Of a stretch of 64,000 bases of DNA, positions 1 to 64,000 are shown piece after piece. A program made the position numbers and the translations under genes. Source of the stretch: Sulfurimonas sp. HSL-1656 (lineage in GTDB: Bacteria; Campylobacterota; Campylobacteria; Campylobacterales; Sulfurimonadaceae). The notes under the pieces were generated by a model, which was not told the DNA's origin, did no database searches, and saw only the letters and a program-made list of their open reading frames with translations. The stretch spans positions 1,550,001 through 1,614,000 of the forward strand of contig NZ_CP147915.1 in assembly GCF_039645585.1 (NCBI RefSeq), given 5' to 3'. How positions within the stretch are numbered: the first letter of the stretch is position 1; the number at the start of each line of letters is the position of its first letter.

Positions 1-234
1 CTCGAACAGTTCTTCGTGGCCATCGGCCCCTCCAATGTCGGCGCCTTCGACCACGAGGTCCTCGCCGGACTCTCCATGGACAAGATCATGCTGCAAAGCG
101 GCTTCCCCGAGCACGGTTTCGACGAGATCTTCCCGGCGGTCAAAACGATCTCGGACGCGATGTTCCGCCCCGAGCACAGCATTATCGCCCGGGCGACCAA
201 GCACGCCCTCGCCCTTGCGGGCCTGAAAAAATAG
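1..234 (+). CDS. C-terminal fragment, possibly TatD-like hydrolase
   Basis: The reading frame is open from the first base and ends at a TAG at 232-234, so only the last 77 residues are present. The fragment has a pattern LSMDKIMLQSGFPEH followed by an amphipathic helix and ends AGLKK. The order resembles the last strand and helices of TatD-type TIM-barrel metal hydrolases (LPLDRLLLETDAP ... LFGL), but the acidic residue of that family is replaced and no metal ligand can be seen in this piece. I am confident that it codes; the family is a guess. The following ankyrin gene starts 16 bases downstream, so the two are probably co-transcribed. Confidence 0.6.
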   Translation, partial: LEQFFVAIGPSNVGAFDHEVLAGLSMDKIMLQSGFPEHGFDEIFPAVKTISDAMFRPEHSIIARATKHALALAGLKK

Positions 235-249
235 TCCAAGGAGACGACC

Positions 250-684
250 GTGACCGAAACCACACTGACATGGCTGGAAGCAAACGACTACGACGCCGGG
301 AACCTTGACCTTCAGGGCAGCTACGGCAACACGGCCCTGATGAAGGCCGCCCGCGAAGGCAATGCCGCAATCGTGCGCGAGCTGCTCGATGCCGGTGCGG
401 ACATCATGCTCAAAAACGTCGACGGCAACACGGCGCTGTGGCTCTCCTGCTTCGGCGAGAACCCCGAGGTCGTCTCCATGCTCATCGACGCGGGCATCGA
501 GCTTGACACGGCGAACGTCAACGGCGTCACCTCGCTGATGTACGCCGCGTCCAGCGGCAAGGAGGCGATGGTCAAGATGCTCGTGGACGCGGGCGCCGAC
601 GTCGCTATCAAGAACCCCGACGACTTCACGGCCCTCGACCTCGCCGTCACCCCGAAGATCCTCCGCCTGCTGCGGAAAAAATAA
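250..684 (+). CDS. ankyrin-repeat protein
   Basis: This 144-residue protein starts at GTG 250, preceded by AAGGAGA at 239-245. Three to four ankyrin repeats fill it: the pattern GNTALMKAAREGNAAIVREL (about residues 26-45) recurs as GNTALWLSCFGENPEVVSML, then GVTSLMYAASSGKEAMVKML, and a final partial DDFTALDLAV repeat. There is no signal peptide or membrane segment, so it is probably a cytoplasmic protein-binding module. It follows the fragment at 1-234 with a 15-base gap and may share its transcript. A binding partner cannot be inferred from the sequence. Confidence 0.9.
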   Translation: MTETTLTWLEANDYDAGNLDLQGSYGNTALMKAAREGNAAIVRELLDAGADIMLKNVDGNTALWLSCFGENPEVVSMLIDAGIELDTANVNGVTSLMYAASSGKEAMVKMLVDAGADVAIKNPDDFTALDLAVTPKILRLLRKK

Positions 685-805
685 ATCCGGACGGGCTTCC
701 CTTCCGGCGACTTGCTTTCCATCTCTTCATCCGTACTACTGACAGATACGTCCCTCACTGTATAATAGGTGATAATAAGTGTAAAAAAACCTTAGGGGAG
801 AAGCC

Positions 806-1435
806 GTGAAATACAAGCTCGTCATTTTCGATTTCGACGGTACCCTTGCCGACTCTTTTCCCTTCTTCCTGCACGCCGTCAACGCCCTGGCGGAAAAACA
901 CCATTTCAGAAAAATAGACCCGGAACAGATCGAGACCCTGCGGCACTATGATGCGAAACGCATCATCAGACAGCTCCGCATCCCCTTATGGAAAGTGCCG
1001 ATCGTCGCCGCCGTTTTCAGGAAGAAGATGGCACGGAACGTCGGCGACATCCCCATGTTCCCCGCGGTCACGGAGATGCTGTGCGCCCTCTCGGAACGGG
1101 GTATCATGCTCAGCCTCGTCACGAGCAACTCGCACGACAATGTCCTGAAAATCCTGGGAGAGGAGAATACGGGGCTGCTGCGCTACCCGCAATACGGCAC
1201 AAGCCTGTTCGGAAAAGCGTCCAAGCTGAAATCCATCCTGCGAAAAAGCGGCGTCAACGCGGAAGATGCCATCTATATTGGTGACGAGATCAGGGACCTG
1301 AACGCCGCGCGGGCCGTCAATATGGATTTCGGTGCCGTCGCATGGGGGTATACGAAAGGGGATGCACTGATGGAGCACGCCCCTGAAGTGATGTTTTACA
1401 CTGTCGGGGAGATTGCAGAGAAGCTGGCGCGCTGA
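806..1435 (+). CDS. HAD-superfamily phosphatase (phosphoglycolate phosphatase-like)
   Basis: A 209-residue hydrolase of the haloacid dehalogenase superfamily. Motif I is IFDFDGTLAD near the N terminus (nucleophile D9, general acid D11), motif II is the VTSNS stretch near residue 113, and motif IV is GDEIRDLNAA near residue 157. The helical cap between motifs I and II fits the Gph/phosphoglycolate phosphatase-like subclass, although the substrate cannot be told from sequence. The start is GTG 806 with GGGGAG at 795-800. It stands alone, 122 bases after the ankyrin gene and convergent with alanine dehydrogenase. Confidence 0.85.
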   Translation: MKYKLVIFDFDGTLADSFPFFLHAVNALAEKHHFRKIDPEQIETLRHYDAKRIIRQLRIPLWKVPIVAAVFRKKMARNVGDIPMFPAVTEMLCALSERGIMLSLVTSNSHDNVLKILGEENTGLLRYPQYGTSLFGKASKLKSILRKSGVNAEDAIYIGDEIRDLNAARAVNMDFGAVAWGYTKGDALMEHAPEVMFYTVGEIAEKLAR

Positions 1436-1471
1436 AATACGTGCTTGCCGTTGGTTCAGGCCCGAAGGCCT

Positions 1472-2569
1472 TTACAGCTCGCAGTATTCGAGCCCGTGCG
1501 CTTCGGCGACGGCCAGGTTGGTGAGCTTGCCGTCGTAGGTATTGAGCGCACTGTGCAGCAGCGGGAATTTCGCGTACGCTTCCTCGCCGCCGAACTCCGC
1601 CAGTTTCAGCAGATACGGCAGCGTCGCGTTCGTGAGCGCCATCGTCGAGGTGCGCGGGTACGCCCCCGGCATATTGGCGACACAGTAGTGTACGACCCCG
1701 TCGACAACGTAGGTCGGTTCGGTGTGCGTCGTCGCCCTGGAGGTTTCGAAACAGCCGCCCTGGTCGATGGAGACGTCGATCAGGACACTTCCTTCGCGCA
1801 TTTGGGAGAGCATCGCCTTGGTAATCAGCTTCGGCGCTTTTGCCCCGGGGATGAGCACCGTACCGATGATGACGTCCGTCGTCGGCAGCAGCGATTCGAT
1901 GGCGTCGGTTGTACTGTACAGAGTACTGACATTGGCCGGGAGCACGTCGTTGAGGTAGTGCAGGCGTGCCAGATTGATGTCGAGGATCGTCACCTTCGCC
2001 CCCATCCCCGCTGCAACCTGCGCCGCGGAGATCCCGGCGACACCGCCGCCGAGGATCATCACGTTGGCCTTTTCGGTCCCGACGACCCCGCCGGGCAGGA
2101 TACCGCGGCCACCCTGGTAACGCCCCAGGTAGAAGCCGCCCATGATCGCCGCCATCTTCCCGGCGACCTCGCTCATCGGTTCGAGCAGCGGCAGACGACG
2201 GTCAACCTTGAGCGTCTCGTAGGCGTAGGCTTTGATCTTCTTTTCCAGCAGGAATTTCGTCTGCGCTTCATCCGCGGCAAGGTGCAGGTAGGTAAAGAGG
2301 GTCTGCCCCTCCTTGAACAGAGGGTACTCCTGTGCGATCGGCTCTTTGACCTTGACAATAAGCTCCGCCGCGTCGAAGACGGCCGCAGCCCCTTCCAGCA
2401 GCTCGGCGCCGGCCGCGGCATAATCATCGTCGCTGAAGCCGCTCCCCTCGCCCGCACTGGACTGTACATAGACCGTATGGCCGTTTTTGACCAGCTCCTT
2501 GACCCCCGAAGGCGTCACCGCCACCCGGTACTCTTCCGTTTTGACCTCTTTGGGTACGCCGATCTTCAT
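1472..2569 (-). CDS. ald: alanine dehydrogenase
   Basis: 365 residues, the normal family length. The protein begins MKIGVPKEVKTEEYRVAVTP, the AlaDH/PNT signature, carries the Rossmann glycine motif GGGVAGISAAQVAAGMGA in the middle, and keeps LIDVSIDQGGC and the catalytic-region sequence ANMPGAYPRTST near the C terminus. It interconverts L-alanine with pyruvate and ammonia using NAD, in the cytoplasm. The start is the ATG at 2569, chosen because the family N terminus matches there; the frame remains open far upstream, antisense to glutaminase, and that extension is not credible. It is divergent from glsA over a 246-base region, so both nitrogen-handling genes may be controlled together. Confidence 0.96.
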   Translation of the reverse strand: MKIGVPKEVKTEEYRVAVTPSGVKELVKNGHTVYVQSSAGEGSGFSDDDYAAAGAELLEGAAAVFDAAELIVKVKEPIAQEYPLFKEGQTLFTYLHLAADEAQTKFLLEKKIKAYAYETLKVDRRLPLLEPMSEVAGKMAAIMGGFYLGRYQGGRGILPGGVVGTEKANVMILGGGVAGISAAQVAAGMGAKVTILDINLARLHYLNDVLPANVSTLYSTTDAIESLLPTTDVIIGTVLIPGAKAPKLITKAMLSQMREGSVLIDVSIDQGGCFETSRATTHTEPTYVVDGVVHYCVANMPGAYPRTSTMALTNATLPYLLKLAEFGGEEAYAKFPLLHSALNTYDGKLTNLAVAEAHGLEYCEL

Positions 2570-2815
2570 GGGAAACCCCCTGTCATCGATAATGTCAATA
2601 TGTGTATATTCTACAATCATGGTGCATGAATGGTTCCCGTAGAGGATAATTTTTCTCAAAACCAAAGAAAATTGACAGTTTGGCATCAACTTTCCGGGGA
2701 ACGGCCGTTTTCTTCTACTCTTTCGACATGCACTGCTGCGTCTTTGGCGACCGCAAGCGCTATTTTTCCAATTTTGATACACTACACTAATATCTTGCGC
2801 GTACAAGGACGCATT

Positions 2816-3739
2816 ATGGACTACCAGGCCGTACTCAACGAGATCGCCGAAGAGATCAGGCCCTATGTCGGTGAGGGGAAAGTCGCCGACTACATCCCCG
2901 CCCTGGCGGAAGTCGACCCGCACCAGTTCGGGATGACGCTGACCCTCTTTGACGGGACACAGTACAGCGTCGGGGACGCCGATACCCTCTTCTCGATCCA
3001 GAGTATCTCCAAGGTCTTTACCTTCACGCTGGCGCTCGACGCCTACGGCTACGACCTCTACCGCCGCGTCGGCCGCGAACCCTCGGGCAACCCCTTCAAC
3101 TCCCTCGTGCAGCTCGAATACGAACACGGCATCCCCCGCAACCCCTTTATCAATGCCGGGGCCATCAACGTTACCGACGCACTGATCTCGCACTACGGTT
3201 CCGTCGCCCTCACCTCCAAAGAGATCCTCGGGTTTATCCGGGAGATTGCCGGCAACGGGATAATCGAGAGCGACAAGGTCGTCACGGAGTCGGAGATGCA
3301 GCACGGTTTCCGCAACCGCGCGCTGGCAAACCTGATGAAGAGTTTCGGCAACCTCGACAATGACGTCCTGGAAGTCGTGCATACCTATTTCGAGCACTGC
3401 GCCATCGCGATGAACACCCGTACCCTCTCCCGCGCCATGCTCTACCTCGCCAACCACGGCGAAGACCCTATTACGGGCAAAAAGTTCATCACCCCGCAAC
3501 AGGCCAAGCGGATCAACGCCGTTATGCTTACCTGCGGCCACTACGACGCCTCGGGCGATTTTGCCTTTCATGTCGGTCTGCCCGGCAAAAGCGGTGTCGG
3601 CGGGGGCATCGTTGCCGTCATCCCGAAAAAGCTGAGCCTCTGCGTCTGGTCGCCGGCGCTGAACGAACAGGGCAACTCCCTGGCGGGCACGAAAGCGCTG
3701 GAACTCTTTACCAGTAAAACGGGATTGTCGATCTTTTAG
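2816..3739 (+). CDS. glsA: glutaminase
   Basis: 307 residues, the usual length of the serine-dependent glutaminase family that hydrolyses glutamine to glutamate and ammonia. The catalytic S-x-x-K lies in FSIQSISKVF, and the family blocks PFNSLVQLE, NPFINAGAI, SFGNLDNDVLEVV and GLPGKSGVGGGI are all present. The ATG at 2816 follows ACAAGGAC and gives the expected N terminus; an in-frame TTG upstream would add 62 unrelated residues. A hairpin terminator follows the stop at once. It sits back to back with alanine dehydrogenase. Confidence 0.96.
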   Translation: MDYQAVLNEIAEEIRPYVGEGKVADYIPALAEVDPHQFGMTLTLFDGTQYSVGDADTLFSIQSISKVFTFTLALDAYGYDLYRRVGREPSGNPFNSLVQLEYEHGIPRNPFINAGAINVTDALISHYGSVALTSKEILGFIREIAGNGIIESDKVVTESEMQHGFRNRALANLMKSFGNLDNDVLEVVHTYFEHCAIAMNTRTLSRAMLYLANHGEDPITGKKFITPQQAKRINAVMLTCGHYDASGDFAFHVGLPGKSGVGGGIVAVIPKKLSLCVWSPALNEQGNSLAGTKALELFTSKTGLSIF

Positions 3740-3745
3740 GAGGAG

Positions 3746-3767
3746 CGTACCGGGGAGAACCGGTACG
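3746..3767 (+). terminator. hairpin terminator after glsA
   Basis: A perfect eight-base stem, CGTACCGG and CCGGTACG, encloses a six-base GGAGAA loop seven bases after the glsA stop, and is followed by TATTTTAAA. The U-tract is short, so termination may be imperfect. Confidence 0.7.
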
Positions 3768-3851
3768 TATTTTAAACATAGGCAAGCGGCGGCAGGTTGT
3801 ATGGAGGAGAATGTGCCGCCGGGGGTGGTGCTAAATACCGAGGTCTTAAAA

Positions 3852-3895
3852 GGGCACCCCTCAGGCCGTTGGCGCAAGGGGCTTCAGGGGTACCC
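3852..3895 (-). terminator. Rho-independent terminator of the 51-aa gene
   Basis: Read on the minus strand, GGGTACCCCTGAAGCC pairs imperfectly with GGCCTGAGGGGTGCCC around a short loop and is followed directly by TTTT. It lies 12 bases after the stop of the small gene at 3908-4063, which supports that gene being a real transcription unit. Confidence 0.7.
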
Positions 3896-3907
3896 TCACA
3901 GAAGATT

Positions 3908-4063
3908 TCAGTCCCAGAGGATCTCTTCGCAGCAGTCCGCCAGGGCATCAATGCAGTCAAACTCTTCGTTGAAGTGCATGCTTTCACAGTTGCAGTCATC
4001 ATAGTGGTGCAGCAGGTGGTTAAAACTAAAATCTTCCAGTTCAATCATTTCACATTCAAACAT
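3908..4063 (-). CDS. 51-aa acidic Cys/His-rich small protein
   Basis: An unlisted small gene. ATG at 4063 is preceded by CTAAAGGATACAAA (good Shine-Dalgarno AAAGGA), and the frame runs 51 codons to TGA. The product begins MFECEMIELEDF, has HHYDDCNC in the middle and ends ADCCEEILWD. It has five cysteines and four histidines, is very acidic, and has no signal peptide. Cys/His content suggests metal binding, but the spacing fits no zinc finger I know. A terminator hairpin follows and an AT-rich promoter-like region precedes it, so I consider it genuine. The function is unknown. Confidence 0.65.
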   Translation of the reverse strand: MFECEMIELEDFSFNHLLHHYDDCNCESMHFNEEFDCIDALADCCEEILWD

Positions 4064-4185
4064 TTTGTATCCTTTAGGCGGAGTCTCTCGGGCTCCTAGA
4101 TTTACCCCTACTGATACAATTCGTGTTCCCGTTTTTCACTCCAGATATATGCAATTTTCATACTAAAATTAAAATATTACGACAA

Positions 4186-4223
4186 TTTTGTCATATTTGT
4201 CAGAAAAACCCGGATATTTGTCA
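4186..4223. promoter_or_regulatory. TTTGTCA direct repeats upstream of moxR
   Basis: TTTTGTCA (4186-4193), ATTTGTCA (4195-4202) and ATTTGTCA (4216-4223) occur in an AT-rich intergenic stretch. The last two are exactly 21 bases apart, two helical turns, as expected for a protein bound to one face of the DNA. They lie between the divergent 51-aa gene and the MoxR gene. This is a candidate operator only. Confidence 0.35.
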
Positions 4224-4312
4224 TTAAACAGACTCTTTTTATCTCTTTTAACCCGTTCGTATCAAAATTGCAAAGGCGTCGGCGATAACTATATAGTATT
4301 GCAAGGACCGCC

Positions 4313-5317
4313 ATGAACCCGATAAGCACGAAACGCTCCCTTACCCACCTCACCGACCGCAAGGTACCCGTCTTCCTCTGGGGGCCTCCGGGCATCGGCA
4401 AATCCTCCATCGTCGCCCAGATCGCCAAGGAGAAGAAGATCTCCTACATCGACCTGCGTCTCTCCCTGCTCGACCCGACCGACCTGCGGGGTATCCCTTT
4501 CTTCAATGCCGATTCCGGCGAAGCCGTCTGGGCCCCCGCCTCCTTCCTGCCCGATGGCAGCGAGAAAGAGGGGATCCTCTTCCTCGACGAGCTCAACACC
4601 GCCGCCCCGATGGTGCAGGCCTCGGCCTACCAGCTCATCCTCGACCGCAAGATCGGCGAGTACAAGCTCCCCGACGGCTGGGCGATCGTCGCCGCCGGTA
4701 ACCGCGAAAGCGACCGCGGTGTCGTCTTCCGTATGGCCGCGCCGCTGGCCAACCGCTTTGTGCACCTGGAGATGGAAGCAAGCGTCGAAGACTGGAAACA
4801 GTGGGCCGTCGGTGCGGGGATCGATCCCGCCATCATCGCCTTTATCTCCTACCGCCCCGACGCGCTCTTCACCTTCGGACAGGGCAAGGACGACAGCCGC
4901 TCCTTCGCAACGCCGCGGACCTGGGAATATGTTAACGAAATCGTCGCCTCCGAACCCGACCCCGACCTGATCATGCCCCTGGTCGCCGGGGCTATCGGCG
5001 AAGACCTCGCCGCGGCCTTCCTCGGCTTCAAAGTCGTCGCGGGCGAGCTCCCCGACCTCGACGGCATCTTTGACGGAAGCGTCTCCGCCGTCCCATCCGA
5101 ACCGGCAGCCCTGCATATGCTCAGTACCGCCCTGGCCATGCGCGTGGGCGAAGGGACCAGCAGCAAGAAGCTCAACAATCTCATCGCCTACACCCTCAAG
5201 ATGCCGGGCGAATTCGCCGTCATGATCATCCAGGACCTGCGCGAACGCAAGATCGAGCTCGATCACGTCGACAGCTGGACGCTCTGGATGCGCCAGTTCA
5301 ACAACCTTCTGCGCTAA
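4313..5317 (+). CDS. MoxR-family AAA+ ATPase
   Basis: 334 residues. The Walker A motif GPPGIGKS is at residues 24-31, Walker B ILFLDELNTA at about 92-101, and sensor 1 region IVAAGNRESD follows, ending with PLANRFVHLEME. This order is typical of MoxR ATPases, which remodel or activate partner proteins together with von Willebrand A proteins. The next gene, 9 bases downstream, is exactly such a partner, so the two form a MoxR-VWA module. The ATG at 4313 follows GCAAGGACCGCC. Target proteins cannot be named from sequence. Confidence 0.9.
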   Translation: MNPISTKRSLTHLTDRKVPVFLWGPPGIGKSSIVAQIAKEKKISYIDLRLSLLDPTDLRGIPFFNADSGEAVWAPASFLPDGSEKEGILFLDELNTAAPMVQASAYQLILDRKIGEYKLPDGWAIVAAGNRESDRGVVFRMAAPLANRFVHLEMEASVEDWKQWAVGAGIDPAIIAFISYRPDALFTFGQGKDDSRSFATPRTWEYVNEIVASEPDPDLIMPLVAGAIGEDLAAAFLGFKVVAGELPDLDGIFDGSVSAVPSEPAALHMLSTALAMRVGEGTSSKKLNNLIAYTLKMPGEFAVMIIQDLRERKIELDHVDSWTLWMRQFNNLLR

Positions 5318-5326
5318 GGGCCCGCT

Positions 5327-6496
5327 TTGACCCCAGAGCAATTACTGACCAAAGCCAAGTCCCAGCTGACGATGAAGCACCCCTACTTCGGGATGCTCGC
5401 CTCCCGCCTGAAGCAGGAGCCCAAAGAGGGACTGCGCGGCTATGCCAGCAACGGCAAGCGCTTTTTGTACGACCCGGAGTTCATGCAACGCCGCAGCATC
5501 GAAGAGGTGATGTTCATCCTCACCAACTGCGTCATGCACCACGTCCTCTCGCACCAGCAGCGCCAGCTCGGACGCAAAGGGGGACTCTGGCAGCTGGCAA
5601 CCGACTACGCCATCAACAACCTCCTGCACAAAAACGGCCTGGAGATCCCCCAGGGCGCCAACTATAACGAAGAGTTCGAAGGGATGTACGCCGAGGAGAT
5701 CTACGACGCCCTCAAAGAGAGCTACTACAGCGACATTGATGACGCCTTCGGCGGCGAGGACGACGTGCCGCCCCCGCCGGGCATGCCGGGCGGATCGGCT
5801 GAAGGCGGTGAAGGCGAGGAGGACAGCGGCGCGTTCTCCAACCTCGGCAATATCGAAGAGGAGCTCGACGCCCAGAACGAGTCGGAGTGGCAGTACGCCT
5901 CCTCCGTCGCCCAGGAGGTCGCGCAGCGTAAAAGCGCGATGCCTTCGGGCATGGACCGGCTGGGCAAGAAGGTCAAGGCCGCCGACGTCGACTGGCGTTT
6001 CGAACTCTACAACGCCGTCAACAAGCATATGCGCAACAACTACGCCTTTATGCCGCCGAACAAGAAGCACCTCTACCGCGGTGTCGCGCTGCCCTCCTTG
6101 GCCAGCGATACGCTCAGCCTCTGCGTCGCCGTCGATACCTCCGGCTCCATCAACGAGGCACTGCTGGGTGCCTTTACCGAGGAGTTCAAAAGCATCATGA
6201 CGATCTTCCCCGCCATCCGGATCGAGCTGATCATCGCCGACGCGAAGGTGCACGGCCACTACACCTTCCAGGGCGGCGAGAAGCTGGACTTCCCGCTCAA
6301 AGGAGGCGGCGGGACAGACTACCGCCCCGTCTTCGACTACATCGAGGCGGAGCTGCCGATGACGACGATGCTGCTCTACTTCACCGACGGTGACGGCTGG
6401 TTCCCGCGCATCCCGCCGCCGTACGAGGTGCTCTGGGCCCTTTCAAGACCGGCCAAAGTCCCCTTCGGGCGCGGGCTGGTCATCTTCAACTCCTAG
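5327..6496 (+). CDS. VWA-domain protein with DUF2201-like metallopeptidase-like N-terminal region
   Basis: 389 residues from a TTG start, 9 bases after the MoxR stop. The N-terminal half has the helical region with VMHHVLSHQQRQLGRKGG followed by TDYAINNLLH, as in DUF2201 putative metallopeptidase-like proteins. A low-complexity Pro/Gly/Glu linker (about residues 146-175) follows. The C-terminal half is a VWA-like domain with the metal-site motif VDTSGSINE and the later FTDGDGW. Together with the upstream ATPase it should form a MoxR-VWA chaperone pair acting in the cytoplasm. Peptidase activity is not shown by these motifs alone. Confidence 0.85.
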   Translation: MTPEQLLTKAKSQLTMKHPYFGMLASRLKQEPKEGLRGYASNGKRFLYDPEFMQRRSIEEVMFILTNCVMHHVLSHQQRQLGRKGGLWQLATDYAINNLLHKNGLEIPQGANYNEEFEGMYAEEIYDALKESYYSDIDDAFGGEDDVPPPPGMPGGSAEGGEGEEDSGAFSNLGNIEEELDAQNESEWQYASSVAQEVAQRKSAMPSGMDRLGKKVKAADVDWRFELYNAVNKHMRNNYAFMPPNKKHLYRGVALPSLASDTLSLCVAVDTSGSINEALLGAFTEEFKSIMTIFPAIRIELIIADAKVHGHYTFQGGEKLDFPLKGGGGTDYRPVFDYIEAELPMTTMLLYFTDGDGWFPRIPPPYEVLWALSRPAKVPFGRGLVIFNS

Positions 6497-6553
6497 CCTT
6501 CAGCCCCACGGGGCTACAATAAACGACAATTTTTTTGTCGCGAGTAGTCCAAA

Positions 6554-6949
6554 ATGTCCGTCCAAACGATTATGATCATCGCCTTTACCGCCGCCACCAT
6601 ACTAGCCGCCTGGAAGCTTTACGCCTTTCTGCCCAACAAGCCGCTGCCCGATGACGACAGCAACGAAGCCTCCAAGGAGGAGCTGACCACCCTGATGCTC
6701 GAGGTGATCGAAAAGGAGCACCGTCATGAGGCACCGCTCACCGCACAGGAGCTCTTTGAGCAGATCGTCCGGCACGAAGCCTTCGACAAGGAGCACTACT
6801 GGCGTTTCAACCAGAACAAGCTCAACCAGCTGCTGCAGCGTTACTACCTGCACTATCCGCATACCGGTTCGATCCCTGCCATTTATGATCATCTGCGCGA
6901 CACAACACCCGATACGGATCGGCAGGAGGAGCAGCGCCCCGAAGCGTGA
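6554..6949 (+). CDS. membrane-anchored hypothetical protein
   Basis: 131 residues starting at ATG 6554. One N-terminal hydrophobic helix (about residues 4-26) is followed by a charged, mostly helical cytoplasmic or periplasmic part rich in Glu, His and Gln, with HYWRFNQNKLNQLLQRYY near residue 80. No recognised domain. It lies 57 bases after the VWA gene and may belong to the same unit, but a weak ribosome site precedes it. Function unknown. Confidence 0.75.
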   Translation: MSVQTIMIIAFTAATILAAWKLYAFLPNKPLPDDDSNEASKEELTTLMLEVIEKEHRHEAPLTAQELFEQIVRHEAFDKEHYWRFNQNKLNQLLQRYYLHYPHTGSIPAIYDHLRDTTPDTDRQEEQRPEA

Positions 6950-7025
6950 GACAAACGCACCGTGTCATTTGTCGTCTGCGGGCAAGTCTGTAATATAAAG
7001 CGTGGTGAATAAAACGGGAAGTAAT

Positions 7026-7048
7026 GGCGGGACGCCGGGGCGTCCGCC
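7026..7048 (-). terminator. hairpin after soxZ
   Basis: On the minus strand, GGCGGACGCC pairs with GGCGTCCCGCC (one bulge) six bases after the soxZ stop region, with a short loop. The downstream T content is modest, so this is either a terminator or an mRNA-stabilising 3' hairpin of the soxYZ transcript. Confidence 0.55.
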
Positions 7049-7054
7049 GGAAGA

Positions 7055-7360
7055 TTATTTAATTTTGGCTTTGGAAGTCTTGGTGTTGCCCTTGAGGTCA
7101 ACCCATGTCATGACGAGTTCGTCACCCGCTTTGAAGTCGCCTTTGAACGCGAACTTGAAGATCGGGTTCTTGGAGAGGAACTGGCTGACAGACGCGTCCA
7201 TAACGGTTGCAGCGCCGACTTTTGCGTCGATGTGCGTGATGAAGTTCGCGTTGTTGCGGTCGCCGGTTTTCTTCTCAGCGATATCGTATGTCCACATGTC
7301 GTGCTTCGCCATCGCTTTTACAGAAACAACATTACCTTTGAGTTTTGCTTTGATTCTCAT
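7055..7360 (-). CDS. soxZ: thiosulfate-oxidation carrier subunit SoxZ
   Basis: 101 residues, the family length. It starts MRIKAKLKGNVVSVKAMAKH and contains NFITHIDAKVG and the C-terminal strand pattern GDELVMTWVDLKGN, all typical of SoxZ. SoxZ forms the heterodimer with SoxY that carries sulfur intermediates on the SoxY cysteine in the periplasm during thiosulfate oxidation. It follows soxY by 41 bases on the same strand. It has no signal sequence of its own and is expected to be exported with Tat-targeted SoxY. Its codon use, many T-ending codons, suggests high expression. Confidence 0.96.
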   Translation of the reverse strand: MRIKAKLKGNVVSVKAMAKHDMWTYDIAEKKTGDRNNANFITHIDAKVGAATVMDASVSQFLSKNPIFKFAFKGDFKAGDELVMTWVDLKGNTKTSKAKIK

Positions 7361-7401
7361 GATATAACCTTTCTATTTCTTTGTTCTATAGGCGAAGGCG
7401 A

Positions 7402-7854
7402 TCAGCCCTCACAACCACCGAGTGCAACGTCGAGTGTTTTGGAGCCGCTGTAGAGCTTGCCGTCTGTACCCTGTACGACTGCTGTGATCGTACCGGAAGC
7501 CTTCATCTTGATCTTGATGGAGAAGTCGATGATGCTGTACTCGTTGAGGTCGTAAACGATAACCGCTGCTTCCGGGTTGACGTTCTGGACGATGATCATG
7601 GATTTCGCAGCGATGTCGGATTTGACATCGACCGGTACTGCACCGCCGTTGCTTGCAACGTCCGGAGCGACGACAGTGACGCCCTGTGCGACAGTCGCAG
7701 TCGTGCCGTACATTGCTTTGAGGGCATCGTCAACAGTTTTAGCCGTCCATACTGTCGGCTTGGATTTACGGAAATCTTCCGCCAGGACGCTTGCCGGTAC
7801 GGCAGCCAGAGCACAGGCGCCAGCCGCCATGGAGAGGAATGTTCTTCTTTGCAT
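7402..7854 (-). CDS. soxY: thiosulfate-oxidation carrier subunit SoxY
   Basis: 150 residues. The N terminus RRTFLSMAAGACALAAVPA is a twin-arginine signal peptide. The C terminus ends LGGCEG, the flexible GGC arm whose cysteine carries sulfane sulfur covalently. It partners SoxZ (next gene) in periplasmic thiosulfate oxidation; the usual arm ends GGCGG, so Gly to Glu in the penultimate position is a small deviation. A good ribosome site AAAGGATAACCC precedes the ATG at 7854. No other sox catalytic gene (soxXAB, soxCD) is in the window. Confidence 0.96.
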   Translation of the reverse strand: MQRRTFLSMAAGACALAAVPASVLAEDFRKSKPTVWTAKTVDDALKAMYGTTATVAQGVTVVAPDVASNGGAVPVDVKSDIAAKSMIIVQNVNPEAAVIVYDLNEYSIIDFSIKIKMKASGTITAVVQGTDGKLYSGSKTLDVALGGCEG

Positions 7855-7932
7855 TGGGTTATCCTTTGGTTTGAGATCTAACGGCTCTTACGGAGCACTT
7901 TGTCAATCACAGTGTCGAGTTTATCGTACAAA

Positions 7933-7950
7933 TGTGAACTGATTGTGAAC
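7933..7950. promoter_or_regulatory. TGTGAAC direct repeat upstream of soxY
   Basis: TGTGAAC occurs at 7933-7939 and again at 7944-7950, with an 11-base period (one helical turn), 79-96 bases before the soxY start. The position suits an activator site. The nearby AraC-type gene at 8725 is an obvious candidate to bind it, but this is inference. Confidence 0.35.
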
Positions 7951-7977
7951 GCCGCAGCAACGCAAGGAGACTGCGGC
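7951..7977 (-). terminator. hairpin after the DUF302 lipoprotein gene
   Basis: GCCGCAG and CTGCGGC form a perfect seven-base stem around a 13-base loop, 16 bases after the stop of the DUF302 gene when read on the minus strand. No U-tract follows, so it may be a partial terminator or processing hairpin. Confidence 0.45.
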
Positions 7978-7993
7978 AGAGGGAAAGGTGAAA

Positions 7994-8581
7994 TTAGAAA
8001 TCGCCGATCGCTGCACGCGCCGGGATCTCGTCCATCGCTTTTTTGACGCTGAGTGCCATTTTGAGCATTTCAGCCGGGAGCTCGTAACCGCCGTGGATCG
8101 CCAGAGTCATGTCCATTGAAACAAGGTAGCGTACGCCGCTGCCGTATTCGACCAGCATGATGCGGCACGGCATGAAACCGCCGTAGTAGCGGGAGTAGTT
8201 CAGGAAGACTTTCGCGATCGGAAGGCTGCACAGCGAAAAGATGCGCGCATGCTTGACCTCTTCCGGCGCCGCGTCGTCTTTGGTGTACATCTTGATGTCG
8301 CCCGTGACGCGCATGTTGTACTCTTCCGCAAGCGATTTGATCGTCTCGGCGACATCTTCGTTCGCGATATCGTCTTTGACCTGCCACTCCTGCATCATTG
8401 CTCTGGCAGGATCGCCGTACTCGACAACCTTTGTAAACATGTTGTCATAGGCGTCCATCGCCTTGTCGTCCAGTTTGTGCTGACCCGTTACGGCCGTCCA
8501 TCCCATATGCATCGTTGAACATCCGCTCATTGTCAGTGCGAGGGCGACTGCAAATACACCCGTCAAAAGGCCTTTTATCAT
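7994..8581 (-). CDS. DUF302-domain lipoprotein
   Basis: 195 residues. A lipoprotein signal peptide ends in the lipobox LTMSGC (cysteine about residue 21), so the protein is probably anchored to a membrane on the periplasmic side. The rest fits the DUF302 family: KSLAEEYNMRVTGDIKMY, then FSLCSLPIAKVFLNYSRYYG and FMPCRIMLVEYGSG. DUF302 proteins are common beside sulfur-oxidation genes, and this one lies just upstream of soxY on the same strand. Its biochemical role is not established. Two conserved-looking cysteines (FSLCS, MPCRI) could be redox-active. Confidence 0.8.
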   Translation of the reverse strand: MIKGLLTGVFAVALALTMSGCSTMHMGWTAVTGQHKLDDKAMDAYDNMFTKVVEYGDPARAMMQEWQVKDDIANEDVAETIKSLAEEYNMRVTGDIKMYTKDDAAPEEVKHARIFSLCSLPIAKVFLNYSRYYGGFMPCRIMLVEYGSGVRYLVSMDMTLAIHGGYELPAEMLKMALSVKKAMDEIPARAAIGDF

Positions 8582-8724
8582 CTACGTTCTCCTAAAGTTT
8601 TGTTGATAGACTACGGTTTTCATAGCCCTGGAATTTCACCTTATGTATAATAGTCTATTAAGAAACGGATTTGAATGGGCATTTCTATGAAAAAATTGTC
8701 TATTTGTATCAAATGGAGATTTTG

Positions 8725-9636
8725 GTGGAAAAAGAAACCCTTATACAAGAACTTTTTAAAACCTATGATTTCGAGAACACCCAGGGGTTCAAAGACACCT
8801 ACCTCGATGAAGTCAAACTGCTGCAGATCAATCACCATGAGCAGGGAAAGTCCCTGCTTTACAACCGCGGGATCGTCCTGATCGCGAGCGGCCGGCAGCG
8901 CGGCTATATCGATGACAAACAGGTGACGGTCGGCAGCAGCAACTACGTCATCGTCGCGACCATACAGCCCGTAGAGTGCGAAACGTTCGTCTGCGAAACG
9001 GGCATCAAGGGGGTCTATATCAATCTGAACATGCAACGGCTGCAACGCATCAGCGCCCTGCTGGACAAGAAGGCGCCGCCCCACGCCTTCAAAACCCCCA
9101 CCAACATCGTCACCGGCAATATGAACGAGGATCTCGACGAAGCGTTCAACCGTTTGATGAAGATCCTGCTCAACCCGGAGGATTCCAAGATACTGGGGGA
9201 CCAGGTCCTCGACGAGATCTACTACCGGATCATCAAAAGCACGGCGGGGGAACACCTGATCCAGCTCTGCTGCCAGCTGACCCATTTTGCACGCATCTCC
9301 CACATCGTCGACGAAATCCAGAACCAACTGGACGAAGAGATCAATATCGATGAACTGGCCAAAAAAGCGAAAATGAGCAAGGCCAATTTCCACAAGAAAT
9401 TCAAGGAGATCTTCAACGATTCGCCGCTGCAGTACATCAAAAAAATACGCCTCAACAAGGCCAGACAATATATCCTCTTCGACAAGATGAAAATCGTGGA
9501 TGCCGCCACGAAGGTCGGTTATGAGAGTCCGGCCCAGTTCAGCCGCGAATTCAAGCACCATTTCGGGATCCCGCCGTCCGATCTGAAAAAAGGCGATACC
9601 CGGGAGATCAGCCAGGAGTGCCGCAAACTCGCATAA
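8725..9636 (+). CDS. AraC-family transcriptional regulator
   Basis: About 303 residues. The N-terminal half is a cupin-like sensor region of the AraC_N type (NRGIVLIASGRQRGYIDD ...). The C-terminal 100 residues hold two helix-turn-helix motifs: IDELAKKAKMSKANFHKKFK and VDAATKVGYESPAQFSREFK, followed by HFGIPPSDLKK. I chose GTG 8725 because GGAG at 8715-8718 lies six bases before it; ATG 8713 or TTG 8671 in the same frame are alternatives. It is divergent from the DUF302-soxYZ genes and upstream of a thioredoxin-fold gene, so a sulfur-oxidation regulator is plausible. The ligand is unknown. Confidence 0.88.
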   Translation: MEKETLIQELFKTYDFENTQGFKDTYLDEVKLLQINHHEQGKSLLYNRGIVLIASGRQRGYIDDKQVTVGSSNYVIVATIQPVECETFVCETGIKGVYINLNMQRLQRISALLDKKAPPHAFKTPTNIVTGNMNEDLDEAFNRLMKILLNPEDSKILGDQVLDEIYYRIIKSTAGEHLIQLCCQLTHFARISHIVDEIQNQLDEEINIDELAKKAKMSKANFHKKFKEIFNDSPLQYIKKIRLNKARQYILFDKMKIVDAATKVGYESPAQFSREFKHHFGIPPSDLKKGDTREISQECRKLA

Positions 9637-9731
9637 GCCGCACCGGCGCGCCCTTCCCACCCGCCTCTTATCTGCATCAGAGCAAAAAGCGCCTAGAATG
9701 GCGTTCAGTTTAACCCATGGAGACAACAACA

Positions 9732-10550
9732 ATGTACCGAATCCTTTTACTCCTCTTCTTCGCGGCGGCCACCCTCTGCGCCGAATCGATCTTTACCCTG
9801 CGCGGCGTCGACAAGGTCTACCCTGTCGTCGACATCTCGGGCGAGAAGGTCCCCAAGAGCAGCAAACCCGCCATCCGCGAGGCCCTTGATGCCACCATCA
9901 GTGAACTGGGCATCGATACTGCCGGCTACAGCGACCGTTCCCTCGCCATCCTTGTCGCAGAAGAGTATGTCGGGAAAACCGTGCTGATCAACGTCCGCCT
10001 CGTCATCGGCGAGCAGGTGAAGCGCATGGGCTCCGACGATAAAGTCTTTGCACTGACCTACCAGAACGCACTCGCCTTTGCCTATGACAAGGAGAGCGTC
10101 GAAGAGAAGCTCGAAGACAGTGTCGACGAGCTGCTGGCCAAATTTGCCGACCAGTACGCCCAGGAGCGCGGCACGCTCAAACGTGTCAAGGAAAAAGGAT
10201 CGCTCGCGGCGTCGCTGGGGTATGAAACGGACTACAAAACGGCCGTTGCACGGGCCAAAAAAGAGCACAAAAACGTCATGCTCGTCCTCGTCGCGAACTA
10301 CTGTCCCTGGTGCCGGAAGTTCGAAGAGCTCGTGTTGCGCAAGGAGGATGTCAACGCCCTCGTGCACAGCAAATACGTCCCGGTGATCCTCAACAAGGAG
10401 AAAGACGCCTTCCCGCCGGCATTCAACATCTCCTTCACCCCCGTCGTCCACTTTGTCGACCCCGCGACGCAAAAAGCCTACCACACGGTCGCCGGTTACA
10501 ACAGCCGCGACGAGTTCGTCCACTGGCTCGAGGCGGACAAACGTCCCTGA
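9732..10550 (+). CDS. secreted thioredoxin-fold protein with CPWC motif
   Basis: 272 residues from ATG 9732, with GGAG eight bases upstream. A signal peptide (MYRILLLLFFAAATLCAES) is followed by a 130-residue alpha/beta region without a recognised name, then a thioredoxin-like domain from about residue 165 with ANYCPWCRKFEELV and the cis-proline region NISFTPVVHF. CPWC is typical of periplasmic disulfide or sulfur-trafficking thioredoxins such as SoxW/DUF255-like proteins. With soxYZ nearby, a role in keeping the SoxY thiol reduced is a reasonable inference. The first half is not a standard thioredoxin extension. Confidence 0.82.
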   Translation: MYRILLLLFFAAATLCAESIFTLRGVDKVYPVVDISGEKVPKSSKPAIREALDATISELGIDTAGYSDRSLAILVAEEYVGKTVLINVRLVIGEQVKRMGSDDKVFALTYQNALAFAYDKESVEEKLEDSVDELLAKFADQYAQERGTLKRVKEKGSLAASLGYETDYKTAVARAKKEHKNVMLVLVANYCPWCRKFEELVLRKEDVNALVHSKYVPVILNKEKDAFPPAFNISFTPVVHFVDPATQKAYHTVAGYNSRDEFVHWLEADKRP

Positions 10551-10621
10551 ACGGGGATGTTGACCCGTTTGTCCCCATACAGTACAATGGCCCAAACCGA
10601 TTGCTTTGACGAAGGAAGAAT

Positions 10622-11263
10622 ATGAAAATACGCCCACTGCTTTTGGCGGCATCGGCCGCGGCCGCGCTGTCGTTTTCCGGCTGCGGCGAGGACAGCTCCA
10701 CCGAACTGCGCGTCCACCTGCTGACGATGATCAATGCCCTCGACGGCAATATCTCCGCCCACCACTTCTACGGCGACATCACGCCGCTGGCGCCCAAGAC
10801 ATCCCTCGACGACGACTTCGAAGACGTCTCCGAAGCCCCCAGCATCTGGTACACGCTGCCCGCTGCCCCTGACACGAAAGTGGGCAAAGTAACCATCTCC
10901 CAGGGCCACCTCATCAACGCCTACATCGCCACCGACTGTACGGATGACGTTTCAGGTTATCACAACCATCTCTATCACACCCCCAACCCCGGTTCGCTCA
11001 ATGTCGTTAATACGACCAATACCAATTTCAACATAGACTTCGGCGGCACGACGGGTCAGCAGTACTTCGGTGCCTGTGCCGTCAGAGAGTTTGACGGTGC
11101 AGCGCTTTCTGATCAGAGCAGTATCAGTGTCGACGTCGACGGGCAAACCTACACGGTCGACCTGCCGCAGAACGGGGGCGTTTACGACGTCGTCATCTAC
11201 CCAACAGCCACGCCCCCCTACGTTGGCGTCAAAGAGTTCCCCGTCAAGGCGTTCAAAGGCTGA
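10622..11263 (+). CDS. hypothetical lipoprotein
   Basis: 213 residues. The signal peptide ends in the lipobox LSFSGC at about residues 16-21, giving a lipid-anchored periplasmic protein. The mature part is Asp/Thr rich and appears all-beta, with several glycine-turn strands (NIDFGGTTGQQYFGACAV, SVDVDGQTYTVDLPQNGGVY). I do not recognise the family. The ATG follows GAAGGAAGAAT. It lies 71 bases after the thioredoxin-fold gene and could be co-transcribed. Confidence 0.78.
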   Translation: MKIRPLLLAASAAAALSFSGCGEDSSTELRVHLLTMINALDGNISAHHFYGDITPLAPKTSLDDDFEDVSEAPSIWYTLPAAPDTKVGKVTISQGHLINAYIATDCTDDVSGYHNHLYHTPNPGSLNVVNTTNTNFNIDFGGTTGQQYFGACAVREFDGAALSDQSSISVDVDGQTYTVDLPQNGGVYDVVIYPTATPPYVGVKEFPVKAFKG

Positions 11264-11375
11264 TCGTTCCGGTCGGTCCGCCGCTCCCCTCCAAGAGCCC
11301 GACAAAATTGTCAACTGCTTTTTTCCCGATCTGCTATACAATGCCACGTAATCTACCGGCGGCCCCGGGGCCGCC

Positions 11376-12947
11376 ATGCAAAGGCCCCCAGTGTCACTCT
11401 TTTCCAACTTTCGCGGCAATCTTTTCGGCGGTCTGACGGCCGCCGTCATCGCGCTGCCGCTCGCGCTTGCCTTCGGTGTCGCCAGCGGTCTCGGCGCGGC
11501 GGCAGGGCTCTACGGCGCCATCATCCTCGGTTTCTTCGCCGCACTGTTCGGCGGCACCCCCACGCAGATCTCCGGCCCGACCGGTCCGATGACCGTCGTC
11601 GTGGCTGCGGCCGTCGCAACGCTCGGCGGCGATATCGGCCTGGTCGCCACCGTCGTCCTCCTGGCGGGGATCTTCCAGCTCGTTTTCGGTTTCACCCGTG
11701 TCGGCCGCTTCGTCCGCTTTATCCCCTACCCGGTCATCTCGGGCTTTATGAGCGGGATCGGCGTCATCATCATCCTGCTGCAGCTCAACCCCCTGCTGGG
11801 GCTCCCCTCGGACGCCGCGGTGCTGCACCTGCTTGTGACCCTGCCCTCGCTGCTGCCCCAGACCAACTTCTGGGCGCTTCTGCTGGCACTCGCCGCCCTG
11901 GCCATTGTCTTTTTCACGCCGGCGCGGCTGGCCAGGGTCGTCCCCTCCCCGCTGATCGCCCTCGTCGTACTCACCCCGTTCTCCGCACTCCTGCAGCTGC
12001 CCGTCGAGACGATCGGCACGATCCCCGCCGAGCTCCCGGCCCTTGTCCTGCCGGACTTCAAACTGGAACACTATACGGTCATCATTTCGCTGGCCTTCAC
12101 GCTGGCCGTCCTGGGGACCATTGACACCCTGCTGACCTCCATCGTCGCCGACTCCATCACCCGTACCAAGCACAACCCCGACCGTGAACTCTTCGGCCAG
12201 GGGCTGGGCAATACGCTGTGCGCCCTCGTCGGGGCCGTCCCGGGTGCCGGGGCGACGATGCGGACCGTCATCAACGTCAAGAGCGGCGGTACCAGCAACC
12301 TATCGGGTATGACCCATGCCGTGGTGCTGCTGCTCATCGTCCTCTTTCTCGCACCGCTCGCCTCCAAGATCCCGCTGGCGGTACTGGCCGGTATCCTTAT
12401 CAAGGTCGGTGTCGACATCCTGGACTACCGTTTCCTGAAGGTCTGGAAGGAGAGCCCCCGCAGCGACCTCATGACGATGCTGACCGTCTTCTTCGTCACC
12501 GTCTTCGTCGACCTCATCACCGCCGTGGGCCTCGGCATTGTCCTGGCGTCGCTGCTTATCGTCTACCGCATCACCAAGGAGACGCAGATCGTGCTCGAGA
12601 CTGCCGGTGCCGGTACACAGCAGCCTGACCTGGAAGCAAAAAATGCGCGCATCATCCGGATCAACGGCGCTTTCTTCTTCGGCTCCAGTACCTTTTTCGA
12701 GCGCCAGGCGAACAACCTGCTCGATACGAAAACGGTCATCATCGACATTATGAATGTACCGTTTATGGATATTACGGCGATTTTCACCCTCAAAGACCTC
12801 ATCGAAAAGCTCAAAACGGACGAGGTCAGGGTCATTATCGCCGCGCCCGAAGCGTTTGCCGGAAAACTGATGCGCTTCAACCACGAAAAACGGTTCGAGA
12901 ACGTCGACTTCGCCCCCTCCCTCCAAAGCGCAGTTGCGCTGATTTAA
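11376..12947 (+). CDS. SulP-family anion permease with STAS domain
   Basis: 523 residues. It begins with the SulP core sequence GGLTAAVIALPLALAFGVASG, has GGTPTQISGPTGPMTVVVAA, and 10-14 hydrophobic segments to about residue 400. A cytoplasmic STAS domain follows (ARIIRINGAFFFGS ... VIIDIMNVPFMDITAIFTL). The family moves sulfate, bicarbonate or other anions; the substrate cannot be assigned. Either ATG 11376 or GTG 11391 (with AAAGG upstream) could be the start. A sulfate exporter/importer role next to sulfur-oxidation genes is possible but speculative. Confidence 0.9.
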   Translation: MQRPPVSLFSNFRGNLFGGLTAAVIALPLALAFGVASGLGAAAGLYGAIILGFFAALFGGTPTQISGPTGPMTVVVAAAVATLGGDIGLVATVVLLAGIFQLVFGFTRVGRFVRFIPYPVISGFMSGIGVIIILLQLNPLLGLPSDAAVLHLLVTLPSLLPQTNFWALLLALAALAIVFFTPARLARVVPSPLIALVVLTPFSALLQLPVETIGTIPAELPALVLPDFKLEHYTVIISLAFTLAVLGTIDTLLTSIVADSITRTKHNPDRELFGQGLGNTLCALVGAVPGAGATMRTVINVKSGGTSNLSGMTHAVVLLLIVLFLAPLASKIPLAVLAGILIKVGVDILDYRFLKVWKESPRSDLMTMLTVFFVTVFVDLITAVGLGIVLASLLIVYRITKETQIVLETAGAGTQQPDLEAKNARIIRINGAFFFGSSTFFERQANNLLDTKTVIIDIMNVPFMDITAIFTLKDLIEKLKTDEVRVIIAAPEAFAGKLMRFNHEKRFENVDFAPSLQSAVALI

Positions 12948-13050
12948 CCCCCCCGGGCTCTCCCGGCCCGCCGCTTCCTACCCTCCCGGAAACCGTCCCG
13001 ATCTTTTTAAATCCGATCTGCTTTTTTGCCTAAGCAAATAAAAAGATTGT

Positions 13051-13069
13051 CTATGCAATAGTTGCATAG
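13051..13069. promoter_or_regulatory. palindromic operator upstream of marR-RND operon
   Basis: CTATGCAA-TAG-TTGCATAG is a perfect inverted repeat with eight-base arms and a three-base centre, ending 17 bases before the MarR start codon. MarR proteins bind such palindromes as dimers and repress their own operon, so this is most simply the autoregulatory site. A partial copy, TTGCCTAAGCAA, lies just upstream at about 13026-13037. Confidence 0.75.
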
Positions 13070-13086
13070 GTAATTAAAGGAGCCCC

Positions 13087-13542
13087 ATGGAATATCTTCT
13101 GGATGATTCAATCGGTTTTCGTCTCAACCGCACGGCAAACATCATTCACGCCGGATTTTCAAAATGTATCGAACTCTTCGGGATCGCACCCGAACAGTTC
13201 GCGACACTGAAGATCATCAGCGAGGACGGCGAGATCACGCAGTCCGAGATCGCCGAGATGCTTGCGAAGGGAAAACCGACCGTGAGCCGGGCCCTTGACG
13301 CCCTCGAAAAAAAGGGGTTGATCGTCCGCGAGCGCAAAAGCGAAGACCGGCGCATCAAACCGATCCGTCTCACCGACAGGGGGCAGGAGATCCTTGACCT
13401 GGTCATCCCCAAAGCCCTGACGTTCAACAATGCCATCAAAGCCCAACTCACCCCGGATGAGATCAAAACTTTTTACCGTGTCCTCGATACCATCGTCGAC
13501 ACCTCCGAAACCCATACCAAGCAACTAGGAGCATCCCTATGA
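13087..13542 (+). CDS. MarR-family transcriptional regulator
   Basis: 151 residues with the winged helix-turn-helix of MarR proteins: ITQSEIAEMLAKGKPTVSRALDALEKKGLI, then the wing RKSEDRRIKPIRLTDRGQE. The ATG at 13087 follows TAAAGGAGCCCC. It overlaps the next gene, the RND adaptor, by four bases (ATGA), so it is the first gene of the efflux operon and probably its local repressor. The likely inducer is a toxic substrate of the pump. A perfect palindrome sits just before it. Confidence 0.93.
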   Translation: MEYLLDDSIGFRLNRTANIIHAGFSKCIELFGIAPEQFATLKIISEDGEITQSEIAEMLAKGKPTVSRALDALEKKGLIVRERKSEDRRIKPIRLTDRGQEILDLVIPKALTFNNAIKAQLTPDEIKTFYRVLDTIVDTSETHTKQLGASL

Positions 13543-14663
13543 AACGACACCCCTACGCCCCGCTCGTTTTCGCGGCATCACTGCTGTTCGGAAACAGCCT
13601 TTTGGCCGAATCGGCAGCTCCCGCTAACCCGGCACCGCACGCCGATGCCTATGTCGTCAAGGCACTCGCGACCAGCGACGTCGTCCTGAGCTACCCTGCC
13701 CGGCTCAAGAGCATCCGCAGTGCCACCGTCGTCTCCCGTGTGACGGGCGTACTACTGGAGAAGCGCTTCAAAGAGGGCGACTACGTCAAGAAAGGCACCC
13801 GCCTCTACCAGATCGAACCTGACCTTTACCAGGCGGCGGTCAACGAGCAGAAAGCCTCCGTCATCCTCCAGGAGGCGCTCTATACGAAAGCCGAACGCGA
13901 CTGGGCACGGGCACAGTCCCTCTACAAGGACAACGCCATCAGCGTCCAGGAGCACGATGCCGCGCTCTCGGCCTTTGAAACGGCACGCGCGCAGGTGAAC
14001 GCGGCAAAGGCGCAGCTGCAGACCAGGGAGCTGGAGCTGGGCTATACCGACGTCACCGCCCCCATCAGCGGGATCGCCGGCATCAAGCAGACCGACGTCG
14101 GTAACGTCGTCAACGCCGGAACGCCGCTCGTGACCATCACCCAGACCGACCCGATTTACGCCCTCTTTTCCATCCCTTCGGGTGACCTGCAAAAAGCACG
14201 TGTTTCCAACAAAGAGGGGCGCTGGAGCTGGGCCAAAACGGGCAATCTCAAGGCGACGCTGGACGTCGACGGCATCAAGGTGAGCGGCGAGATCGACTAT
14301 ATCGCTCCGGACGCGGATACGCAGACGGGCAGCGTCAGCGCCCGGGCACGTTTCAAAAACAGCGACAACCTCCTGCTGCCGGGTGCCTTCGGGCGCATCA
14401 CGATCGAGGGTATCCGCCGCGAAAACGTCATCATGATCCCGCAGAAGGCCGTTTTGCAGAACCCGATGGGCACCATCGTCTTTGTTGAGCAGGAGGGGCA
14501 GGCCGCCGTCCGTCCCGTCGTTCTCGGCGACCCCGTCGGCAACAGTTTCGTCGTACGCAAAGGGCTTGCCGAAGGGGATAAGGTCATCGTGAACAACTTC
14601 TTCCGTGTCAAACCCGGCGCCCCTGTCATCATCGACAAAACCGTCGATGCGGAAGGCAAATAA
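13539..14663 (+). CDS. RND efflux periplasmic adaptor (membrane fusion protein)
   Basis: 374 residues with an N-terminal signal sequence (LVFAASLLFGNSLLAES). It has the biotinyl-lipoyl half motifs around VVSRVTGVLLEKRFKEGDYV and VTAPISGIAGIKQTDVGN, a helical hairpin between them, and a C-terminal beta-barrel ending VKPGAPVIIDK. It links the inner-membrane pump (next gene, 12 bases on) to the outer-membrane channel at 17797. Family HlyD/AcrA of the HAE1 systems. Its start overlaps the marR stop. Confidence 0.95.
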   Translation: MKRHPYAPLVFAASLLFGNSLLAESAAPANPAPHADAYVVKALATSDVVLSYPARLKSIRSATVVSRVTGVLLEKRFKEGDYVKKGTRLYQIEPDLYQAAVNEQKASVILQEALYTKAERDWARAQSLYKDNAISVQEHDAALSAFETARAQVNAAKAQLQTRELELGYTDVTAPISGIAGIKQTDVGNVVNAGTPLVTITQTDPIYALFSIPSGDLQKARVSNKEGRWSWAKTGNLKATLDVDGIKVSGEIDYIAPDADTQTGSVSARARFKNSDNLLLPGAFGRITIEGIRRENVIMIPQKAVLQNPMGTIVFVEQEGQAAVRPVVLGDPVGNSFVVRKGLAEGDKVIVNNFFRVKPGAPVIIDKTVDAEGK

Positions 14664-14675
14664 AGGTAAACGTCT

Positions 14676-17600
14676 ATGTTTTCGAAATTTTTCATCGACC
14701 GGCCCATCTTTGCCTCGGTCCTCTCCATCATTGTCATTCTGGCGGGGGTCGTAGCGATCAAGGGACTGCCGGTCCAGGAGTACCCCAGCATCGTGCCGCC
14801 GCAGATCAACGTCCAGGCGGTCTACCCGGGCGCAGATGCCGAAACCCTCGCCAACACCGTCGCGGCCCCGCTCGAAGATGCCATCAACGGTGCGAAGGAT
14901 ATGATCTACATGACCTCGACCGCTTCACCGAGCGGGATCCTGACCATGAGCATCACCTTCGCCACGGGCACGGACCCTTCCGCCGCCAACGTCGACGTCA
15001 ACAACCGCGTCCAGGTGGCCCTGAACAAACTGCCCGAAGAGGTACGCCGCCAGGGGGTCAGCGTACGCGAACGCTCCCCGGACATGCTGCGCGTCATCGC
15101 CTTCACCTCGGAAGAGCGCGTCCATGACGCCCTGTGGCTGAACAACTACGCCCTCATCAACGTCATCGACGACATCAAGCGTATTCCCGGCGTCGGGGAT
15201 GCCTTTTTGTTCGGGTCGAAAGAGTACGCCCTGCGCGTCTGGCTCAAACCCGACAGCCTCGCGGCCTACGACCTGACCGTGAGCGATGTGCTGGGCGTCA
15301 TCCGCAGCCAGAACGTCCAGCTCGCTGCGGGACAGATCGGCGGCGAGCCTGCCGTGGAGAAGATGGCCTATACCTACACGGTCACGACTCCGGGCCGCCT
15401 CAAGACCGCCGATGAATTCGGCAACATCCTTGTGCGCACCAACCCCGACGGCTCTTCGCTGCGCCTCAAAGACGTCGCCCGTGTCGAACTCGGCGCCGAA
15501 CGCTATATGCTCAAGGGCACCCGCAACAAGGAGCCGATGGCCGTGGCCGGGGTCTTCCTGGCCCCCGGTGCCAACGCGCTCGAGGTCGATGCCGCACTGA
15601 CAAAGGTGCTCGCGGAGGTCTCGCAGAAGTTCCCCGAGGATGTCCGCTACCATACGCTCTATGACACGACGACCTTCGTCAAGACCTCCATCGAAGAGGT
15701 ACTGATGACCCTGGCCGAGGCGATCGTGATGGTCGTATTGATCATCTACTTCTTCCTCGGCAACGTCCGTGCGACGATCATCCCGGTCCTGGCGATCCCG
15801 GTCTCCATCGTGGGGACCTTCGCCGGGCTCTACATTGCCGGTTTCTCCATCAACCTGCTGACGCTCTTTGCCCTGATCCTCGCGATCGGGCTCGTCGTCG
15901 ACGACGCCATCATCGTCATCGAGAACGTCGAACGCCTGCTGCACGAGCGTAAGGAGCTCACGGTTCGCGAAGCGACGATCGAGGCGATGCGCGAGATCAC
16001 GGGACCGGTCATCGCGATCGTTTTCGTTCTCTCGGCCGTCTTCATCCCCGCCTCGCTCATGGGCGGTTTCAGCGGGGTGATGTACCAGCAGTTCGCGATG
16101 ACCATCGTCATCTCCGTCGTCATCTCGGGGATCGTCGCGCTCAGCCTGACGCCGGCGCTCTGTAAAGTCTTCCTGCGCCGCGAGGAACCGCGCCCGATCC
16201 TCCCGATCCGGATCTTCAACGCCTTCTTCGAGCGCCTCACCTCCGGCTTTAACCGCGGGGTACGCATGACGATCAAACTGGCGGTCATGAACCTGCTGAT
16301 CTTCGGTGTCCTTATCGGGGCCGGTGCCTGGATGTCGCAGAAACTGCCGACGGGCCTGGTCCCCGGTGAGGACAAAGGGGTCCTGATGGTCCTCACCTAC
16401 CTTATGCCGGGTGCGTCGCTTGAGCGTACCGTCGAGGTCCAGAGCCAGGTGGCCGACGCGCTGCTCGCCGACCCGCTGATCGAGTCGCTGGGAGCCATGA
16501 GCGGGATCGACCTCGCTACCTTCGCGTTCAAGTCCGACGCGGGGGTCGCCTTTGCGCACCTTACCGACTGGTCCGAACGCCCCGACCCGAGCCAGAGCGC
16601 CGACGCGATGGCCGGCAAGTTCATGATGCAGATGATGCAGAACAAAGAGGCGATGATCATCCCGGTCAACCCGCCGCCGATCCGCGGTATGAGCGCCACG
16701 GGCGGTTTTGAGCTCTATGTCCAGGACCGCACCGGCGGCGACCTGCTGGCCTTTGACGGGCTGATGAAACAGCTGGTCGAGAAAGCCAACGCGCGGCCGG
16801 AACTTACCCGGGTCCGTACGACCTTCAACGCCGGTGTGCCGCAGTACCACATCACCGTCGACGAGGACAAGGCCAAGGCGCTGGGGGTCCAGATCTCCGA
16901 CATCTATACGACGCTGGGCTCGACCTTCGGTACCGGGTACGCCAATGACTTCAACCTCTACGGGCGTACCTACCACGTCAATGTCCAGCTCGAGCCCTCC
17001 TACCGGGAGAGCGTCGAGGATTACCGCGACGTGTTCGTCCGTTCAACCAGCGGTGCGCTGATCCCGATCAGTTCCCTCGTCGAGGCCAAACGCATCGTGG
17101 GGCCGAGCGTCGTGCAGCGCTTCAACATGTTTACGGCGGCACAGCTCTCCGGACAGCCCTCCCCGGGCCACAGTTCGGGCGACGCGATGCGCGCCATCCA
17201 GGAAGTGGCGTCAGAGGTCCTGCCCGAGGGCTATACCATCGCCTGGGCCGGTACTTCCTACCAGGAGCAGCAGGTGGCTGGCAAAGGCAACAACGCCTTC
17301 ATCTTTGCCATCGTCTTTATCTTCCTGATCCTGGCGGCGCTTTACGAGAGCTGGATGATCCCGTTCACGATCCTGATGACGGTCCCGTTCGCCCTGCTCG
17401 GCGCGACGCTGGCGGTCTACTTCCGCGGGCTCGAGAACGACATCTATTTCCAGGTCGGGCTCGTCACCCTGGTCGGCCTCACCGCGAAAAACGCGATCCT
17501 GATCGTCGAGTTCGCGCAGCAGAAACTGCGCGAGGGGCTCGACCTCTACCAGGCGACTTTGGAAGGGGCGCGGATCCGTTTCCGCCCCATCGTCATGACG

Positions 17601-17810
17601 TCGCTCGCCTTTATCGGCGGGACGCTGCCGTTGGCGCTGAGCACCGGTGCCGGGGCGAACAGCCGCCATATCATCGGGACGACCGTCGTCGGCGGGATGG
17701 TGATGCTGACCGTGGTCGCGATCTTTTTCATCCCGCTCTTTTACTACCTGATCATGCGCCTGCGGGCCAAATTCTACACCGACAAAGGAGGCGAAGATGA
17801 ACGCGCATAA
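14676..17810 (+). CDS. RND multidrug efflux permease (HAE1 family)
   Basis: 1044 residues, the normal length for AcrB/MexB-type pumps. N-terminal FFIDRPIFASVLSIIVILAG, the porter-domain start YPSIVPPQINVQAVYPGAD, and the transmembrane motif LFALILAIGLVVDDAIIVIE with the paired aspartates of the proton relay are present. Twelve membrane segments can be traced in two halves. It expels hydrophobic or amphiphilic compounds with proton energy across the envelope, with the adaptor upstream and the channel downstream, all in one operon with marR. Confidence 0.97.
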   Translation: MFSKFFIDRPIFASVLSIIVILAGVVAIKGLPVQEYPSIVPPQINVQAVYPGADAETLANTVAAPLEDAINGAKDMIYMTSTASPSGILTMSITFATGTDPSAANVDVNNRVQVALNKLPEEVRRQGVSVRERSPDMLRVIAFTSEERVHDALWLNNYALINVIDDIKRIPGVGDAFLFGSKEYALRVWLKPDSLAAYDLTVSDVLGVIRSQNVQLAAGQIGGEPAVEKMAYTYTVTTPGRLKTADEFGNILVRTNPDGSSLRLKDVARVELGAERYMLKGTRNKEPMAVAGVFLAPGANALEVDAALTKVLAEVSQKFPEDVRYHTLYDTTTFVKTSIEEVLMTLAEAIVMVVLIIYFFLGNVRATIIPVLAIPVSIVGTFAGLYIAGFSINLLTLFALILAIGLVVDDAIIVIENVERLLHERKELTVREATIEAMREITGPVIAIVFVLSAVFIPASLMGGFSGVMYQQFAMTIVISVVISGIVALSLTPALCKVFLRREEPRPILPIRIFNAFFERLTSGFNRGVRMTIKLAVMNLLIFGVLIGAGAWMSQKLPTGLVPGEDKGVLMVLTYLMPGASLERTVEVQSQVADALLADPLIESLGAMSGIDLATFAFKSDAGVAFAHLTDWSERPDPSQSADAMAGKFMMQMMQNKEAMIIPVNPPPIRGMSATGGFELYVQDRTGGDLLAFDGLMKQLVEKANARPELTRVRTTFNAGVPQYHITVDEDKAKALGVQISDIYTTLGSTFGTGYANDFNLYGRTYHVNVQLEPSYRESVEDYRDVFVRSTSGALIPISSLVEAKRIVGPSVVQRFNMFTAAQLSGQPSPGHSSGDAMRAIQEVASEVLPEGYTIAWAGTSYQEQQVAGKGNNAFIFAIVFIFLILAALYESWMIPFTILMTVPFALLGATLAVYFRGLENDIYFQVGLVTLVGLTAKNAILIVEFAQQKLREGLDLYQATLEGARIRFRPIVMTSLAFIGGTLPLALSTGAGANSRHIIGTTVVGGMVMLTVVAIFFIPLFYYLIMRLRAKFYTDKGGEDERA

Positions 17811-19200
17811 GCTCCTCTCCCTCGCGGCGGCCCTCTGGCTGCTCGGCGGATGTTCCATGGCGCCGAAGCTCACCGTTACGCCGCCCGAACTGCCGGACCA
17901 AAGCACGGCTTCGGCCGACACCAATGCCAGCACGATCGGTGCGACGTGGTGGAAAGCCTTCAACGACGCGACGCTCGATGCCCTCGTCGAAGAGGCGCTG
18001 CAAAACAATGACGACCTGAAAATCGCCGCGAGCCGTGTCGCCCAGGCGGCGGCGTCGCTCGGCTTCAGCCGTGCCGAACGCTACCCGACACTGGACGGCG
18101 GGGCATCGGCAAACCGCCAGAAGACGAGCGGGGAGACGCTCTCTCCCTTCTCCGGGTTTATCTACAACAGTTACGACCTCTCCGTCACGGCGGCCTACGA
18201 GCTGGACTTCTGGGGCAAATACAAAAACCTCGAAGCGGCGGCGCGCGGCCAGCTGATCGCGACCGATGCCGACCGGGAAACCGTGCGGATCGGTCTTATT
18301 GCCGGTGTCGCGGAGCTCTACTTCAACCTCGTCTCCCTGCGGCGTCAGATCACGGTCACCGAGGAGACGGTCCAGGCTTACAAGGAGAGTTACGAGTACC
18401 GTGCGCGCCAGTTCCAGCACGGTGCGATCGACGAACTCACTTTGCAGCAGTCCCATGCTCTCTATGCGACGGCAAAGGTCGCCCTTGCTTCGCTGCGCGA
18501 GGAGCATGCCCTCGCCGAAAACGCGATGGGCATCCTGCTGGGGCGTTCGCCCAAAGCCCTGCTCGAAGCGGCCTATGAGACAGTGAACGCGCTGCCCGAA
18601 CCGCAGTCTGTTCCGGCCGACCTCACCTCGCGCCTGCTTGAGCGCCGCCCCGACATCCTGGCCGCCGAATCGCGCCTGCGCACGGCCAACGCGACGATCG
18701 GCGTGGCGAAGGCCGCCTACTTCCCGACCATTTCACTGACCGGCACCGCCGGCTACAGCAGCAGCGAGCTGGACAACCTCCTCAATGCCTCGGCCCAGAT
18801 GTGGGGCCTCGGCGCCGCGCTCTATGTTCCCCTGTTCGATTTCGGGCGGATCGAGAACAGCGTCAGGGAGGCGGAAGCGAAGAAGGATGAGGCCGTCACG
18901 GTCTATGCTAAGACGGTAAAAGTGGCGTTCAAAGAGGTGTATGATGCGTTGGCGAAGATCCGCGCGGCCGATGAGAAGCTCACCGCGCAGGAGGAAGCGA
19001 ATACGGCACTGGAGAAAGTCCTGAGCCTCTCGCAGCGCCGTTTTGACAGCGGGTACGGAACCTATCTGGAAGTCATCGACGCCAAGCGCCTCCTGCTTGC
19101 GTCGCGGTTGAACCTGGTGCAGCTGAGTGCCGCAAGGATCACGAACCAGATCTCACTCTACAAAGCCTTGGGGGGCGGATGGGAGCGTGCCCGCCCCTAA
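17797..19200 (+). CDS. RND outer-membrane efflux lipoprotein (NodT/OprM type)
   Basis: 467 residues. A lipoprotein signal peptide ends LLGGCS (cysteine at about residue 19). The body has the duplicated long helical repeats of TolC-like factors, including the family sequence LLERRPDILAAESRLRTANA and TLDGGASANRQ. The ATG at 17797 follows AAAGGAGGCGAAG and overlaps the permease by 14 bases. It is the trimeric outer-membrane exit duct of the marR-controlled efflux system. Confidence 0.95.
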   Translation: MNAHKLLSLAAALWLLGGCSMAPKLTVTPPELPDQSTASADTNASTIGATWWKAFNDATLDALVEEALQNNDDLKIAASRVAQAAASLGFSRAERYPTLDGGASANRQKTSGETLSPFSGFIYNSYDLSVTAAYELDFWGKYKNLEAAARGQLIATDADRETVRIGLIAGVAELYFNLVSLRRQITVTEETVQAYKESYEYRARQFQHGAIDELTLQQSHALYATAKVALASLREEHALAENAMGILLGRSPKALLEAAYETVNALPEPQSVPADLTSRLLERRPDILAAESRLRTANATIGVAKAAYFPTISLTGTAGYSSSELDNLLNASAQMWGLGAALYVPLFDFGRIENSVREAEAKKDEAVTVYAKTVKVAFKEVYDALAKIRAADEKLTAQEEANTALEKVLSLSQRRFDSGYGTYLEVIDAKRLLLASRLNLVQLSAARITNQISLYKALGGGWERARP

Positions 19201-19227
19201 CGGGTACCACACTCCCGAACCGCCGTA

Positions 19228-19425
19228 TCAGAAGTTCCCGTTGAGAAAATCCGAATCGTTGAGGACTCTCGCTTTCTCGAAGCCGTCCTCGGTCCCTTTG
19301 GGATTGGTGGAAAAACCTGCGAGCGAGCCGCAGTGGGGGCATTTGCCCTCATTGAGAAGTGCCAGCTGATCCAGGGTGATCTTCCCGTTGCACTCCTGGC
19401 AGTAGAAGAAAGTCTCCTCTTCCAT
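19228..19425 (-). CDS. zinc-ribbon mini-protein
   Basis: 65 residues. C9-x2-C12 and C29-x2-C32 (YCQECNGK ... GKCPHCGS) form a four-cysteine zinc ribbon or rubredoxin-like knuckle. The C-terminal half is acidic and unstructured-looking. Its ATG overlaps the stop of the upstream gene at 19425-19637 by one base in a TCAT arrangement, so translation is coupled. No specific family is recognised. Confidence 0.78.
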   Translation of the reverse strand: MEEETFFYCQECNGKITLDQLALLNEGKCPHCGSLAGFSTNPKGTEDGFEKARVLNDSDFLNGNF

Positions 19426-19637
19426 CAGAAGCTGCCTTCGCCGACGGTAATGACAAAGTTGTCATCGACAGGCACGACATTGAACTCATGACTGCCGCAG
19501 AAAGATTCGTTGAGCTGCTGCGCCCAGGCGCGGGCAACCATCAGAGCATTCTCCTTGTCATCAAAGGTTTTGATCTGCGGCATGTTCTGACGTCTGGCAC
19601 ATTTACACATTTTTTCTACTACAACATGGTATTCCAT
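19425..19637 (-). CDS. CxC mini-protein, paralogue of 22853-23092
   Basis: 70 residues from the ATG at 19637, preceded by AAAAGGATTGCAG. It starts MEYHVVVEKMCKCARRQN and contains NESFCGSHEFNVVPVDDNFV. A second gene at 22853-23092 encodes the same layout (QYHVVVEKLCGCAQKR ... NNSFCGKHGFDVKEVDDNFV), so this is a small family in this genome with an invariant C-x-C and a later SFCG. Cysteine pattern suggests a metal or redox site. The frame continues upstream to 19808 but the ribosome site and paralogue alignment favour this start. Confidence 0.75.
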   Translation of the reverse strand: MEYHVVVEKMCKCARRQNMPQIKTFDDKENALMVARAWAQQLNESFCGSHEFNVVPVDDNFVITVGEGSF

Positions 19638-19825
19638 CTGCAATCCTTTTTTAGAGCTCCCGTTGTTCTGCATACCCCGTTCCAGAAGGCCTTTTTGGGG
19701 AGAAATATCTTCTTCCGGTAACACTCTATTCTTGAATATATGATTTAGTCCGGGAGTGATATGTATAAGTAATATAATGTTTGGTAATATTCCGCCCCTA
19801 AAAACCATCTTTTAAAGGAATACGT

Positions 19826-20971
19826 TTGATTCGCAACACTCTTCTTATGATTTTTTTCCTGTTATGGCAGGGCGCCCAGGCGTCGACGACAACAGACCTG
19901 CAGGGACTCGTCACGCAGGGCCAAACCCTCAACGGCGAACTTGCGGCGTTCAGCTTTGCCCAGGAAGGATCCTGCAGCGAGCTCGGAACACTCAATACCT
20001 CTATCAAGGAGTATATCGCCTCGATTCAGATGGTGTACACCCATATCCCCTCTCCCTACTCTGTCAGTGTTGACGACCTCGACTCACTCGACAGCCTTTC
20101 CGCGATTGCCCTTCAGATGGCAAGGAACACCTTCCGCATCTCCACGGGTCTCCAAACGACCGGCAGCTGTTATGACCGTTCCAACTACGAAGTCCTGATG
20201 GCGGCGATGCTGCGCCTCTCCGACGATATCGGGACGATGGCCGACCGCATCCTCGAGATGGCCGACCGCATCCTCGTCATGGCTGACAATATCGGCATGA
20301 TGGCGGACCGTATCCTCATTACCCAGCAGCTGCAGAACAGCAATGTCCTCCTGACACAGGAGTCCGTGCTGCAGACACAGAACAATATGGTCGGTCTCAG
20401 TGATGCACTCGCACCGGACCTCTATGACGCCAAGCTTTCCGAACTGATCACGAAGAGCCAGGTCCTGGCGGATGCCATGGCCGGAACGACCCTGACGGAG
20501 TCGACGATGGACGTCCAGCTGCAACAGCTTGAAGTCAACGCCTCCAGGCTCATGATCTCTACAAAGAACCTCTACGAATGGTCCGCCAAGAACAACCAGG
20601 TCGCGGTGATCGAACCCAGCGCAGAGACCCTGACGATGTTCGGCGACCTCTCCCAGATCCACCAGAACATGGGCAGCAGTCTTCAGACGTTCGCCGCTTC
20701 CATCGAAAACCTCTCCGATCAGACCGATTCGGACGTTCTGAAAGCGGCGATCGCCAGCATGCTGAAGCTCAGCTACGACATCGGCACCATGTCAAACCGT
20801 ATCATGGAGATGTCGGACAAGATCATCGTGATGGCCGACAACATCGGTATCATGAGCGACCGTATCCGTCAGACCCAGGAGCTGCAGCAGGGGAGTTTTG
20901 AGACGATGTTTCACTCCATGTTCAGCGCACAGAGTTCCATGATCACCCTTTTCCAGTCCATGAATCCCTAA
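19826..20971 (+). CDS. secreted heptad-repeat protein 1
   Basis: 381 residues from TTG 19826 (AAAGGA eight bases upstream) with a signal peptide MIRNTLLMIFFLLWQGAQAS. Two copies of a module of about 64 residues occur at 127-190 and 311-374. Each opens with MLxLSxDIGTM and continues as consecutive seven-residue units: M138ADRILE, M145ADRILV, M152ADNIGM, M159ADRILI, then TQQLQ. Met/Ile at 4-3 spacing with Asp/Arg elsewhere predicts a long amphipathic helix or coiled coil. The next gene is a paralogue 9 bases later. I do not recognise a named family; a helical envelope or membrane-active protein is possible. Confidence 0.82.
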   Translation: MIRNTLLMIFFLLWQGAQASTTTDLQGLVTQGQTLNGELAAFSFAQEGSCSELGTLNTSIKEYIASIQMVYTHIPSPYSVSVDDLDSLDSLSAIALQMARNTFRISTGLQTTGSCYDRSNYEVLMAAMLRLSDDIGTMADRILEMADRILVMADNIGMMADRILITQQLQNSNVLLTQESVLQTQNNMVGLSDALAPDLYDAKLSELITKSQVLADAMAGTTLTESTMDVQLQQLEVNASRLMISTKNLYEWSAKNNQVAVIEPSAETLTMFGDLSQIHQNMGSSLQTFAASIENLSDQTDSDVLKAAIASMLKLSYDIGTMSNRIMEMSDKIIVMADNIGIMSDRIRQTQELQQGSFETMFHSMFSAQSSMITLFQSMNP

Positions 20972-20980
20972 GGAGGCACC

Positions 20981-22147
20981 GTGAAGACATTCAAAAACCC
21001 GTTTAAACCCCTGATGCTCCTCGGCGCCCTGCTTGCCGTATCGCTCCCGCTCCATGCGGCGCTGCTGACCGACCTGCAGACCGCCAACACGAATGCCGGA
21101 AGCTTCAAGAGCCAGCTTGAAGCGATCAACCTCGGCAGCGACAGCGTCTGCGCACCGCTGCTGCAGGCAAACAATGCGGCGCGTGACCTCGTCAACGAAA
21201 TCAGCCGTATCGACGCAAGCCTTGCCGCCCCGCTGCAGGTGGATGCAGACGTGCTGACGGCGCTGGATCAGTACACCCTGACGGTCCTGGGCCTCGCCAA
21301 TGAAGCACTGCACCTCTCCACAGACCTCCAGATGCTCTCTTCATCCATGAACGCTGCGACCCTCGGTGACGGCATCACGGCGATGCTCAGGCTCTCGGAC
21401 GATATCGGGACGATGGCGGACCGCATCGGCGAGATGGCGGACAAGATTCTGATCATGTCGGACAACATCGGCCTGATGGCCGACCGCATCCTCGAGACCC
21501 AGCAGCTGCAAAACGACAACGTCGCGCTCACCCAGTCCACCCTCCTGCAGACACAGAAGAATATGCTCGCACTCGTCTCGGTGATGCAATCCGACAGTTT
21601 CAACAACGAACTGGAGGGGCTGAAATCGAGCGGTGACTTCCTGGCGCAGCGTATGGAGGCCGTCAGCCTGACGCCGTGGACGATGTCCATGGAACTCGAA
21701 GCGGTCTCCTGGGATGTGCATCAATACCGGGGCGAAGTCGAATCCGTCTACGCCAACGTCACGGCAAATACGGTGCATAACAGCCTTTACATCAGTGCCG
21801 ATACGCTGACGGATCTCGGCAACCTAGCCGTGATGCTCCGTTCGCTTTCGACGGCTGTCGACGGCTATGTCACCGCGATCGGCGGCATGGCGTCCATGAC
21901 CTCCGACCCGACACTCTATGCCTCGCTCAAAAGCATGCTGCAGCTCTCCGCCGATATCGGCGTCATGGCGAACCGTATCCTCGAAGAGGCGGACGTCATC
22001 CTCGCGATGGCGGACAATATCGGGCTGCAGGCCGACCAGATCGTATCCACACAGCAGTCGATGAACATCAATATCGCCGCCGTTCAGGGCGCGATCCTCG
22101 CTGCACAGCAGATGGCGATCCCCCTCTTCGCCCAACGGGGACTTTGA
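20981..22147 (+). CDS. secreted heptad-repeat protein 2
   Basis: 388 residues from GTG 20981, preceded by AAGGAGGCACC. The signal peptide ends about residue 26 (LLAVSLPLHA). It has the same two-module plan as the protein encoded just upstream: 135-198 (LSDDIGTMADRIGEMADK ... DNIGLMADRILETQQLQ) and 318-380 (LSADIGVMANRILEEADV ... DNIGLQADQIVSTQQS). Only one cysteine (C57). Tandem gene duplication on top of internal duplication gives four copies of the module here. The function is unknown; joint secretion suggests a hetero-oligomer. Confidence 0.82.
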   Translation: MKTFKNPFKPLMLLGALLAVSLPLHAALLTDLQTANTNAGSFKSQLEAINLGSDSVCAPLLQANNAARDLVNEISRIDASLAAPLQVDADVLTALDQYTLTVLGLANEALHLSTDLQMLSSSMNAATLGDGITAMLRLSDDIGTMADRIGEMADKILIMSDNIGLMADRILETQQLQNDNVALTQSTLLQTQKNMLALVSVMQSDSFNNELEGLKSSGDFLAQRMEAVSLTPWTMSMELEAVSWDVHQYRGEVESVYANVTANTVHNSLYISADTLTDLGNLAVMLRSLSTAVDGYVTAIGGMASMTSDPTLYASLKSMLQLSADIGVMANRILEEADVILAMADNIGLQADQIVSTQQSMNINIAAVQGAILAAQQMAIPLFAQRGL

Positions 22148-22170
22148 TATAAAAATCGTTTTAAGCGTCG

Positions 22171-22734
22171 TTACTGATGCTGGCTGAGGACGACGCCGAG
22201 TGCCAGGAAACCGATCACGACGCCGATGAGCATCAATACATTGATGATCGCGGCGACGACCACGACCCAGGTATGGTAGCCGCCGAGCTGTTTCATTGTC
22301 GCAATACGCATCTCGTCATCCGTCGAAGCGGCTTCCGCCTTTTGCTTCAGCTCTTTGTAGGTCTTGTAGACGAAATAAGGCGCGGTACCGCCCGCCAGGA
22401 CCATGAAGATCAGCGAACCGATGAGCCCGAGCGGCAGAAGCGAGAAGACGACCGCCGCACCGAAATAGCCCAGCGCCGCCAGATAGGATTTGCGGTAGAG
22501 CAGGAACCAGAACGTCACAAAGAAAGCCCACCAGGACCAGCTCCAGGCGAAACTGTCGACACCGTTCTGGCTGAACTTTGCAAAGGTACGCTTGTACCAC
22601 GAAAACTTCTCGGGTTTCTGTACAAACGCGTCGAGCATCGCGTCCTCGTATTGCGTCTGCACTTCCGCGGTGTTTTCGGCAGTATCGGACGGCTCTGCCG
22701 TTTCTGACGCCTGCGTATTCGGGTGGTTTTCCAT
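22171..22734 (-). CDS. DUF2628-like membrane protein
   Basis: 187 residues. An acidic, Thr/Glu-rich N terminus of about 45 residues is followed by SFAWSWSWWAFFVTFWFLLYRK, LAALGYFGAAVVFSLLP and further hydrophobic stretches (three to four membrane segments), with YFVYKTYKELKQKAE between them. The Trp-rich entry and the FLLYRK turn fit the DUF2628 family of small inner-membrane proteins. It is convergent with the heptad-repeat genes. No function is known for the family. Confidence 0.78.
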   Translation of the reverse strand: MENHPNTQASETAEPSDTAENTAEVQTQYEDAMLDAFVQKPEKFSWYKRTFAKFSQNGVDSFAWSWSWWAFFVTFWFLLYRKSYLAALGYFGAAVVFSLLPLGLIGSLIFMVLAGGTAPYFVYKTYKELKQKAEAASTDDEMRIATMKQLGGYHTWVVVVAAIINVLMLIGVVIGFLALGVVLSQHQ

Positions 22735-22852
22735 ACTGGTGGGCTCCTGGATAATCTCTGCTCGTACAATGACTACGCAACGTTACAAGCGCCCTATCGT
22801 ATCGAAAAAGCATTTAAAATCGTGAAAATGCGGTACACGAAAATTGACCGGG

Positions 22853-23092
22853 CTAGTAAAGTTCGCACGCCTCGACGAACCCGCCCTCTTCGACGGAGAT
22901 GACGAAGTTGTCGTCCACCTCTTTCACATCAAACCCGTGTTTGCCGCAGAAACTGTTGTTGAGCGTATCGGCCCACTCGTAGGCGTGCTCTTCGGCCTCA
23001 TCACGGCTGTAAAAGGTACGGATCTGCTCCAGGCCCCTTTTTTGTGCACAGCCGCACAGTTTTTCGACGACGACGTGGTATTGCGACGGCAT
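22853..23092 (-). CDS. CxC mini-protein, paralogue of 19425-19637
   Basis: 79 residues: MPSQYHVVVEKLCGCAQKRG, a helical region with DEAEEHAYEWADTL, then NNSFCGKHGFDVKEVDDNFV and a nine-residue tail ending CELY. It aligns end to end with the 70-residue protein at 19425-19637. It lies 8 bases after the stop of the upstream 61-aa gene and is probably co-transcribed with it. The function is unknown; conserved C13-x-C15 and C48 suggest metal or thiol chemistry. Confidence 0.78.
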   Translation of the reverse strand: MPSQYHVVVEKLCGCAQKRGLEQIRTFYSRDEAEEHAYEWADTLNNSFCGKHGFDVKEVDDNFVISVEEGGFVEACELY

Positions 23093-23100
23093 GGGAAGCC

Positions 23101-23286
23101 TTAGGAGAGTTTGCTGTTGCTGGAGATCAGGTAGAACTGGTCTTTGAGTTTGTTGAGTTCGCGGATAACAAGATCGTGGTGTTCTTCGCTGAGCGCGTAG
23201 TGCTGCTCCATAAAATCGTAGAGTTTATCGATGTTGGTGTAGATCTCTTTCATCAGATTTTCCTTGATCTTGTCGGAAACGGCCAT
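23101..23286 (-). CDS. 61-aa helical small protein
   Basis: ATG at 23286 follows AAAAAAGGACAATACCC. The 61-residue product (MAVSDKIKENLMKEIYTNID ...) is charged and helical, with His-rich EEHHDL in the middle. No cysteine and no signal peptide. It is followed by the CxC mini-protein. The open frame extends upstream to 23604 but would run into the nifK terminator and gene, so the short form is preferred. Function unknown. Confidence 0.65.
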   Translation of the reverse strand: MAVSDKIKENLMKEIYTNIDKLYDFMEQHYALSEEHHDLVIRELNKLKDQFYLISSNSKLS

Positions 23287-23460
23287 GGGTATTGTCCTTT
23301 TTTCCGCATCTATTGCAAAAACCGTGCTTGAAAGTCGTGAAAGGGAGTGCCCCCCGAAGGGGACAACATGAATTGAGGAGAGAGAAAGTCGGGGGTCCGA
23401 AGAAGACGCCCCGGTGCCGCCCCAGCGGTCCGAACCGGCCGTGGGGCCGCGGCGAAACTC

Positions 23461-23495
23461 AAAAAAAACAGGTATCCCTCTCCCCGGGGGAAGAG
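23461..23495 (-). terminator. Rho-independent terminator of nifHDK
   Basis: Three bases after the nifK stop, the minus strand reads CTCTTCCCC-C-GGGGAGAG, a strong stem, followed after nine bases by eight consecutive T. This is the expected end of the nifH-nifD-nifK transcript. Confidence 0.8.
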
Positions 23496-23497
23496 AT

Positions 23498-25045
23498 TTA
23501 GCGGATAAGGTCGAAGAAGTAGTCCGTCGTAGCGATACCCTTCGTCTCTTCGTCGAGCTGATCAAGAACTTTGTTCGTGATCTGAGTGAGCATGTTGAGC
23601 GCACCTTCGTAACCGCTCAGAGAGTAGCGGTGCAGGTGGTGACGGTCAAAGATCGGGAAGCCCATGTAGATGAGCGGAGTACCCGTATCACGCATCAGCT
23701 CTTTACCGTAAGAGTTACCGATCATGAAATCGACAGGCTCAGTAAAGAGGAATGAACGCATGTGCCACAGGTCTTTACCTGCCCAGACGTTCAGTGTGTC
23801 TTTTGCCGGTGACGTGTCGAGAAGCGCACGCATCTCGTCTTCCCAGCCGCGCGGTGCATTGTGGCACAGTACGTGTGTCGGTTCCGCACCCATTTCGAGC
23901 AGGAAGGAAACAACACCGATCAGGAAGTCAGGGTCGCCCCAGATCGCGAATTTCTTACCGTGCATGTACGGGTAGGAGTCCTGCATAGCATCGACCAGGC
24001 GCTGGCGCTCTACTTTCAGCTCTTTCGGGATCTCGTTACCAGTCAGTTCGGCAAGCTTCATGATGAACTCGTCAGTGCCTTTCAGACCGATCGGGTTACA
24101 CGTTGTGCTGCCTTTCTGCTTCCAGCGCTTCTCGACCATTTTCATGGTTTTCGGTGTAGCGTATTTCTGCAGAGAGATCGTCGCTTTAGAGTTGATACAG
24201 TCTTTAGCGTCTTCAAGCTTCGTACCGCCGGCGAACATGTTGTATTCACCTGCAGGCATATCCCACTGGTCAGAGTGGTCGCCGAGCATGATGTAGTCTG
24301 CACCCATCTTCTCAACGATCGTCTTAACCGCACGGAGTGAACCGATGTAGGTTTCGAAGCCCGGGATGATGTTGATGCGCTCTTTCGTCTCACCTTTTTG
24401 GTCTTCAGTGAGCTGCTGCATCGTACCGTGCATCATGTTGTCGTAACCAGTGATGTGGCTACCGACGAATGACGGAGTGTGTGCATACGGGATCGGGAAA
24501 GATTCCGGAAGGTCAACACCACCGTCTTCCTCTTTCGCAGCTGTAATGAACGCATAGAGGTCGTCACCGATGACTTCCGCCATACAAGTAGTGGAAACCA
24601 TGATCATGTCCGGCTTGTAGACTGCTGCACAGTTTTTCAGACCGTCTTTCATGTTGGTCAGACCACCGAATACCGCCGCGTCTTCTGTCATAGAGTCGGA
24701 TACACAAGGTGTCGGCTCTTTGAAGTGGCGCGTAAAGTAAGAACGGAAGTAAGCAACACAACCGTGTGAACCGTGAACGTACGGCATACAGTTCTCGAAA
24801 CCGAGAGCGACCATGACAGCACCGAGGGGCTGACATGCTTTTGCCGGGTTGACAGTGATCGCTTCACGAGCCAGGTTCTTTTCGCGGTAATCCCACGTCG
24901 TCGTCCACTCAGCGATTTCAGCGACTTTTTCTTTGTCGATGGCGCCCCAGGCACCCTCGAACTGTTTTTTGTTTGCCAGGACATCCCGGTACTCAGGATG
25001 CTGGAAGAGGTTTTTACCGTTGTCGATTTTATCTACGTTCTGCAT
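23498..25045 (-). CDS. nifK: nitrogenase MoFe protein beta chain
   Basis: 515 residues from the ATG at 25045, which overlaps the nifD stop (TAATG). The P-cluster cysteines are visible in NPAKACQPLGAVMVALGF, YVHGSHGCVAYFRSYF and the serine-bearing region after EPTPCVSDSMTED. NIIPGFETYIGS and NSYGKELMRDTG are typical of NifK. It forms the alpha2-beta2 MoFe protein with NifD. An eight-residue longer start inside nifD is possible in frame but lacks support. A terminator follows. Codons often end in T, as in nifH and nifD. Confidence 0.98.
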   Translation of the reverse strand: MQNVDKIDNGKNLFQHPEYRDVLANKKQFEGAWGAIDKEKVAEIAEWTTTWDYREKNLAREAITVNPAKACQPLGAVMVALGFENCMPYVHGSHGCVAYFRSYFTRHFKEPTPCVSDSMTEDAAVFGGLTNMKDGLKNCAAVYKPDMIMVSTTCMAEVIGDDLYAFITAAKEEDGGVDLPESFPIPYAHTPSFVGSHITGYDNMMHGTMQQLTEDQKGETKERINIIPGFETYIGSLRAVKTIVEKMGADYIMLGDHSDQWDMPAGEYNMFAGGTKLEDAKDCINSKATISLQKYATPKTMKMVEKRWKQKGSTTCNPIGLKGTDEFIMKLAELTGNEIPKELKVERQRLVDAMQDSYPYMHGKKFAIWGDPDFLIGVVSFLLEMGAEPTHVLCHNAPRGWEDEMRALLDTSPAKDTLNVWAGKDLWHMRSFLFTEPVDFMIGNSYGKELMRDTGTPLIYMGFPIFDRHHLHRYSLSGYEGALNMLTQITNKVLDQLDEETKGIATTDYFFDLIR

Positions 25046-26517
25046 TACGCTTCTCCTTCCGTTTCCCAAGGTGCTTTGCTATATCCCCATACCGGAGAGT
25101 TGATCGCGAGGTCCATGTCGGCTGCGAAGATCGCGAAACCGTCGAATCCGTGGTACGGACCGCTGTAGTCCCAAGAGTGCATCTGGCGATACGGCAGACC
25201 CATTTTCTGGAAGACGTATTTCTCTTTGATACCAGAAGCAACGAGGTCCGGCTCAAGTTTCTTGACGAACGCTTCGAGCTCGTATTCGTTGACGTCATCG
25301 TAGATGACAGTAGAACGCATGATCTCGTCTTTCGTACGTTTGTAGTCGTCGTCGTGTGCGAATTCGTAACCCGTACCGATAACTTCCATACCGAGGTCTT
25401 CGTAGGCACCGATAACGTGACGCGGGCGGAGACCACCGACGAACAGCATTACTTGCTTGCCTTCGAGGCGCGGCTTGTACTTGTCGACAACCGCATTGAT
25501 CATCGGCTCGTATTTCGCGATAACCTCTTCACATTTCGCCTGGATCTTCTCGTCGAAGAATGCAGCGATCTTGCGCAGAGATTTGTAAGTCTGAGACGGT
25601 CCGAAGAAGTTGTATTCAACCCAAGGGATACCGAACTCTTTCTCCATGTGACGGGAGATGTAGTTCATAGAACGGTAGCAGTGCAGGAGGTTCAGTTTAA
25701 CCTTCGGCGTCTGTGCCATTTCTTTGAGCGTAGCATCGCCTGACCACTGAGCCGTTACACGCAGACCCATCTCTTCGAGAAGGATACGGCTTGACCATGC
25801 GTCACCACCGATGTTGTAGTCACCGATGATCGCAACGTCGTACTCAGTCGGCTCGATAGCGTCACCCAGAGTCTCAACGTTACCGTCGAAGACGTAGTCA
25901 CGGACAGTGTCGTTCGCGATGTGGTGACCCAGAGACTGAGAAACACCGCGGAAACCTTCACAGTTAACCGGAACGATCGTGTTACCAGTTTTCTTCGCAT
26001 ACACTTTAGAAGTCGCGTTGATGTCGTCACCGATCAGACCGATCGGACACTCAGACTGGACAGTGATACCGTTGTTCAGCGGGAACAGCGCGTCGATCTC
26101 TTCGAAACAGACAGCCAGTTTCTTGTCACCGCCGAAGACGATGTCTTTTTCCTGGAAATCTGAAGAGAAGTTCATCGTAACGAATGTATCGACACCGGTT
26201 GTACCGATGTAGTAGTTACGACGGCCGGCACGTGAATACTGACCACAGCCGATCGGACCGTGAGAGATATGAACCATATCTTTGACCGGACCCCAGACAA
26301 CACCTTTTGAACCGGCATAGGCACAGCCGCGCTGGCTCATGACACCCGGAACAGTTTTCTTATTCGAACGGACGTTACCGCACGTTTTTTGGCTTTCATC
26401 CTCTGGTGAACCTACACCGAGGTGCTTAGCACGGTTTTTCGCAGCTTTTGCCGGGTACGCTTTGAGTACCTCTTCGATCGCTGCTTTTTGTTTTGCTTCC
26501 AATGATTCTGGACCCAT
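25045..26517 (-). CDS. nifD: nitrogenase MoFe protein alpha chain
   Basis: 490 residues. P-cluster ligands lie in [29 protein letters not shown] and [12 protein letters not shown]; the FeMo-cofactor ligands are the Cys of [13 protein letters not shown] and the His of [36 protein letters not shown] carries the glutamine near homocitrate. These mark a molybdenum NifD rather than AnfD or VnfD. It reduces dinitrogen with NifK, taking electrons from NifH. It is preceded by a 117-aa gene and followed in overlap by nifK. The start has AGAGGAGGATAT. Confidence 0.98.
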
Positions 26518-26565
26518 AATATCCTCCTCTATGTCTTATTAAAGAATCTATAATTTTTAGTTTGC

Positions 26566-26919
26566 TTACGCTGCCGTAATGCGGAACTGAGCCATAGAGT
26601 CGAATTTCTTACAAAGGGCCATAGTCTCGTCGTCTGCAGCATCGAGACGCTTGGAGAGCTCTGCAATTTGATAGCGGTTTGTATAGATCATGTAATCAGA
26701 CTCAGCCGTCTTGGCATAGTGCACAAGCGCTTTGAACATGAACGTATCTTTGTTCGTATAAGAAAGCTCTTCTTTTTGGCCTTCGCGGCTTTCCATGAGC
26801 ATTTTAATTTCGCTGACGCTGTCGAAATCGACGCCTGCATTTTCCAGTTTTTCAACAACTTTTTCGTCCGGGATTGTATTCCCCATATCTGCCGGGAAGT
26901 GGAAACCAAGAATAAACAT
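26566..26919 (-). CDS. 117-aa protein between nifH and nifD
   Basis: The product begins MFILGFHFPADMGNTIPDEK and is helical and acidic, with DEETMALCKKFDSMAQFRI near the end and a single cysteine. It has a good ribosome site (AAGGAGAATTATT). It is not a PII-like NifI protein (no T-loop) and I do not recognise it. Its position inside nifH-x-nifD, 48 bases before nifD, and the same T-ending codon bias as its neighbours make it a nif structural-operon accessory. A role in nitrogenase assembly, protection or control is inferred from position only. Confidence 0.82.
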   Translation of the reverse strand: MFILGFHFPADMGNTIPDEKVVEKLENAGVDFDSVSEIKMLMESREGQKEELSYTNKDTFMFKALVHYAKTAESDYMIYTNRYQIAELSKRLDAADDETMALCKKFDSMAQFRITAA

Positions 26920-26970
26920 AATAATTCTCCTTCTTTGTCTGTTTTTTTCTTTTCATTATGAGAATTTTTA

Positions 26971-26986
26971 TTCCCCCGAAGGGGAA
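26971..26986 (-). other. hairpin between nifH and the 117-aa gene
   Basis: On the minus strand TTCCCC-TTC-GGGGGAA forms a compact, stable stem-loop 35 bases after the nifH stop. It has no adjoining U-tract. Such a hairpin after nifH commonly stabilises the nifH message and lowers downstream expression, giving more Fe protein than MoFe protein; that effect is inferred here. Confidence 0.55.
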
Positions 26987-27020
26987 AACGCATCTTTCAA
27001 CCAAGGGAAAGCAAGGGCAA

Positions 27021-28007
<987 letters not shown>

Positions 28008-28199
28008 CTAAAAAAGTCTGACAACAATCGGAAAAATGTACAAATTTGTAAGAATAGGATTTGCAGCAGCCCCGACATTTTGTCGCAAAACGCTGCAAAG
28101 CACCTATTCATGGGGCTTTGAGGGGATTTACTACTGAAAGGAATTCTCAAAATCAGGAAGGAGATACGGGCTTCAAAATTGTCGCAAATAGGATAAAAA

Positions 28200-28217
28200 T
28201 TGTCGCAGGTGCGACAA
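28200..28217. promoter_or_regulatory. NifA-type upstream activator palindrome
   Basis: TTGTCGCA-GG-TGCGACAA is a perfect palindrome and contains TGT-N10-ACA, the known NifA upstream activating sequence. It lies about 225 bases upstream of the nifH -24 element, within looping distance. Two more TTGTCGCA half sites lie at 28080-28087 and 28179-28186. No nifA gene is in the window, so the binding protein must be encoded elsewhere. Confidence 0.65.
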
Positions 28218-28225
28218 AAAGCATG

Positions 28226-28248
28226 AAAGGCCCCAAAACAGGGGCTTT
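28226..28248 (-). terminator. terminator of the nifB-to-LRR operon
   Basis: The minus strand reads AAAGCCCC-TGTTTT-GGGGCCTTT five bases after the stop of the LRR-GNAT gene, followed by CATGCTTTTT. The stem is strong with one bulged G. Confidence 0.7.
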
Positions 28249-28253
28249 GAAGC

Positions 28254-29762
28254 TTAAAAATTATTTTTAAAATGAAAGACGGTGAGATTGGTGCGGCGGA
28301 AGCCGCGGCGGGTGTAGAAGTTATGGGCGTTTTCATTGTCGATATCCGCGGCAAGCTGAATCCGTTTGTAGCCGTATGACTGTGCCATAAAGCGCATTTT
28401 GTTGATGAGCCGGCTGCCCACCCCCATCTTGCGGTACTCCTGGCGGACGACCAGGTCTTCGATCTGGCCGACATAGTCGCCTTCGGCACTGGAGATGAGG
28501 CGCTGCATCGTCAGCATCCCGACCACTTTCCCCTCGTGCCGCGCGACGAGCAGGTCGGTACCCTCATGGCCGTAGAGTTTCGTAATCCCGGAGAGCTGCT
28601 TGTCGAAGTCGATCTCGAAATCCTGCTCGATGGCGAAGAGCACCCCCAGCAGTCCGGCCATGTGCGGCAGATCCTCCTCCGTGGCAGCCTCGATAGTGAT
28701 GCCTGTCTTCATATTGATGTCGCAGATCTCCGGGTGGAGCACTTCGATGACCAGTTTCGCATGCTCATTGAGCGGGTTGTCACCGATATAGAGGGAGTTC
28801 AGGCTCTTCATGTTCGCCAGCTCCTCCGGCAGGTCGACAATGGCGTTGCCGTCGATATCGAGTTCGTACAGCTCCGTATAGCGGCTGATCGTCTCCGGCA
28901 CGTCGGCAATCGCGTTGGAGGAGTAGCACAGTGACCCCAGGGAGGTCGATGGCAGCATCGGAAACGCCGTCAGCCCGCAGCCGTCACAGGAGAAGGCGCG
29001 AAGATAGGGGGCGAAATCATCCGCAATTTGCAGTGATGAAAGCGCGTTGTCGTCCAGCGTCAGCACTTCAAGCTCCTCCAACCCGTGCAGCGTCACCTCC
29101 TTGATGCGGTTCGAGGCGAGGTTGACCGATTCGACCCCGAGGGTGAAAAAGGCTTTGTCGATCGTTTCGATACGGTTGTCCGAGAGCTCCAGTTCCAACA
29201 GCGAACTGAGGTATGTCGCCTCCGGGGGGATCCTTGTGATCAGGTTCCCCTCCAGGTTCAGCCGCTCGACCGACGTGAGCTGGGCCAGCATGGCGGCAAT
29301 ATCTTTAATGTAATTGCCGGCGAGGTTGAGGGTGCGCAGCTCATTGGGAACGCTCAGGCAGTTGTCGAAGCCCTCGAGCACGTTGCCGCTGAGATCAAGC
29401 ACACGCAGCATCGTGAAACGGACCAGCTCACTGACGGCGCTGATACGGTTGCCGCTGAGGTTGAGTGAACGGATCGGCAGTGCCCCCAACAGTGCCGGGA
29501 CGGCCGTGAAGGCGTTACGACGAAGGTCCACGTTGCTCAGTCTCATCATCGACGCCATGGACTCGGGCAGCACGGAAAGTTTGTTGTTGCCCAGGTTGAG
29601 CGCGACCAGTTCGGTGAGCAGGCCGAAACTCTCGGGCAGACTCTGCAGCGCGCGGTTGCTCAGATCGAGACGTTTCACCTCGGCAGGCGTTTTGACTTCC
29701 GGTACGATGGCCCGCTGCGCCATCAGCCAGGCACGCAGGGACTCCCATTGCGGTTCGGACAT
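28254..29762 (-). CDS. leucine-rich-repeat / GNAT acetyltransferase fusion
   Basis: 502 residues in two parts. From about residue 28 to 335 there are some twelve leucine-rich repeats (LTELVALNLGNNKLSVLPES, IRSLNLSGNRISAV, LRVLDLSGNVLEGF, VERLNLEGNLITRIP and others), giving a curved binding surface. From about 352 to 500 a GNAT N-acetyltransferase domain carries the acetyl-CoA motif VRQEYRKMGVGSRLI and the C-terminal AHNFYTRRGFRR. It is the last gene of the unit that begins with nifB, 2 bases after the 88-aa gene. A protein-modifying acetylase whose target is chosen by the repeats is a reasonable guess; the target is unknown. Confidence 0.88.
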   Translation of the reverse strand: MSEPQWESLRAWLMAQRAIVPEVKTPAEVKRLDLSNRALQSLPESFGLLTELVALNLGNNKLSVLPESMASMMRLSNVDLRRNAFTAVPALLGALPIRSLNLSGNRISAVSELVRFTMLRVLDLSGNVLEGFDNCLSVPNELRTLNLAGNYIKDIAAMLAQLTSVERLNLEGNLITRIPPEATYLSSLLELELSDNRIETIDKAFFTLGVESVNLASNRIKEVTLHGLEELEVLTLDDNALSSLQIADDFAPYLRAFSCDGCGLTAFPMLPSTSLGSLCYSSNAIADVPETISRYTELYELDIDGNAIVDLPEELANMKSLNSLYIGDNPLNEHAKLVIEVLHPEICDINMKTGITIEAATEEDLPHMAGLLGVLFAIEQDFEIDFDKQLSGITKLYGHEGTDLLVARHEGKVVGMLTMQRLISSAEGDYVGQIEDLVVRQEYRKMGVGSRLINKMRFMAQSYGYKRIQLAADIDNENAHNFYTRRGFRRTNLTVFHFKNNF

Positions 29763-29764
29763 AG

Positions 29765-30031
29765 TTACTCTCCTTCCGCCAGACGGCGTAGCCGCTCGAG
29801 GCGCTGTTCGATCAGGTGTTCAATCTCTTCAAAATCGTACGTACCGAACTGGTTCATGTCGTACAATTTTACCAGTGCCGCACGGCAGCAGCTCTTATTG
29901 CATTCGGTCACCAGTTTTTTCGCTTTTTTAAATGGGAGGGAGGTGTTTTGAAAGATGTCGATAGCCTCGGCGACATTTTTTTCGCCGCATTCGCAGATCT
30001 CCATCTGGAGAATCTCTTCTTTACTGCGCAT
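29765..30031 (-). CDS. 88-aa cysteine protein, BFD-like [2Fe-2S] candidate
   Basis: The product has C13-x-C15 (MEICECGEKNV) and C44-x3-C48-C49 (TECNKSCCRAAL), a layout close to the C-x-C ... C-x2-C of bacterioferritin-associated ferredoxin-like [2Fe-2S] domains but with one extra residue and a third cysteine in the second pair. The C-terminal 30 residues are helical and charged. It lies inside the nifB-nifV accessory operon, so it may carry iron or electrons for nitrogenase maturation. The cluster type is inferred. Confidence 0.75.
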   Translation of the reverse strand: MRSKEEILQMEICECGEKNVAEAIDIFQNTSLPFKKAKKLVTECNKSCCRAALVKLYDMNQFGTYDFEEIEHLIEQRLERLRRLAEGE

Positions 30032-30070
30032 GATTAGCCTCCGCAGGACGGGCGTCCATGGCGGGGAGGA

Positions 30071-30265
30071 TCAAAGGCCGTTATCAGTCTTGAACGTGTT
30101 GGCGTCTTCGACTGCAGCGCGAAGTTTTTCACTCAGTTCCGGCATTTTGACGTAGTCGGTCCAGAGTGTGTCTTCGACGATGTCGTGGATCTCCGAAGCG
30201 ATCTCGACCGCCAGACGTTTGCGCTTGGCCAACTCTTTTTTCAGTTCTTTTGCATCAGCTGACAT
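30071..30265 (-). CDS. CCE_0567-type (DUF683) nif metalloprotein
   Basis: 64 residues from the ATG at 30265, preceded by AACAAGGAGATAGA. The sequence KKELAKRKRLAVEIASEIHD then VEDTLWTDYVKMPELSEKL resembles the short helical-hairpin proteins of the CCE_0567/DUF683 family that accompany nifX in many diazotrophs. The role in FeMo-cofactor biosynthesis is suggested by that family and by the operon, with FeoA on one side and a Cys-rich protein on the other. An upstream in-frame start at 30328 lacks a ribosome site. Confidence 0.75.
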   Translation of the reverse strand: MSADAKELKKELAKRKRLAVEIASEIHDIVEDTLWTDYVKMPELSEKLRAAVEDANTFKTDNGL

Positions 30266-30336
30266 TCTATCTCCTTGTTCGAGGTGGTTCAGGCCCCTCT
30301 GCAAACACGACCGAAATCGTCTTTGCAAAGAGGCCC

Positions 30337-30564
30337 TCAGGCCACTTTATGCACCTCGATGAGGGCGGCTTCCTCTTTGCGGAGGCCTACCAGGGTACGG
30401 TTGATCATCACCTGGACGGTACTTTTGAACCAGCCGAAATGCTTAATGCTGATCTGTGCATTCGGCATCAGGCCCATCGCCAGCAGGCGTGCGCGAAGCG
30501 CACCGTGGACATTGATGGCGTCCACCGCTGCTATTTCACCGACTTTCATCTGCAATAAACACAT
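30337..30564 (-). CDS. FeoA-domain protein
   Basis: 75 residues with the SH3-like FeoA fold: MKVGEIAAVDAINVHGALRA, LLAMGLMPNAQISIKHFG, STVQVMINRTLVGLRKEEA. Free-standing FeoA proteins assist or regulate ferrous iron transport, but no feoB is here; in nif clusters they are common and are presumed to serve iron supply. AAAGGAGCCCGAA precedes the ATG. It is in the middle of the nifB operon. Confidence 0.88.
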   Translation of the reverse strand: MCLLQMKVGEIAAVDAINVHGALRARLLAMGLMPNAQISIKHFGWFKSTVQVMINRTLVGLRKEEAALIEVHKVA

Positions 30565-30575
30565 TTCGGGCTCCT

Positions 30576-31400
30576 TTAAAGTGAAAATGCGTAAATGTTT
30601 TCGAACTTAATCGAATTGCCGCCCTTGCTCATGTGGACGAACTTCTGCTGCTGTTTGAAGTGGTACTTCTCGTAAAGATCGACAACCGGCTTCACCCCGA
30701 GGGGGACGTCGGCGAAAACCTTTTTGAGCCCCCGGAAATAGAGGACCCCTTTCATCATCTTCTCCGCTTCGTCCTCATGCCCCTCGCGTACCTGCCAGGG
30801 GCCCAGATAGACATGGCGGGCATTCACGACGCTGGAGTGCTGAAAGGCATTGGGCAGCGTGAATTTGAGCGAACTGGTGCGTTCCATCTCATCGAGCAGG
30901 AACGCAAGGCGGTTCTCGCCGAACGTTTCATGATCGATGGCATGGATGGCGGATTCGAAGTTCCCGCCGTCCAGTTCTTTGGCATGCGCATTGGTAAAAT
31001 TGAACGGCGGCACTTTGCCGACATTGATGAAACGGCCCACTTCCATGTTGGATTCAAAACCGTGGGCTTCGAAAAACGGTACGAGGTCCGGGTTGGCATG
31101 GAGGTAAATTTTGCGGAAATCGTTCTCCAGTACCCCCAGAAGCGTTTGGAAAAGGCGTTTGCCTATTCCCTTCTTCTGGTACTCCGGTCGTACCATAAAA
31201 TATTTCATCTGTGCCGTTTCGGTAAAGCCGATCGACATGATCGCGCCCACCAGTTTGCCGTCTTCGTACGCACCGTAGCAGAGGTTGGGCGAGTGCATCA
31301 TCATCAGCTTGATATGGTAACCGTCGGCAAGCCAGCCCACCGTATCAGCAATCTTGACCAGTTCAGCGACGTCTGCAAATTTAAGCCATCCTATGAACAT
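30576..31400 (-). CDS. double-GNAT N-acetyltransferase
   Basis: 274 residues. The N-terminal GNAT domain (1-140) has the acetyl-CoA loop VRPEYQKKGIGKRLFQ and then DLVPFFEAHGFE. A second GNAT-like half follows (150-274), with ARHVYLGPWQVREGHEDE and VVDLYEKYHFKQQQKF, as in two-domain acetyltransferases of the Acetyltransf_18 type. Its start overlaps the nifV stop by ten bases, so it is translated with nifV. It is one of two acetyltransferases in this nif operon; the substrate is unknown. Confidence 0.85.
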   Translation of the reverse strand: MFIGWLKFADVAELVKIADTVGWLADGYHIKLMMMHSPNLCYGAYEDGKLVGAIMSIGFTETAQMKYFMVRPEYQKKGIGKRLFQTLLGVLENDFRKIYLHANPDLVPFFEAHGFESNMEVGRFINVGKVPPFNFTNAHAKELDGGNFESAIHAIDHETFGENRLAFLLDEMERTSSLKFTLPNAFQHSSVVNARHVYLGPWQVREGHEDEAEKMMKGVLYFRGLKKVFADVPLGVKPVVDLYEKYHFKQQQKFVHMSKGGNSIKFENIYAFSL

Positions 31401-32512
31401 AGGCTCTGCCTGTAAAGAGATACGAGCTCCATGTCGTCTAGGACCTGCTTACGCGAGGTCACGATTTCGCGAATGCGCGGCAGCAGAGACTGCAGTGCAC
31501 TTTTTTCGGCGCTGATGCCGAGCTGTTTGAGATGGTACATGACCGTTCCGGTTCCCGAATGCTTGCCGATAGGGAAAGCGCGCAGCCCCCCGACCTCTTC
31601 GGCATCGAAGGGTTCGTAGGCGCGGCTGTTCTTCATCATACCGTCAGCATGGATACCGCTCTCGTGGGCAAAAAGACGCTCCCCGACAATAGGGGCGTTC
31701 GGCGCAATCGTTACGCCCGCCGCCTCGGCGACGATGGCAATGAGCGAACGCATCTGCATCGCATCGATGCGGCGCGTGTCGCCGTAGAGGTGTTTGAGCG
31801 CCATGGAGATCTGTTCGAACGAAGCGTTGCCCGCCCGTTCGCCCAGACCAATGACCGTCGTATTGACGCTGAGCGCACCTGCATCCAACCCGCTGAGCGC
31901 ATTGGCATTGGCAAGACCGAAATCATTGTGCGTATGCATTTCGATCGGAAGGAGATTGAGGGAAACCAATGCCTTGATGGCTTCGTAGGTTCGTGTCGGT
32001 GTCAGAATCCCGACGGTATCGCAGTAGCGGAAACGGTCAGCGCCGAGCGTGTGGCCCAGCTGCATTACGTCGGCAATAAAGCCAAGATCGGCACGGGAGC
32101 TGTCTTCGGCCCCGATACAGACATAGAGTCCTTCGCGTTTCGCGGCCATAATGACTGCCTCGAGCTGCGAAAGCATCCGGCTTTTATCACCGCCGAATTT
32201 AACGTCAATCAGAATATCCGAAACGGGGATGGAAAGGTCAACGGCTTTCACGCCACACTCAAGCGACGCCTCGAGATCGCGCATCGTCGCACGGTTCCAG
32301 GTCATCATCCGCGCCTCCAGCCCGAGGGCCAGCAGTTCGCGGATGTCATCCTGTTCGCGCGTTCCCATTGCGGGAATGCCGATCTCGAGTTCATCGGCAC
32401 CGCAGGCATCAAGCGCGCGGGCGATCGCTATTTTTTCACCGGTGTTGAACGCCACATAGGGCGCCTGTTCACCGTCACGTAACGTCGTGTCGTTGATCAA
32501 AGCCATTTCCAT
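31391..32512 (-). CDS. nifV: homocitrate synthase
   Basis: 373 residues of the HMGL/isopropylmalate synthase TIM-barrel family. The N-terminal INDTTLRDGEQAPYVAF carries the metal-binding Asp and the catalytic Arg; EMHTHNDFGLANANAL carries the HxH-type metal ligands; HESGIHADG is the C-terminal signature. Context with nifB favours homocitrate, the organic acid of FeMo-cofactor, over isopropylmalate. ATG 32512 and ATG 32506 are both possible starts, each with an AAGG site. Confidence 0.94.
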   Translation of the reverse strand: MEMALINDTTLRDGEQAPYVAFNTGEKIAIARALDACGADELEIGIPAMGTREQDDIRELLALGLEARMMTWNRATMRDLEASLECGVKAVDLSIPVSDILIDVKFGGDKSRMLSQLEAVIMAAKREGLYVCIGAEDSSRADLGFIADVMQLGHTLGADRFRYCDTVGILTPTRTYEAIKALVSLNLLPIEMHTHNDFGLANANALSGLDAGALSVNTTVIGLGERAGNASFEQISMALKHLYGDTRRIDAMQMRSLIAIVAEAAGVTIAPNAPIVGERLFAHESGIHADGMMKNSRAYEPFDAEEVGGLRAFPIGKHSGTGTVMYHLKQLGISAEKSALQSLLPRIREIVTSRKQVLDDMELVSLYRQSLCS

Positions 32513-32617
32513 CCTTCACCTTCGTCAATTCGTCTCATCTGACGCAAAATGCGAAAGCATTTGTCTGCTGTTTAGCGGCCTTCCGGAAGTTCCGGGAGAT
32601 CCCGGAGCGTACCGATC

Positions 32618-34033
32618 TTAGTTCGCTTCCATCTCCTCGGGGAGATTGAAGTATTTGCGTGTCGCCTTGAGGACGGAAGCCTCCATCGGCTGATACGCAT
32701 AGCTCATGTCTGCAATCAGTCCCGCTTTCGCGAGGTCGTCCTGCGGACAGCCGCCGATCTTCGCTGTCAGGATCAGCTTGCAGTCTTTGAGTTTCTCAAG
32801 GATCGCATCGATCGGGTTCGTGCCGTCCGGTCCCGCACAGTACTCGTAGTCGAGTTTACGGTGGTGGATGAAGCGGATACCGCGGTCGCCTGCTTCGTAG
32901 ATAAGGAACTCTTTGACCGAACCGAAGTGCTGGTTGATCATCCCTTCGCCCGCCGTCGTTACCGCGACAAGGATGGTCTGACCGTCGGAGCTGAGGTCTG
33001 CCTTCTCTTTGCGGACACGCTCGTTTGCACGGTCGAGGAAGAAACGGAACTCTTCGATCTTCGCATGCGCTTCTTTACGGCCTTCAACATTGTAGTGTGC
33101 TTCGAGGGCATCGAAACTCATCTCTTTGAAGCGGTCTTTCGTGAATTCCGCACCGCGGTCCTCACCGATCAGACCGACGGCGTCGGCGCGGCACTGGCGG
33201 CAGTGCTGCATCAGTTTCATATCCATACCGCATGCTTCCTGGACTTCCATCTGCTGCTGATCCGTCGCAGACGGTACACCGTCAAGGGCGAATTTCGTAC
33301 CGAACTCCGGCTCGGAGATGATCGGCATGATGTTGTGGAGGAAGACACCGATCTCTTTGAGTTTCTTGGAAACTTCCGGCAGGTGCTTGTCGTTGATGCC
33401 CGGGATCAGAACGGAGTTCGCTTTGATCAGGATACCGTGCTCGACACACTTCTTCATCCCTTCGAGCTGGTTCTCGAGGAGGATACGGGACGCCTCTTTA
33501 CCGTAGATGCGTTTGTTGTTGTGGTAGATCCACGGATAGATTTTCGAACCGATCTCGCCTGTTTCGTCTACAGAGTTGATCGTGACCGTAATGTGGTCGA
33601 TGTCGTATTTCACCATTTCATCAACGAAGTTCGGCAGTGCAAGGCCGTTCGTAGAGAGACAGAGTTTCAGGTCTGGCGCTTTTTCGCGGACCATTGCAAA
33701 TGTCTTGAATGTTTTTTCCGGGTTGGCGAGGGCATCTCCCGGTCCGGCAATACCAAGAACACTCATACGCTGAACTTCACCGCCGACGAACATGACCTTC
33801 TTGACGGATTCTTCCGGTGTCAGGCGTTCGCTGGTAACCCCCGGACGGCTCTCGTTGGAACAGTCGTATTTACGGTTACAGTAGTTACACTGGATATTAC
33901 ATGCAGGTGCAACCGCAACGTGGATACGTGCGTAGTGGTGGTGGGCTCCTTCAGAGTAACATGGGTGATCGTGGACCTTTTCTGCAATATCAGCTGGCAA
34001 TGCTGATTCTGTTGGGCTTGAACCGCAGCTCAT
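32618..34033 (-). CDS. nifB: FeMo-cofactor biosynthesis protein NifB
   Basis: 471 residues. The radical-SAM cysteines are C45, C49 and C52 (VAPACNIQCNYCNRKYDC), preceded by HPCYSEGAHHHYARIH, the usual NifB entry. The C-terminal 110 residues form a NifX/NafY-type cofactor-binding domain (TTAGEGMINQHFGSVKEFLI). NifB makes the NifB-co [8Fe-9S-C] precursor. ATG 34033 has TAAAGGAGCTAAA before it and is preferred; the frame is open a further 58 codons to GTG 34207, but that stretch contains a sigma-54 promoter and is better read as leader. Confidence 0.97.
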   Translation of the reverse strand: MSCGSSPTESALPADIAEKVHDHPCYSEGAHHHYARIHVAVAPACNIQCNYCNRKYDCSNESRPGVTSERLTPEESVKKVMFVGGEVQRMSVLGIAGPGDALANPEKTFKTFAMVREKAPDLKLCLSTNGLALPNFVDEMVKYDIDHITVTINSVDETGEIGSKIYPWIYHNNKRIYGKEASRILLENQLEGMKKCVEHGILIKANSVLIPGINDKHLPEVSKKLKEIGVFLHNIMPIISEPEFGTKFALDGVPSATDQQQMEVQEACGMDMKLMQHCRQCRADAVGLIGEDRGAEFTKDRFKEMSFDALEAHYNVEGRKEAHAKIEEFRFFLDRANERVRKEKADLSSDGQTILVAVTTAGEGMINQHFGSVKEFLIYEAGDRGIRFIHHRKLDYEYCAGPDGTNPIDAILEKLKDCKLILTAKIGGCPQDDLAKAGLIADMSYAYQPMEASVLKATRKYFNLPEEMEAN

Positions 34034-34115
34034 TTTAGCTCCTTTAATAGATGTATAGGTTTGACGAACCTGACCTTGCATCATGTAGCTACAATCATAT
34101 TCTGCTGCCAATGAT

Positions 34116-34130
34116 GCAAACCCCATTCCA
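34116..34130 (-). promoter_or_regulatory. sigma-54 promoter of nifB
   Basis: On the minus strand TGGAATGGGGTTTGC followed by AT has the exact TGG-N9-TGC spacing. The predicted start near 34104 gives a leader of about 70 bases, so transcripts would begin inside the 58-codon upstream extension of the nifB frame. Confidence 0.65.
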
Positions 34131-34283
34131 GCCATTTTCCGGCCCAGAGCGCTACCACCTCCGACAATTCTTACAATTTTGTCCCCCGATGACCTCTTTG
34201 AGACCACGGCAACATTATTAATTAGTATCTCATGTAAAACCTCCCATTCTCCGCCAACGCCCGACAGTCGGGCAGCTCTTCAC

Positions 34284-34298
34284 TGGAACGCATCTTGC
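34284..34298 (+). promoter_or_regulatory. sigma-54 promoter of the NifX-like gene
   Basis: TGGAACGCATCTTGC followed by AT matches the consensus TGGCACG-N4-TTGCA at nearly every position and is almost identical to the nifH element. The predicted start near 34310 lies about 39 bases before the ATG at 34349. Confidence 0.8.
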
Positions 34299-34348
34299 AT
34301 TTTAGCCGTCAAGTACGCCTGATTCCGGGCGACGGTAAAGGAAACTCT

Positions 34349-34789
34349 ATGAAGATCGCTGTCCCGTTCAGTCAACAGCTCGAGCTCTATCGCGATAACC
34401 CTTCGACCGCCCCGAAATTCGGCATTTATGAAATTGTTATGGAAAAGAGCCGGGTCGGTATCTCACTGCTGAGCGTTGAGATGAACCCCTGGTGCAAAAC
34501 GGCGTGCGGTCTCTTTGACACCTCCTCGACCACCTGCACCTGCGACGAAGAGCGTCAAAAAGACATCCGCCACATCACCGAGCACTATGCCCTGCTTGAA
34601 GTGCTCGCCGGCTGCAGCTACCTGCTGGCCGACCGTTTCTGCGACAACACCAAACGCGCACTGACCAACGGCGGCATCCATCTGTTCAAATTCCCCTCCG
34701 TCATCCGCACGACGGAGAATGCCATCAAAAATTTCATCATAGGAGCTTCGCTTGCAAATACAGTTGAACACGTCTACTATGCGTCTTGA
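34349..34789 (+). CDS. NifX/NifB-family cofactor protein
   Basis: 146 residues from ATG 34349 (GTAAAGGAAACTCT upstream). It starts MKIAVPFSQQLELYRDNPS and has the alternating strand-helix order of the dinitrogenase iron-molybdenum cofactor (NifX/NafY) domain. It is unusual in having a cysteine-rich insert, CKTACGLFDTSSTTCTCDEE, and two later cysteines. The family binds NifB-co or FeMo-co; the extra cysteines might hold an iron-sulfur cluster. It heads a three-gene transcript divergent from nifB. It is one of four NifX-type domains in the window. Confidence 0.78.
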   Translation: MKIAVPFSQQLELYRDNPSTAPKFGIYEIVMEKSRVGISLLSVEMNPWCKTACGLFDTSSTTCTCDEERQKDIRHITEHYALLEVLAGCSYLLADRFCDNTKRALTNGGIHLFKFPSVIRTTENAIKNFIIGASLANTVEHVYYAS

Positions 34790-35261
34790 AGAGCAGCCGC
34801 TTGACATCGGATACGCTTCCGAAAAGGTCACGCTCAAAGCCCCGGACGGTACGTCACAGAGTGTCGGGGGACAGGACGGTAAGACCCATCTGATCGTTAC
34901 CGTCCCTTTTATAGATGACAACTGCATCGCCGAACTGCAAGCCATCGGCAAGGCCCTTCCGAAAGCCGACGATGTCACCGCGTCACTGATCGTCGCCGCG
35001 ACCTCCCACGAGGACCCCAAAGTCGAAGGGTTCCGCTTCCTGCTTGACAGCGACGAAGAGTTCGCCGACTGGTACGGTGTGCGCCTCAGCGGTGAGCCCC
35101 TTGACGGGGAGCTGACCAAGGCCCTGTTCATCATCTCCAAGGATGGTGCACTCTACTATGATGAATTTGCCAGGAACCTGCATGATCCGTTCAACGCCGA
35201 AACGGCCGTACGGAAAGTCTACGCTGCGCAAGAATGCTATACCGGGAAAGGATGCCACTAA
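34752..35261 (+). CDS. thiol-peroxidase-like (Tpx-like) thioredoxin-fold protein
   Basis: 169 residues from TTG 34752 (AGGAG at 34740-34744), overlapping the upstream gene by 38 bases; ATG 34779 is an alternative. SEKVTLKAPDGTSQSV then HLIVTVPFIDDNCIAELQAI matches the Tpx pattern in which SIDTGVC holds the peroxidatic cysteine, here shifted to DNC. KVEGFRFLLDSDEEFADWYG resembles the SD-pattern loop of Tpx. The C terminus ends ECYTGKGCH with two cysteines. It may remove peroxides or act as a redox partner near nitrogenase; activity is uncertain because the active-site frame is altered. Confidence 0.7.
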   Translation: MQIQLNTSTMRLEEQPLDIGYASEKVTLKAPDGTSQSVGGQDGKTHLIVTVPFIDDNCIAELQAIGKALPKADDVTASLIVAATSHEDPKVEGFRFLLDSDEEFADWYGVRLSGEPLDGELTKALFIISKDGALYYDEFARNLHDPFNAETAVRKVYAAQECYTGKGCH

Positions 35262-36127
35262 TGAGTGAAACAATGACGACAACAGAGACCAAAGACTACA
35301 GTGAACTGATCGAAACGATCAAGAAAGAGATCCGCAACCAGACGACCGTCCCCTACTTCGGGCTGGGAATCTTCAAAGGGATTACGACCAAAGAGGGCGA
35401 ACAGATGCCTTTTGACTCGGATTCGATGATTTTGATGATGAACAACGGCCGTGCCATGAGCCCGCGCCTGATGTTCGAATACTCCCGGGCCGCCATGCAC
35501 CTCGAGCAGCGCCGCGGCGTGGACTACATCCAGCAGATGACCAACTGGATCTACACCAAGGAGTTCGAACCGACGCCGCTGCACAAGGCGATCCTGAACA
35601 TGTCGCCGCGCTACATCATCGACACCAACCGCGATGCCAAGCTGCAGGAGATGCTCGCCTTCGAACCGCATACGTTTATCATCGGCAAGTCGCGCATCCT
35701 CGACAATGACTACCGCTACGAGATCTACGAGTGGGATGTCGAGAACAAGAAGTACTTCCAGGTCGACGAAGAGGCCCTCGACGACGCCCAGAAGATTCTC
35801 TTCAAACCAATGGGTTCCCCGCTGCCGGACCCGAGCTTCGTTATCTCCGACGCCGACTATGTCGACTGGCTGACCGAAGCGATGGGCGGCTATGCCGTCC
35901 CGTCCGTCCTCAAAACCTACCGCAAGACGAAAAAGTACCTCTTCATGGGGACCTATTTCGACCGCGATACCGACCGTATGGTCGCCAACGAACTGACGCA
36001 CGACCTCGAAGGGGGTTACTTCATCACCGACCAGGAACTCGGTAAAAAAGAGAAGAAATTCGTCGAGAAGCACAATCTCGAACTGATCAAGATGTCGCTC
36101 GAAGCCTTCACCGAGGCGTTTATCTAA
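35261..36127 (+). CDS. SIR2-like domain protein in nif operon
   Basis: 288 residues. Its ATG overlaps the stop of the Tpx-like gene (TAATG). The sequence TVPYFGLGIFKGITTKEGEQ near residue 30 resembles the nucleotide-binding start of SIR2_2-type proteins, followed by SRAAMHLEQRRGVDYIQQM and HTFIIGKSRILDNDYRYEIY in the middle. No zinc-binding cysteines and no clear catalytic histidine can be named, so deacetylase activity cannot be claimed. SIR2-like proteins also occur as NAD-consuming factors. Position as third gene of a sigma-54 nif transcript suggests an accessory role. Confidence 0.6.
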   Translation: MSETMTTTETKDYSELIETIKKEIRNQTTVPYFGLGIFKGITTKEGEQMPFDSDSMILMMNNGRAMSPRLMFEYSRAAMHLEQRRGVDYIQQMTNWIYTKEFEPTPLHKAILNMSPRYIIDTNRDAKLQEMLAFEPHTFIIGKSRILDNDYRYEIYEWDVENKKYFQVDEEALDDAQKILFKPMGSPLPDPSFVISDADYVDWLTEAMGGYAVPSVLKTYRKTKKYLFMGTYFDRDTDRMVANELTHDLEGGYFITDQELGKKEKKFVEKHNLELIKMSLEAFTEAFI

Positions 36128-36140
36128 AACCCAATACACC

Positions 36141-36156
36141 TGCCCCAATCGGGGCA
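36141..36156. terminator. hairpin between the SIR2-like gene and clpP
   Basis: TGCCCC-AATC-GGGGCA is a perfect six-base stem 13 bases after the SIR2-like stop. No U-tract follows, so it may be a weak terminator or processing site. Confidence 0.4.
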
Positions 36157-36221
36157 AACGATACGCAATCTTGAGCGATCGCTTAGCGGGATGACGCGGC
36201 GAAGCCACACAAAGGAAACTT

Positions 36222-36817
36222 ATGCCATACATACCTACCGTAAAAGACAGAACCCCACGGGGCGAACGCTATTTTGACCTTTTTTCCAAACTGATGGGTG
36301 ACCGTGTCATCATGATCACCGAACCGATCGACGACCACATGATGGGGATCATCGTCTCCCAGCTGCTTTATCTCGAAGCCGAAGATTCCGAAGAGCCGAT
36401 CCATATGTATATCAGTTCTCCGGGCGGTTCGGTGATGGCGGGTCTCGCCATCCTGGACACCATGCAGCTGATCAGCGCCCCGGTCTACACCTACGGTCTG
36501 GGCATGGTCGCATCAATGGCCGCCGTCCTCTTCACCTGCGGCGAGCCGGGACACCGCTACGTGCTCCCCAACGCCGAAGTGATGATCCACCAGCCGCTCG
36601 GCGGCGCACAGGGCCAGGCCAGTGATATCGAGATCCAGGCCAACCACATTATCAGCCTCAAAAAGCGCCTCTACAAGATCCTCTCCGAAGCCACCGGTGC
36701 ACCGGTCAAAACCATTGAGAAAGCCAGCGACCGCGACAACTATTTTGTCGCCGAAGACGCCATCAAGTTCGGTCTGGCGGACCAGATCCTCAATGCTATT
36801 ACGAAAAAGGAAGTCTG

Positions 36818-36818
<1 letters not shown>
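36222..36818 (+). CDS. clpP: ATP-dependent Clp protease proteolytic subunit
   Basis: 198 residues, normal length. The catalytic serine is in YGLGMVASMAAVLF and the catalytic histidine in EVMIHQPLGG, with the aspartate in the C-terminal third (EKASDRDNYF). It forms the heptameric double-ring peptidase in the cytoplasm. AAAGGAAACTT precedes the ATG. It overlaps clpX by one base, making a clpPX operon that is unrelated to the nif genes around it. Confidence 0.98.
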
Positions 36819-38047
<1,229 letters not shown>

Positions 38048-38181
38048 TCCTTTCCAATGCTCCCCCGTACGGGAGTATCTCCCAAAATCTAAATTTTCCG
38101 TCTAGACGCATCGCTTCCGACCTCATGGCCAAGCATTTACGGGCGTGCAGTACAATGTCTTCAAACCTTGGGGGGAAGAAC

Positions 38182-39177
38182 ATGTTTGCACGAAGGCGCT
38201 ACGCCATCGATCTCGGTACGGACAATACCATCGTCTATGAACCGTCACGGGGAATTATCTTCAACGAGCCGACCTGCATCACGGTCAACAAAAGCAGCGG
38301 GAAAACCGTCTGTATCGGGCACGAATCCAAACAGATGCTGGGCAAAACGCCCCCGCACCTCCCAGTCATCCGCCCCCTTGCACACGGTGCCGTCGCCGAT
38401 CTCGATGCGACCGTCAGTTTTCTGAAGCATCTTATCCATATGCTGATGCGCACACGCGGTCTCTTCGCGCCGGCGATCGCCGTCAGCGTCCCCTTCGACC
38501 TCACAGCCTACGAACGCGATGCCGTCCGATCAGCCGGGCTCCAAGGCGGGGCGGGCAGCGTCGTGATGATCAAGGACCCCTTTTCGGCAGCCGTCGGTGC
38601 CGGTATCGACTTCCACTCCCCCGAGGGCGCACTGCTGCTTGACATCGGCAGCGGTGTCACCGAGATCTCGCTGCTTTGCTGCGGCGGCATCGTCGCATCG
38701 CACTCCGTACGCTCCGCCGGTTGGGATTTCGAACAGGCCATCATCCATCATTTCGACAACGTCCGCCGCGAACGCATCGCACCGCACGAAGCCGAATCCC
38801 TGAAACTGCAGCTCTCCCGCCCCGGTCAGGCCGACACGGCGAAAGTCTATGCCCTGAGCCGCGACAATGCGCTTCCCCACGCCCTGCAGGTCCCGCTCGG
38901 CGACGTGCGTGAAGCCCTGAAGCCCGGCATTCGCCGCCTCGGCCGCTTCGTGAAAACGTTCATACGTACCCTTCCCGAGGATTTCGCCCCCCGCCTCCGC
39001 GACAACGGTCTCTACATGACCGGCGGCAGCGCACAGCTGGCGGGTCTGGGGACGCACCTCGAACACACGCTCGGGATCAGAACCGTCCTCAGCCGTGACC
39101 CCCTCCGTGAGATCGCCCTGGGTGCCGGGCGTATCATGGAGGACCGGAAACTGTTCGCGCATCTCAGTGCCGGATAG
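38182..39177 (+). CDS. MreB/actin-like protein, divergent paralogue
   Basis: 331 residues from ATG 38182 (GGGGGAAGAAC upstream). It has the actin-fold phosphate motifs of MreB: YAIDLGTDNTIVYEPSRGII, VAVSVPFDLTAYERDAVRSA, LLLDIGSGVTEISLL and GLYMTGGSAQLAGL. Compared with housekeeping MreB it lacks a membrane-insertion N terminus and has substitutions (for example DLGTDNT for DLGTxNT, and LLCCGGIVA), so it is probably a second, specialised copy. It stands alone downstream of clpX. Role in shape or polar organisation is inferred from family only. Confidence 0.82.
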   Translation: MFARRRYAIDLGTDNTIVYEPSRGIIFNEPTCITVNKSSGKTVCIGHESKQMLGKTPPHLPVIRPLAHGAVADLDATVSFLKHLIHMLMRTRGLFAPAIAVSVPFDLTAYERDAVRSAGLQGGAGSVVMIKDPFSAAVGAGIDFHSPEGALLLDIGSGVTEISLLCCGGIVASHSVRSAGWDFEQAIIHHFDNVRRERIAPHEAESLKLQLSRPGQADTAKVYALSRDNALPHALQVPLGDVREALKPGIRRLGRFVKTFIRTLPEDFAPRLRDNGLYMTGGSAQLAGLGTHLEHTLGIRTVLSRDPLREIALGAGRIMEDRKLFAHLSAG

Positions 39178-39257
39178 ACCCGCCTAACCATCCTGCCGCA
39201 GGGGAACAGACGTTCATCTCCGACAGCTTAATCGACCGCCCCTTCCAACGAAGCAGA

Positions 39258-41306
39258 CTAGGAGGAGACGACCCGGTTCCGGCCGGACTTCTTCGCGACA
39301 TACATGGCAGCATCGGCGGCTTCGAGCAGTTTGTCAGCCGTATCGATATGCTCCGACAGGCTGGCGACCCCGAGGCTCACCGTCAGGGAAAACGATCGTT
39401 CCGCACCCGTCATATAGGGTTCGCCTGCGATCTCGCTGCAGAGCCGTTCGGCCAGTTTCATCGCCTCGTCGTGTGCCGTCTCGGGCAGGATGATCACGAA
39501 CTCCTCCCCGCCGTAACGGGCGGTTACATCGCTCTTGCGCATCGTTTTCCTCAACATACCCGACACTTTTCGCAGTGCCATGTCCCCGACATGATGCCCG
39601 TAGGTATCATTGATCTTTTTGAAATGGTCGATATCGAGCATAAAGAGCGACAGCGGGTGGTCGTAACGCTCCGCCCTGCTGACTTCGGCCTGCAGCTGCT
39701 TTTCCAGGACATGACGGTTATAAAGCCCGGTCAGGGCATCGTGCCGCGCCGAATACTCCAGCGCCCGCTCCATCCGCCGGAATTCGGTGACGTCGCGGAT
39801 GACGCCGAGGAACTGTTCGGTCTCCCCGATCAGAATGGGAGAACCGGAGACTTCCGCCAGAAAGAGGCTGCCGTCTTTACGCTGCAGCTGTACCTCCCGG
39901 CGCCCCTTCTGATGCGTCTGCATAATCTGGGAGTAGAGCGTCGGCTGCATACCGGGAGCCATCAGGTCGAAGACACTCATCTGGAGCAGTTCGTTTTTTG
40001 TATACCCTACGAGTTCGGCGAATGCATGATTCACCATCATAAACCTGCCGTCCCTGTCCGCCAGGCTGATCCCGTCCATGCTCGCTTCCACGACTGCACT
40101 TAAAAGCACCTCCCGCTCTTTGAGGGTCTGTTCGTACTGTTTTCGGTCCGTAATATCATAGATGGTCCCGATGGAGCGAACCGGCATACCTTTCTTGTCA
40201 TAAAAGGTCTCACCGCTCTCCAGAACGTATTTGATCCTGCCGTCGCGCAGCAGCAGCCGGTGCTCGAGCCTGTAGGGCGTATGATAACTGACCGAATTTT
40301 GGTAGCTCCTGTCGACCATCGCCCTGTCATCAGGATGTATAAACTCGGTAAAGAGCTCATAGGAGACGTCGAAATCCTCCCGGTCGATTTCAAAGATCCG
40401 GTACACTTCATCGGACCAGTTCAAACTGTTTGTTTCAAGGTTGTACTCCCAGCTGCCGAAGTGCGCCAGGCTCTGCGCCTCCTGCAGCTTGCGCTGGGAG
40501 GCTTCAAGGTTCTTCGTTCGCTGCTCCACAAGGTACTCGAGTTCTTGCCGGTCGTGCCTGTTGCGCTTGACGAGATAGCGGTAGATAATGAGATTGATAA
40601 TGATGTACACGACAATAATGAGGAACATCGCAAATTCAAAAAAGGCGAGTTTGCTGTTGAGGGCATTGAAGATCCCCTCGATCCTCTCATTGAGCAGACT
40701 CATGAAATCGTCGATGGGGTTCATGATTTTCTGCTTGGCCTCATAATAGGCTTTGGAGTGCAGCAGTCTTATGGCCTTCTGCTGGTCGGGTTTCGCCCGG
40801 ACGGTGTACTGGCCGCCGGCATCCTTGTAACGCCCTTCCGCTGCGTTGATGGCCTCGATCTCCAGGTTCACCAGCGCGTTTGAATAGTCTTCCGCCGTTT
40901 TCAGTTTGCCCTTCTCTTCCGGGGTAAAGGGGAGTCCCGCGATGATGCTATCCAGGGACTTCTTCTCTCCCGGCGGATGCCTGCGCTCGCGCTCCGCTTT
41001 CGACAGATCCCAGTAGACGTTGCCGTACCCTTTCGGTCTGGGGGCCTGGCCGTTGCGGATATCCAGCGTCGTAAAGTAGCGCTGTTTAAACTCCGGGTCT
41101 TTCGTCACGACATAGGCGCGTGCGAAATGGGTCAGGTCATCCGAGGTCTGACGCAGCTCGTCGGCCGTCATCAGCATCTGTTTCGCATCAAGGATCTCCT
41201 GCTCCATCCTCACATGCAGTTTGTCGGCTTTGTAGAAGACGACCGTGACAATACCGATCATTATGATTTCACATATTATAATAAAAAGATTATTTTTTGT
41301 TTTCAT
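39258..41306 (-). CDS. diguanylate cyclase with two PAS domains
   Basis: 682 residues. A membrane helix (about 5-27), a periplasmic segment of 170 residues and a second helix (about 206-226, MFLIIVVYIIINLIIY) precede a coiled coil, a PAS domain (SLAHFGSWEYNLETNSLNWS ... RLEHRLLLRDG), a second PAS domain (GRFMMVNHAFAELVGYTKNE) and a GGDEF domain. The active motif is YGGEEF and the inhibitory site RKSD lies five residues before it, so the enzyme should make c-di-GMP and be product-inhibited. ATG 41306 gives the natural membrane start; a longer frame to 41345 is possible. The sensed signal is unknown. Confidence 0.93.
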   Translation of the reverse strand: MKTKNNLFIIICEIIMIGIVTVVFYKADKLHVRMEQEILDAKQMLMTADELRQTSDDLTHFARAYVVTKDPEFKQRYFTTLDIRNGQAPRPKGYGNVYWDLSKAERERRHPPGEKKSLDSIIAGLPFTPEEKGKLKTAEDYSNALVNLEIEAINAAEGRYKDAGGQYTVRAKPDQQKAIRLLHSKAYYEAKQKIMNPIDDFMSLLNERIEGIFNALNSKLAFFEFAMFLIIVVYIIINLIIYRYLVKRNRHDRQELEYLVEQRTKNLEASQRKLQEAQSLAHFGSWEYNLETNSLNWSDEVYRIFEIDREDFDVSYELFTEFIHPDDRAMVDRSYQNSVSYHTPYRLEHRLLLRDGRIKYVLESGETFYDKKGMPVRSIGTIYDITDRKQYEQTLKEREVLLSAVVEASMDGISLADRDGRFMMVNHAFAELVGYTKNELLQMSVFDLMAPGMQPTLYSQIMQTHQKGRREVQLQRKDGSLFLAEVSGSPILIGETEQFLGVIRDVTEFRRMERALEYSARHDALTGLYNRHVLEKQLQAEVSRAERYDHPLSLFMLDIDHFKKINDTYGHHVGDMALRKVSGMLRKTMRKSDVTARYGGEEFVIILPETAHDEAMKLAERLCSEIAGEPYMTGAERSFSLTVSLGVASLSEHIDTADKLLEAADAAMYVAKKSGRNRVVSS

Positions 41307-41370
41307 GCTATTTTTATTATAGCAGAGTACACGGGCTGCCCGCAATCAAAGCGGCAAACGCCGGTCGTGA

Positions 41371-42657
<1,287 letters not shown>

Positions 42658-42662
42658 ACCTG

Positions 42663-42866
42663 ATGCGTTACCTCATAAACGTCCGCGTCGACGGTACGAA
42701 AAAACGCACCTACCCCGTCGATGCAAAGGACGAGACACAGGCCAAAGAGCGCCTGCTGCTCCGCCTTCCGCCGCACCAGCGCGAAACGCTGATTGTCGAC
42801 GAGATCAAGATCGACCCGGCCTCGCTGGTGAATGCCGATCCCTACGGCATTTTCGGCGAAGAGTGA
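42663..42866 (+). CDS. 67-aa hypothetical protein after nifS
   Basis: The product (MRYLINVRVDGTKKRTYPVD ... ADPYGIFGEE) looks like a small alpha/beta domain without cysteines. It begins five bases after the nifS stop and is convergent with the Cdd1-like gene, sharing the boundary at 42866/42867. It is likely co-translated with nifS. I do not recognise a family. Confidence 0.75.
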   Translation: MRYLINVRVDGTKKRTYPVDAKDETQAKERLLLRLPPHQRETLIVDEIKIDPASLVNADPYGIFGEE

Positions 42867-43157
42867 TCATTCATTCTTCAGCATTGCCTTGCGCTGCGGC
42901 GTATAGGCCCACCACACTCTTGCCTCGCCCCCGTTCATAAAATCCGTAATCGACATAAAGACATCCAGCACACAGGGGTCCTGTTTCATCCCCGTCAGTT
43001 CGCACAAAATACCGTAAAGCTCCAGCGGATCCTGGCCGCTCAGCTCCTCGGGGTGGTTGATCCCGATGCGGCGCAGATCGGCAGCCAGTGCAGGACCGAT
43101 ATTGGGCAGATCGGTCAGTGTTTTCGTCGTTTCGCGTTTGACTTTATCGGGGTGCAT
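42867..43157 (-). CDS. Cdd1-family helix-hairpin-helix protein
   Basis: 96 residues. LTDLPNIGPALAADLRRIGI is a helix-hairpin-helix and QDPLELYGILCELTGMKQDP then CVLDVFMSITDFMNG and VWWAYTPQRK match the Cdd1 (pathogenicity locus) family. The helix-hairpin-helix suggests DNA or RNA contact; a precise role is not known. It is convergent with the small gene after nifS and probably not functionally linked to nif. Confidence 0.85.
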   Translation of the reverse strand: MHPDKVKRETTKTLTDLPNIGPALAADLRRIGINHPEELSGQDPLELYGILCELTGMKQDPCVLDVFMSITDFMNGGEARVWWAYTPQRKAMLKNE

Positions 43158-43178
43158 GGGCGTTCTCCTCTTTGCCGG

Positions 43179-43622
43179 TCATGGGGCGGGTCGGAATATC
43201 ATCGTTCCGCCGTCACCGGACAGTTCAAGATAAAGGTTCCCCTCTTCCAGCCGAAATGAGTGAACCCGCATAAGGTCGCGCACGAAGCGTCTGTCCTGGG
43301 AATCCGGGCCGCATGCCATTTTTGTCGCGAACAGCTGCCCGAGCCTCAGCGTGTCATCCTCGATCGTATAGGAACCGCCGCCACGGTTGCAGTCCAGTCG
43401 GGCCTGTAGCCCCCCCGCTGCGTCAAAACGGACCGTATAGCGCTCCGGCGCCAAAGAAACGAGTTTGCCCGATACTGTTTCGGTCGCGACCCACTCCCAG
43501 CGCCTGCCGCTAAGTGGTTCCCCGTCATCGTCGGCACTGTGTTTTTTGATATCGTGGTACGGTGAACAGGCCGTCAGAAAGAGCAGTAAAAAAACGGAGA
43601 GAATACGGCGCAGCATTTTCAT
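43179..43622 (-). CDS. META-domain lipoprotein
   Basis: 147 residues from the ATG at 43622. The signal peptide ends in lipobox LTACSP. The mature part has the META-domain order: GRRWEWVATETVSGKLV, PERYTVRFDAAGGLQARLDC, SYTIEDDTLRLGQLFATKMA. Paired cysteines DCNRGGG and MACGP could form a disulfide. META proteins are envelope or stress-linked in several bacteria. It shares the strand with the Cdd1-like gene, 21 bases upstream of it. Confidence 0.82.
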   Translation of the reverse strand: MKMLRRILSVFLLLFLTACSPYHDIKKHSADDDGEPLSGRRWEWVATETVSGKLVSLAPERYTVRFDAAGGLQARLDCNRGGGSYTIEDDTLRLGQLFATKMACGPDSQDRRFVRDLMRVHSFRLEEGNLYLELSGDGGTMIFRPAP

Positions 43623-43860
43623 CACTTTGATTGACACTCTAGTGACAGCGTAGCACACTTTATTTAATATATACCATTATTTGTTGATTACAGATGTCAA
43701 ATGAACATCACAAGCGTGGATCACAATATTCACGGCCCCTATCGTTCCGATGCGTTTTGTATAAGACACCCCCCTAAGAAGTCCAATCCCTACTTTTTTG
43801 AAATCAATAGAACGCATATTGCATTCCGCTTGAAATATCACAACACAAGGATGACACTCT

Positions 43861-44424
43861 ATGTCAACAGTACAGGACTTCATTTTCGGGAACAACCTGC
43901 AGTGGCAGGCTTCTTTCAGCGAGAAAACAGACAAATACGCCTACGGCTACCGCGGCAGCCTCGTCATCACCCCGGGCAAGGTGCTCTCTGCCGACAAACA
44001 GCTCCCGCCGAAGGCCACAGCGACACAGGTTATCCTCGTCAGCAACAGCGACAAAATCGACTTCATCGCCTGCGAACTCGAAACCCTCGATTTTTTCGAA
44101 CCGTTCGTTGAACAGTACAAAGAGGTCCTCTCCACCGACGGTCTCTATCTCCTCTTCGTCACCGACCTCGATGCCGACGGCAAGTTCGAGTATGAAGGGT
44201 TTACCTTCTACGCCTTCTCTCTCGATGAGAGCTCCGTCTGGAACGAACTCCTCGACCACGCCGACCTTTCAAAAGGCGACCTGAAAAAACTCGATGCCGG
44301 CGAGAAGATCGATACAGTCTACGACGAGATCAAGGCGACGACACTGCGCATCTCCGACAAAAGCTACGACGATATCAAAGCCGCACAGAACGGCGAAGGC
44401 AGAGTCCTTTTCGGCGCGGTCTGA
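43861..44424 (+). CDS. 187-aa hypothetical protein
   Basis: ATG 43861 follows CAAGGATGACACTCT. The 187-residue product begins MSTVQDFIFGNNLQWQASFS and has no signal peptide or membrane helix. It is acidic, with VLVSNSDKIDFIACELETLD and a DADGKFEYEGFTFYAF strand pair in the middle. I do not recognise a domain; the fold looks alpha/beta. It stands alone between a META lipoprotein and an SDR, and ends near a hairpin. Confidence 0.75.
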   Translation: MSTVQDFIFGNNLQWQASFSEKTDKYAYGYRGSLVITPGKVLSADKQLPPKATATQVILVSNSDKIDFIACELETLDFFEPFVEQYKEVLSTDGLYLLFVTDLDADGKFEYEGFTFYAFSLDESSVWNELLDHADLSKGDLKKLDAGEKIDTVYDEIKATTLRISDKSYDDIKAAQNGEGRVLFGAV

Positions 44425-44428
44425 TCGC

Positions 44429-44444
44429 GATGCCCCCGGGCATC
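44429..44444. terminator. hairpin between convergent genes
   Basis: GATGCCC-CC-GGGCATC is a perfect seven-base inverted repeat five bases after the stop of the 187-aa gene and 31 bases before the SDR stop. The loop is very short and T-runs are poor, so function as a bidirectional terminator is uncertain. Confidence 0.4.
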
Positions 44445-44474
44445 ACTGCTTCTCCCTCCTTTATAGACACTCTC

Positions 44475-45242
44475 CTACCCGTTTCGGCTTAACACATATG
44501 GATTACGCTGCGCCGTCGGCATAATCAGCACATCCTGGATATTGACATGCTGGGGTGCCTGCAGAATGTAAAGTGCCAGGTCGGCGATATCGTCGGCATA
44601 CAGCGGCTCATACCCCTCGTAGACCGCGTCGGCCTGAGCCTTGTCACCCGAAAAACGGGTCGTCGAGAAGTTCGTTTCCACCGCGCCCGGTGCGATGTTG
44701 CCGACCCGCACGGCCGTCCCCGCCAGGTCGATATTCATCGCCTCCGTCAGCGCATGGACGGCCGATTTTGTCGCGCAGTAGACATTGCCGCCCGGGTAGG
44801 TCATCTTCCCGGCGATGGAGCCGATATTGAGGATATGACCGCAGTTGCGCGAACGCATCTGCGGGATGACGGCGCGGCTGACATAGAGCAGCCCCTTGAT
44901 GTTCGCATCGATCATCTCTTCCCACTGATCCACATCTCCTGCATCGACGGGAGAAAGTCCCAGCGCCAGGCCGGCGTTGTTGACCAGGATATCGATAACG
45001 GTATCCTCCAACAAAGCGTGCATGGCAGCCTCGGCTGCCTGCCGGTCGCGGACATCGAAAGACAAGGTATCGATTACAACGCCGTATTCCGACAGTGCCG
45101 ACTTAAGCGTCTCCAGCTTTGCCGGATCGCGGCCGTGCAGGACCAGGTCCGCTCCCGCTTCGGCAAGGCGGTGTGCGCATGCCTCGCCTATTCCCGATGT
45201 CGCGCCGCTGACAAAGGCACGTTTTCCCGCTAATGATTTCAC
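44475..45242 (-). CDS. short-chain dehydrogenase/reductase (YdfG-like)
   Basis: 255 residues. The NADP-binding motif is SGATSGIGEACAHRLAEAGA, NNAGLALG follows, and the catalytic set is ILNIGSIAGKMTYPGGNVYCATKSA with Ser, Tyr and Lys in place. It resembles the serine/3-hydroxy-acid dehydrogenases of the YdfG type, but the substrate is not certain. It is monocistronic on the minus strand. Confidence 0.92.
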   Translation of the reverse strand: MKSLAGKRAFVSGATSGIGEACAHRLAEAGADLVLHGRDPAKLETLKSALSEYGVVIDTLSFDVRDRQAAEAAMHALLEDTVIDILVNNAGLALGLSPVDAGDVDQWEEMIDANIKGLLYVSRAVIPQMRSRNCGHILNIGSIAGKMTYPGGNVYCATKSAVHALTEAMNIDLAGTAVRVGNIAPGAVETNFSTTRFSGDKAQADAVYEGYEPLYADDIADLALYILQAPQHVNIQDVLIMPTAQRNPYVLSRNG

Positions 45243-45367
45243 AACTGACCCCCAAAATATAATGGAGACAATCTATCGGTTTTACGGTGAAAAGGGGCTA
45301 AAAAAGAGGAGGTATTTTTGAAAGTATGGTGGAGAAAAAGAGGCGGGAGAGCCCGCCGGGTAGAGGC

Positions 45368-45769
<402 letters not shown>

Positions 45770-45773
45770 TCAA

Positions 45774-47084
45774 TTAGAGGTTGAATCCGCGTTCGCCGTG
45801 GATGGACTCATCCAGACCCATTGTTTCCGTCTCTTCGTCAACGCGTGCACCGCCGGTGATCGCAGAGGAGATCAGGTAGACAATGACCGTACCGACCAGG
45901 GTCCACAGACCAACGATCAGGACAGACTCGAACTGGACGAAGAGCTGACCCATACGGTCGCCGCTTGCTTTGAGCGGACCGTCCCAGAGGAGGTCCTGGT
46001 CATTGAGCGCGAAGATACCCGTAGCGATCGCACCCCACAGACCGGCGAGGAAGTGGATACCGAATGCATCGAGGCTGTCGTCGTAGCCCAGTTTCTTTTT
46101 CAGGATAGCAACACCGAAGAAGCCGATGAGTGCACCGACGATACCGACGATGAAGGCACCGCCGACGCCGACGAAGCCGGCTGCCGGAGTGATCGCGACG
46201 AGACCGGCAACGATACCGGAAGCGATACCGAGCAGGGTCGGTTTCTTGAACATGAACCACTCGATCAGCATCCAGGTGACACCCGCAGCTGCCGTAGCGA
46301 TCGTTGTTGTCAGAACCGCGAGACCTGCAACGGCGTTTGCACCGAATGCGGAACCGCCGTTGAAGCCGTACCAGCCGAACCACAGCAGGGCTGCACCGGC
46401 AGCAGTGAGGATAATGCTCACCGGTTTGATCGGAGATTTCGGGTAACCTGCACGTTTACCGAGCATGATCGCCAGGACCAGACCGGCCAGACCGCCGTTC
46501 ATGTGGACAACCGTACCGCCGGCGAAGTCAAGTGCACCCTCATCGAAGAGGTAGGCACCGTCGCCGCCCCATACCATGTGCGTAATCGGTGCGTAAACCA
46601 CCAGGCCCCAGAGGACAACGAAGAGCATCCATGTGGAGAACTTCATACGCTCGATCGCGGAACCGGATGCGATGGCAACGGTGATCGCTGCGAACGTACC
46701 CTGGAAGGCGATGAAGACGAAGGTCGGGTAGGAACCGGACAGGTCAGACCAGTTGATACCGGAAAGGAAGACGTTGCCGAAGCCGCCGAACACGTTCTGC
46801 AGTGCTGCGCTCTCGCTCGCACCGAAGGCGATGGAGTAGCCTGCAATGACCCAGACCACGAAGGCAACAACAAAGGCACCCATCACCATTGCATAGGTAT
46901 TAAGGACGTTCTTTGTACGTGTCATCCCGGCGTAAAAGAGCGCCAGGCCTGCCGGCGTCATCAGCAGTACGAATGCGGTTGACACCATCATCCAGGCCGT
47001 ATCACCTGTATCGAGCGTTGGAGCATCCTCTGCCAGCGCAAGCGTCGGCAGAAGCATCATCATGGACAAAAGCCACTTCTTCAT
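45774..47084 (-). CDS. amtB: ammonium transporter
   Basis: 436 residues with a cleavable signal peptide (LLSMMMLLPTLALAED) and eleven membrane segments. The conserved histidines lie in FAGGTVVHMNGG and FGIHFLAGLWG, and NVFGGFGNVFLSGINW is present. It takes up ammonium and is gated by the PII protein encoded 67 bases downstream. Order amtB then glnK is the reverse of the enterobacterial glnK-amtB but both are on one strand. Confidence 0.96.
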   Translation of the reverse strand: MKKWLLSMMMLLPTLALAEDAPTLDTGDTAWMMVSTAFVLLMTPAGLALFYAGMTRTKNVLNTYAMVMGAFVVAFVVWVIAGYSIAFGASESAALQNVFGGFGNVFLSGINWSDLSGSYPTFVFIAFQGTFAAITVAIASGSAIERMKFSTWMLFVVLWGLVVYAPITHMVWGGDGAYLFDEGALDFAGGTVVHMNGGLAGLVLAIMLGKRAGYPKSPIKPVSIILTAAGAALLWFGWYGFNGGSAFGANAVAGLAVLTTTIATAAAGVTWMLIEWFMFKKPTLLGIASGIVAGLVAITPAAGFVGVGGAFIVGIVGALIGFFGVAILKKKLGYDDSLDAFGIHFLAGLWGAIATGIFALNDQDLLWDGPLKASGDRMGQLFVQFESVLIVGLWTLVGTVIVYLISSAITGGARVDEETETMGLDESIHGERGFNL

Positions 47085-47178
47085 TGGTTAATCCTTTTTT
47101 CGCAGCCTTGACTGCGGAAGTTTCATGAAAATAGTATACAATTTTGTCGGCTTTTTACTCGATATGGGTGGTTATTTT

Positions 47179-47517
47179 TTAGGCAGCATATCGCTTTCGT
47201 ATGTCGGCTTTGAACGCTTTCATCTTGGGACGGGTGATTTTATCCATCGCAAACTCCCGCAGGGGCTTGATCTGCGCGGTGATCTCCTCGGTGAGTGATG
47301 AACGTCCCGCCGCGATAAGTGCGGTGACGTCATTTTCAAAGAGATTGCACTTTTTTTCAGGCAGTGCATCATACAGCGCCATAAAGAGCGCCTTCTGTTC
47401 CGTACTCATCTTGCAGGTGTCATCGGAGATCTTCAGGGCTACGGTCACGGCGCATCCGGTTTCAAAAGGGTCCAGTGCTGCAGCGATTTCCTGCAGTCTT
47501 TCGGTATTAAAGTTCAT
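47179..47517 (-). CDS. 112-aa hypothetical protein of the nifX-ferredoxin unit
   Basis: The ATG at 47517 opens MNFNTERLQEIAAALDPFET, a helical protein with three cysteines (GCAVTVAL, DDTCKM, KKCNLF) and a basic C terminus (RPKMKAFKADIRKRYAA). It is 19 bases downstream of the 91-aa gene and is last in a run ferredoxin, nifX, ferredoxin, 91-aa, 112-aa. I do not recognise it. The frame is open to 47697 but antisense to nothing useful, and the shorter form fits its upstream neighbour. Confidence 0.72.
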   Translation of the reverse strand: MNFNTERLQEIAAALDPFETGCAVTVALKISDDTCKMSTEQKALFMALYDALPEKKCNLFENDVTALIAAGRSSLTEEITAQIKPLREFAMDKITRPKMKAFKADIRKRYAA

Positions 47518-47536
47518 AAGGCATCCGGACTTTCCT

Positions 47537-47812
47537 TTAACAGCTTTCGCATCTGTCGATACCGAGGCGCTCAAGCAGTTCCGTGAAGAACTCGCCGCCG
47601 TCACGGTCATAGTCGTCGTGAAACTCGATATAGATGGAAGCGTTGCCGTAGTGATTGAGATTAGGAGTGAGACCGCGCCGCTTGGAGACCGACGCAATCG
47701 TCTCGAGGATACGCGACTTCAGAGCGGCGGTGCCGTCGAAATCAAGCTGTAATCCCTGGTACCGCTTTTCGCGCTGATGATAGGCGCGGATAGTTGCGGC
47801 CGTATCAGCCAT
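47537..47812 (-). CDS. 91-aa hypothetical protein of the nifX-ferredoxin unit
   Basis: 91 residues: MADTAATIRAYHQREKRYQG, a central NLNHYGNASIYIEFHDDYDR strand region with several His and Asp, and the end ERLGIDRCESC with two cysteines. It starts 9 bases after the stop of the ferredoxin at 47822-48217. The His/Asp-rich middle might bind metal. Family unknown to me. Confidence 0.75.
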   Translation of the reverse strand: MADTAATIRAYHQREKRYQGLQLDFDGTAALKSRILETIASVSKRRGLTPNLNHYGNASIYIEFHDDYDRDGGEFFTELLERLGIDRCESC

Positions 47813-47821
47813 CTAGGGCCT

Positions 47822-48217
47822 TTACCCCGCCTCGTTGAGTTCTTCGGGCTCTTCTTCGACAAGTTTGCCGACACCGCGGTCTTCAACCGGGATATCCTCG
47901 CGGAATTTCTTTTTGCGGAACGACGGCGTTTTGAGCTTGCCGTTTTTTTCGCCGAGCTTGTAGATCTCTTCGTTCAGGAAATGCTCTTCGAACTCCGGGG
48001 TGAACGGCATGTCCCACGTGATCGTACCGATGCTCGGGCAGATCGCGGCGCATTGCGGGTCATCATAGATCCCGACGCACTCGACACACTTTTCAGGCTG
48101 GACATAGTAGCGGCTCTCACCGGTAGGGTTGTCCGAATCGTCTACGATAGCGTTGACCGGACAGACTTGCAGACAGGCGTCGCAGGTGATACATTTGTCA
48201 TCAATAATTACAGCCAT
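47822..48217 (-). CDS. nif-type 2[4Fe-4S] ferredoxin B
   Basis: 131 residues. The first cluster motif is C9-x2-C12-x2-C15-x3-C19P (KCITCDACLQVCPVNAI); the second is C43-x2-C46-x8-C55-x3-C59P (KCVECVGIYDDPQCAAICPS), the long-spaced form of FdxN-like ferredoxins. A 60-residue C-terminal extension, DMPFTPEFEEHFLNEE and a basic stretch, is shared with the paralogue at 48872. It probably delivers electrons to nitrogenase or to NifB. It follows nifX by 81 bases. Confidence 0.9.
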   Translation of the reverse strand: MAVIIDDKCITCDACLQVCPVNAIVDDSDNPTGESRYYVQPEKCVECVGIYDDPQCAAICPSIGTITWDMPFTPEFEEHFLNEEIYKLGEKNGKLKTPSFRKKKFREDIPVEDRGVGKLVEEEPEELNEAG

Positions 48218-48298
48218 AATTTTTCCTTTTGGGTTTGTTGCGGATTTGATCCTTGTGAAACCTCCGTCATCCCGGGGGTTTTAGAAGAATCAACTTCC

Positions 48299-48676
48299 TC
48301 AGGCGCTGCGCTGGGCACCTTTGTGGAAAGCGCGCAGCAGCCAGATCGGCGGCTGCGTGTTCAGCATCTCGTGGATCTGGTCGATCGCGCCTTTGAGGTC
48401 TTCCCCTTCGGCGACCTTGACGGGGTGGATCCCCGCGGCCTGGACCATCTTCGAGGCCTTCGGCCCGATCTGGGTGCAGTACATGATGTCCGCCTCCTCG
48501 ATCGTCCCGATCTTATAGTTGAGCTTCGCCACTTCCTCTTCAGGCTCATCAGAACTGTCGATGACTTTGAGCAGCGTCGCGCTCTCTTTATCGATTTCGT
48601 AAAGATGGAAAGTCTTGGACCAGCCGAAGTGCTGATCGATCTTCTCGCCCGTTGATGAAGCAAATGCAATTCTCAT
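48299..48676 (-). CDS. nifX: NifX, cofactor carrier
   Basis: 125 residues from the ATG at 48676, beginning MRIAFASSTGEKIDQHFGWS. HFG is the conserved element of the NifX/NifB-C domain, and ADIMYCTQIGPKASKMVQAA then EGEDLKGAIDQIHEML complete it. NifX carries NifB-co and FeMo-co intermediates. An upstream in-frame ATG at 48736 falls inside a hairpin and is less likely. It lies between two paralogous ferredoxins, preceded by the hairpin array. Confidence 0.9.
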   Translation of the reverse strand: MRIAFASSTGEKIDQHFGWSKTFHLYEIDKESATLLKVIDSSDEPEEEVAKLNYKIGTIEEADIMYCTQIGPKASKMVQAAGIHPVKVAEGEDLKGAIDQIHEMLNTQPPIWLLRAFHKGAQRSA

Positions 48677-48730
48677 GATGACTACCTTTTGTGTATGATA
48701 CGACTGGAAGCTTCTCGCTTCACCGTAGTC

Positions 48731-48864
48731 TTTCATGTGTCAAATACCCTCTCCCGCCGAAAAGGTGCTTGACACATGAAAGCCAATACGTGCCAAGGGC
48801 ACGTGAGCCTACTGCTGAAGTAAACTCAGCGTTAGCGTAGTGTCAGGGGCTTTGCTCCTGACAC
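48731..48864. repeat. array of hairpins between ferredoxin A and nifX
   Basis: Four inverted repeats follow one another in 134 bases: TTTCATGTGTCAA with TTGACACATGAAA (48731-48743 / 48769-48781, perfect 13-base arms); ACGTGCC-AAG-GGCACGT (48788-48804, perfect); GCTGA/TCAGC (48814-48830); and GTGTCAGGGGC-TTT-GCTCCTGACAC (48840-48864, one wobble). The first and last share the core TGTCA/TGACA. There is no gene here. It may be a structured mRNA region separating the ferredoxin from nifX, or a repeat element. Confidence 0.75.
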
Positions 48865-48871
48865 GTACAAA

Positions 48872-49264
48872 TTAAAATGAATCGGCGACGTTGGCATGGG
48901 CTTCGCGTGCATCCATACCGATCTCGTCCATGAACTTCTGCTCCTTGACGGATGGAAGCATCAGGCCTTTTTTCTTGTGTTCGCGGATCTTGTAGGTACC
49001 GTCTTCGTTTCCTTTGGCGTAGTACTCTTCGAAGTCAACCGTGAACGGCATATCCCATACGATGGAACCCTCAGTCGGGCACGCTTCCGCACAACGCGGT
49101 GTATCCGCATGACCGACACACTCGACACAGGTCTCCGGCTTCACATAGAAGCGCTCGTCGTCATAAGGGTTCTTTTCGTCACCGTTGCTCAGAATTGCCG
49201 CGACCGGACACTCCGGTGCACATGCGTCACAGTTGATGCACTCATCCGTAATCATTACTGCCAT
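48872..49264 (-). CDS. nif-type 2[4Fe-4S] ferredoxin A
   Basis: 130 residues. ECINCDACAPECPVAAI is the first cluster site and TCVECVGHADTPRCAEACPT the long-spaced second, as in FdxN-like ferredoxins. It shares the DMPFTVDFEEYY segment and the basic extension with ferredoxin B at 47822, so the two are duplicates around nifX. It is the first gene of its transcript, with a sigma-54 element just upstream inside the end of the TOBE gene. Electron donor to nitrogenase or to cofactor synthesis. Confidence 0.92.
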   Translation of the reverse strand: MAVMITDECINCDACAPECPVAAILSNGDEKNPYDDERFYVKPETCVECVGHADTPRCAEACPTEGSIVWDMPFTVDFEEYYAKGNEDGTYKIREHKKKGLMLPSVKEQKFMDEIGMDAREAHANVADSF

Positions 49265-49291
49265 TTGTTTCTCCTGTAAAAAGTATGCTTA

Positions 49292-49741
49292 TCAGTTTGC
49301 AACTTTCGTTCCCGAACGCTTCTTGAAACTCTCCACTGTCATCGGGACCACATCGGGCTCCAGGTGGATATCCACGCCGCGCAGCAGCATCGTCGCCCTG
49401 CACCCCACTTCGAGGCCGAGCTCCCGGCATGCGTTTTCCGTGATCAGCGAAACCACCGTCCCGATATCGCTCTCGAAGGTCAGTTCGCAGAGCGAGTCTT
49501 TGCTGCGGATCTTCAGGAGCGTACCCGGAATGCGGTTTTCAATGGAGACCTTGCCCGGACACTCCTTGCTGATACAGACCGAAGCCTCCTGGAAACTGAA
49601 GAGGACCTTTTCACCCACCCCGGCCCAAAGCGGTGTCTTTGTTTTGATTAGACGGACCTGCGTGTCATTGCACTGCAGGGTGATATAGGTGACGATGTCC
49701 GTCTGTTCGATCTCGGTAACGACTGCGGCGATCTTGTTCAT
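49292..49741 (-). CDS. double-TOBE (Mop-like) molybdate-binding protein
   Basis: 149 residues arranged as two TOBE/Mop-like beta domains, about 1-65 (VVTEIEQTDIVTYITLQCND) and 70-140 (IPGTLLKIRSKDSLCELTFE ... TENACRELGLEVGCRATMLL). Such di-Mop domains bind molybdate or tungstate oxyanions for storage or sensing. Here it would serve molybdenum supply to FeMo-cofactor. It lies 10 bases after the HicB-Sel1-NifU gene. Whether it only stores or also regulates is not shown; there is no DNA-binding domain. Confidence 0.85.
   Translation of the reverse strand: MNKIAAVVTEIEQTDIVTYITLQCNDTQVRLIKTKTPLWAGVGEKVLFSFQEASVCISKECPGKVSIENRIPGTLLKIRSKDSLCELTFESDIGTVVSLITENACRELGLEVGCRATMLLRGVDIHLEPDVVPMTVESFKKRSGTKVAN
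49299..49313 (-). promoter_or_regulatory. sigma-54 promoter of ferredoxin A
   Basis: The minus strand reads GGGAACGAAAGTTGC followed by A, with GG and GC ten bases apart and the same GGAAC start as the nifH element. It lies inside the last codons of the TOBE gene. The predicted start near 49287 gives a leader of about 23 bases. Confidence 0.65.
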
Positions 49742-49751
49742 CCTCTTCCCC

Positions 49752-50651
49752 TTACATCAGGTAAAGGACGACATTTTTGTCGATCAGCTCCTCGAAAGCG
49801 TCGAGCAGCATATCCGCTGTCGACGTTGAACCGAGGTGACAGCCCGAACAGGCACCAAGGTAGTTCAACCAGATCTGCGGGGTCTCGCCCGGAAGGTAAT
49901 TGAGCAGCTCGATCCCGCCGCTGTCGGCTTCGAGGGTCGGGCGGATCTTCTGGTCGATCACCTGCATCACCAGCGTGATCTGCTTTTCCACCGGCAGGCT
50001 GCGGAACGGTTCGTTGCGCAGGGTCGCCAGCTCTTTGTTGCTGACATAGGTGACGACTTCCTGTGCCCGTACATTGTTATTGTGCGCGGCGGTAATCAGG
50101 TAGCGCATCGCTTCGGCCTTCTGCCCCTCTTCTTTGAGGAGCATGCCCGCTTTGAACTGGGCGTCGACATGGCCGATATCGGCGGCGGCTCTGTAGTACT
50201 GCAGCGCCCCTTTGGCATCGGGCGTACCGTCGATCCCTTTCTCATGGATCTGCGCCAGGCTCATCATCGCATGCATATTGCCGCGCTCCGCCGCTTTGGC
50301 AAACCACGTTTTTGCCGCTTCGATGTCGCGGCCGCACCCTTTACCCTGCATCGCCATGACCCCCAGGTTCACCATGGCGTTGGCATCCGCCTTTGCCGCC
50401 GAATCGACAAAGAGGTCGTAGGCCTCTTTATACTGTTTGGCCTCGTAGGCGCTCACGCCCGCTTCGAATGTAGTCATTTTCTGCTCCTCCTGATTTTGAA
50501 AATAGGCTTCGAGCCGTTCATACGCATCCTCTTCGGCCTCCTCGAAGGAGTCGCCGATCCCTTTGATCTCCGGGAAATCGACGAACTGGGCGACGCAACC
50601 GTCCCCCTCCTCGTTGGAAAAACCGAAATAATCGAGTGCATACTTTTTCAT
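49752..50651 (-). CDS. HicB-like / Sel1-repeat / NifU C-terminal domain fusion
   Basis: 299 residues in three parts. Residues 1-52 (DYFGFSNEEGDGCVAQFVDF ... GDSFEEAEEDAYERL) look like a HicB-type fold. Residues about 60-215 are Sel1-like repeats (AMVNLGVMAMQGKGCGRDIE, AMMSLAQIHEKGIDGTPDAK). The end is a NifU scaffold domain with LGACSGCHLGSTSTADMLLD, the two-cysteine cluster site. Methionine 59 (ATG 50477, with AGGAGCAGAAA before it) is a second plausible start, giving a Sel1-NifU protein. Iron-sulfur delivery to nitrogenase is inferred from the NifU domain and the context. A sigma-54 element is at 50664-50678. Confidence 0.88.
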   Translation of the reverse strand: MKKYALDYFGFSNEEGDGCVAQFVDFPEIKGIGDSFEEAEEDAYERLEAYFQNQEEQKMTTFEAGVSAYEAKQYKEAYDLFVDSAAKADANAMVNLGVMAMQGKGCGRDIEAAKTWFAKAAERGNMHAMMSLAQIHEKGIDGTPDAKGALQYYRAAADIGHVDAQFKAGMLLKEEGQKAEAMRYLITAAHNNNVRAQEVVTYVSNKELATLRNEPFRSLPVEKQITLVMQVIDQKIRPTLEADSGGIELLNYLPGETPQIWLNYLGACSGCHLGSTSTADMLLDAFEELIDKNVVLYLM

Positions 50652-50663
50652 ACCCGGCCTTGT

Positions 50664-50678
50664 GCAAAGAACGTTCCA
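50664..50678 (-). promoter_or_regulatory. sigma-54 promoter toward the HicB-Sel1-NifU gene
   Basis: The minus strand reads TGGAACGTTCTTTGC followed by A, matching TGGCACG-N4-TTGCA closely. The expected transcription start is near 50652, directly beside the ATG at 50651, so either the message is almost leaderless or the main start is the ATG at 50477. Confidence 0.75.
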
Positions 50679-50683
50679 GACAG

Positions 50684-50698
50684 TGGAACACTTTTTGC
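50684..50698 (+). promoter_or_regulatory. sigma-54 promoter toward the NifX-like gene at 50731
   Basis: TGGAACACTTTTTGC followed by AA has the exact -24/-12 spacing. The predicted start near 50710 lies about 21 bases before the ATG at 50731. Its -24 element begins only five bases from that of the opposite promoter at 50664-50678, so the two point away from each other. Confidence 0.8.
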
Positions 50699-50730
50699 AA
50701 ACATAAGCAAAAATCATCTAAGGAGGCGAC

Positions 50731-51126
50731 ATGATCGCTATACCGGTGGACAAGGCACAGATGGATGCCAAGTCATCGACACTTTTTGGAAATGTTCAGG
50801 CATTCGCCCTATATAATAATGATGAAAAGGCGTTTCACTTCATTCCGAACGAGGGCAAAGGAGACGGCATCATGACTGCCAACCTGCTTGCAGACCATTC
50901 CGTCACTTCTGTTGTCTACTCTTTTATGGGGGACGGTCCATTCGGGATCCTGAACCGCGAGGGGGTCAACGTCTACTACCTCGGTAAAGAGCCGATGTCG
51001 CTCATGAGCATCATCGAGGGGCTGGACAAAGAAAACTTCGTCAAGGTCGACGCTGCGAATGCACAGACCTACCTTGACCCGGGCACGGCATCGGGAACGT
51101 GCGGATGCGGATGCAGCCATGACTGA
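50731..51126 (+). CDS. NifX/NifB-C family protein with CGCGC tail
   Basis: 131 residues, beginning MIAIPVDKAQMDAKSSTLFG and containing FALYNNDEKAFHFIPNEGKG and GDGPFGILNREGVNVYYLGK, in the layout of the dinitrogenase iron-molybdenum cofactor domain. The C terminus is GTCGCGCSHD, an unusual four-cysteine patch. AAGGAGGCGAC precedes the ATG. It begins a four-gene sigma-54 transcript and overlaps the next gene by eight bases. A cofactor or iron-sulfur carrier role is inferred. Confidence 0.8.
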   Translation: MIAIPVDKAQMDAKSSTLFGNVQAFALYNNDEKAFHFIPNEGKGDGIMTANLLADHSVTSVVYSFMGDGPFGILNREGVNVYYLGKEPMSLMSIIEGLDKENFVKVDAANAQTYLDPGTASGTCGCGCSHD

Positions 51127-51364
51127 GATTATCACCAAAGAGATGCATGAGATCCGCGGCCTGATCGCACAGACTGTCGCCAAGCGCAATGCGCTCAAGG
51201 CGGAGATGCAGGAGTGGTACGACCGCTTCCCCAACGAACGCTTCGGCAAGTTCAAGGACCTGATCGCCGTTGACGGCGTGCTCTCGCAGCTCGATTCACA
51301 CTACAAACAGCTCTGGGACTTCCACAATGCCCGCACGGATAGCGTGCAGAAAAAGGCAATGTAA
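51119..51364 (+). CDS. 81-aa helical protein, nif-associated
   Basis: ATG 51119 overlaps the previous stop by eight bases. The product (MTEIITKEMHEIRGLIAQTV ...) is charged and helical with RFPNERFGKFKDLIAVDGVL in the centre and no cysteine. I do not recognise the family. Translational coupling with a NifX-like protein and a sigma-54 promoter upstream place it in the nif regulon. A small assembly or chaperone role is only a possibility. Confidence 0.78.
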   Translation: MTEIITKEMHEIRGLIAQTVAKRNALKAEMQEWYDRFPNERFGKFKDLIAVDGVLSQLDSHYKQLWDFHNARTDSVQKKAM

Positions 51365-51367
51365 GGG

Positions 51368-52012
51368 ATGCCGGAGTACAGCAAGGCCAGTAAGGCCCGC
51401 GTGCCTGATGAGACCTCTGGGTACAGTGAAAAAGGGCGGCTGACAGCCGCCGGTGCGCAGATCGACCGCTACCGGATCATCCTGGACAAGGACAATTTCC
51501 AGCCCGAAGAACCCCACTGGCGGCGTATCAGCAAGAATACCGTCAGCCTTTTCCAGGTCCTGATCGACCAGGACCTCAAAGAGCTTGTCATGGTGCTCGA
51601 ACACTACCCCCGCTACATTGAGTGGGTGTGTGAACACTTCCGCTATGCCTACAGCTACAGCGAGAACGAAGCGAGCATCGACGCCGCTTCCCGGCTCCTG
51701 GAACTTGGGGAGCCCTTCTTCACGAAACAGTTCGTCCGCAACCTCGTCCGCAAGCTCCCGCGCCTCGATACGATGGAGCTCGAAAGGCTCAAAACGTTCG
51801 CCGAAGCGGTTGCGGCACACCACGGGCAGTGGCACCCCATCATTACGAACCACTACTGCGACGCCATCGGAGAGAGCGTCGAATCCCGGAAACTGCATCC
51901 GCTGCAGCGCCTGGCCATCACCGGCAAGATCGCGAACATTACACGGATCGAAACCTTCGAGTACGACGCCGAAGACCGCGACGCCGTCCTCGATATCCCC
52001 TACATGAATTGA
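51368..52012 (+). CDS. 214-aa hypothetical protein, nif-associated
   Basis: 214 residues starting three bases after the 81-aa gene. It begins MPEYSKASKARVPDETSGYS and is mainly helical, with LFQVLIDQDLKELVMVLEHY, DTMELERLKTFAEAVAAHHG and a His-containing QWHPIITNHYCDAI stretch. It has two cysteines (WVCEHF, HYCDAI) and several histidines, so metal binding is conceivable. No domain recognised. Third gene of the transcript from 50684. Confidence 0.78.
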   Translation: MPEYSKASKARVPDETSGYSEKGRLTAAGAQIDRYRIILDKDNFQPEEPHWRRISKNTVSLFQVLIDQDLKELVMVLEHYPRYIEWVCEHFRYAYSYSENEASIDAASRLLELGEPFFTKQFVRNLVRKLPRLDTMELERLKTFAEAVAAHHGQWHPIITNHYCDAIGESVESRKLHPLQRLAITGKIANITRIETFEYDAEDRDAVLDIPYMN

Positions 52013-52032
52013 ATTGAACAGAAAGGTTACCT

Positions 52033-52536
52033 ATGGATAAAGAAACCCTCAAAGAAGAACTGCTTAAACACGCGCGCAACGCTTTTGAAACCGCTTCGAC
52101 CCTGCACGAGAACGAGCGTATCGAAGTCTACCTGCACGACGGTGTCGCCAAAACCTCGGATGTCCTCGACGACAGCGACGAAATCCTCTACGGCGACAAC
52201 CGGGTGCTGTGCTACCAGATCCAGGGGTACGACTACCTCGAAGGCGAGATCAAAACCTGGATCGACTATGCCCGGGTCATTCAGGAACCCACCGATGAGA
52301 TGCCGCTGCCCGAACCCACCGACATCGAAAAATCGATCCGCGAGCTTATCGACACGCTGGCGAAATCCAAAGGGGTAAGCCGTGATGATATCAGCTCCTT
52401 CGAGGTCTTCGCCAACCTGCCGATGGACCTGCTGGGTTCTATCGAACAGCAGATCATCGAATACTGGTGGAGTGCGGAAGAGGAAGAAAACGGCAAGAAA
52501 CTCGCCCTGGCGCAGATCGAAGAGGCATTGGCCTAA
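52033..52536 (+). CDS. 167-aa hypothetical protein, nif-associated
   Basis: 167 residues with GAAAGGTTACCT before ATG 52033. It starts MDKETLKEELLKHARNAFET, has a beta-rich centre (ERIEVYLHDGVAKTSDVLDD, LYGDNRVLCYQIQGYD) and ends helical (LGSIEQQIIEYWWSAEEEEN). It is acidic with one cysteine. It is the last gene of the unit; two hairpins follow. No family recognised. Confidence 0.78.
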   Translation: MDKETLKEELLKHARNAFETASTLHENERIEVYLHDGVAKTSDVLDDSDEILYGDNRVLCYQIQGYDYLEGEIKTWIDYARVIQEPTDEMPLPEPTDIEKSIRELIDTLAKSKGVSRDDISSFEVFANLPMDLLGSIEQQIIEYWWSAEEEENGKKLALAQIEEALA

Positions 52537-52548
52537 ATCATTCAACGA

Positions 52549-52569
52549 TATCCGGGCACAGTCCGGATA
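52549..52569 (+). terminator. first hairpin after the 50731-52536 unit
   Basis: TATCCGG-GCACAGT-CCGGATA is a perfect seven-base stem 12 bases after the last stop. It is followed by a second hairpin at 52584-52610. No strong U-tract follows. Confidence 0.5.
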
Positions 52570-52583
52570 GTCTAACCGCACAT

Positions 52584-52610
52584 ACTTTCACCACTTACTT
52601 CAGTGAAAGT
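52584..52610. terminator. second hairpin, between convergent genes
   Basis: ACTTTCAC and GTGAAAGT form a perfect eight-base stem with an 11-base loop. It stands between the nif-associated unit and the convergent aminopeptidase gene, so it may serve both strands. Confidence 0.5.
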
Positions 52611-52639
52611 ACCCTCACCCTTTCTTTGGCATTGACGCT

Positions 52640-53893
52640 TCAAAGCGCCAGCAGCATCTCGTAGAGTTCGAAAGCGTCCTTCGTACCGGCCAGTTCACGG
52701 ATGGAGTGCATGGCGAAAGTAGGCAGCCCGACGTCGAGGGTCTCGATGCCCAGCCGCGTCGCGGTGATGGGGCCGATGGTGGAGCCGCACCCCATGTCGC
52801 TGCGGGTGACGAACTCCTGCAGCGGGTGTCCGGCGCGCTCCGAAGCGAGTACGAACCGTGAAACGGTGCGGGAGTTCGACGCATAGCGCTGGTTGGCGTT
52901 GAGTTTCAGCACCAGTCCCTTGTTGATATAGGGGGCGTGCTCCGGGTCGTGCTTGTGGGCGTAGTTGGGGTGCTGCGCATGGGCATTGTCACACGAGACC
53001 ATCAGCGAGCGCTGGCAGAGCTGCACGAAGGCTTCGTAGCTCCCCGTCATGCGCTGCATCGTATTTTCCAGGAAAGGTCCCGCCGCCCCGCTGGTGCTCT
53101 CGCTGCCGACCTCTTCGTGGTCGGAAAGGATCATCAGGTAGGGGCGGTCATTGCCGACGCTGCAGATGGCGAGCAGCGCCACGTAGCAGCTCAGCAGGTT
53201 GTCCAGGCGCGCCGAGGCGATAAACTCCTTGGCCACACCGACGTAGGAAGCCTTCTGCGTATCATAGAGGCTCAGTTCGTGCGACAGCAGCCGCTCGAAA
53301 TCGGCCACCCCTGCCGCAACAAGCTGCTTGCCTACCCACGCTTCAAAGTCGAAACTTTCGTCGCAGCCGATGAGTGCGGGCAGGTCCGTCTGGGGATTAA
53401 CGGAACGGCTCTGGTTCGCCTCGCGGTCGAGGTGGATCGCCAGCGACGGGATCACCGCTACCGCATCTCCCGTGTCTATGTTCGCCTCTTTGATCTCCCC
53501 CGATGCCGTCTTGTAGGCGACCCGACCGGCAATGCCGAGGTCCCGGTCGAACCAGGGGTTCATAAGCAGCCCGCCGTAGGGCTCCACGCCCAGGCGTACG
53601 GTGCCGCTGCCTTTGAGGACCGGTGACGGCTTCAGTTTGAGGTTGGGCGAATCGGTGTGCGCCCCGAACATGACGTAGTCGCTCTCCCCCGTATAGGTGA
53701 AAGCGATCACTGAAGAGGCGTTGCGGGTCGTGTAATAGCGCTTGCCCGCCTCCAGCGACCATTCGCCGCGTTCGTCCAGGTAGGTAAACCCGGCATTCTC
53801 CAGCATTCCCGTGACGTTGCTTACCGCGTGAAACGGCGTCGGCGACGCATCTAGAAAGCCCAAAAGTCCGTCGTTGAAATCTTCTCGAGTCAT
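52640..53893 (-). CDS. apeB: M18-family aminopeptidase
   Basis: 417 residues. Metal ligands are recognisable in FGAHTDSPNLKLKP, in the Asp/Glu region LMILSDHEEVGSESTSGAAG, and in the C-terminal FAMHSIRELAGTKD. The N terminus LGFLDASPTPFHAVSNVTGM is typical of M18 enzymes, which remove N-terminal residues in the cytoplasm with two zinc ions. It is monocistronic and convergent with the nif-associated unit. Confidence 0.94.
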   Translation of the reverse strand: MTREDFNDGLLGFLDASPTPFHAVSNVTGMLENAGFTYLDERGEWSLEAGKRYYTTRNASSVIAFTYTGESDYVMFGAHTDSPNLKLKPSPVLKGSGTVRLGVEPYGGLLMNPWFDRDLGIAGRVAYKTASGEIKEANIDTGDAVAVIPSLAIHLDREANQSRSVNPQTDLPALIGCDESFDFEAWVGKQLVAAGVADFERLLSHELSLYDTQKASYVGVAKEFIASARLDNLLSCYVALLAICSVGNDRPYLMILSDHEEVGSESTSGAAGPFLENTMQRMTGSYEAFVQLCQRSLMVSCDNAHAQHPNYAHKHDPEHAPYINKGLVLKLNANQRYASNSRTVSRFVLASERAGHPLQEFVTRSDMGCGSTIGPITATRLGIETLDVGLPTFAMHSIRELAGTKDAFELYEMLLAL

Positions 53894-54055
53894 AAATTAT
53901 TCCATTTTGAATTCCCAAACATTATAGCGTCCAGTCCAAGGGATCATACTTAGAAACCGTTCTCAGCCTTACTCTATCAAGCTCTGCCTCGTCCACTCAC
54001 TCATGAACGGTTATTAAACCATCCCACACTATATATCCGTGTCAATGGTTCTTTC

Positions 54056-55555
54056 TTACTGAAAATTGTTCTCCATCCAGCTAAGGTCATAACGCCAAAG
54101 CGCATAAAACTTAACCTGGTCATCTATCCCGCGACTGTTGGCATCTGCATTAAAATCGTACATCTCCGCACCCAGCACAAGGCTGGCGTTTTTTGAAAAT
54201 GTGTATGTAGGGAATTGTCCCCGGAGCACACTGACTTTATAATCACCTATTTCTCCCCATTTGTACTCCGCATACATTTCCGGACTGCTGGAGATCCGTA
54301 CCCCCCACGACCACATGGGTGTCAAGCGCGAACCGTCCGCCTCGCTGCTAAAATAACTCTCCCCCGAATCCTCGATGCTCATTAGCCCATAGGTTCCAAC
54401 AATGCCGATGTCATAATAAAAACGCGCCCCATCGATCGCCTCATCGTTACGAAAGAAGGGCCAATATGCACCGATTCTACCTACCCCCGTACGGGCCACT
54501 TCTGTCACGTTGACATCCCCTGTGTTTTCCTGCTTCTCATCATTCACGACCAGTCCCGAAACGGCTAGGTCAAAAAAGACATGTAGCCTCGTGATGGAAA
54601 AGCCCTGCCAAATCCCGCTGTGCGTTTCGCTGGGATCAAGTTCCATCTGACGGTAGACGCTCAGACCGAACCGTCCCGTCCCGTCTTTGAGTAAGTTATC
54701 GGTCCCCAGGAACTCGTACCCGGCGTATATTTTGACAAACCAGTTGTTGTAATCATAAATATCCTGGAAGAAACGCTCGTCTTTTGGAAGGCGGATGGAA
54801 ATATTGGCATCGGACAGCCGGCGAAGCTCTACTTTTTCCTGTTCAAGCTTTTCACGCTGTTTTACAGTCTCCTCTTTGGAGAACACATCCTTGTCAAGGT
54901 TTGACGTACGTTCGGAATAAGCAGTGAAGATCTCTGTCGCAATACGGCGCAGACAACTTTCGTTTTTATAGAGCTGCCACTGTTCGTCATCCGATAGGAT
55001 GCGGTTGAACATCGAGGTTTTCTGCTTTGTCCGTAATCGACTCACAACTGCAAGCGCTTCGTCCATGTCGCAAAACTGATGATAATCCGCAGGTGTTTGC
55101 TTTGCAGCTTCAAGACGTTTTATGTTCCCGTCCTGCCTGGCGGCATAAGCGGCATACGAGGTGATCTTGGCTGGGCTTTTGCTCTGCAGCTGTCCCGTTT
55201 TATCATCTGTGCTTTTCCAGTCGAAACATGCGGTGCCGCACGCCTTGTCGAAGTAAGCTTCGATCAAGGGCCTCTCTTCACCGAGCCGGTTTAGATCGTC
55301 CACCGGCACGAACAGTCTGAGGAACGACACCTTATTAAGGCATGACGACTTCAACGACACATTCGATTCGTAAACATCGGTACAGACGAGGTTCCCGGTC
55401 GCCTTCAGTTCCTCGAAGAGGGCCTTGGGATACCCTTGTGTTTTGAGGGCTTTTTGAAAGTCACTCGTATCACTGGCATTGTAATCCAGAGGATTTGCCG
55501 ACAGGGAAGCTGCCATTACCAGCTCGAACAGAACACCTAAAATAAACCACTTCAT
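54056..55555 (-). CDS. outer-membrane-like beta-barrel protein of unknown family
   Basis: 499 residues from the ATG at 55555 (AAAGGGGATAAA upstream) with a signal peptide ending near residue 20 (MAASLSAN). The first half is helical with six cysteines and a coiled-coil segment (VKQREKLEQEKVELRRLSDA). The second half has alternating strands (WFVKIYAGYEFLGTD, RFGLSVYRQMEL, ASLVLGAEMYDFNAD) and ends in aromatic WRYDLSWMENNF, as outer-membrane barrels do. The gene and its flanks are AT-richer than the neighbours, which could mean recent transfer. No family identified. Confidence 0.78.
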   Translation of the reverse strand: MKWFILGVLFELVMAASLSANPLDYNASDTSDFQKALKTQGYPKALFEELKATGNLVCTDVYESNVSLKSSCLNKVSFLRLFVPVDDLNRLGEERPLIEAYFDKACGTACFDWKSTDDKTGQLQSKSPAKITSYAAYAARQDGNIKRLEAAKQTPADYHQFCDMDEALAVVSRLRTKQKTSMFNRILSDDEQWQLYKNESCLRRIATEIFTAYSERTSNLDKDVFSKEETVKQREKLEQEKVELRRLSDANISIRLPKDERFFQDIYDYNNWFVKIYAGYEFLGTDNLLKDGTGRFGLSVYRQMELDPSETHSGIWQGFSITRLHVFFDLAVSGLVVNDEKQENTGDVNVTEVARTGVGRIGAYWPFFRNDEAIDGARFYYDIGIVGTYGLMSIEDSGESYFSSEADGSRLTPMWSWGVRISSSPEMYAEYKWGEIGDYKVSVLRGQFPTYTFSKNASLVLGAEMYDFNADANSRGIDDQVKFYALWRYDLSWMENNFQ

Positions 55556-55669
55556 TTTATCCCCTTTGAGCATGCATGAATGCCAATCAATGACATATTG
55601 TTACATCTTTTAACAATTTATATCAATTGGTCTTAAAAAGAGCATGTATGTAGGTGATCATTTAGCCCT

Positions 55670-56113
55670 TTACAGCGTCATCTGGATCAGGCTCTCGGCC
55701 CACATGCTGAGCTGGTCTTTGGAGAGCTTGCTCGTGAAACGGTTCATCTCCATTCCACGGCTAAACGCAATGGTCGTAGGCAACTCGTTCACACCGTACT
55801 GCAGGGCCAGCGGGGCGTCATTGAGGGTATTGACCTTCAAAAAGCGTACTTCGAGGGCGCACGAAGCCGCCGCCTTTTCAAAATCGGGGGCCATCTCCAT
55901 GCAGGGACCGCAGTCGGGGGAGTAGAAATCGACGATGACGGGAATGTCGTTTTCGGCAAGGTGGAGCTTGAACGTCTCCGCATCGCAGGCGACAGGAGTC
56001 GTATCGGTAAGGGGTTCGCCGCAGCTGCTGCAGAGCACCTCTTTCTTTTCGACTTCGTTGACAACGTTATTGACGACTTTGCAGTGGGGGCATACGATCT
56101 TGAGAGTGTCCAT
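55670..56113 (-). CDS. thioredoxin 2-like protein
   Basis: 147 residues from the ATG at 56113. An N-terminal zinc site, C8-x2-C11 and C28-x2-C31 (VCPHCK ... LCSSCGE), is joined to a thioredoxin domain with CGPC at 68-71, as in TrxC. The active site reads SPDCGPCMEMAP: the usual tryptophan before CGPC is aspartate, so redox behaviour may differ. The cis-proline is in NELPTTIAF. The protein is a cytoplasmic disulfide reductase. It is divergent from the dehydrogenase gene at 56230. Confidence 0.9.
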   Translation of the reverse strand: MDTLKIVCPHCKVVNNVVNEVEKKEVLCSSCGEPLTDTTPVACDAETFKLHLAENDIPVIVDFYSPDCGPCMEMAPDFEKAAASCALEVRFLKVNTLNDAPLALQYGVNELPTTIAFSRGMEMNRFTSKLSKDQLSMWAESLIQMTL

Positions 56114-56229
56114 TTTTCGGCTCCGGGAGTGTAGTTGCCGGAGGGCATGCAAAATCCGTGCCCGTCGGCCGTTTACCCATTCCCCCGGCGCTTTGGCATA
56201 ATAACGGCAATGCAATACAAGGAGTCACC

Positions 56230-57090
56230 ATGCATCTGGGATTTATCGGGCTCGGACACCTCGGCCGCGCCGTCGCCGAAAGACTGCTGGCATGCGGGCA
56301 TACGCTGAGCGTCTATAACCGCACGCCGCAGCGGGCGGAGGGGCTGGATGCCGAACTTTGCGACCACCCGCGCGACGTTATCGAGAAGTGCGACGTCGTA
56401 CTGCTCTGCCTCTTTGACAGTGCCGCGGTCGATGTCGTTTTCGCCGGAGAGAACGGCCTGCTCGGCGCCAACGTCTCCGGCAAGACCGTCATCGACCTGA
56501 CCACCAACCATTTCGACGCCGTCGCCGGTTTCCACGAGCGCTGCCGCCTTGCGGGGGCCTCCTACCTGGAGTGTCCGGTCCTCGGCAGCGTCGTCCCGGC
56601 TGCCAACGGGGCACTGACCGTCCTGGCCAGCGGGGAGGAGGAGGTATTCGAGCGCTCCAGAGACATCCTCGAAGCCATCGGCGCGCACCTTTTCTACCTG
56701 CGCGAATCGGGACGTGCGACAAAGATGAAGCTCGTTAACAACCTTGCCCTGGGCGGCATCATGGCTGTTCTGGCCGAAACGGTCGGAATAGGCGAAGCGG
56801 CCGGGATCGAACGTGGAACGCTTCTCGATATCCTCTCCGTCGGCGGCGGCAAATCCCTCGTGCTCGACGCCAAGCGCCAGAAACTGCTTGACGACGACTA
56901 CACGCCCCACTTCTCCAACGCCCTGATCTACAAGGACCTGCACTGCCTGCAGGACCTCGCCTACGGGCTTGAGCAGCCGCTGTACACGGCCGGTATGGTC
57001 AAAGAGCTCTACGCGCGTACCTTCGCCGAAGGGTTCAGTGGCGAGGACTTCGCCTCCGTCGCCAAACTCTTCCGAAAGTTCGAACGGTGA
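56230..57090 (+). CDS. NAD(P)-dependent 3-hydroxyisobutyrate dehydrogenase-like oxidoreductase
   Basis: 286 residues from ATG 56230 (AAGGAGTCACC upstream). The Rossmann motif is MHLGFIGLGHLGRAVAERLL, the substrate loop is YLECPVLGSVVPAANGALTV, and the catalytic lysine lies in ATKMKLVNNLALGGIMAVLA, as in beta-hydroxyacid dehydrogenases (HIBADH, GlxR, GLYR). The exact substrate is not clear. It overlaps the next gene, an SDR, by four bases, suggesting one transcript. Confidence 0.9.
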   Translation: MHLGFIGLGHLGRAVAERLLACGHTLSVYNRTPQRAEGLDAELCDHPRDVIEKCDVVLLCLFDSAAVDVVFAGENGLLGANVSGKTVIDLTTNHFDAVAGFHERCRLAGASYLECPVLGSVVPAANGALTVLASGEEEVFERSRDILEAIGAHLFYLRESGRATKMKLVNNLALGGIMAVLAETVGIGEAAGIERGTLLDILSVGGGKSLVLDAKRQKLLDDDYTPHFSNALIYKDLHCLQDLAYGLEQPLYTAGMVKELYARTFAEGFSGEDFASVAKLFRKFER

Positions 57091-57785
57091 AAACGCTCCT
57101 CATTACCGGCGCCGCGCAGGGGATCGGGCTGGGGACGGCCACCCTCTTCGCCGACCGCGGCTGGAACGTCTACGGCCTCGACATCCAGAGCGACCGTCTC
57201 GCTGCCGCCGCCCTCAAAGGGGGATTCGAACCGCTCGTCTGCGACCTCGCCGACCCCGAAAGCATTGTGGAGGCGGTAGCGTCGCTGCCGCAGCTCGACG
57301 CCCTCGTCAATAACGCCGCGACGAGTGCCAACGGTGACCCGCTTACCCTCTCTGTAGCGGAGTGGAAACGGGTCATCGACGTCAACCTGACCGCTCCCTT
57401 CCTCCTCAGCCGTGCCGCGGCGCCGCTGTTGGCTGCGAGCGGCGGCAGCATTGTCAATATCGCCTCGACCCGGGCCCTGATGAGCGAACCGCATACCGAG
57501 GCCTACAGCGCGAGCAAAGGGGGGCTGCTGAGCCTCACCCACGCCCTGGCCATGAGCCTCGCGCCCGTCCGCGTCAACGCCGTCAGCCCCGGCTGGATCG
57601 AACACGCCGCGCCCGATGCCCTGCGTAAAGAAGACCACGCCTTCCATCCTGCCGGACGGGTCGGATCGGTGGAGGATATTGCGGAGATGGTCTGGTATCT
57701 GACAAGCGAGGCGGCCCGCTTCATCACGGGCCAGAATTTCGTCATCGACGGCGGCGTGACGAAGAAGATGATCTATCCGGAGTAG
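57087..57785 (+). CDS. short-chain dehydrogenase/reductase
   Basis: 232 residues from GTG 57087, overlapping the previous stop. The cofactor motif is LITGAAQGIGLGTATLFADR, NNAATSANGD follows, and the catalytic Ser, Tyr and Lys lie in SIVNIASTRALMS and EAYSASKGGLL. The C terminus ends FVIDGGVTKKMIYPE, the usual SDR end. Substrate unknown; linkage to a beta-hydroxyacid dehydrogenase suggests a shared small-molecule pathway. Confidence 0.92.
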   Translation: MKTLLITGAAQGIGLGTATLFADRGWNVYGLDIQSDRLAAAALKGGFEPLVCDLADPESIVEAVASLPQLDALVNNAATSANGDPLTLSVAEWKRVIDVNLTAPFLLSRAAAPLLAASGGSIVNIASTRALMSEPHTEAYSASKGGLLSLTHALAMSLAPVRVNAVSPGWIEHAAPDALRKEDHAFHPAGRVGSVEDIAEMVWYLTSEAARFITGQNFVIDGGVTKKMIYPE

Positions 57786-57806
57786 AAGTCCCCTCCGGCA
57801 GCAGCG

Positions 57807-61427
<3,621 letters not shown>

Positions 61428-61594
61428 GGGGTTCCTCGTGCATAAGGGCACCTCCAAAACCCTGTACGGATCTCATAAGGTGCCCTATAAATCAAAAAAC
61501 GATTATAGGGTCCGGGGGATAAAATGCGGCTGTGCCCGCCAGGTTAGCGCAACATGCTATGATGAGAGTTCCCGTACGCGGCAAAGGGAGGACG

Positions 61595-61816
61595 ATGGAC
61601 ACTTTCAGAGACTTTCTACTGCGGCAGGGTCGGCGCTTCGGCCGGGCCGCCTGGATGTTTTATGCGCTGGTTTTCCTGCTTGCCGCGACCCTGCTGCTCG
61701 GCCTGGTCTATCTCCTTTTCGGCTGGCTGATCTATGTCAGCCCCAATGCCGTTCTGGTACTCACCGGCCTGCTCGTCATCCTTATCTTCTATACCCAGCG
61801 CCGACGCCGCCGGTAG
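61595..61816 (+). CDS. small membrane protein, 73 aa
   Basis: ATG 61595 is preceded by GGGAGGACG. The product is two hydrophobic helices (about 21-45 and 49-66) with a basic C terminus (YTQRRRRR). No family recognised. It is four bases upstream of the pseudouridine synthase, so probably co-transcribed. Confidence 0.72.
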   Translation: MDTFRDFLLRQGRRFGRAAWMFYALVFLLAATLLLGLVYLLFGWLIYVSPNAVLVLTGLLVILIFYTQRRRRR

Positions 61817-61820
61817 TATA

Positions 61821-62507
61821 ATGCCACGCATGATCCTTGTTTTTGACCACCATGATTTTGCCGTCGTCGCCAAACCCGCCGGGATGAGCTTTCACAGCGA
61901 ATCCGGGGCCGGGTTCGTCGTGCAGGCTGCCGAGCTCACCGGATGCCCCCTCTACCCCGTCCACCGCCTCGACAAGATGACCTCCGGGCTTGTCATCCTC
62001 GCCAAGAGCAGCGAAGCGGCTGCCGCCTTTACGGCACTGTTCGAAACCCGCTCTGTCGAGAAGTACTACCTCGCGCTCAGCCTGCGCAAACCGAAAAAGA
62101 AGCAGGGGTGGATCAAGGGCGACATGGCCAAAGCGCGCCGCGGCGACTGGAAGCTGCTCAAGACGATGGAGAACCCGGCGGTGACCCGCTTCATCTCCGC
62201 CCCCCTGCACGAGGGGGAGCGCGCCTTCCTCGTCAAACCCTACACCGGCAAGACCCACCAGATCCGCGTGGCACTGAAAAGCCTGGGCTCCCCCATCGCC
62301 GGGGACATCCGATACGCCGACAAGACAGAAGCGGACAAAGAGGCGCGCGGCTATCTGCACGCCTACGCCCTGCGCTTCACCTACAACGGCGAGCTTTTCA
62401 GTTTCACCCTTCCCCCCGACGAAGGGGAGCGTTTTCTGTCACCGGCATTTACCGATCTGCTGCAGACATGGCAGGCCCCCTGGGAACACTTTCCCGAAAA
62501 GAAATAG
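61821..62507 (+). CDS. RluA-family pseudouridine synthase
   Basis: 228 residues from ATG 61821 (ATG 61830 is an equally good start). The catalytic aspartate lies in YPVHRLDKMTSGLVILAKSS, the RluA signature HRLD. VKPYTGKTHQIRVALKSLG is the second family block. There is no S4 domain. It resembles the short RluA-type enzymes that act on rRNA or tRNA; the target position cannot be told. Confidence 0.92.
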   Translation: MPRMILVFDHHDFAVVAKPAGMSFHSESGAGFVVQAAELTGCPLYPVHRLDKMTSGLVILAKSSEAAAAFTALFETRSVEKYYLALSLRKPKKKQGWIKGDMAKARRGDWKLLKTMENPAVTRFISAPLHEGERAFLVKPYTGKTHQIRVALKSLGSPIAGDIRYADKTEADKEARGYLHAYALRFTYNGELFSFTLPPDEGERFLSPAFTDLLQTWQAPWEHFPEKK

Positions 62508-62589
62508 GCATCCCCGTTACCGCACGAGGTATTTTTTTGCGTTATACTTGAAGCACCACGACCCCTAAGGGTCAGAGCGGAGTGACAAC

Positions 62590-63939
62590 GTGAACCCCTC
62601 AACCTACGACGTCCTTATTATCGGCGGCGGTATCTCCGGTGCGGCGCTGCTCTATGCCCTGGAGCGTTATACCGACCTGGGGACCCTCTGCCTCCTGGAA
62701 AAATACGGCGCGCTCGCCACGCTCAATTCCAGCGCCACTTCCAACTCCCAGACCCTGCACTGCGGCGACATCGAGACGAACTACACGCTGGAGAAAGCGG
62801 CCAAGGTCAAACGGACCGCCAAGATGGTCGAGAAGTACTGCCTGCAGCACGGCTACGAGAACAACATCATCCATGCCCACCAGAAGATGGCCCTGGGCGT
62901 CGGGTACGATGAAGTCAACTTTATGACGAAGCGCCACGAGGAGTTCAGTACCCTCTACCCCTACCTGCGTATCTTTGACCGTGAAACGCTCAAACGGATC
63001 GAACCCGCCGTCGTGTACGACGCCGACGGCAAGGAGCGCCTCGAACCCATCGTCGGTGTCGGCGTACAGGGAGAGTACACCACCGTCGACTTCAAACGCC
63101 TCAGCGACTCCTTCGTCGAGAATGCCATGCAGAGCAGCAGTAAACACACCGACGTTTTTTTCAACCAGCACGTCATGAAGATCGACAAACGCGGAGAGCT
63201 GTACGAGGTCCATACCGGCAGCCGCACCTACTACGCCCGCTTCGTCGTCGTCGACGCCGGTGCCCACAGCCTCTTTCTTGCCCACCGCATGGGGTACGGG
63301 CTCGATTTCGGCATTCTGCCGATGGCCGGCAGCTTCTACCGTTCGACCAGGCATATCCTGAACGGCAAGGTCTACATGGTGCAGAACCCCAAACTGCCCT
63401 TTGCCGCCCTGCACGGCGACCCGGACCTGCTGCTGGGCGGCCTCACCCGTTTCGGCCCCACCGCCCTGATGCTGCCCAAACTGGAACGCTACAAGCGGGG
63501 AACGTATCTCGATTTTCTCCGTACCCTCCGCTTCGACCACAATATCGCGAGCATCTTCTACGATCTGCTCAAAGACCCGGACATCCGCAACTACGTTCTG
63601 CGCAACTTCCTCTTCGAAGTGCCGTGGCTGAACAAACGCCTCTTTGTGAAGGATGCGCGCAAGATCGTCCCCTCGCTGCAGCTCTCCGACATCGAGTACG
63701 CCTCCGGCTTCGGCGGGGTCCGCCCCCAGGTGCTCGATAAAAAGCAGCGCAAACTGCTATTGGGCGAGGAGAGCATCGATACCGGGGAGGGGATCGTCTT
63801 CAACATGACGCCTTCGCCGGGGGCGACGAGCTGCCTGGGCAACGCCCGGCGCGACGTGGAGACGGTCTGCGCCTACCTCGGCCGCCGCTTCGACCACGCC
63901 CGCTTCGACGCGGAACTTACCGAAGGAGACCGGACATGA
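62590..63939 (+). CDS. malate:quinone oxidoreductase-like FAD protein
   Basis: 449 residues from GTG 62590 with GGAGTG before it. The FAD motif is YDVLIIGGGISGAALLYALE. Later blocks are TSNSQTLHCGDIETNYTLEK, VVVDAGAHSLFLAHRMGYG and LPMAGSFYRS. The layout matches the group of malate:quinone oxidoreductases found in Campylobacterota rather than the DAO enzymes in general, but LhgO-type L-2-hydroxyglutarate oxidases are related. It would feed electrons from malate to the quinone pool at the inner membrane. The next gene overlaps its stop by four bases. Confidence 0.82.
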   Translation: MNPSTYDVLIIGGGISGAALLYALERYTDLGTLCLLEKYGALATLNSSATSNSQTLHCGDIETNYTLEKAAKVKRTAKMVEKYCLQHGYENNIIHAHQKMALGVGYDEVNFMTKRHEEFSTLYPYLRIFDRETLKRIEPAVVYDADGKERLEPIVGVGVQGEYTTVDFKRLSDSFVENAMQSSSKHTDVFFNQHVMKIDKRGELYEVHTGSRTYYARFVVVDAGAHSLFLAHRMGYGLDFGILPMAGSFYRSTRHILNGKVYMVQNPKLPFAALHGDPDLLLGGLTRFGPTALMLPKLERYKRGTYLDFLRTLRFDHNIASIFYDLLKDPDIRNYVLRNFLFEVPWLNKRLFVKDARKIVPSLQLSDIEYASGFGGVRPQVLDKKQRKLLLGEESIDTGEGIVFNMTPSPGATSCLGNARRDVETVCAYLGRRFDHARFDAELTEGDRT

Positions 63940-64000
63940 AAAAGCTGCTCTACATCACGGACCAGCAGGAGTACGCCGACCACGGTACCATCGCCCCGCT
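63936..64000 (+). CDS. 5' end of a gene running off the window
   Basis: ATG 63936 overlaps the previous stop (ATGA) and follows GAAGGAGACCGGAC. Only MKKLLYITDQQEYADHGTIA and one to two more residues are visible. That is a Rossmann-like first strand, as in many glycosyltransferases or response proteins, and too short to identify. Confidence 0.7.
   Translation, partial: MKKLLYITDQQEYADHGTIAP

Follow-up and report, generated by a model that had tools for sequence, protein, structure and literature searches.

A leucine-rich-repeat GNAT fusion protein in the nifB operon of a Sulfurimonas and its nif-linked partners

Why would the last gene of an operon that begins with nifB encode leucine-rich repeats (LRRs) joined to a GNAT acetyltransferase domain? 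This question is raised by a locus of Sulfurimonas sp. HSL-1656, which we analysed within a 64,000-nucleotide stretch of the genome (the window; contig NZ_CP147915.1, positions 1,550,001 to 1,614,000; the coordinates below count from its first letter). The open reading frame (28254–29762, minus strand) starts with ATG, encodes 502 amino acids and contains no internal stop codons. Pfam finds LRR_8 in seven stretches (125.6 bits) and the GNAT family PF00583 at residues 400–488 (64.0 bits), both far above their cut-offs. Furthermore, AlphaFold2, run with 43 related sequences, predicts a single confident chain (mean pLDDT 94.5), in which an N-terminal helix and an LRR solenoid (residues ~3–345) are followed by a GNAT fold from ~350–355 to ~500. 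The fusion had been noticed in an earlier, sequence-only reading of this DNA, and the intact frame and the agreement of Pfam with AlphaFold2 bear it out.

The N-terminal part shows the repeated LxxLxLxxNxL units and the predicted solenoid of an LRR protein. It comes closest to scaffold-type LRR proteins, LIC10831 and SHOC2 among them, and in a fold comparison of the model, the solenoid matched the Leptospira LRR protein 4u06 with a Z of 34.4 and an rmsd of 2.1 over 333 residues. The LRR effector families XopAC, XopL and SlrP were rejected as an identity, as their scores lay far below the cut-offs and the similarity was one of repeats only. The C-terminal part combines the GNAT fold with an acetyl-CoA loop of the [RQ]xxGx[GA] type (RKMGVG, residues 444–449). 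Among 23 aligned GNAT members, the [RQ]xxGxG loop is kept by 22, and E379, E435, D436, D473, N476 and Y483 are invariant. By sequence, the domain is nearest to RimI-, PhnO- and AAC-like proteins, with no named family reaching its cut-off. It shares the fold and the acetyl-CoA loop with these N-acetyltransferases but, unlike them, it is fused to an LRR solenoid and sits in nif clusters. The GNAT domain and ClpX2 (see below) have the best conserved chemistry, and the LRR is the variable part (86% vs. 95% identity when the window is compared with its nearest congener). The greater variation of the LRR fits the expectation for a recognition arm.

On the minus strand, the operon reads nifB (32618–34207; TIGR01290, 563.8 bits), nifV for homocitrate synthase (31391–32512; TIGR02660, 475.8 bits; both above the NCBIfam cut-offs), a double-GNAT gene (30576–31400), a FeoA domain gene that is present in only some relatives (30337–30564), a Rop-like/DUF683 nif accessory gene assigned by Pfam (PF05082; 30071–30328), p88 (29765–30031) and the LRR-GNAT gene. 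The gaps do not exceed 105 bp, and the only overlap, of 10 bp, is between the double-GNAT gene and nifV. A gene annotated as a "CCE_0567 family metalloprotein" takes the DUF683 position in a nif cluster of Bradyrhizobium.

The gene p88, directly before the LRR slot, encodes a small protein of 88 amino acids with an invariant CxC...C-x3-CC pattern (C13, C15, C44, C48 and C49). It is strongly conserved, and the majority of the Campylobacterota nifB operons that we read contain it. The protein matched no Pfam family; a BFD-like [2Fe-2S] identity, to which the cysteines had pointed, was dropped as Pfam gave no BFD match. It is possibly a metal or Fe-S protein.

A GC-rich hairpin (AAGCCCC..GGGGCCTTT) lies directly past the LRR-GNAT stop codon and is kept in two congeners. 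Beyond it, at 28217–28200 on the minus strand, is a stem (TTGTCGCA..TGCGACAA) with a run of T, taken from a scan whose site count does not exceed that in shuffled sequences. Together (28200–28256, minus strand), these elements are the probable end of the nifB transcript, and judging from the sequence, it is plausible that LRR-GNAT is its last gene. The spacer from LRR-GNAT to the probable nifH ATG measures ~330 bp. Several TTTTGCGACAA-type boxes, including the palindrome TTGTCGCA-CC-TGCGACAA, occur in it (27930–28256) and are largely conserved in the two congeners; there are four exact copies of TTGTCGCA within 28080–28217, and eight in the window against 2.7 expected. We regard these boxes as a candidate operator of nifH. 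A strict pattern for sigma-54 −24/−12 elements gave no clear site before nifB or nifH, its two matches in the window being at chance level. Between nifH and nifD, a 117-amino-acid protein with no Pfam match (26566–26919, minus strand) is conserved in relatives.

Is the fusion an accident of this one genome? Our whole-genome searches covered Campylobacterota, and occurrence was counted in a sample of 298 Campylobacterales genomes, 72 of them with a NifB match and 226 with no match. Full-length LRR-GNAT was found in 11 of the 298 genomes, and all 11 copies lie in nif clusters in the same slot. By score, nifB is present in 10 of the 11; in the eleventh (G141), nifB is cut by the contig end, and the end of nifB directly precedes the same gene order. 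LRR-GNAT is absent from the remaining 225 nifB-negative genomes. Within the Campylobacterales sample, the gene thus behaves as a nif accessory gene, with conserved nif linkage and absence from non-diazotrophs. With ten further genomes of the sample carrying full-length orthologues in this position, we do not consider it a chance fusion. A pattern scan of genome contigs with the window protein returned two sequences, a full-length relative and a weak LRR match; the patterns are specific to the window and have little bearing on other phyla.

Similarly, the double GNAT is present in 48 of 72 nifB-positive genomes vs. 2 of 226 nifB-negative ones, and the SIR2-like protein of the divergent operon in 64 of 72 vs. 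3 of 226; these counts are descriptive, and their p-values ignore relatedness. The co-occurrence of LRR-GNAT, GNAT and SIR2-like genes in nif clusters, which the sequence-only reading had raised as a point to be checked, is thus real, and the counts support treating LRR-GNAT, the second GNAT-fold protein and the SIR2-like protein as one nif accessory set. In one genome (G101, contig L135), nifH, nifD, nifK, nifV, nifB, the double GNAT, LRR-GNAT, the SIR2-like gene and ClpX2 are all in fragments, a joint decay that would be expected if these genes serve one purpose. In another genome (G211; L072:10589–19900 and L116:1–4038), an intact LRR-GNAT is separated by ~8.5 kb of unrelated genes from a second copy of its GNAT end that lacks the 5' part; the arrangement looks like the insertion of a mobile element into LRR-GNAT with restoration of the 3' part.

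The slot after p88 is filled in different ways. It holds the fusion in the window lineage and in family f7, and an LRR protein alone (~330–345 amino acids), the commonest form by family, in f6, f9, f15, f20 and two f1 genomes. A GNAT alone (~150 amino acids) occupies it in four f1 genomes, with one more on an f15 contig. Elsewhere, the GNAT is found immediately after the second ClpX gene, in the order SIR2-like, ClpX, GNAT, at eight loci in f6 (G265, G068, G195 and G184) and f9 (G070, G225, G243 and G120), the f9 loci having a 4Fe-4S ferredoxin gene next after the GNAT. In G091 and G249, a GNAT gene lies just upstream of nifB. The LRRs of all fusions form one clade of the LRR tree (support 100/100). 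In the GNAT tree, some branches of which have moderate support, the fused GNATs group with the slot GNATs, and the ClpX-linked GNATs of f9 fall inside the larger clade to which the fused GNATs belong, which also has a member from the nifB-negative genome G296. These slot forms and trees indicate that the two halves are neighbourhood partners of the same nif machinery. On the other hand, Arcobacter-like f20 clusters and several f9 genomes have the LRR with no nif GNAT nearby, which indicates that the LRR also has a role without acetylation.

The second acetyltransferase-like gene of the operon had likewise been noted before, and the gene after nifV does encode 274 amino acids with two GNAT domains; in most clusters, too, the double GNAT follows nifV. 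In the window copy, the N-domain keeps an intact acetyl-CoA loop (QKKGIG), and the C-domain is a weak match to Acetyltransf_18. Across 40 aligned rows, however, the N-domain loop is kept in only 20 and lost in the other 20, the losses covering all members of f6, f9 and f20, and so the loop that an active double acetyltransferase would keep is not conserved among the orthologues. Consequently, the idea of two active acetyltransferases as a conserved design of the operon does not hold. Relatives of the double GNAT and of p88 were found in none of the plasmid records.

Divergent from nifB, on the plus strand, lie genes for a 164-amino-acid protein, a redoxin or thiol-peroxidase-like protein (34752–35261; the first of a conserved redoxin, SIR2-like, ClpX2 order), the SIR2-like protein (35234–36127), ClpP2 (36222–36818; ~49% identical to the other ClpP of the genome) and ClpX2 (36818–38047). 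ClpX2 is an extra copy in the nif region. Two ClpX copies are present in 19 of the 20 nif-positive genomes tested, the exception being the Arcobacter-like G193 with one, and each of the four nif-negative genomes tested has one; we therefore describe ClpX2 as nif-dedicated. Among the genomes examined, ClpP2 is restricted to clusters arranged like that of the window. In 22 genomes, ClpX2 has no GNAT in its vicinity, and group g25 of f20 lacks the double GNAT, DUF683, ClpX2 and the nif GNAT together, which, in a single lineage, counts as one event. That the two halves also exist as separate genes, and that there is a link to a nif-dedicated ClpX2/ClpP2, had escaped the sequence-only reading. In Azotobacter, ClpX2 regulates the levels of NifB and NifEN (Martinez-Noel et al. 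2011, cited through PMC5715403 and PMC3916325), and these two sources also place clpXP of Azoarcus under NifA control. Like that of Azotobacter vinelandii, the Campylobacterota ClpX2 is a second copy with a connection to nitrogen fixation; it differs in its coupling to the SIR2-like protein, at times also to ClpP2, and to a directly adjacent GNAT in other families.

Could the SIR2-like protein remove what an acetyltransferase adds? That it has a SIR2 fold was confirmed, even if the Pfam match of the window protein (23.7) falls below the cut-off of 24.5. The fold is of the NADase type: the folds nearest to the model are the SIR2 domains of ThsA, DSR2 and KomC (Z 18–20 over ~240 residues), whereas sirtuin deacetylases, at a Z of ~12.5, are not the closest. 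The N-D motif is kept (DTNRD, N131), but the catalytic histidine of K-x-H-G that should follow it in a sirtuin is missing: the window has KPMG (190–193), which in a profile aligns with KLHG of SeThsA, and methionine or leucine takes the place of the histidine (KPMG/KPLG) throughout the alignment of 22 Campylobacterota sequences, which comprises the window protein and 21 relatives. Homologues occur on 72 plasmids (mostly rhizobial; Bradyrhizobium and Methylococcus plasmids are also represented), with 22–27% identity among the matches listed; the three plasmid contexts that we examined are nif clusters. In three proteobacterial homologues, the asparagine is replaced in all three and the histidine is present in two, whereas the Campylobacterota members keep the asparagine and lack the histidine. 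Because no aligned sequence has both residues, the protein is unlikely to be a deacetylase, and the proposal that it serves as the deacetylating counterpart of the GNATs finds no support in the Campylobacterota sequences aligned. A defence role, suggested by the resemblance to ThsA and DSR2, was set aside, as PADLOC gave one weak match and the gene tracks nifB. The nearest parallels are the SIR2-like proteins inside nif operons of Zymomonas (ZMO1821), rhizobia and Methylococcus, the likeness to ZMO1821 being one of nif-island setting.

What, then, might LRR-GNAT do? We tentatively favour, at somewhat less than even confidence, a nif-dedicated protein acetyltransferase that is guided by its LRR to cofactor-assembly proteins. 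In this view, the solenoid would bind a single Nif assembly protein or a small number of them, such as NifB, NifEN or a partner whose gene lies in this operon. The GNAT domain would then use acetyl-CoA to acetylate what the solenoid has bound, at a lysine or at the N-terminal amine. The mark may then feed into the stability and turnover of the assembly proteins through ClpX2(P2), with the SIR2-like protein beside ClpX2 acting as a degenerate, perhaps NAD-binding, partner and not as an eraser. The sequences themselves show the fusion and where it lies in the genome, its intact acetyl-CoA loop, the forms with two separate genes, the additional ClpX and the loss of the histidine; we infer that the substrate is a protein, and likewise which protein it would be and how it would be linked to proteolysis. 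The link to ClpX2 is suggested by the families in which the LRR ends the nifB operon and the GNAT directly follows ClpX2; even so, our confidence that the acetyl tag bears on turnover by ClpX2(P2) is low, and lower than that in the tagging itself. The separate-gene forms, the single LRR clade, the grouping of the GNATs, the adjacency to ClpX2 and its status as an extra copy, the conserved loop and invariant residues, the likeness of the LRR to scaffold proteins, the joint decay in G101 and the Azotobacter precedent count for a tagging role. Counting against it are the RimI, PhnO and AAC relatives, which include acetylators of small molecules, a substrate that cannot be read from a GNAT sequence, the LRR and ClpX2 genes with no GNAT nearby, and the lack of a clear reversal of the mark by the SIR2-like protein.

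These same relatives lead to an alternative that we consider improbable though worth keeping in view, in which the GNAT acetylates a small molecule relevant in nitrogen fixation (a polyamine, an aminophosphonate or another amine), the LRR is a separate scaffold and the fusion arose from a shared cluster. The PhnO-like and AAC-like enzymes among the best named matches, and the many clusters that work with the LRR alone, would suit it; it explains less well why the fusion LRR clade is retained across two families, why LRR and GNAT are both nif-linked as separate genes and why the operon has no transporter or catabolic gene. A mostly structural or chaperone-like role of the LRR protein, the double GNAT and the SIR2-like protein in NifB/NifV-dependent cofactor assembly, with acetyl-CoA use being sensory (e.g., of the supply for homocitrate synthesis by NifV), seems to us unlikely. 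It could draw on the overlap of the double GNAT with nifV in the window, together with the loss of the loop in half of the rows, and on a SIR2-like protein without its catalytic histidine, yet in the GNAT of LRR-GNAT, the loop and the presumed catalytic residues are retained by almost every member, and a purely structural role needs neither.

The reversible nitrogenase switch of the sequence-only reading, by acetylation and sirtuin deacetylation, is the reading to which we give very little credence. SIR2-like and GNAT genes do co-occur, and they are neighbours across ClpX2 in f6 and f9. In Zymomonas, moreover, acetylation of NifA, NifH and NifK has been described, along with a SIR2-family gene in the nif island (PMC8600466), and acetylation in nitrogen fixation is, as a general idea, already published for that organism. 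Against the switch stand the NADase-type fold, the histidine replaced by methionine or leucine in all Campylobacterota aligned and the proteobacterial homologues with the asparagine replaced, two of them with the histidine.

The LRR-guided acetyltransferase could also be part of something larger, a dedicated acetyl-tag route of quality control in which the LRR arm picks NifB or another protein, the GNAT tags it and the nif-specific ClpX2(P2), with the altered SIR2-like protein, reads the tag; this extension is decidedly speculative. If true, it would be a bacterial set of recognition arm, tagging enzyme and protease in place of ubiquitin-like logic. NifB and NifEN are fragile, and their turnover and protection are a practical obstacle to the transfer of nitrogenase into new hosts. 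Should LRR-GNAT modify them, a control step that is known mainly from Azotobacter ClpX2 would gain a specific enzyme together with its recognition arm and a protease. The statement that acetylation affects nitrogenase also becomes a gene-by-gene test, for which the fusion and relocation of genes serve as natural experiments.

In the literature searched, most of it outside subscription papers, we found no description of the LRR-GNAT nif protein, of its separate-gene forms or of the GNAT, ClpX2 and SIR2-like neighbourhood. Other repeat proteins are known from nif regions, among them the LRR protein PST1332 of the Pseudomonas stutzeri nif island and the LRV Fe-S protein. No GNAT fusion is described for PST1332, and LRV is a different repeat with a FeS4 domain, unlike the LRR of LRR-GNAT. 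The window, with a G+C content of mostly 51–64% in a genome of 2.56 Mb, holds further proteins of note: two tandem proteins of 381 and 388 amino acids with repeated MADRI/MADNIG motifs and no clear Pfam family (19826–22147, plus strand), and a protein that, unusually, joins Sel1 repeats to a NifU-like C-terminal domain (49752–50717, minus strand).

Follow-up and report, generated by a model that had tools for sequence, protein, structure and literature searches.

The window analysed in this work is a stretch of 64,000 nucleotides from Sulfurimonas sp. HSL-1656, whose genome is a single contig of 2.56 Mb; unless stated otherwise, positions are given within this window. A gene coding for a protein with HicB-like, Sel1 and Nfu parts lies on its minus strand and runs from the ATG at 50651 (ATG1) to the stop at 49752. 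The plus strand at 49752-50651 is not the gene, and the first-pass annotation had given no strand. The open frame continues for 22 codons upstream of ATG1, and this extension is poorly conserved and overlaps the promoter. The features of the locus, including the adjoining genes, are collected in Table 1. The nifH gene of the same genome lies 22.7 kb from the fusion gene.

Table 1. Position, strand and basis of assignment of features at the fusion locus (positions in the window)
Feature	Position	Strand	Basis or remark
Long form, HicB-like + four Sel1 + Nfu, 299 aa	49752..50651	(-)	
HicB-like domain, residues 1-57, beta-beta-beta-alpha	50481..50651	(-)	profile, model, superposition
Four Sel1 repeats, residues 61-190	50082..50471	(-)	PF08238 E=1.6e-13, over the Pfam cut-off; four helix pairs
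Nfu / NifU C-terminal domain, residues 214-298	49758..50012	(-)	PF01106 E=3e-9, over the Pfam cut-off
C268-S-G-C271, putative cluster-binding motif	49839..49850	(-)	C-x2-C in 68/68 family members
Putative short form, Sel1-Nfu, 241 aa, from internal ATG (Met59)	49752..50477	(-)	
Internal Shine-Dalgarno-like AGGAGG	50486..50491	(-)	8 nt before the Met59 codon
Sigma-54-type promoter TGGAACGTTCTTTGCA (TGGAAC-N5-TTGCA)	50663..50678	(-)	transcription predicted to begin at about 50652, 1 nt upstream of ATG1
Divergent sigma-54-type promoter for 50731-51126	50684..50699	(+)	
Divergent Nitro_FeMo-Co domain protein, NifX/NafY-like	50731..51126	(+)	PF02579 E=4.2e-9
TOBE/Mop-type (molybdate-binding family) protein, next downstream	49292..49741	(-)	PF03459 E=1.6e-9
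Two-[4Fe-4S]-type ferredoxin	48872..49264	(-)	YfhL-family-like, below the family cut-off
NifX-like	48299..48736	(-)	TIGR02663 E=2.6e-29, just below cut-off; PF02579
Second ferredoxin	47822..48217	(-)	

The union of three domains in one 299-residue protein, proposed in the first-pass annotation, was borne out by the reading frame, by Pfam for Sel1 and the NifU C-terminal domain, and by profile and fold for the HicB-like part. The C-x2-C site it had placed in the last domain was found as well. The Nfu match spans 49-51 of 67 Pfam positions, an alpha-beta-beta-alpha-beta fold is predicted at residues 221-298, and the domain profile matches the solved Nfu domains 2z51, 2m5o, 1veh and 1xhj (E from 1e-5 to 3e-3). 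An AlphaFold2 model was built from 38 aligned family members, with a mean pLDDT of 90.8. In this model strands lie within residues 6-33, a helix at 36-57 and four helix pairs at 61-190, followed by the Nfu fold to residue 298. Sel1 proteins were the best structural matches of the whole model.

In the Pfam search at E≤1, HicB was matched neither by the window protein nor by its HicB region alone. When the HicB regions of 21 members were searched, six matched HicB_lk_antitox, all weakly (best E 0.019), and PADLOC gave one weak match among 21 members (E 0.016). A profile of 21 N-terminal regions found two HicB antitoxins as its top matches in the PDB (E about 0.001). The model of residues 1-58 alone had a pLDDT of 91 and was superposed on the HicB N-terminal domain 6g1c with Z 7.2 and an rmsd of 1.1 Å over 54 residues, and on 2dsy with Z 7.0 and 1.5 Å over 56 residues. 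Because chains of the dsRNA-binding type come next in the fold ranking (Z about 6, rmsd mostly worse), the fold alone is insufficient for the HicB call, and fold and sequence carry the case together. The window protein thus has the beta-beta-beta-alpha fold of HicB antitoxins and HicB-like proteins (6g1c, 2dsy). It differs from the antitoxins in three respects: no DNA-binding C-terminal domain of HicB was found by Pfam, and helix 36-57 leads straight into the Sel1 repeats; no HicA partner was detected in its own genome (PF07927, no match at E≤0.001; the control was positive in 7 of 14); and the HicB module is removable.

The distribution of the protein was examined among genomes of the bacterial family. 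Among 151 genomes, 57 carried nifH over the curated cut-off, and the fusion family was present in 52 of these and in 8 of the 94 without nifH (Fisher p=6e-26, a value that ignores relatedness and, like the other p-values given for these related sequences, is too small). The family is missing from five nifH-bearing genomes, of which two are 99% complete; one of the eight genomes that carry the family without a full nifH has a nifH fragment. In 30 genomes nifH and the fusion gene share a contig, 1.8-68 kb apart, and in 22 draft genomes they are on different contigs. These counts rest on matches in 79/151 genomes, of which 54 strong and 6 second-clade matches were counted as family, while a 59-residue fragment (G171) and 18 apparent ordinary NifU matches were set aside; E-value and frame length, and not a tree, served to separate the family from ordinary NifU. 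At the class level, 51 of 397 genomes matched at E≤1e-20. Among named relatives, the closest found was a Sulfuricurvum MAG, with 78% identity over the protein. A second clade shares about 30% identity with the window protein, and some of its members have the same three parts; it was found chiefly in the order's other families and, within this family, in one other genus. The range of the family is given for the Campylobacterota genomes searched, with a contig scan that reaches close relatives only. At a Magnetococcales locus (L039), Sel1 similarity was seen, and the C-terminal profile had no match in its ORFs. Plasmid records covering 80% of the protein were not found; there were 141 partial matches, and the best of the ten listed covers 65%.

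For comparisons between members we used 68 sequences with E≤1e-20 in the retrieved loci (a part of all matches), deduplicated by their last 200 residues. The HicB part is present in 29 of them and absent in 38; in the remaining one (L068) a contig end truncates the gene, which was excluded from the HicB labels. On a family tree built by a quick method with SH-aLRT support, 12 gains or losses of HicB are needed, and well supported branches make no fewer than 4 of these unavoidable. In the close relatives L079 and L065, the promoter region and the start of the Sel1 part are nearly identical, and the differences lie in the HicB segment and a portion of the leader. A separate HicB-like segment was not found in the flanks of HicB-less members, many of which comprise only about 3.4 kb in all. 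One family member (L048, genome G023) has 144 aa and consists of a linker and the Nfu domain only, with no full Sel1 array.

The surroundings of the gene are also related to nitrogen fixation. All 51 loci compared have a NifX-like gene no more than 3.3 kb from the fusion; a ferredoxin gene was found within 8 kb in 35 of them and a Mop protein gene in 19. Three further plus-strand genes at 51059-52536, coding for 101, 214 and 167 aa, are kept near the fusion in 23, 14 and 24 of the 51 loci, respectively; they received no Pfam names and a single weak NCBIfam match.

The nif promoter suggested earlier for this gene was confirmed insofar as a sigma-54-type element precedes it. With the consensus that we take to be that of sigma-54 promoters, four such elements were observed in the window against 0.15 expected. 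No NifA-type TGT-N10-ACA site was found in 50300-51200 and no sigma-70-like site upstream of the gene in the scanned 49000-51300; the NifA-type pattern has 8 sites in the window in all. A perfect palindrome, TGTCGCAGGTGCGACA, lies at 28201, upstream of nifH, and fits what is presumably the consensus of the NifA upstream site. The two outward-facing promoters at 50663-50699 form an inverted repeat, which was flagged by the terminator scan too. Among the 68 members the promoter pattern finds an element in 45; it is mostly absent in clade 2. In the window's genus, the predicted transcript start lies about 1 nt before ATG1 in 5/5 members, and the long form would be nearly leaderless there. In the genus g14 (10 genes), the predicted start is mostly 13-24 nt before ATG1, with little Shine-Dalgarno signal, and in HicB-less members of the first clade it is mostly 15-40 nt before the start codon.

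An in-frame ATG stands at the HicB/Sel1 junction in 29/29 HicB-bearing members, and the residues around it are variable. HicB-less members mostly begin at the equivalent ATG. The pairing with the 16S tail, computed on the 16 bases from -20 to -5 before each Met codon, had a mean of -8.5 kcal/mol for the junction ATG and -2.2 for 294 other internal Met codons. The means were -4.0 for ATG1 and -6.6 for the starts of HicB-less members (n=39, the cut member included), and the junction site was stronger than the ATG1 site in 27 of 29 members. Judged from these signals, one gene probably yields two isoforms, with and without the HicB-like front domain.

On this evidence we read the fusion as a nif-dedicated Nfu-type carrier of an Fe-S cluster or cofactor, with a docking arm and two isoforms, and assign this reading a probability of about 0.5. 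At its C-x2-C motif, the Nfu domain would bind either a [4Fe-4S] cluster or a precursor of the cofactor, probably between two subunits. Sel1 repeats are interaction modules, and their superhelix would serve to dock clients or partners in FeMo-cofactor assembly, namely NifX, the ferredoxins and the adjoining Mop protein. Docking of clients through the repeats, an idea of the first-pass annotation, is plausible. Cluster building would be the task of NifU proper, which is encoded elsewhere, likewise downstream of a sigma-54-type promoter, and the fusion carrier would act downstream of NifU, towards FeMo-cofactor assembly. The long isoform with the HicB-like front domain, of about 33 kDa, would be made from ATG1, and the short Sel1-Nfu isoform, of about 26 kDa, from the conserved ATG inside the gene, which has a Shine-Dalgarno-like site of its own.

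The best surviving alternative, in our opinion an unlikely one, is that the same carrier is made as a single full-length protein and that the internal ATG and the purine stretch are a linker accident or a relic of the fusion. The frame is indeed open through the junction in HicB-bearing members. Moreover, the linker residues themselves favour purines, so that part of the Shine-Dalgarno signal follows from the residues and the codon-level signal is weak in clade 2 and in the window's genus, where a purine-rich stretch often arises from the residues alone. Synonymous recoding, gene by gene, gave an equally strong site with a median p of 0.23 (0.54-0.61 in 4/5 members of the window's genus and 0.23-0.96 in clade 2); for one member (L124), this test used an ATG three codons upstream of the aligned one used in the codon and pairing tests. 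The Glu-codon test likewise gave no signal in clade 2 (p 0.93) or in the three other genes of the first clade (p 0.40). Against a single product stand the invariance of the junction Met amid varying neighbours, with unrelated linkers in the two clades, and the advantage of the junction site over that of ATG1. In g14, the Glu codons at the site are GAG in 18/18 cases, against 71/220 elsewhere, and AGGAG is kept while the residue at -4 varies between Q, K and E. For Gly in clade 2, GGA is used in 14/19 codons at the site and in 49/195 elsewhere.

Another possibility, which we consider improbable, is that the protein is an adaptor or regulator of cofactor assembly and not a cluster carrier. The Nfu domain would then be a binding or sensing module, the Sel1 and HicB parts would assemble NifX, ferredoxins and NifEN, and cluster occupancy may signal the Fe status. 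The role of Sel1 repeats in interactions and the constant company of NifX-like genes, with ferredoxin genes in most loci, are in favour of such a function. However, both cysteines are present in 68/68 members, as expected for cluster or metal binding, with which sensing would still be compatible.

The first-pass annotation had suggested that the protein is a substitute scaffold, replacing NifU as the site of cluster building for nitrogenase. The Nfu domain with C-x2-C and the nif linkage would suit this role, but the fusion contains no NifU_N domain (absent from its Pfam list at E≤1; the PF01592 matches of the genome lie elsewhere), and its score against TIGR02000 was 27.8 bits, with a cut-off of 273.3. 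A profile search of the genome gave three NifU_N and four NifU C-terminal matches, and two proteins carry both ends. One is a full NifU at about 1.484 Mb, 115 kb away, which matches TIGR02000 with E=2.7e-63 over nearly the whole model. It starts roughly 30 nt past the start point predicted from a sigma-54-type element, TGGAACACCATTTGCA, and stands beside rpoN. On the sequence side, this NifU is of the kind that the first-pass annotation itself had named as refuting the scaffold role. The second full NifU follows an epsilon-type NifS, outside the window. Both cover the model and yet score below the TIGR02000 cut-off as well, with 214 and 224 bits. The earlier remark that the window holds no other nifU is therefore beside the point, since the genome has two outside it. 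The fusion family is also missing from 5/57 nifH-bearing genomes, and we regard the substitute scaffold as very improbable. A role as a stand-in for a missing NifQ was dropped, NifQ being present at 1472947. Between the NifU at 1.484 Mb and rpoN (locus L138, 16040-18836; about 1.484-1.487 Mb in the genome) lies an ORF that appears P-II-like by reading of its sequence alone, and rpoN has its own sigma-54-type element upstream.

The notion that the HicB-like stretch is an untranslated long 5' leader and only the short Sel1-Nfu protein is made is hardly credible: the site before ATG1 is weak on average and the transcript nearly leaderless in the window's genus, but the HicB part is under purifying selection, and we judge it translated for this reason (in the window's genus, dN/dS is about 0.11 for this part and 0.09 for the remainder, the values of more diverged groups resting on saturated dS), it is retained at the protein level in two deep clades, and some members, e.g. 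L041 and L040, have a good Shine-Dalgarno site before ATG1.

The two-isoform carrier can be taken one step further, in a version that we offer tentatively and hold at well below even odds. One sigma-54 transcript would give two carriers, a HicB-headed one from the nearly leaderless 5' ATG and a short one from the internal, Shine-Dalgarno-led ATG. The state of the ribosomes would set their ratio, and mixed dimers formed at the Nfu interface would tune delivery to the assembly of FeMo-cofactor. The repeated loss of the HicB module would be explained by a second start that already functions in the gene.

With NifU of the Azotobacter type, the window protein has in common the C-terminal domain with C-x2-C and the nif linkage. 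It contains only the last domain, however, with Sel1 and HicB-like parts instead of the U-type scaffold, and the central [2Fe-2S] domain that is part of NifU is missing. Nfu-type carriers such as NfuA, plant NFU2 and human NFU1 likewise have an Nfu domain joined to other parts. The N-domain of NfuA is of A-type, whereas the window protein has Sel1 repeats and a HicB-like fold and is nif-linked. A precedent for the internal start is the endolysin LysIME-EF1, for which experiments showed that an internal ATG in frame, preceded by a ribosome site, gives a shorter second product (PMC7098653); in the fusion family, by contrast, we infer the internal start from conservation. In the extended hyp operon of Nostoc, a TPR protein and a NifU-C-like protein are encoded together beside metalloenzyme maturation genes (PMC3126725). 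There the genes are separate and the context is that of hydrogenase, whereas here a single fused gene is linked to nif.

In the literature searched, in which subscription journals are thinly covered, we found no description of a HicB-Sel1-Nfu protein or of this nif-associated gene family, which runs through diazotrophic Campylobacterota. Diazotrophic Sulfurimonas strains for which 15N fixation was demonstrated are on record (PMC12029903). The fusion is a candidate for a carrier dedicated to the step between NifU and the assembly of FeMo-cofactor, which is of importance for the transfer of nitrogen fixation to plants. Nearly identical genes with and without the HicB part provide a natural comparison. 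Finally, next to nifH, at 28254-29762 on the minus strand, there is an ORF of 502 aa that begins with leucine-rich repeats and has a GNAT acetyltransferase-like C-terminal part.

Follow-up and report, generated by a model that had tools for sequence, protein, structure and literature searches.

MoxR-type AAA+ ATPases that work together with VWA proteins, serving as dedicated chaperones of metal enzymes, are the closest described counterparts of the system reported here. The MoxR-like ATPase CoxD and the VWA protein CoxE are maturation factors for the Mo-Cu site in CO dehydrogenase and form a pair dedicated to a molybdenum-containing metalloenzyme (PMC4240915). The RavA-ViaA couple of E. coli likewise consists of a MoxR ATPase and a VWA adaptor linked to respiratory enzymes (PMC10585395, PMC3893208); ViaA is the adaptor of RavA, and the two serve respiratory complexes, fumarate reductase among them (PMC10585395). 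The pair described below differs from CoxD/CoxE in being tied to nif genes, in possessing a VWA protein of the DUF2201 type and in the addition of two predicted helical paralogues, termed A and B. It differs from RavA-ViaA, which is not nif-linked, in the annotated N-terminal domain of the VWA protein (DUF2201_N). An open-access literature search retrieved no paper joining MoxR with NifQ and nitrogen fixation, and the sole paper on MoxR, VWA and nitrogenase concerned CO dehydrogenase. To our knowledge, RavA-ViaA has no counterpart of A or B, and we know of no nitrogen-fixation system with a MoxR-VWA chaperone.

Two further comparisons concern nitrogen fixation itself. The Nitro_FeMo-Co domain (PF02579) of NifX/NifY/NafY-type proteins is shared by the first gene product of the unit analysed here, and the genes of the NifQ-NifO branch of molybdenum supply flank MoxR, VWA and B in the same genome and in near relatives. 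Transfer of nitrogenase to new hosts requires that every assembly and protection factor is known.

Layout and control region of the four-gene unit

Four open reading frames were confirmed at positions 50731–52536 of the window (the whole stretch of 64,000 nucleotides that was analysed), with products of 131, 81, 214 and 167 residues. All four are conserved at the protein level in other genomes. The unit and its surroundings comprise the following features:

49752..50648, minus strand: divergent gene, Sel1 repeats and NifU C-terminal domain (Pfam)
50663..50678, minus strand: inverted sigma-54 element TGGAACGTTCTTTGCA of the divergent Sel1-NifU gene
50684..50699, plus strand: sigma-54 (-24/-12) element TGGAACACTTTTTGCA of the four-gene unit, 31 bp before gene 1
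50731..51126, plus strand: gene 1, 131 aa, NifX/NifB-type PF02579 protein with a conserved Cys-rich tail
51119..51364, plus strand: gene 2 (p81), 81 aa, family-less and nif-linked, overlapping gene 1 by 8 bp
51368..52012, plus strand: gene 3 (family A), 214 aa, after a 3-bp gap, all-helical model, paralogue of family B
52033..52536, plus strand: gene 4 (family D), 167 aa, after a 20-bp gap, all sampled carriers nifD-positive

These coordinates bear out the sequence-only reading, according to which four genes, overlapping or at most 20 bases apart, encode a NifX-like protein with a CGCGC tail and three proteins of no assignable family. The product of gene 1 matches PF02579 (Nitro_FeMo-Co, NifX-NifB-like) with 37 bits, above the Pfam gathering cut-off of 26.3, and ends in ...GTCGCGCSHD; a Cys-rich tail is found in all homologues compared and a CxCxC motif in most of them. 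Its departure from NifX/NifY/NafY-type proteins lies in this tail and in the lack of any match to the NifX equivalog TIGR02663 at E≤1, and a near-NifX protein is encoded apart, at 48299 (TIGR02663, 102 bits, just below the cut-off of 112). For the proteins of 81, 214 and 167 residues no credible match was obtained in Pfam or NCBIfam. Of the neighbouring gene, previously described as HicB-Sel1-NifU, the Sel1 and NifU parts were recognised by Pfam, whereas the HicB-like N-terminus gave no Pfam match at E≤1. The gene is oriented divergently, and in most relatives it likewise stands head-to-head with the unit or with D.

The sigma-54 element noted in front of the unit proved to be a perfect -24/-12 element, positioned back-to-back with that of the Sel1-NifU gene. 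Due to the divergent orientation of the genes, the unit and the Sel1-NifU gene share one control region, and since just 5 bp separate the two -24 boxes, the polymerase sites of this bidirectional sigma-54 region should exclude one another. A relaxed sigma-54 pattern detects 8 sites in the 64 kb, compared to 0.75 expected. Sites on both strands are kept in six of 11 related loci and a site on one strand in three more, and none of the shuffled controls carried both; the divergent pair is retained in G102, LH_M75, G089, G107 and G159. Between 50301 and 51000 no NifA-type site of the form TGT-N10-ACA is present, and a diverged NifA site is conceivable there. Elsewhere in the window, a 187-aa protein of no Pfam family (43861–44424, plus strand) is preceded by a sigma-54-like site of its own at 43808 (TAGAACGCATATTGCA). 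Many genomes carry relatives of this protein close to nif genes, and a Methylococcus nif plasmid (L094) may carry one as well.

Co-occurrence with nif genes

A sample of 249 genomes from the order, of which 60 possess nifD and 189 lack it, was used to follow the distribution of the families. Family A and its paralogue B were detected in 19 of the 60 nifD-positive and in none of the 189 nifD-negative genomes (Fisher p 1.5e-13, genomes not independent), and family D in 13 of the 60 and none of the 189 (Fisher p 3e-9, likewise with non-independent genomes). At the level of genera, 16 of 31 with nif are carriers, compared to 0 of 42 others (p 6e-8). In four genera with both nif-positive and nif-negative members (g2, g28, g36, g44), A/B occur exclusively in the nif-positive ones, indicating that the link between nif and A/B has recurred. 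Since A/B and D are confined to nifD-positive genomes of the sample, the earlier proposal of an undescribed accessory system of nitrogen fixation stands, and the spread among many non-diazotrophs that it had named as the contrary outcome was not observed. The unit may act in cofactor handling or protection.

A/B are absent from 41 nif-positive genomes, so nitrogen fixation as such does not depend on them. Where D and nifD share one contig and nif is intact, they lie about 20–42 kb apart. One genome of 1.6 Mb (G101) contains a broken nif cluster (L086, G101:C1:1415000-1434000), in which nifD, nifB, nifV, clpX, the flavodiiron protein, MoxR, VWA, A/B and D are left as fragments. Such a joint loss of nif and the module fits one shared purpose.

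Beyond the order, the search comprised plasmids, one exact-word genome scan and a draw from the phylum that overlaps the order sample. A was not found on plasmids, though 257 plasmid records match NifD. The exact-word scan of genome contigs with A revealed one relative, a Helicobacteraceae MAG, and the overlapping phylum draw no new carriers.

The MoxR-VWA-B operon and the adaptor proposal

B is encoded in a second operon, newly found here, which in this clade reads NifQ-MoxR-VWA(DUF2201)-B-wHTH-NifO. In the genome of the window it is located at 1466 kb, about 130–135 kb from A, in the order g114-NifQ-MoxR-[insert of several genes]-VWA(DUF2201)-B-small wHTH-NifO. NifQ (PF04891, 7e-18) and NifO (TIGR01616, above cut-off) were identified by their profiles. 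MoxR (L003:13859-14869) matches AAA_5 with 7e-8 and displays the Walker A and B motifs GSPGIGKS and ILFLDELN. The VWA protein matches PF13203 (5e-29) and PF09967, and its MIDAS residues D259, S261, S263, T323 and D347 are invariant in 11 sequences.

Comparison with relatives revealed a recurrent architecture. The order flavodiiron protein-NifQ-MoxR-VWA-B-wHTH-NifO is found in G102, G089, G107 and G142, with an extra gene before the wHTH gene in G102. MoxR and VWA are adjacent in these four as well as in G139, G020, G070, G226, G163, G021, G148 and G197, and are split by other genes in the genome of the window. In G020, G139 and G070, A comes immediately after B in operons of the order MoxR-VWA-B-A, and in G050 it comes after VWA-B; in G142 and G197 a p81-A-D operon adjoins the MoxR-VWA-B operon in convergent orientation. 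Four nif-positive genomes devoid of the module (G137, G159, G170, G202) keep NifQ and wHTH(-NifO) contiguous, and MoxR-VWA-B can therefore be regarded as a module that was gained or lost. NifQ is distant from MoxR-VWA-B in G070, G139, G148, G163 and G226, which weakens a specific link to molybdenum supply.

Scores of the nif-type VWA profile are bimodal, with 260–647 bits in 16 genomes, all of them carriers of B, and a best score of 162 bits elsewhere. Among nif-positive genomes, A and the nif-type VWA occur together in 14, A alone in one, VWA alone in two and neither in 43 (p 1e-10). The only genome with A and no nif-type VWA (G168) is 82% complete and fragmented. Exclusivity for nif within the sample, genetic linkage and the structure of the module are shown by these data.

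The window itself contains a second MoxR-VWA (DUF2201) pair (4313–5317 and 5327–6496, plus strand). It is of a general type, which is present in nif-negative genomes as well; in G148/G248 (L047, L048) a pair of this kind is immediately followed by B, and in G170 (L085) D adjoins another. A 113-aa protein of no Pfam family (47182–47520, minus strand), adjoining a ferredoxin gene, has a relative that follows B and A in the module of G070 (L036:8221-8571).

A and B are 30% identical in the genome of the window, over an alignment of about 130 residues with few invariant positions in common. The structure model of A is all-helical and of moderate confidence (pLDDT 68, pTM 0.61, from an alignment of two sequences). 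With this model no significant match was obtained in a fold search (Foldseek best E 0.1; VIA Z ≤6.6), and the helical-repeat rows (TOG, MIF4G, importin) were judged generic. His50, Cys88, His90, His156 and His177 are invariant in 16 members of family A and, on the basis of this set, A may bind a metal; the alignment of B contains no invariant Cys. The model of D, built on a two-row alignment, was unusable (pLDDT 45). Searches of A, B and D against Pfam, NCBIfam and PDB sequences yielded weak unrelated matches only (e.g. DUF7083 0.066; Sir3 0.009; RbfA 0.0009 for B). That A is itself an AAA+ or VWA protein was rejected, since none of the 16 members shows credible similarity to AAA or VWA profiles; A is associated with the module but is neither a MoxR nor a VWA member. 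Equally, A is not NifQ-like, as the Cys motif is absent and NifQ is encoded separately.

Since A tracks the nif-type VWA and directly follows B elsewhere, the most likely role of A, by analogy with CoxD/CoxE, is that of a helical adaptor in a MoxR-VWA chaperone dedicated to nitrogenase, which perhaps serves molybdenum or cofactor maturation. The chances are about even that the unit as a whole is a sigma-54-controlled nitrogen-fixation accessory operon of Campylobacterota in which A, together with B, fulfils this function. A and B would then be non-catalytic helical adaptor subunits of the MoxR AAA+/VWA chaperone from the second operon, which in this clade carries NifQ and NifO. The MoxR ring would use ATP, and the MIDAS-bearing VWA protein would couple the ring to B and A. 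The ring would thereby remodel a nitrogenase assembly intermediate, whereby molybdenum or cofactor is inserted or a stalled intermediate is recovered. Linkage to NifQ and NifO, found in the clade of the window but not throughout, points to such ATP-driven maturation of a nitrogenase cofactor or intermediate, and we infer that the proteins of the module interact physically and act on a client in this process. The Cys-tailed NifX-like protein, p81, D and the Sel1-NifU protein would act on the iron-sulfur or cofactor carrier side of the same pathway.

The most complete version of this proposal is somewhat less secure and falls short of an even chance: a new nitrogenase-dedicated MoxR-VWA with the helical families A and B would perform an ATP-dependent FeMo-cofactor step or repair, and NifX-like protein, p81 and D would form a second new set, of Fe-S or cofactor carriers, under the shared bidirectional sigma-54 promoter. 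Counting against the accessory-operon explanation with A and B as adaptors are the distance of about 135 kb between A and B in the genome of the window, the insert that splits MoxR from VWA and the occurrence of D without A, due to which the unit need not have one function. With its exclusivity for the diazotrophs sampled and, in this clade, its association with NifQ and NifO, the MoxR-VWA pair would open a new step of Mo-cofactor maturation or repair to genetics. Three families devoid of annotation (A/B, D and p81) would gain a concrete pathway and testable partners.

Alternative readings of the unit and the module

Whether the unit combines two functions under one promoter, namely a NifX-like/p81/D set of Fe-S or cofactor carriers plus A, could fall either way with equal probability. 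NifX-like, p81 and D genes occur together in G137 and G202, from whose genomes A is absent, NifX-like and D are together in G168 with A elsewhere, and D stands alone in G159. The unit is thus divisible, with D found in the absence of A in four genomes (G137, G159, G170, G202) and A in the absence of D in eight. Where A is located elsewhere, it sits with MoxR-VWA-B or NifS, and the association between A and D within nif-positive genomes is weak (7 with both, 8 with A alone, 6 with D alone, 39 with neither; p 0.012). However, A and D have stayed adjacent in G000, G102, G089, G107, G142 and G197, which represent two families, and in G142 and G197 their operon lies beside that of MoxR. As the core of D, p81 and NifX-like protein occurs without A, the unit probably has two functions, A having probably joined an operon of the carrier side. 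In that case the function of A would be uninformative on D, and the explanation of A as a chaperone adaptor would be compatible.

The main rival of the cofactor-maturation reading is oxygen protection, according to which the unit and the MoxR-VWA-A/B module would shield nitrogenase from oxygen or restore it. In this role they would remodel nitrogenase or Fe-S proteins damaged by oxygen, working next to diiron proteins that consume it. In its favor, a nif-specific flavodiiron gene adjoins NifQ upstream of MoxR-VWA-B in G102, G089, G107 and G142, G070 and G226 have a hemerythrin-like gene ahead of the module, and nitrogen fixation at 4% and 20% O2 is documented for related Campylobacterota isolates (PMC11474244). 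The nif-type flavodiiron protein is also more frequent in genomes with nif-VWA (14 of 16) than in others (21 of 44; p 0.007); yet the same count leaves 21 nif-positive genomes with the flavodiiron protein and no nif-VWA, and the genome of the window and G021 possess the module in the absence of a nif-type flavodiiron protein. As each occurs without the other, the two are separable, and a module that is simply a flavodiiron oxygen system was rejected. Moreover, the two MoxR-VWA systems compared here from the literature (CoxD/CoxE, RavA/ViaA) act on cofactor or complex assembly. Altogether, oxygen protection appears rather unlikely, and maturation of cofactor or assembly intermediates is preferred. 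The nif-type flavodiiron protein itself is present in 35 of the 60 nifD-positive and none of the 189 nifD-negative genomes, its scores exceeding 600 bits and the next score being 259 bits. Examples are L045:10861-12090 and L034:13734-14978, in addition to 33 other genomes.

A regulatory unit, whose proteins control the stability or turnover of nitrogenase assembly proteins, for instance as substrate adaptors of ClpXP or MoxR, is improbable. The embedding of clpP-clpX in these nif clusters and the prediction of A as a small helical protein would suit such a role, but no similarity to an adaptor family was found, and the distribution of A follows that of MoxR-VWA, whereas clpPX is found near nif even where A is absent (G170, L085). 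The clpP-clpX genes of the window (36222–38047, plus strand) lie inside the nif cluster, an arrangement shared by several relatives and the Methylococcus nif plasmid. Hitch-hiking of the genes with nif islands, without a functional tie to nitrogen fixation, would account for their patchy presence among nif-positive genomes but is highly improbable, as none of the 189 nifD-negative genomes has module genes, the divergent sigma-54 pair is conserved and in many genomes the genes are dispersed over several loci, some of them distant from nif (in G020/G139, A at about 0.6 Mb and nifD at 1.1–1.2 Mb).

Two further genes of the nif region of the window are worth recording. At 35258–36124 (plus strand) a nif-linked protein of 289 aa is encoded, which shows a weak SIR2-like match (5e-5, just below the cut-off). 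Adjoining nifH, at 28254–29762 (minus strand), lies the gene of a leucine-rich-repeat protein fused to a GNAT acetyltransferase.
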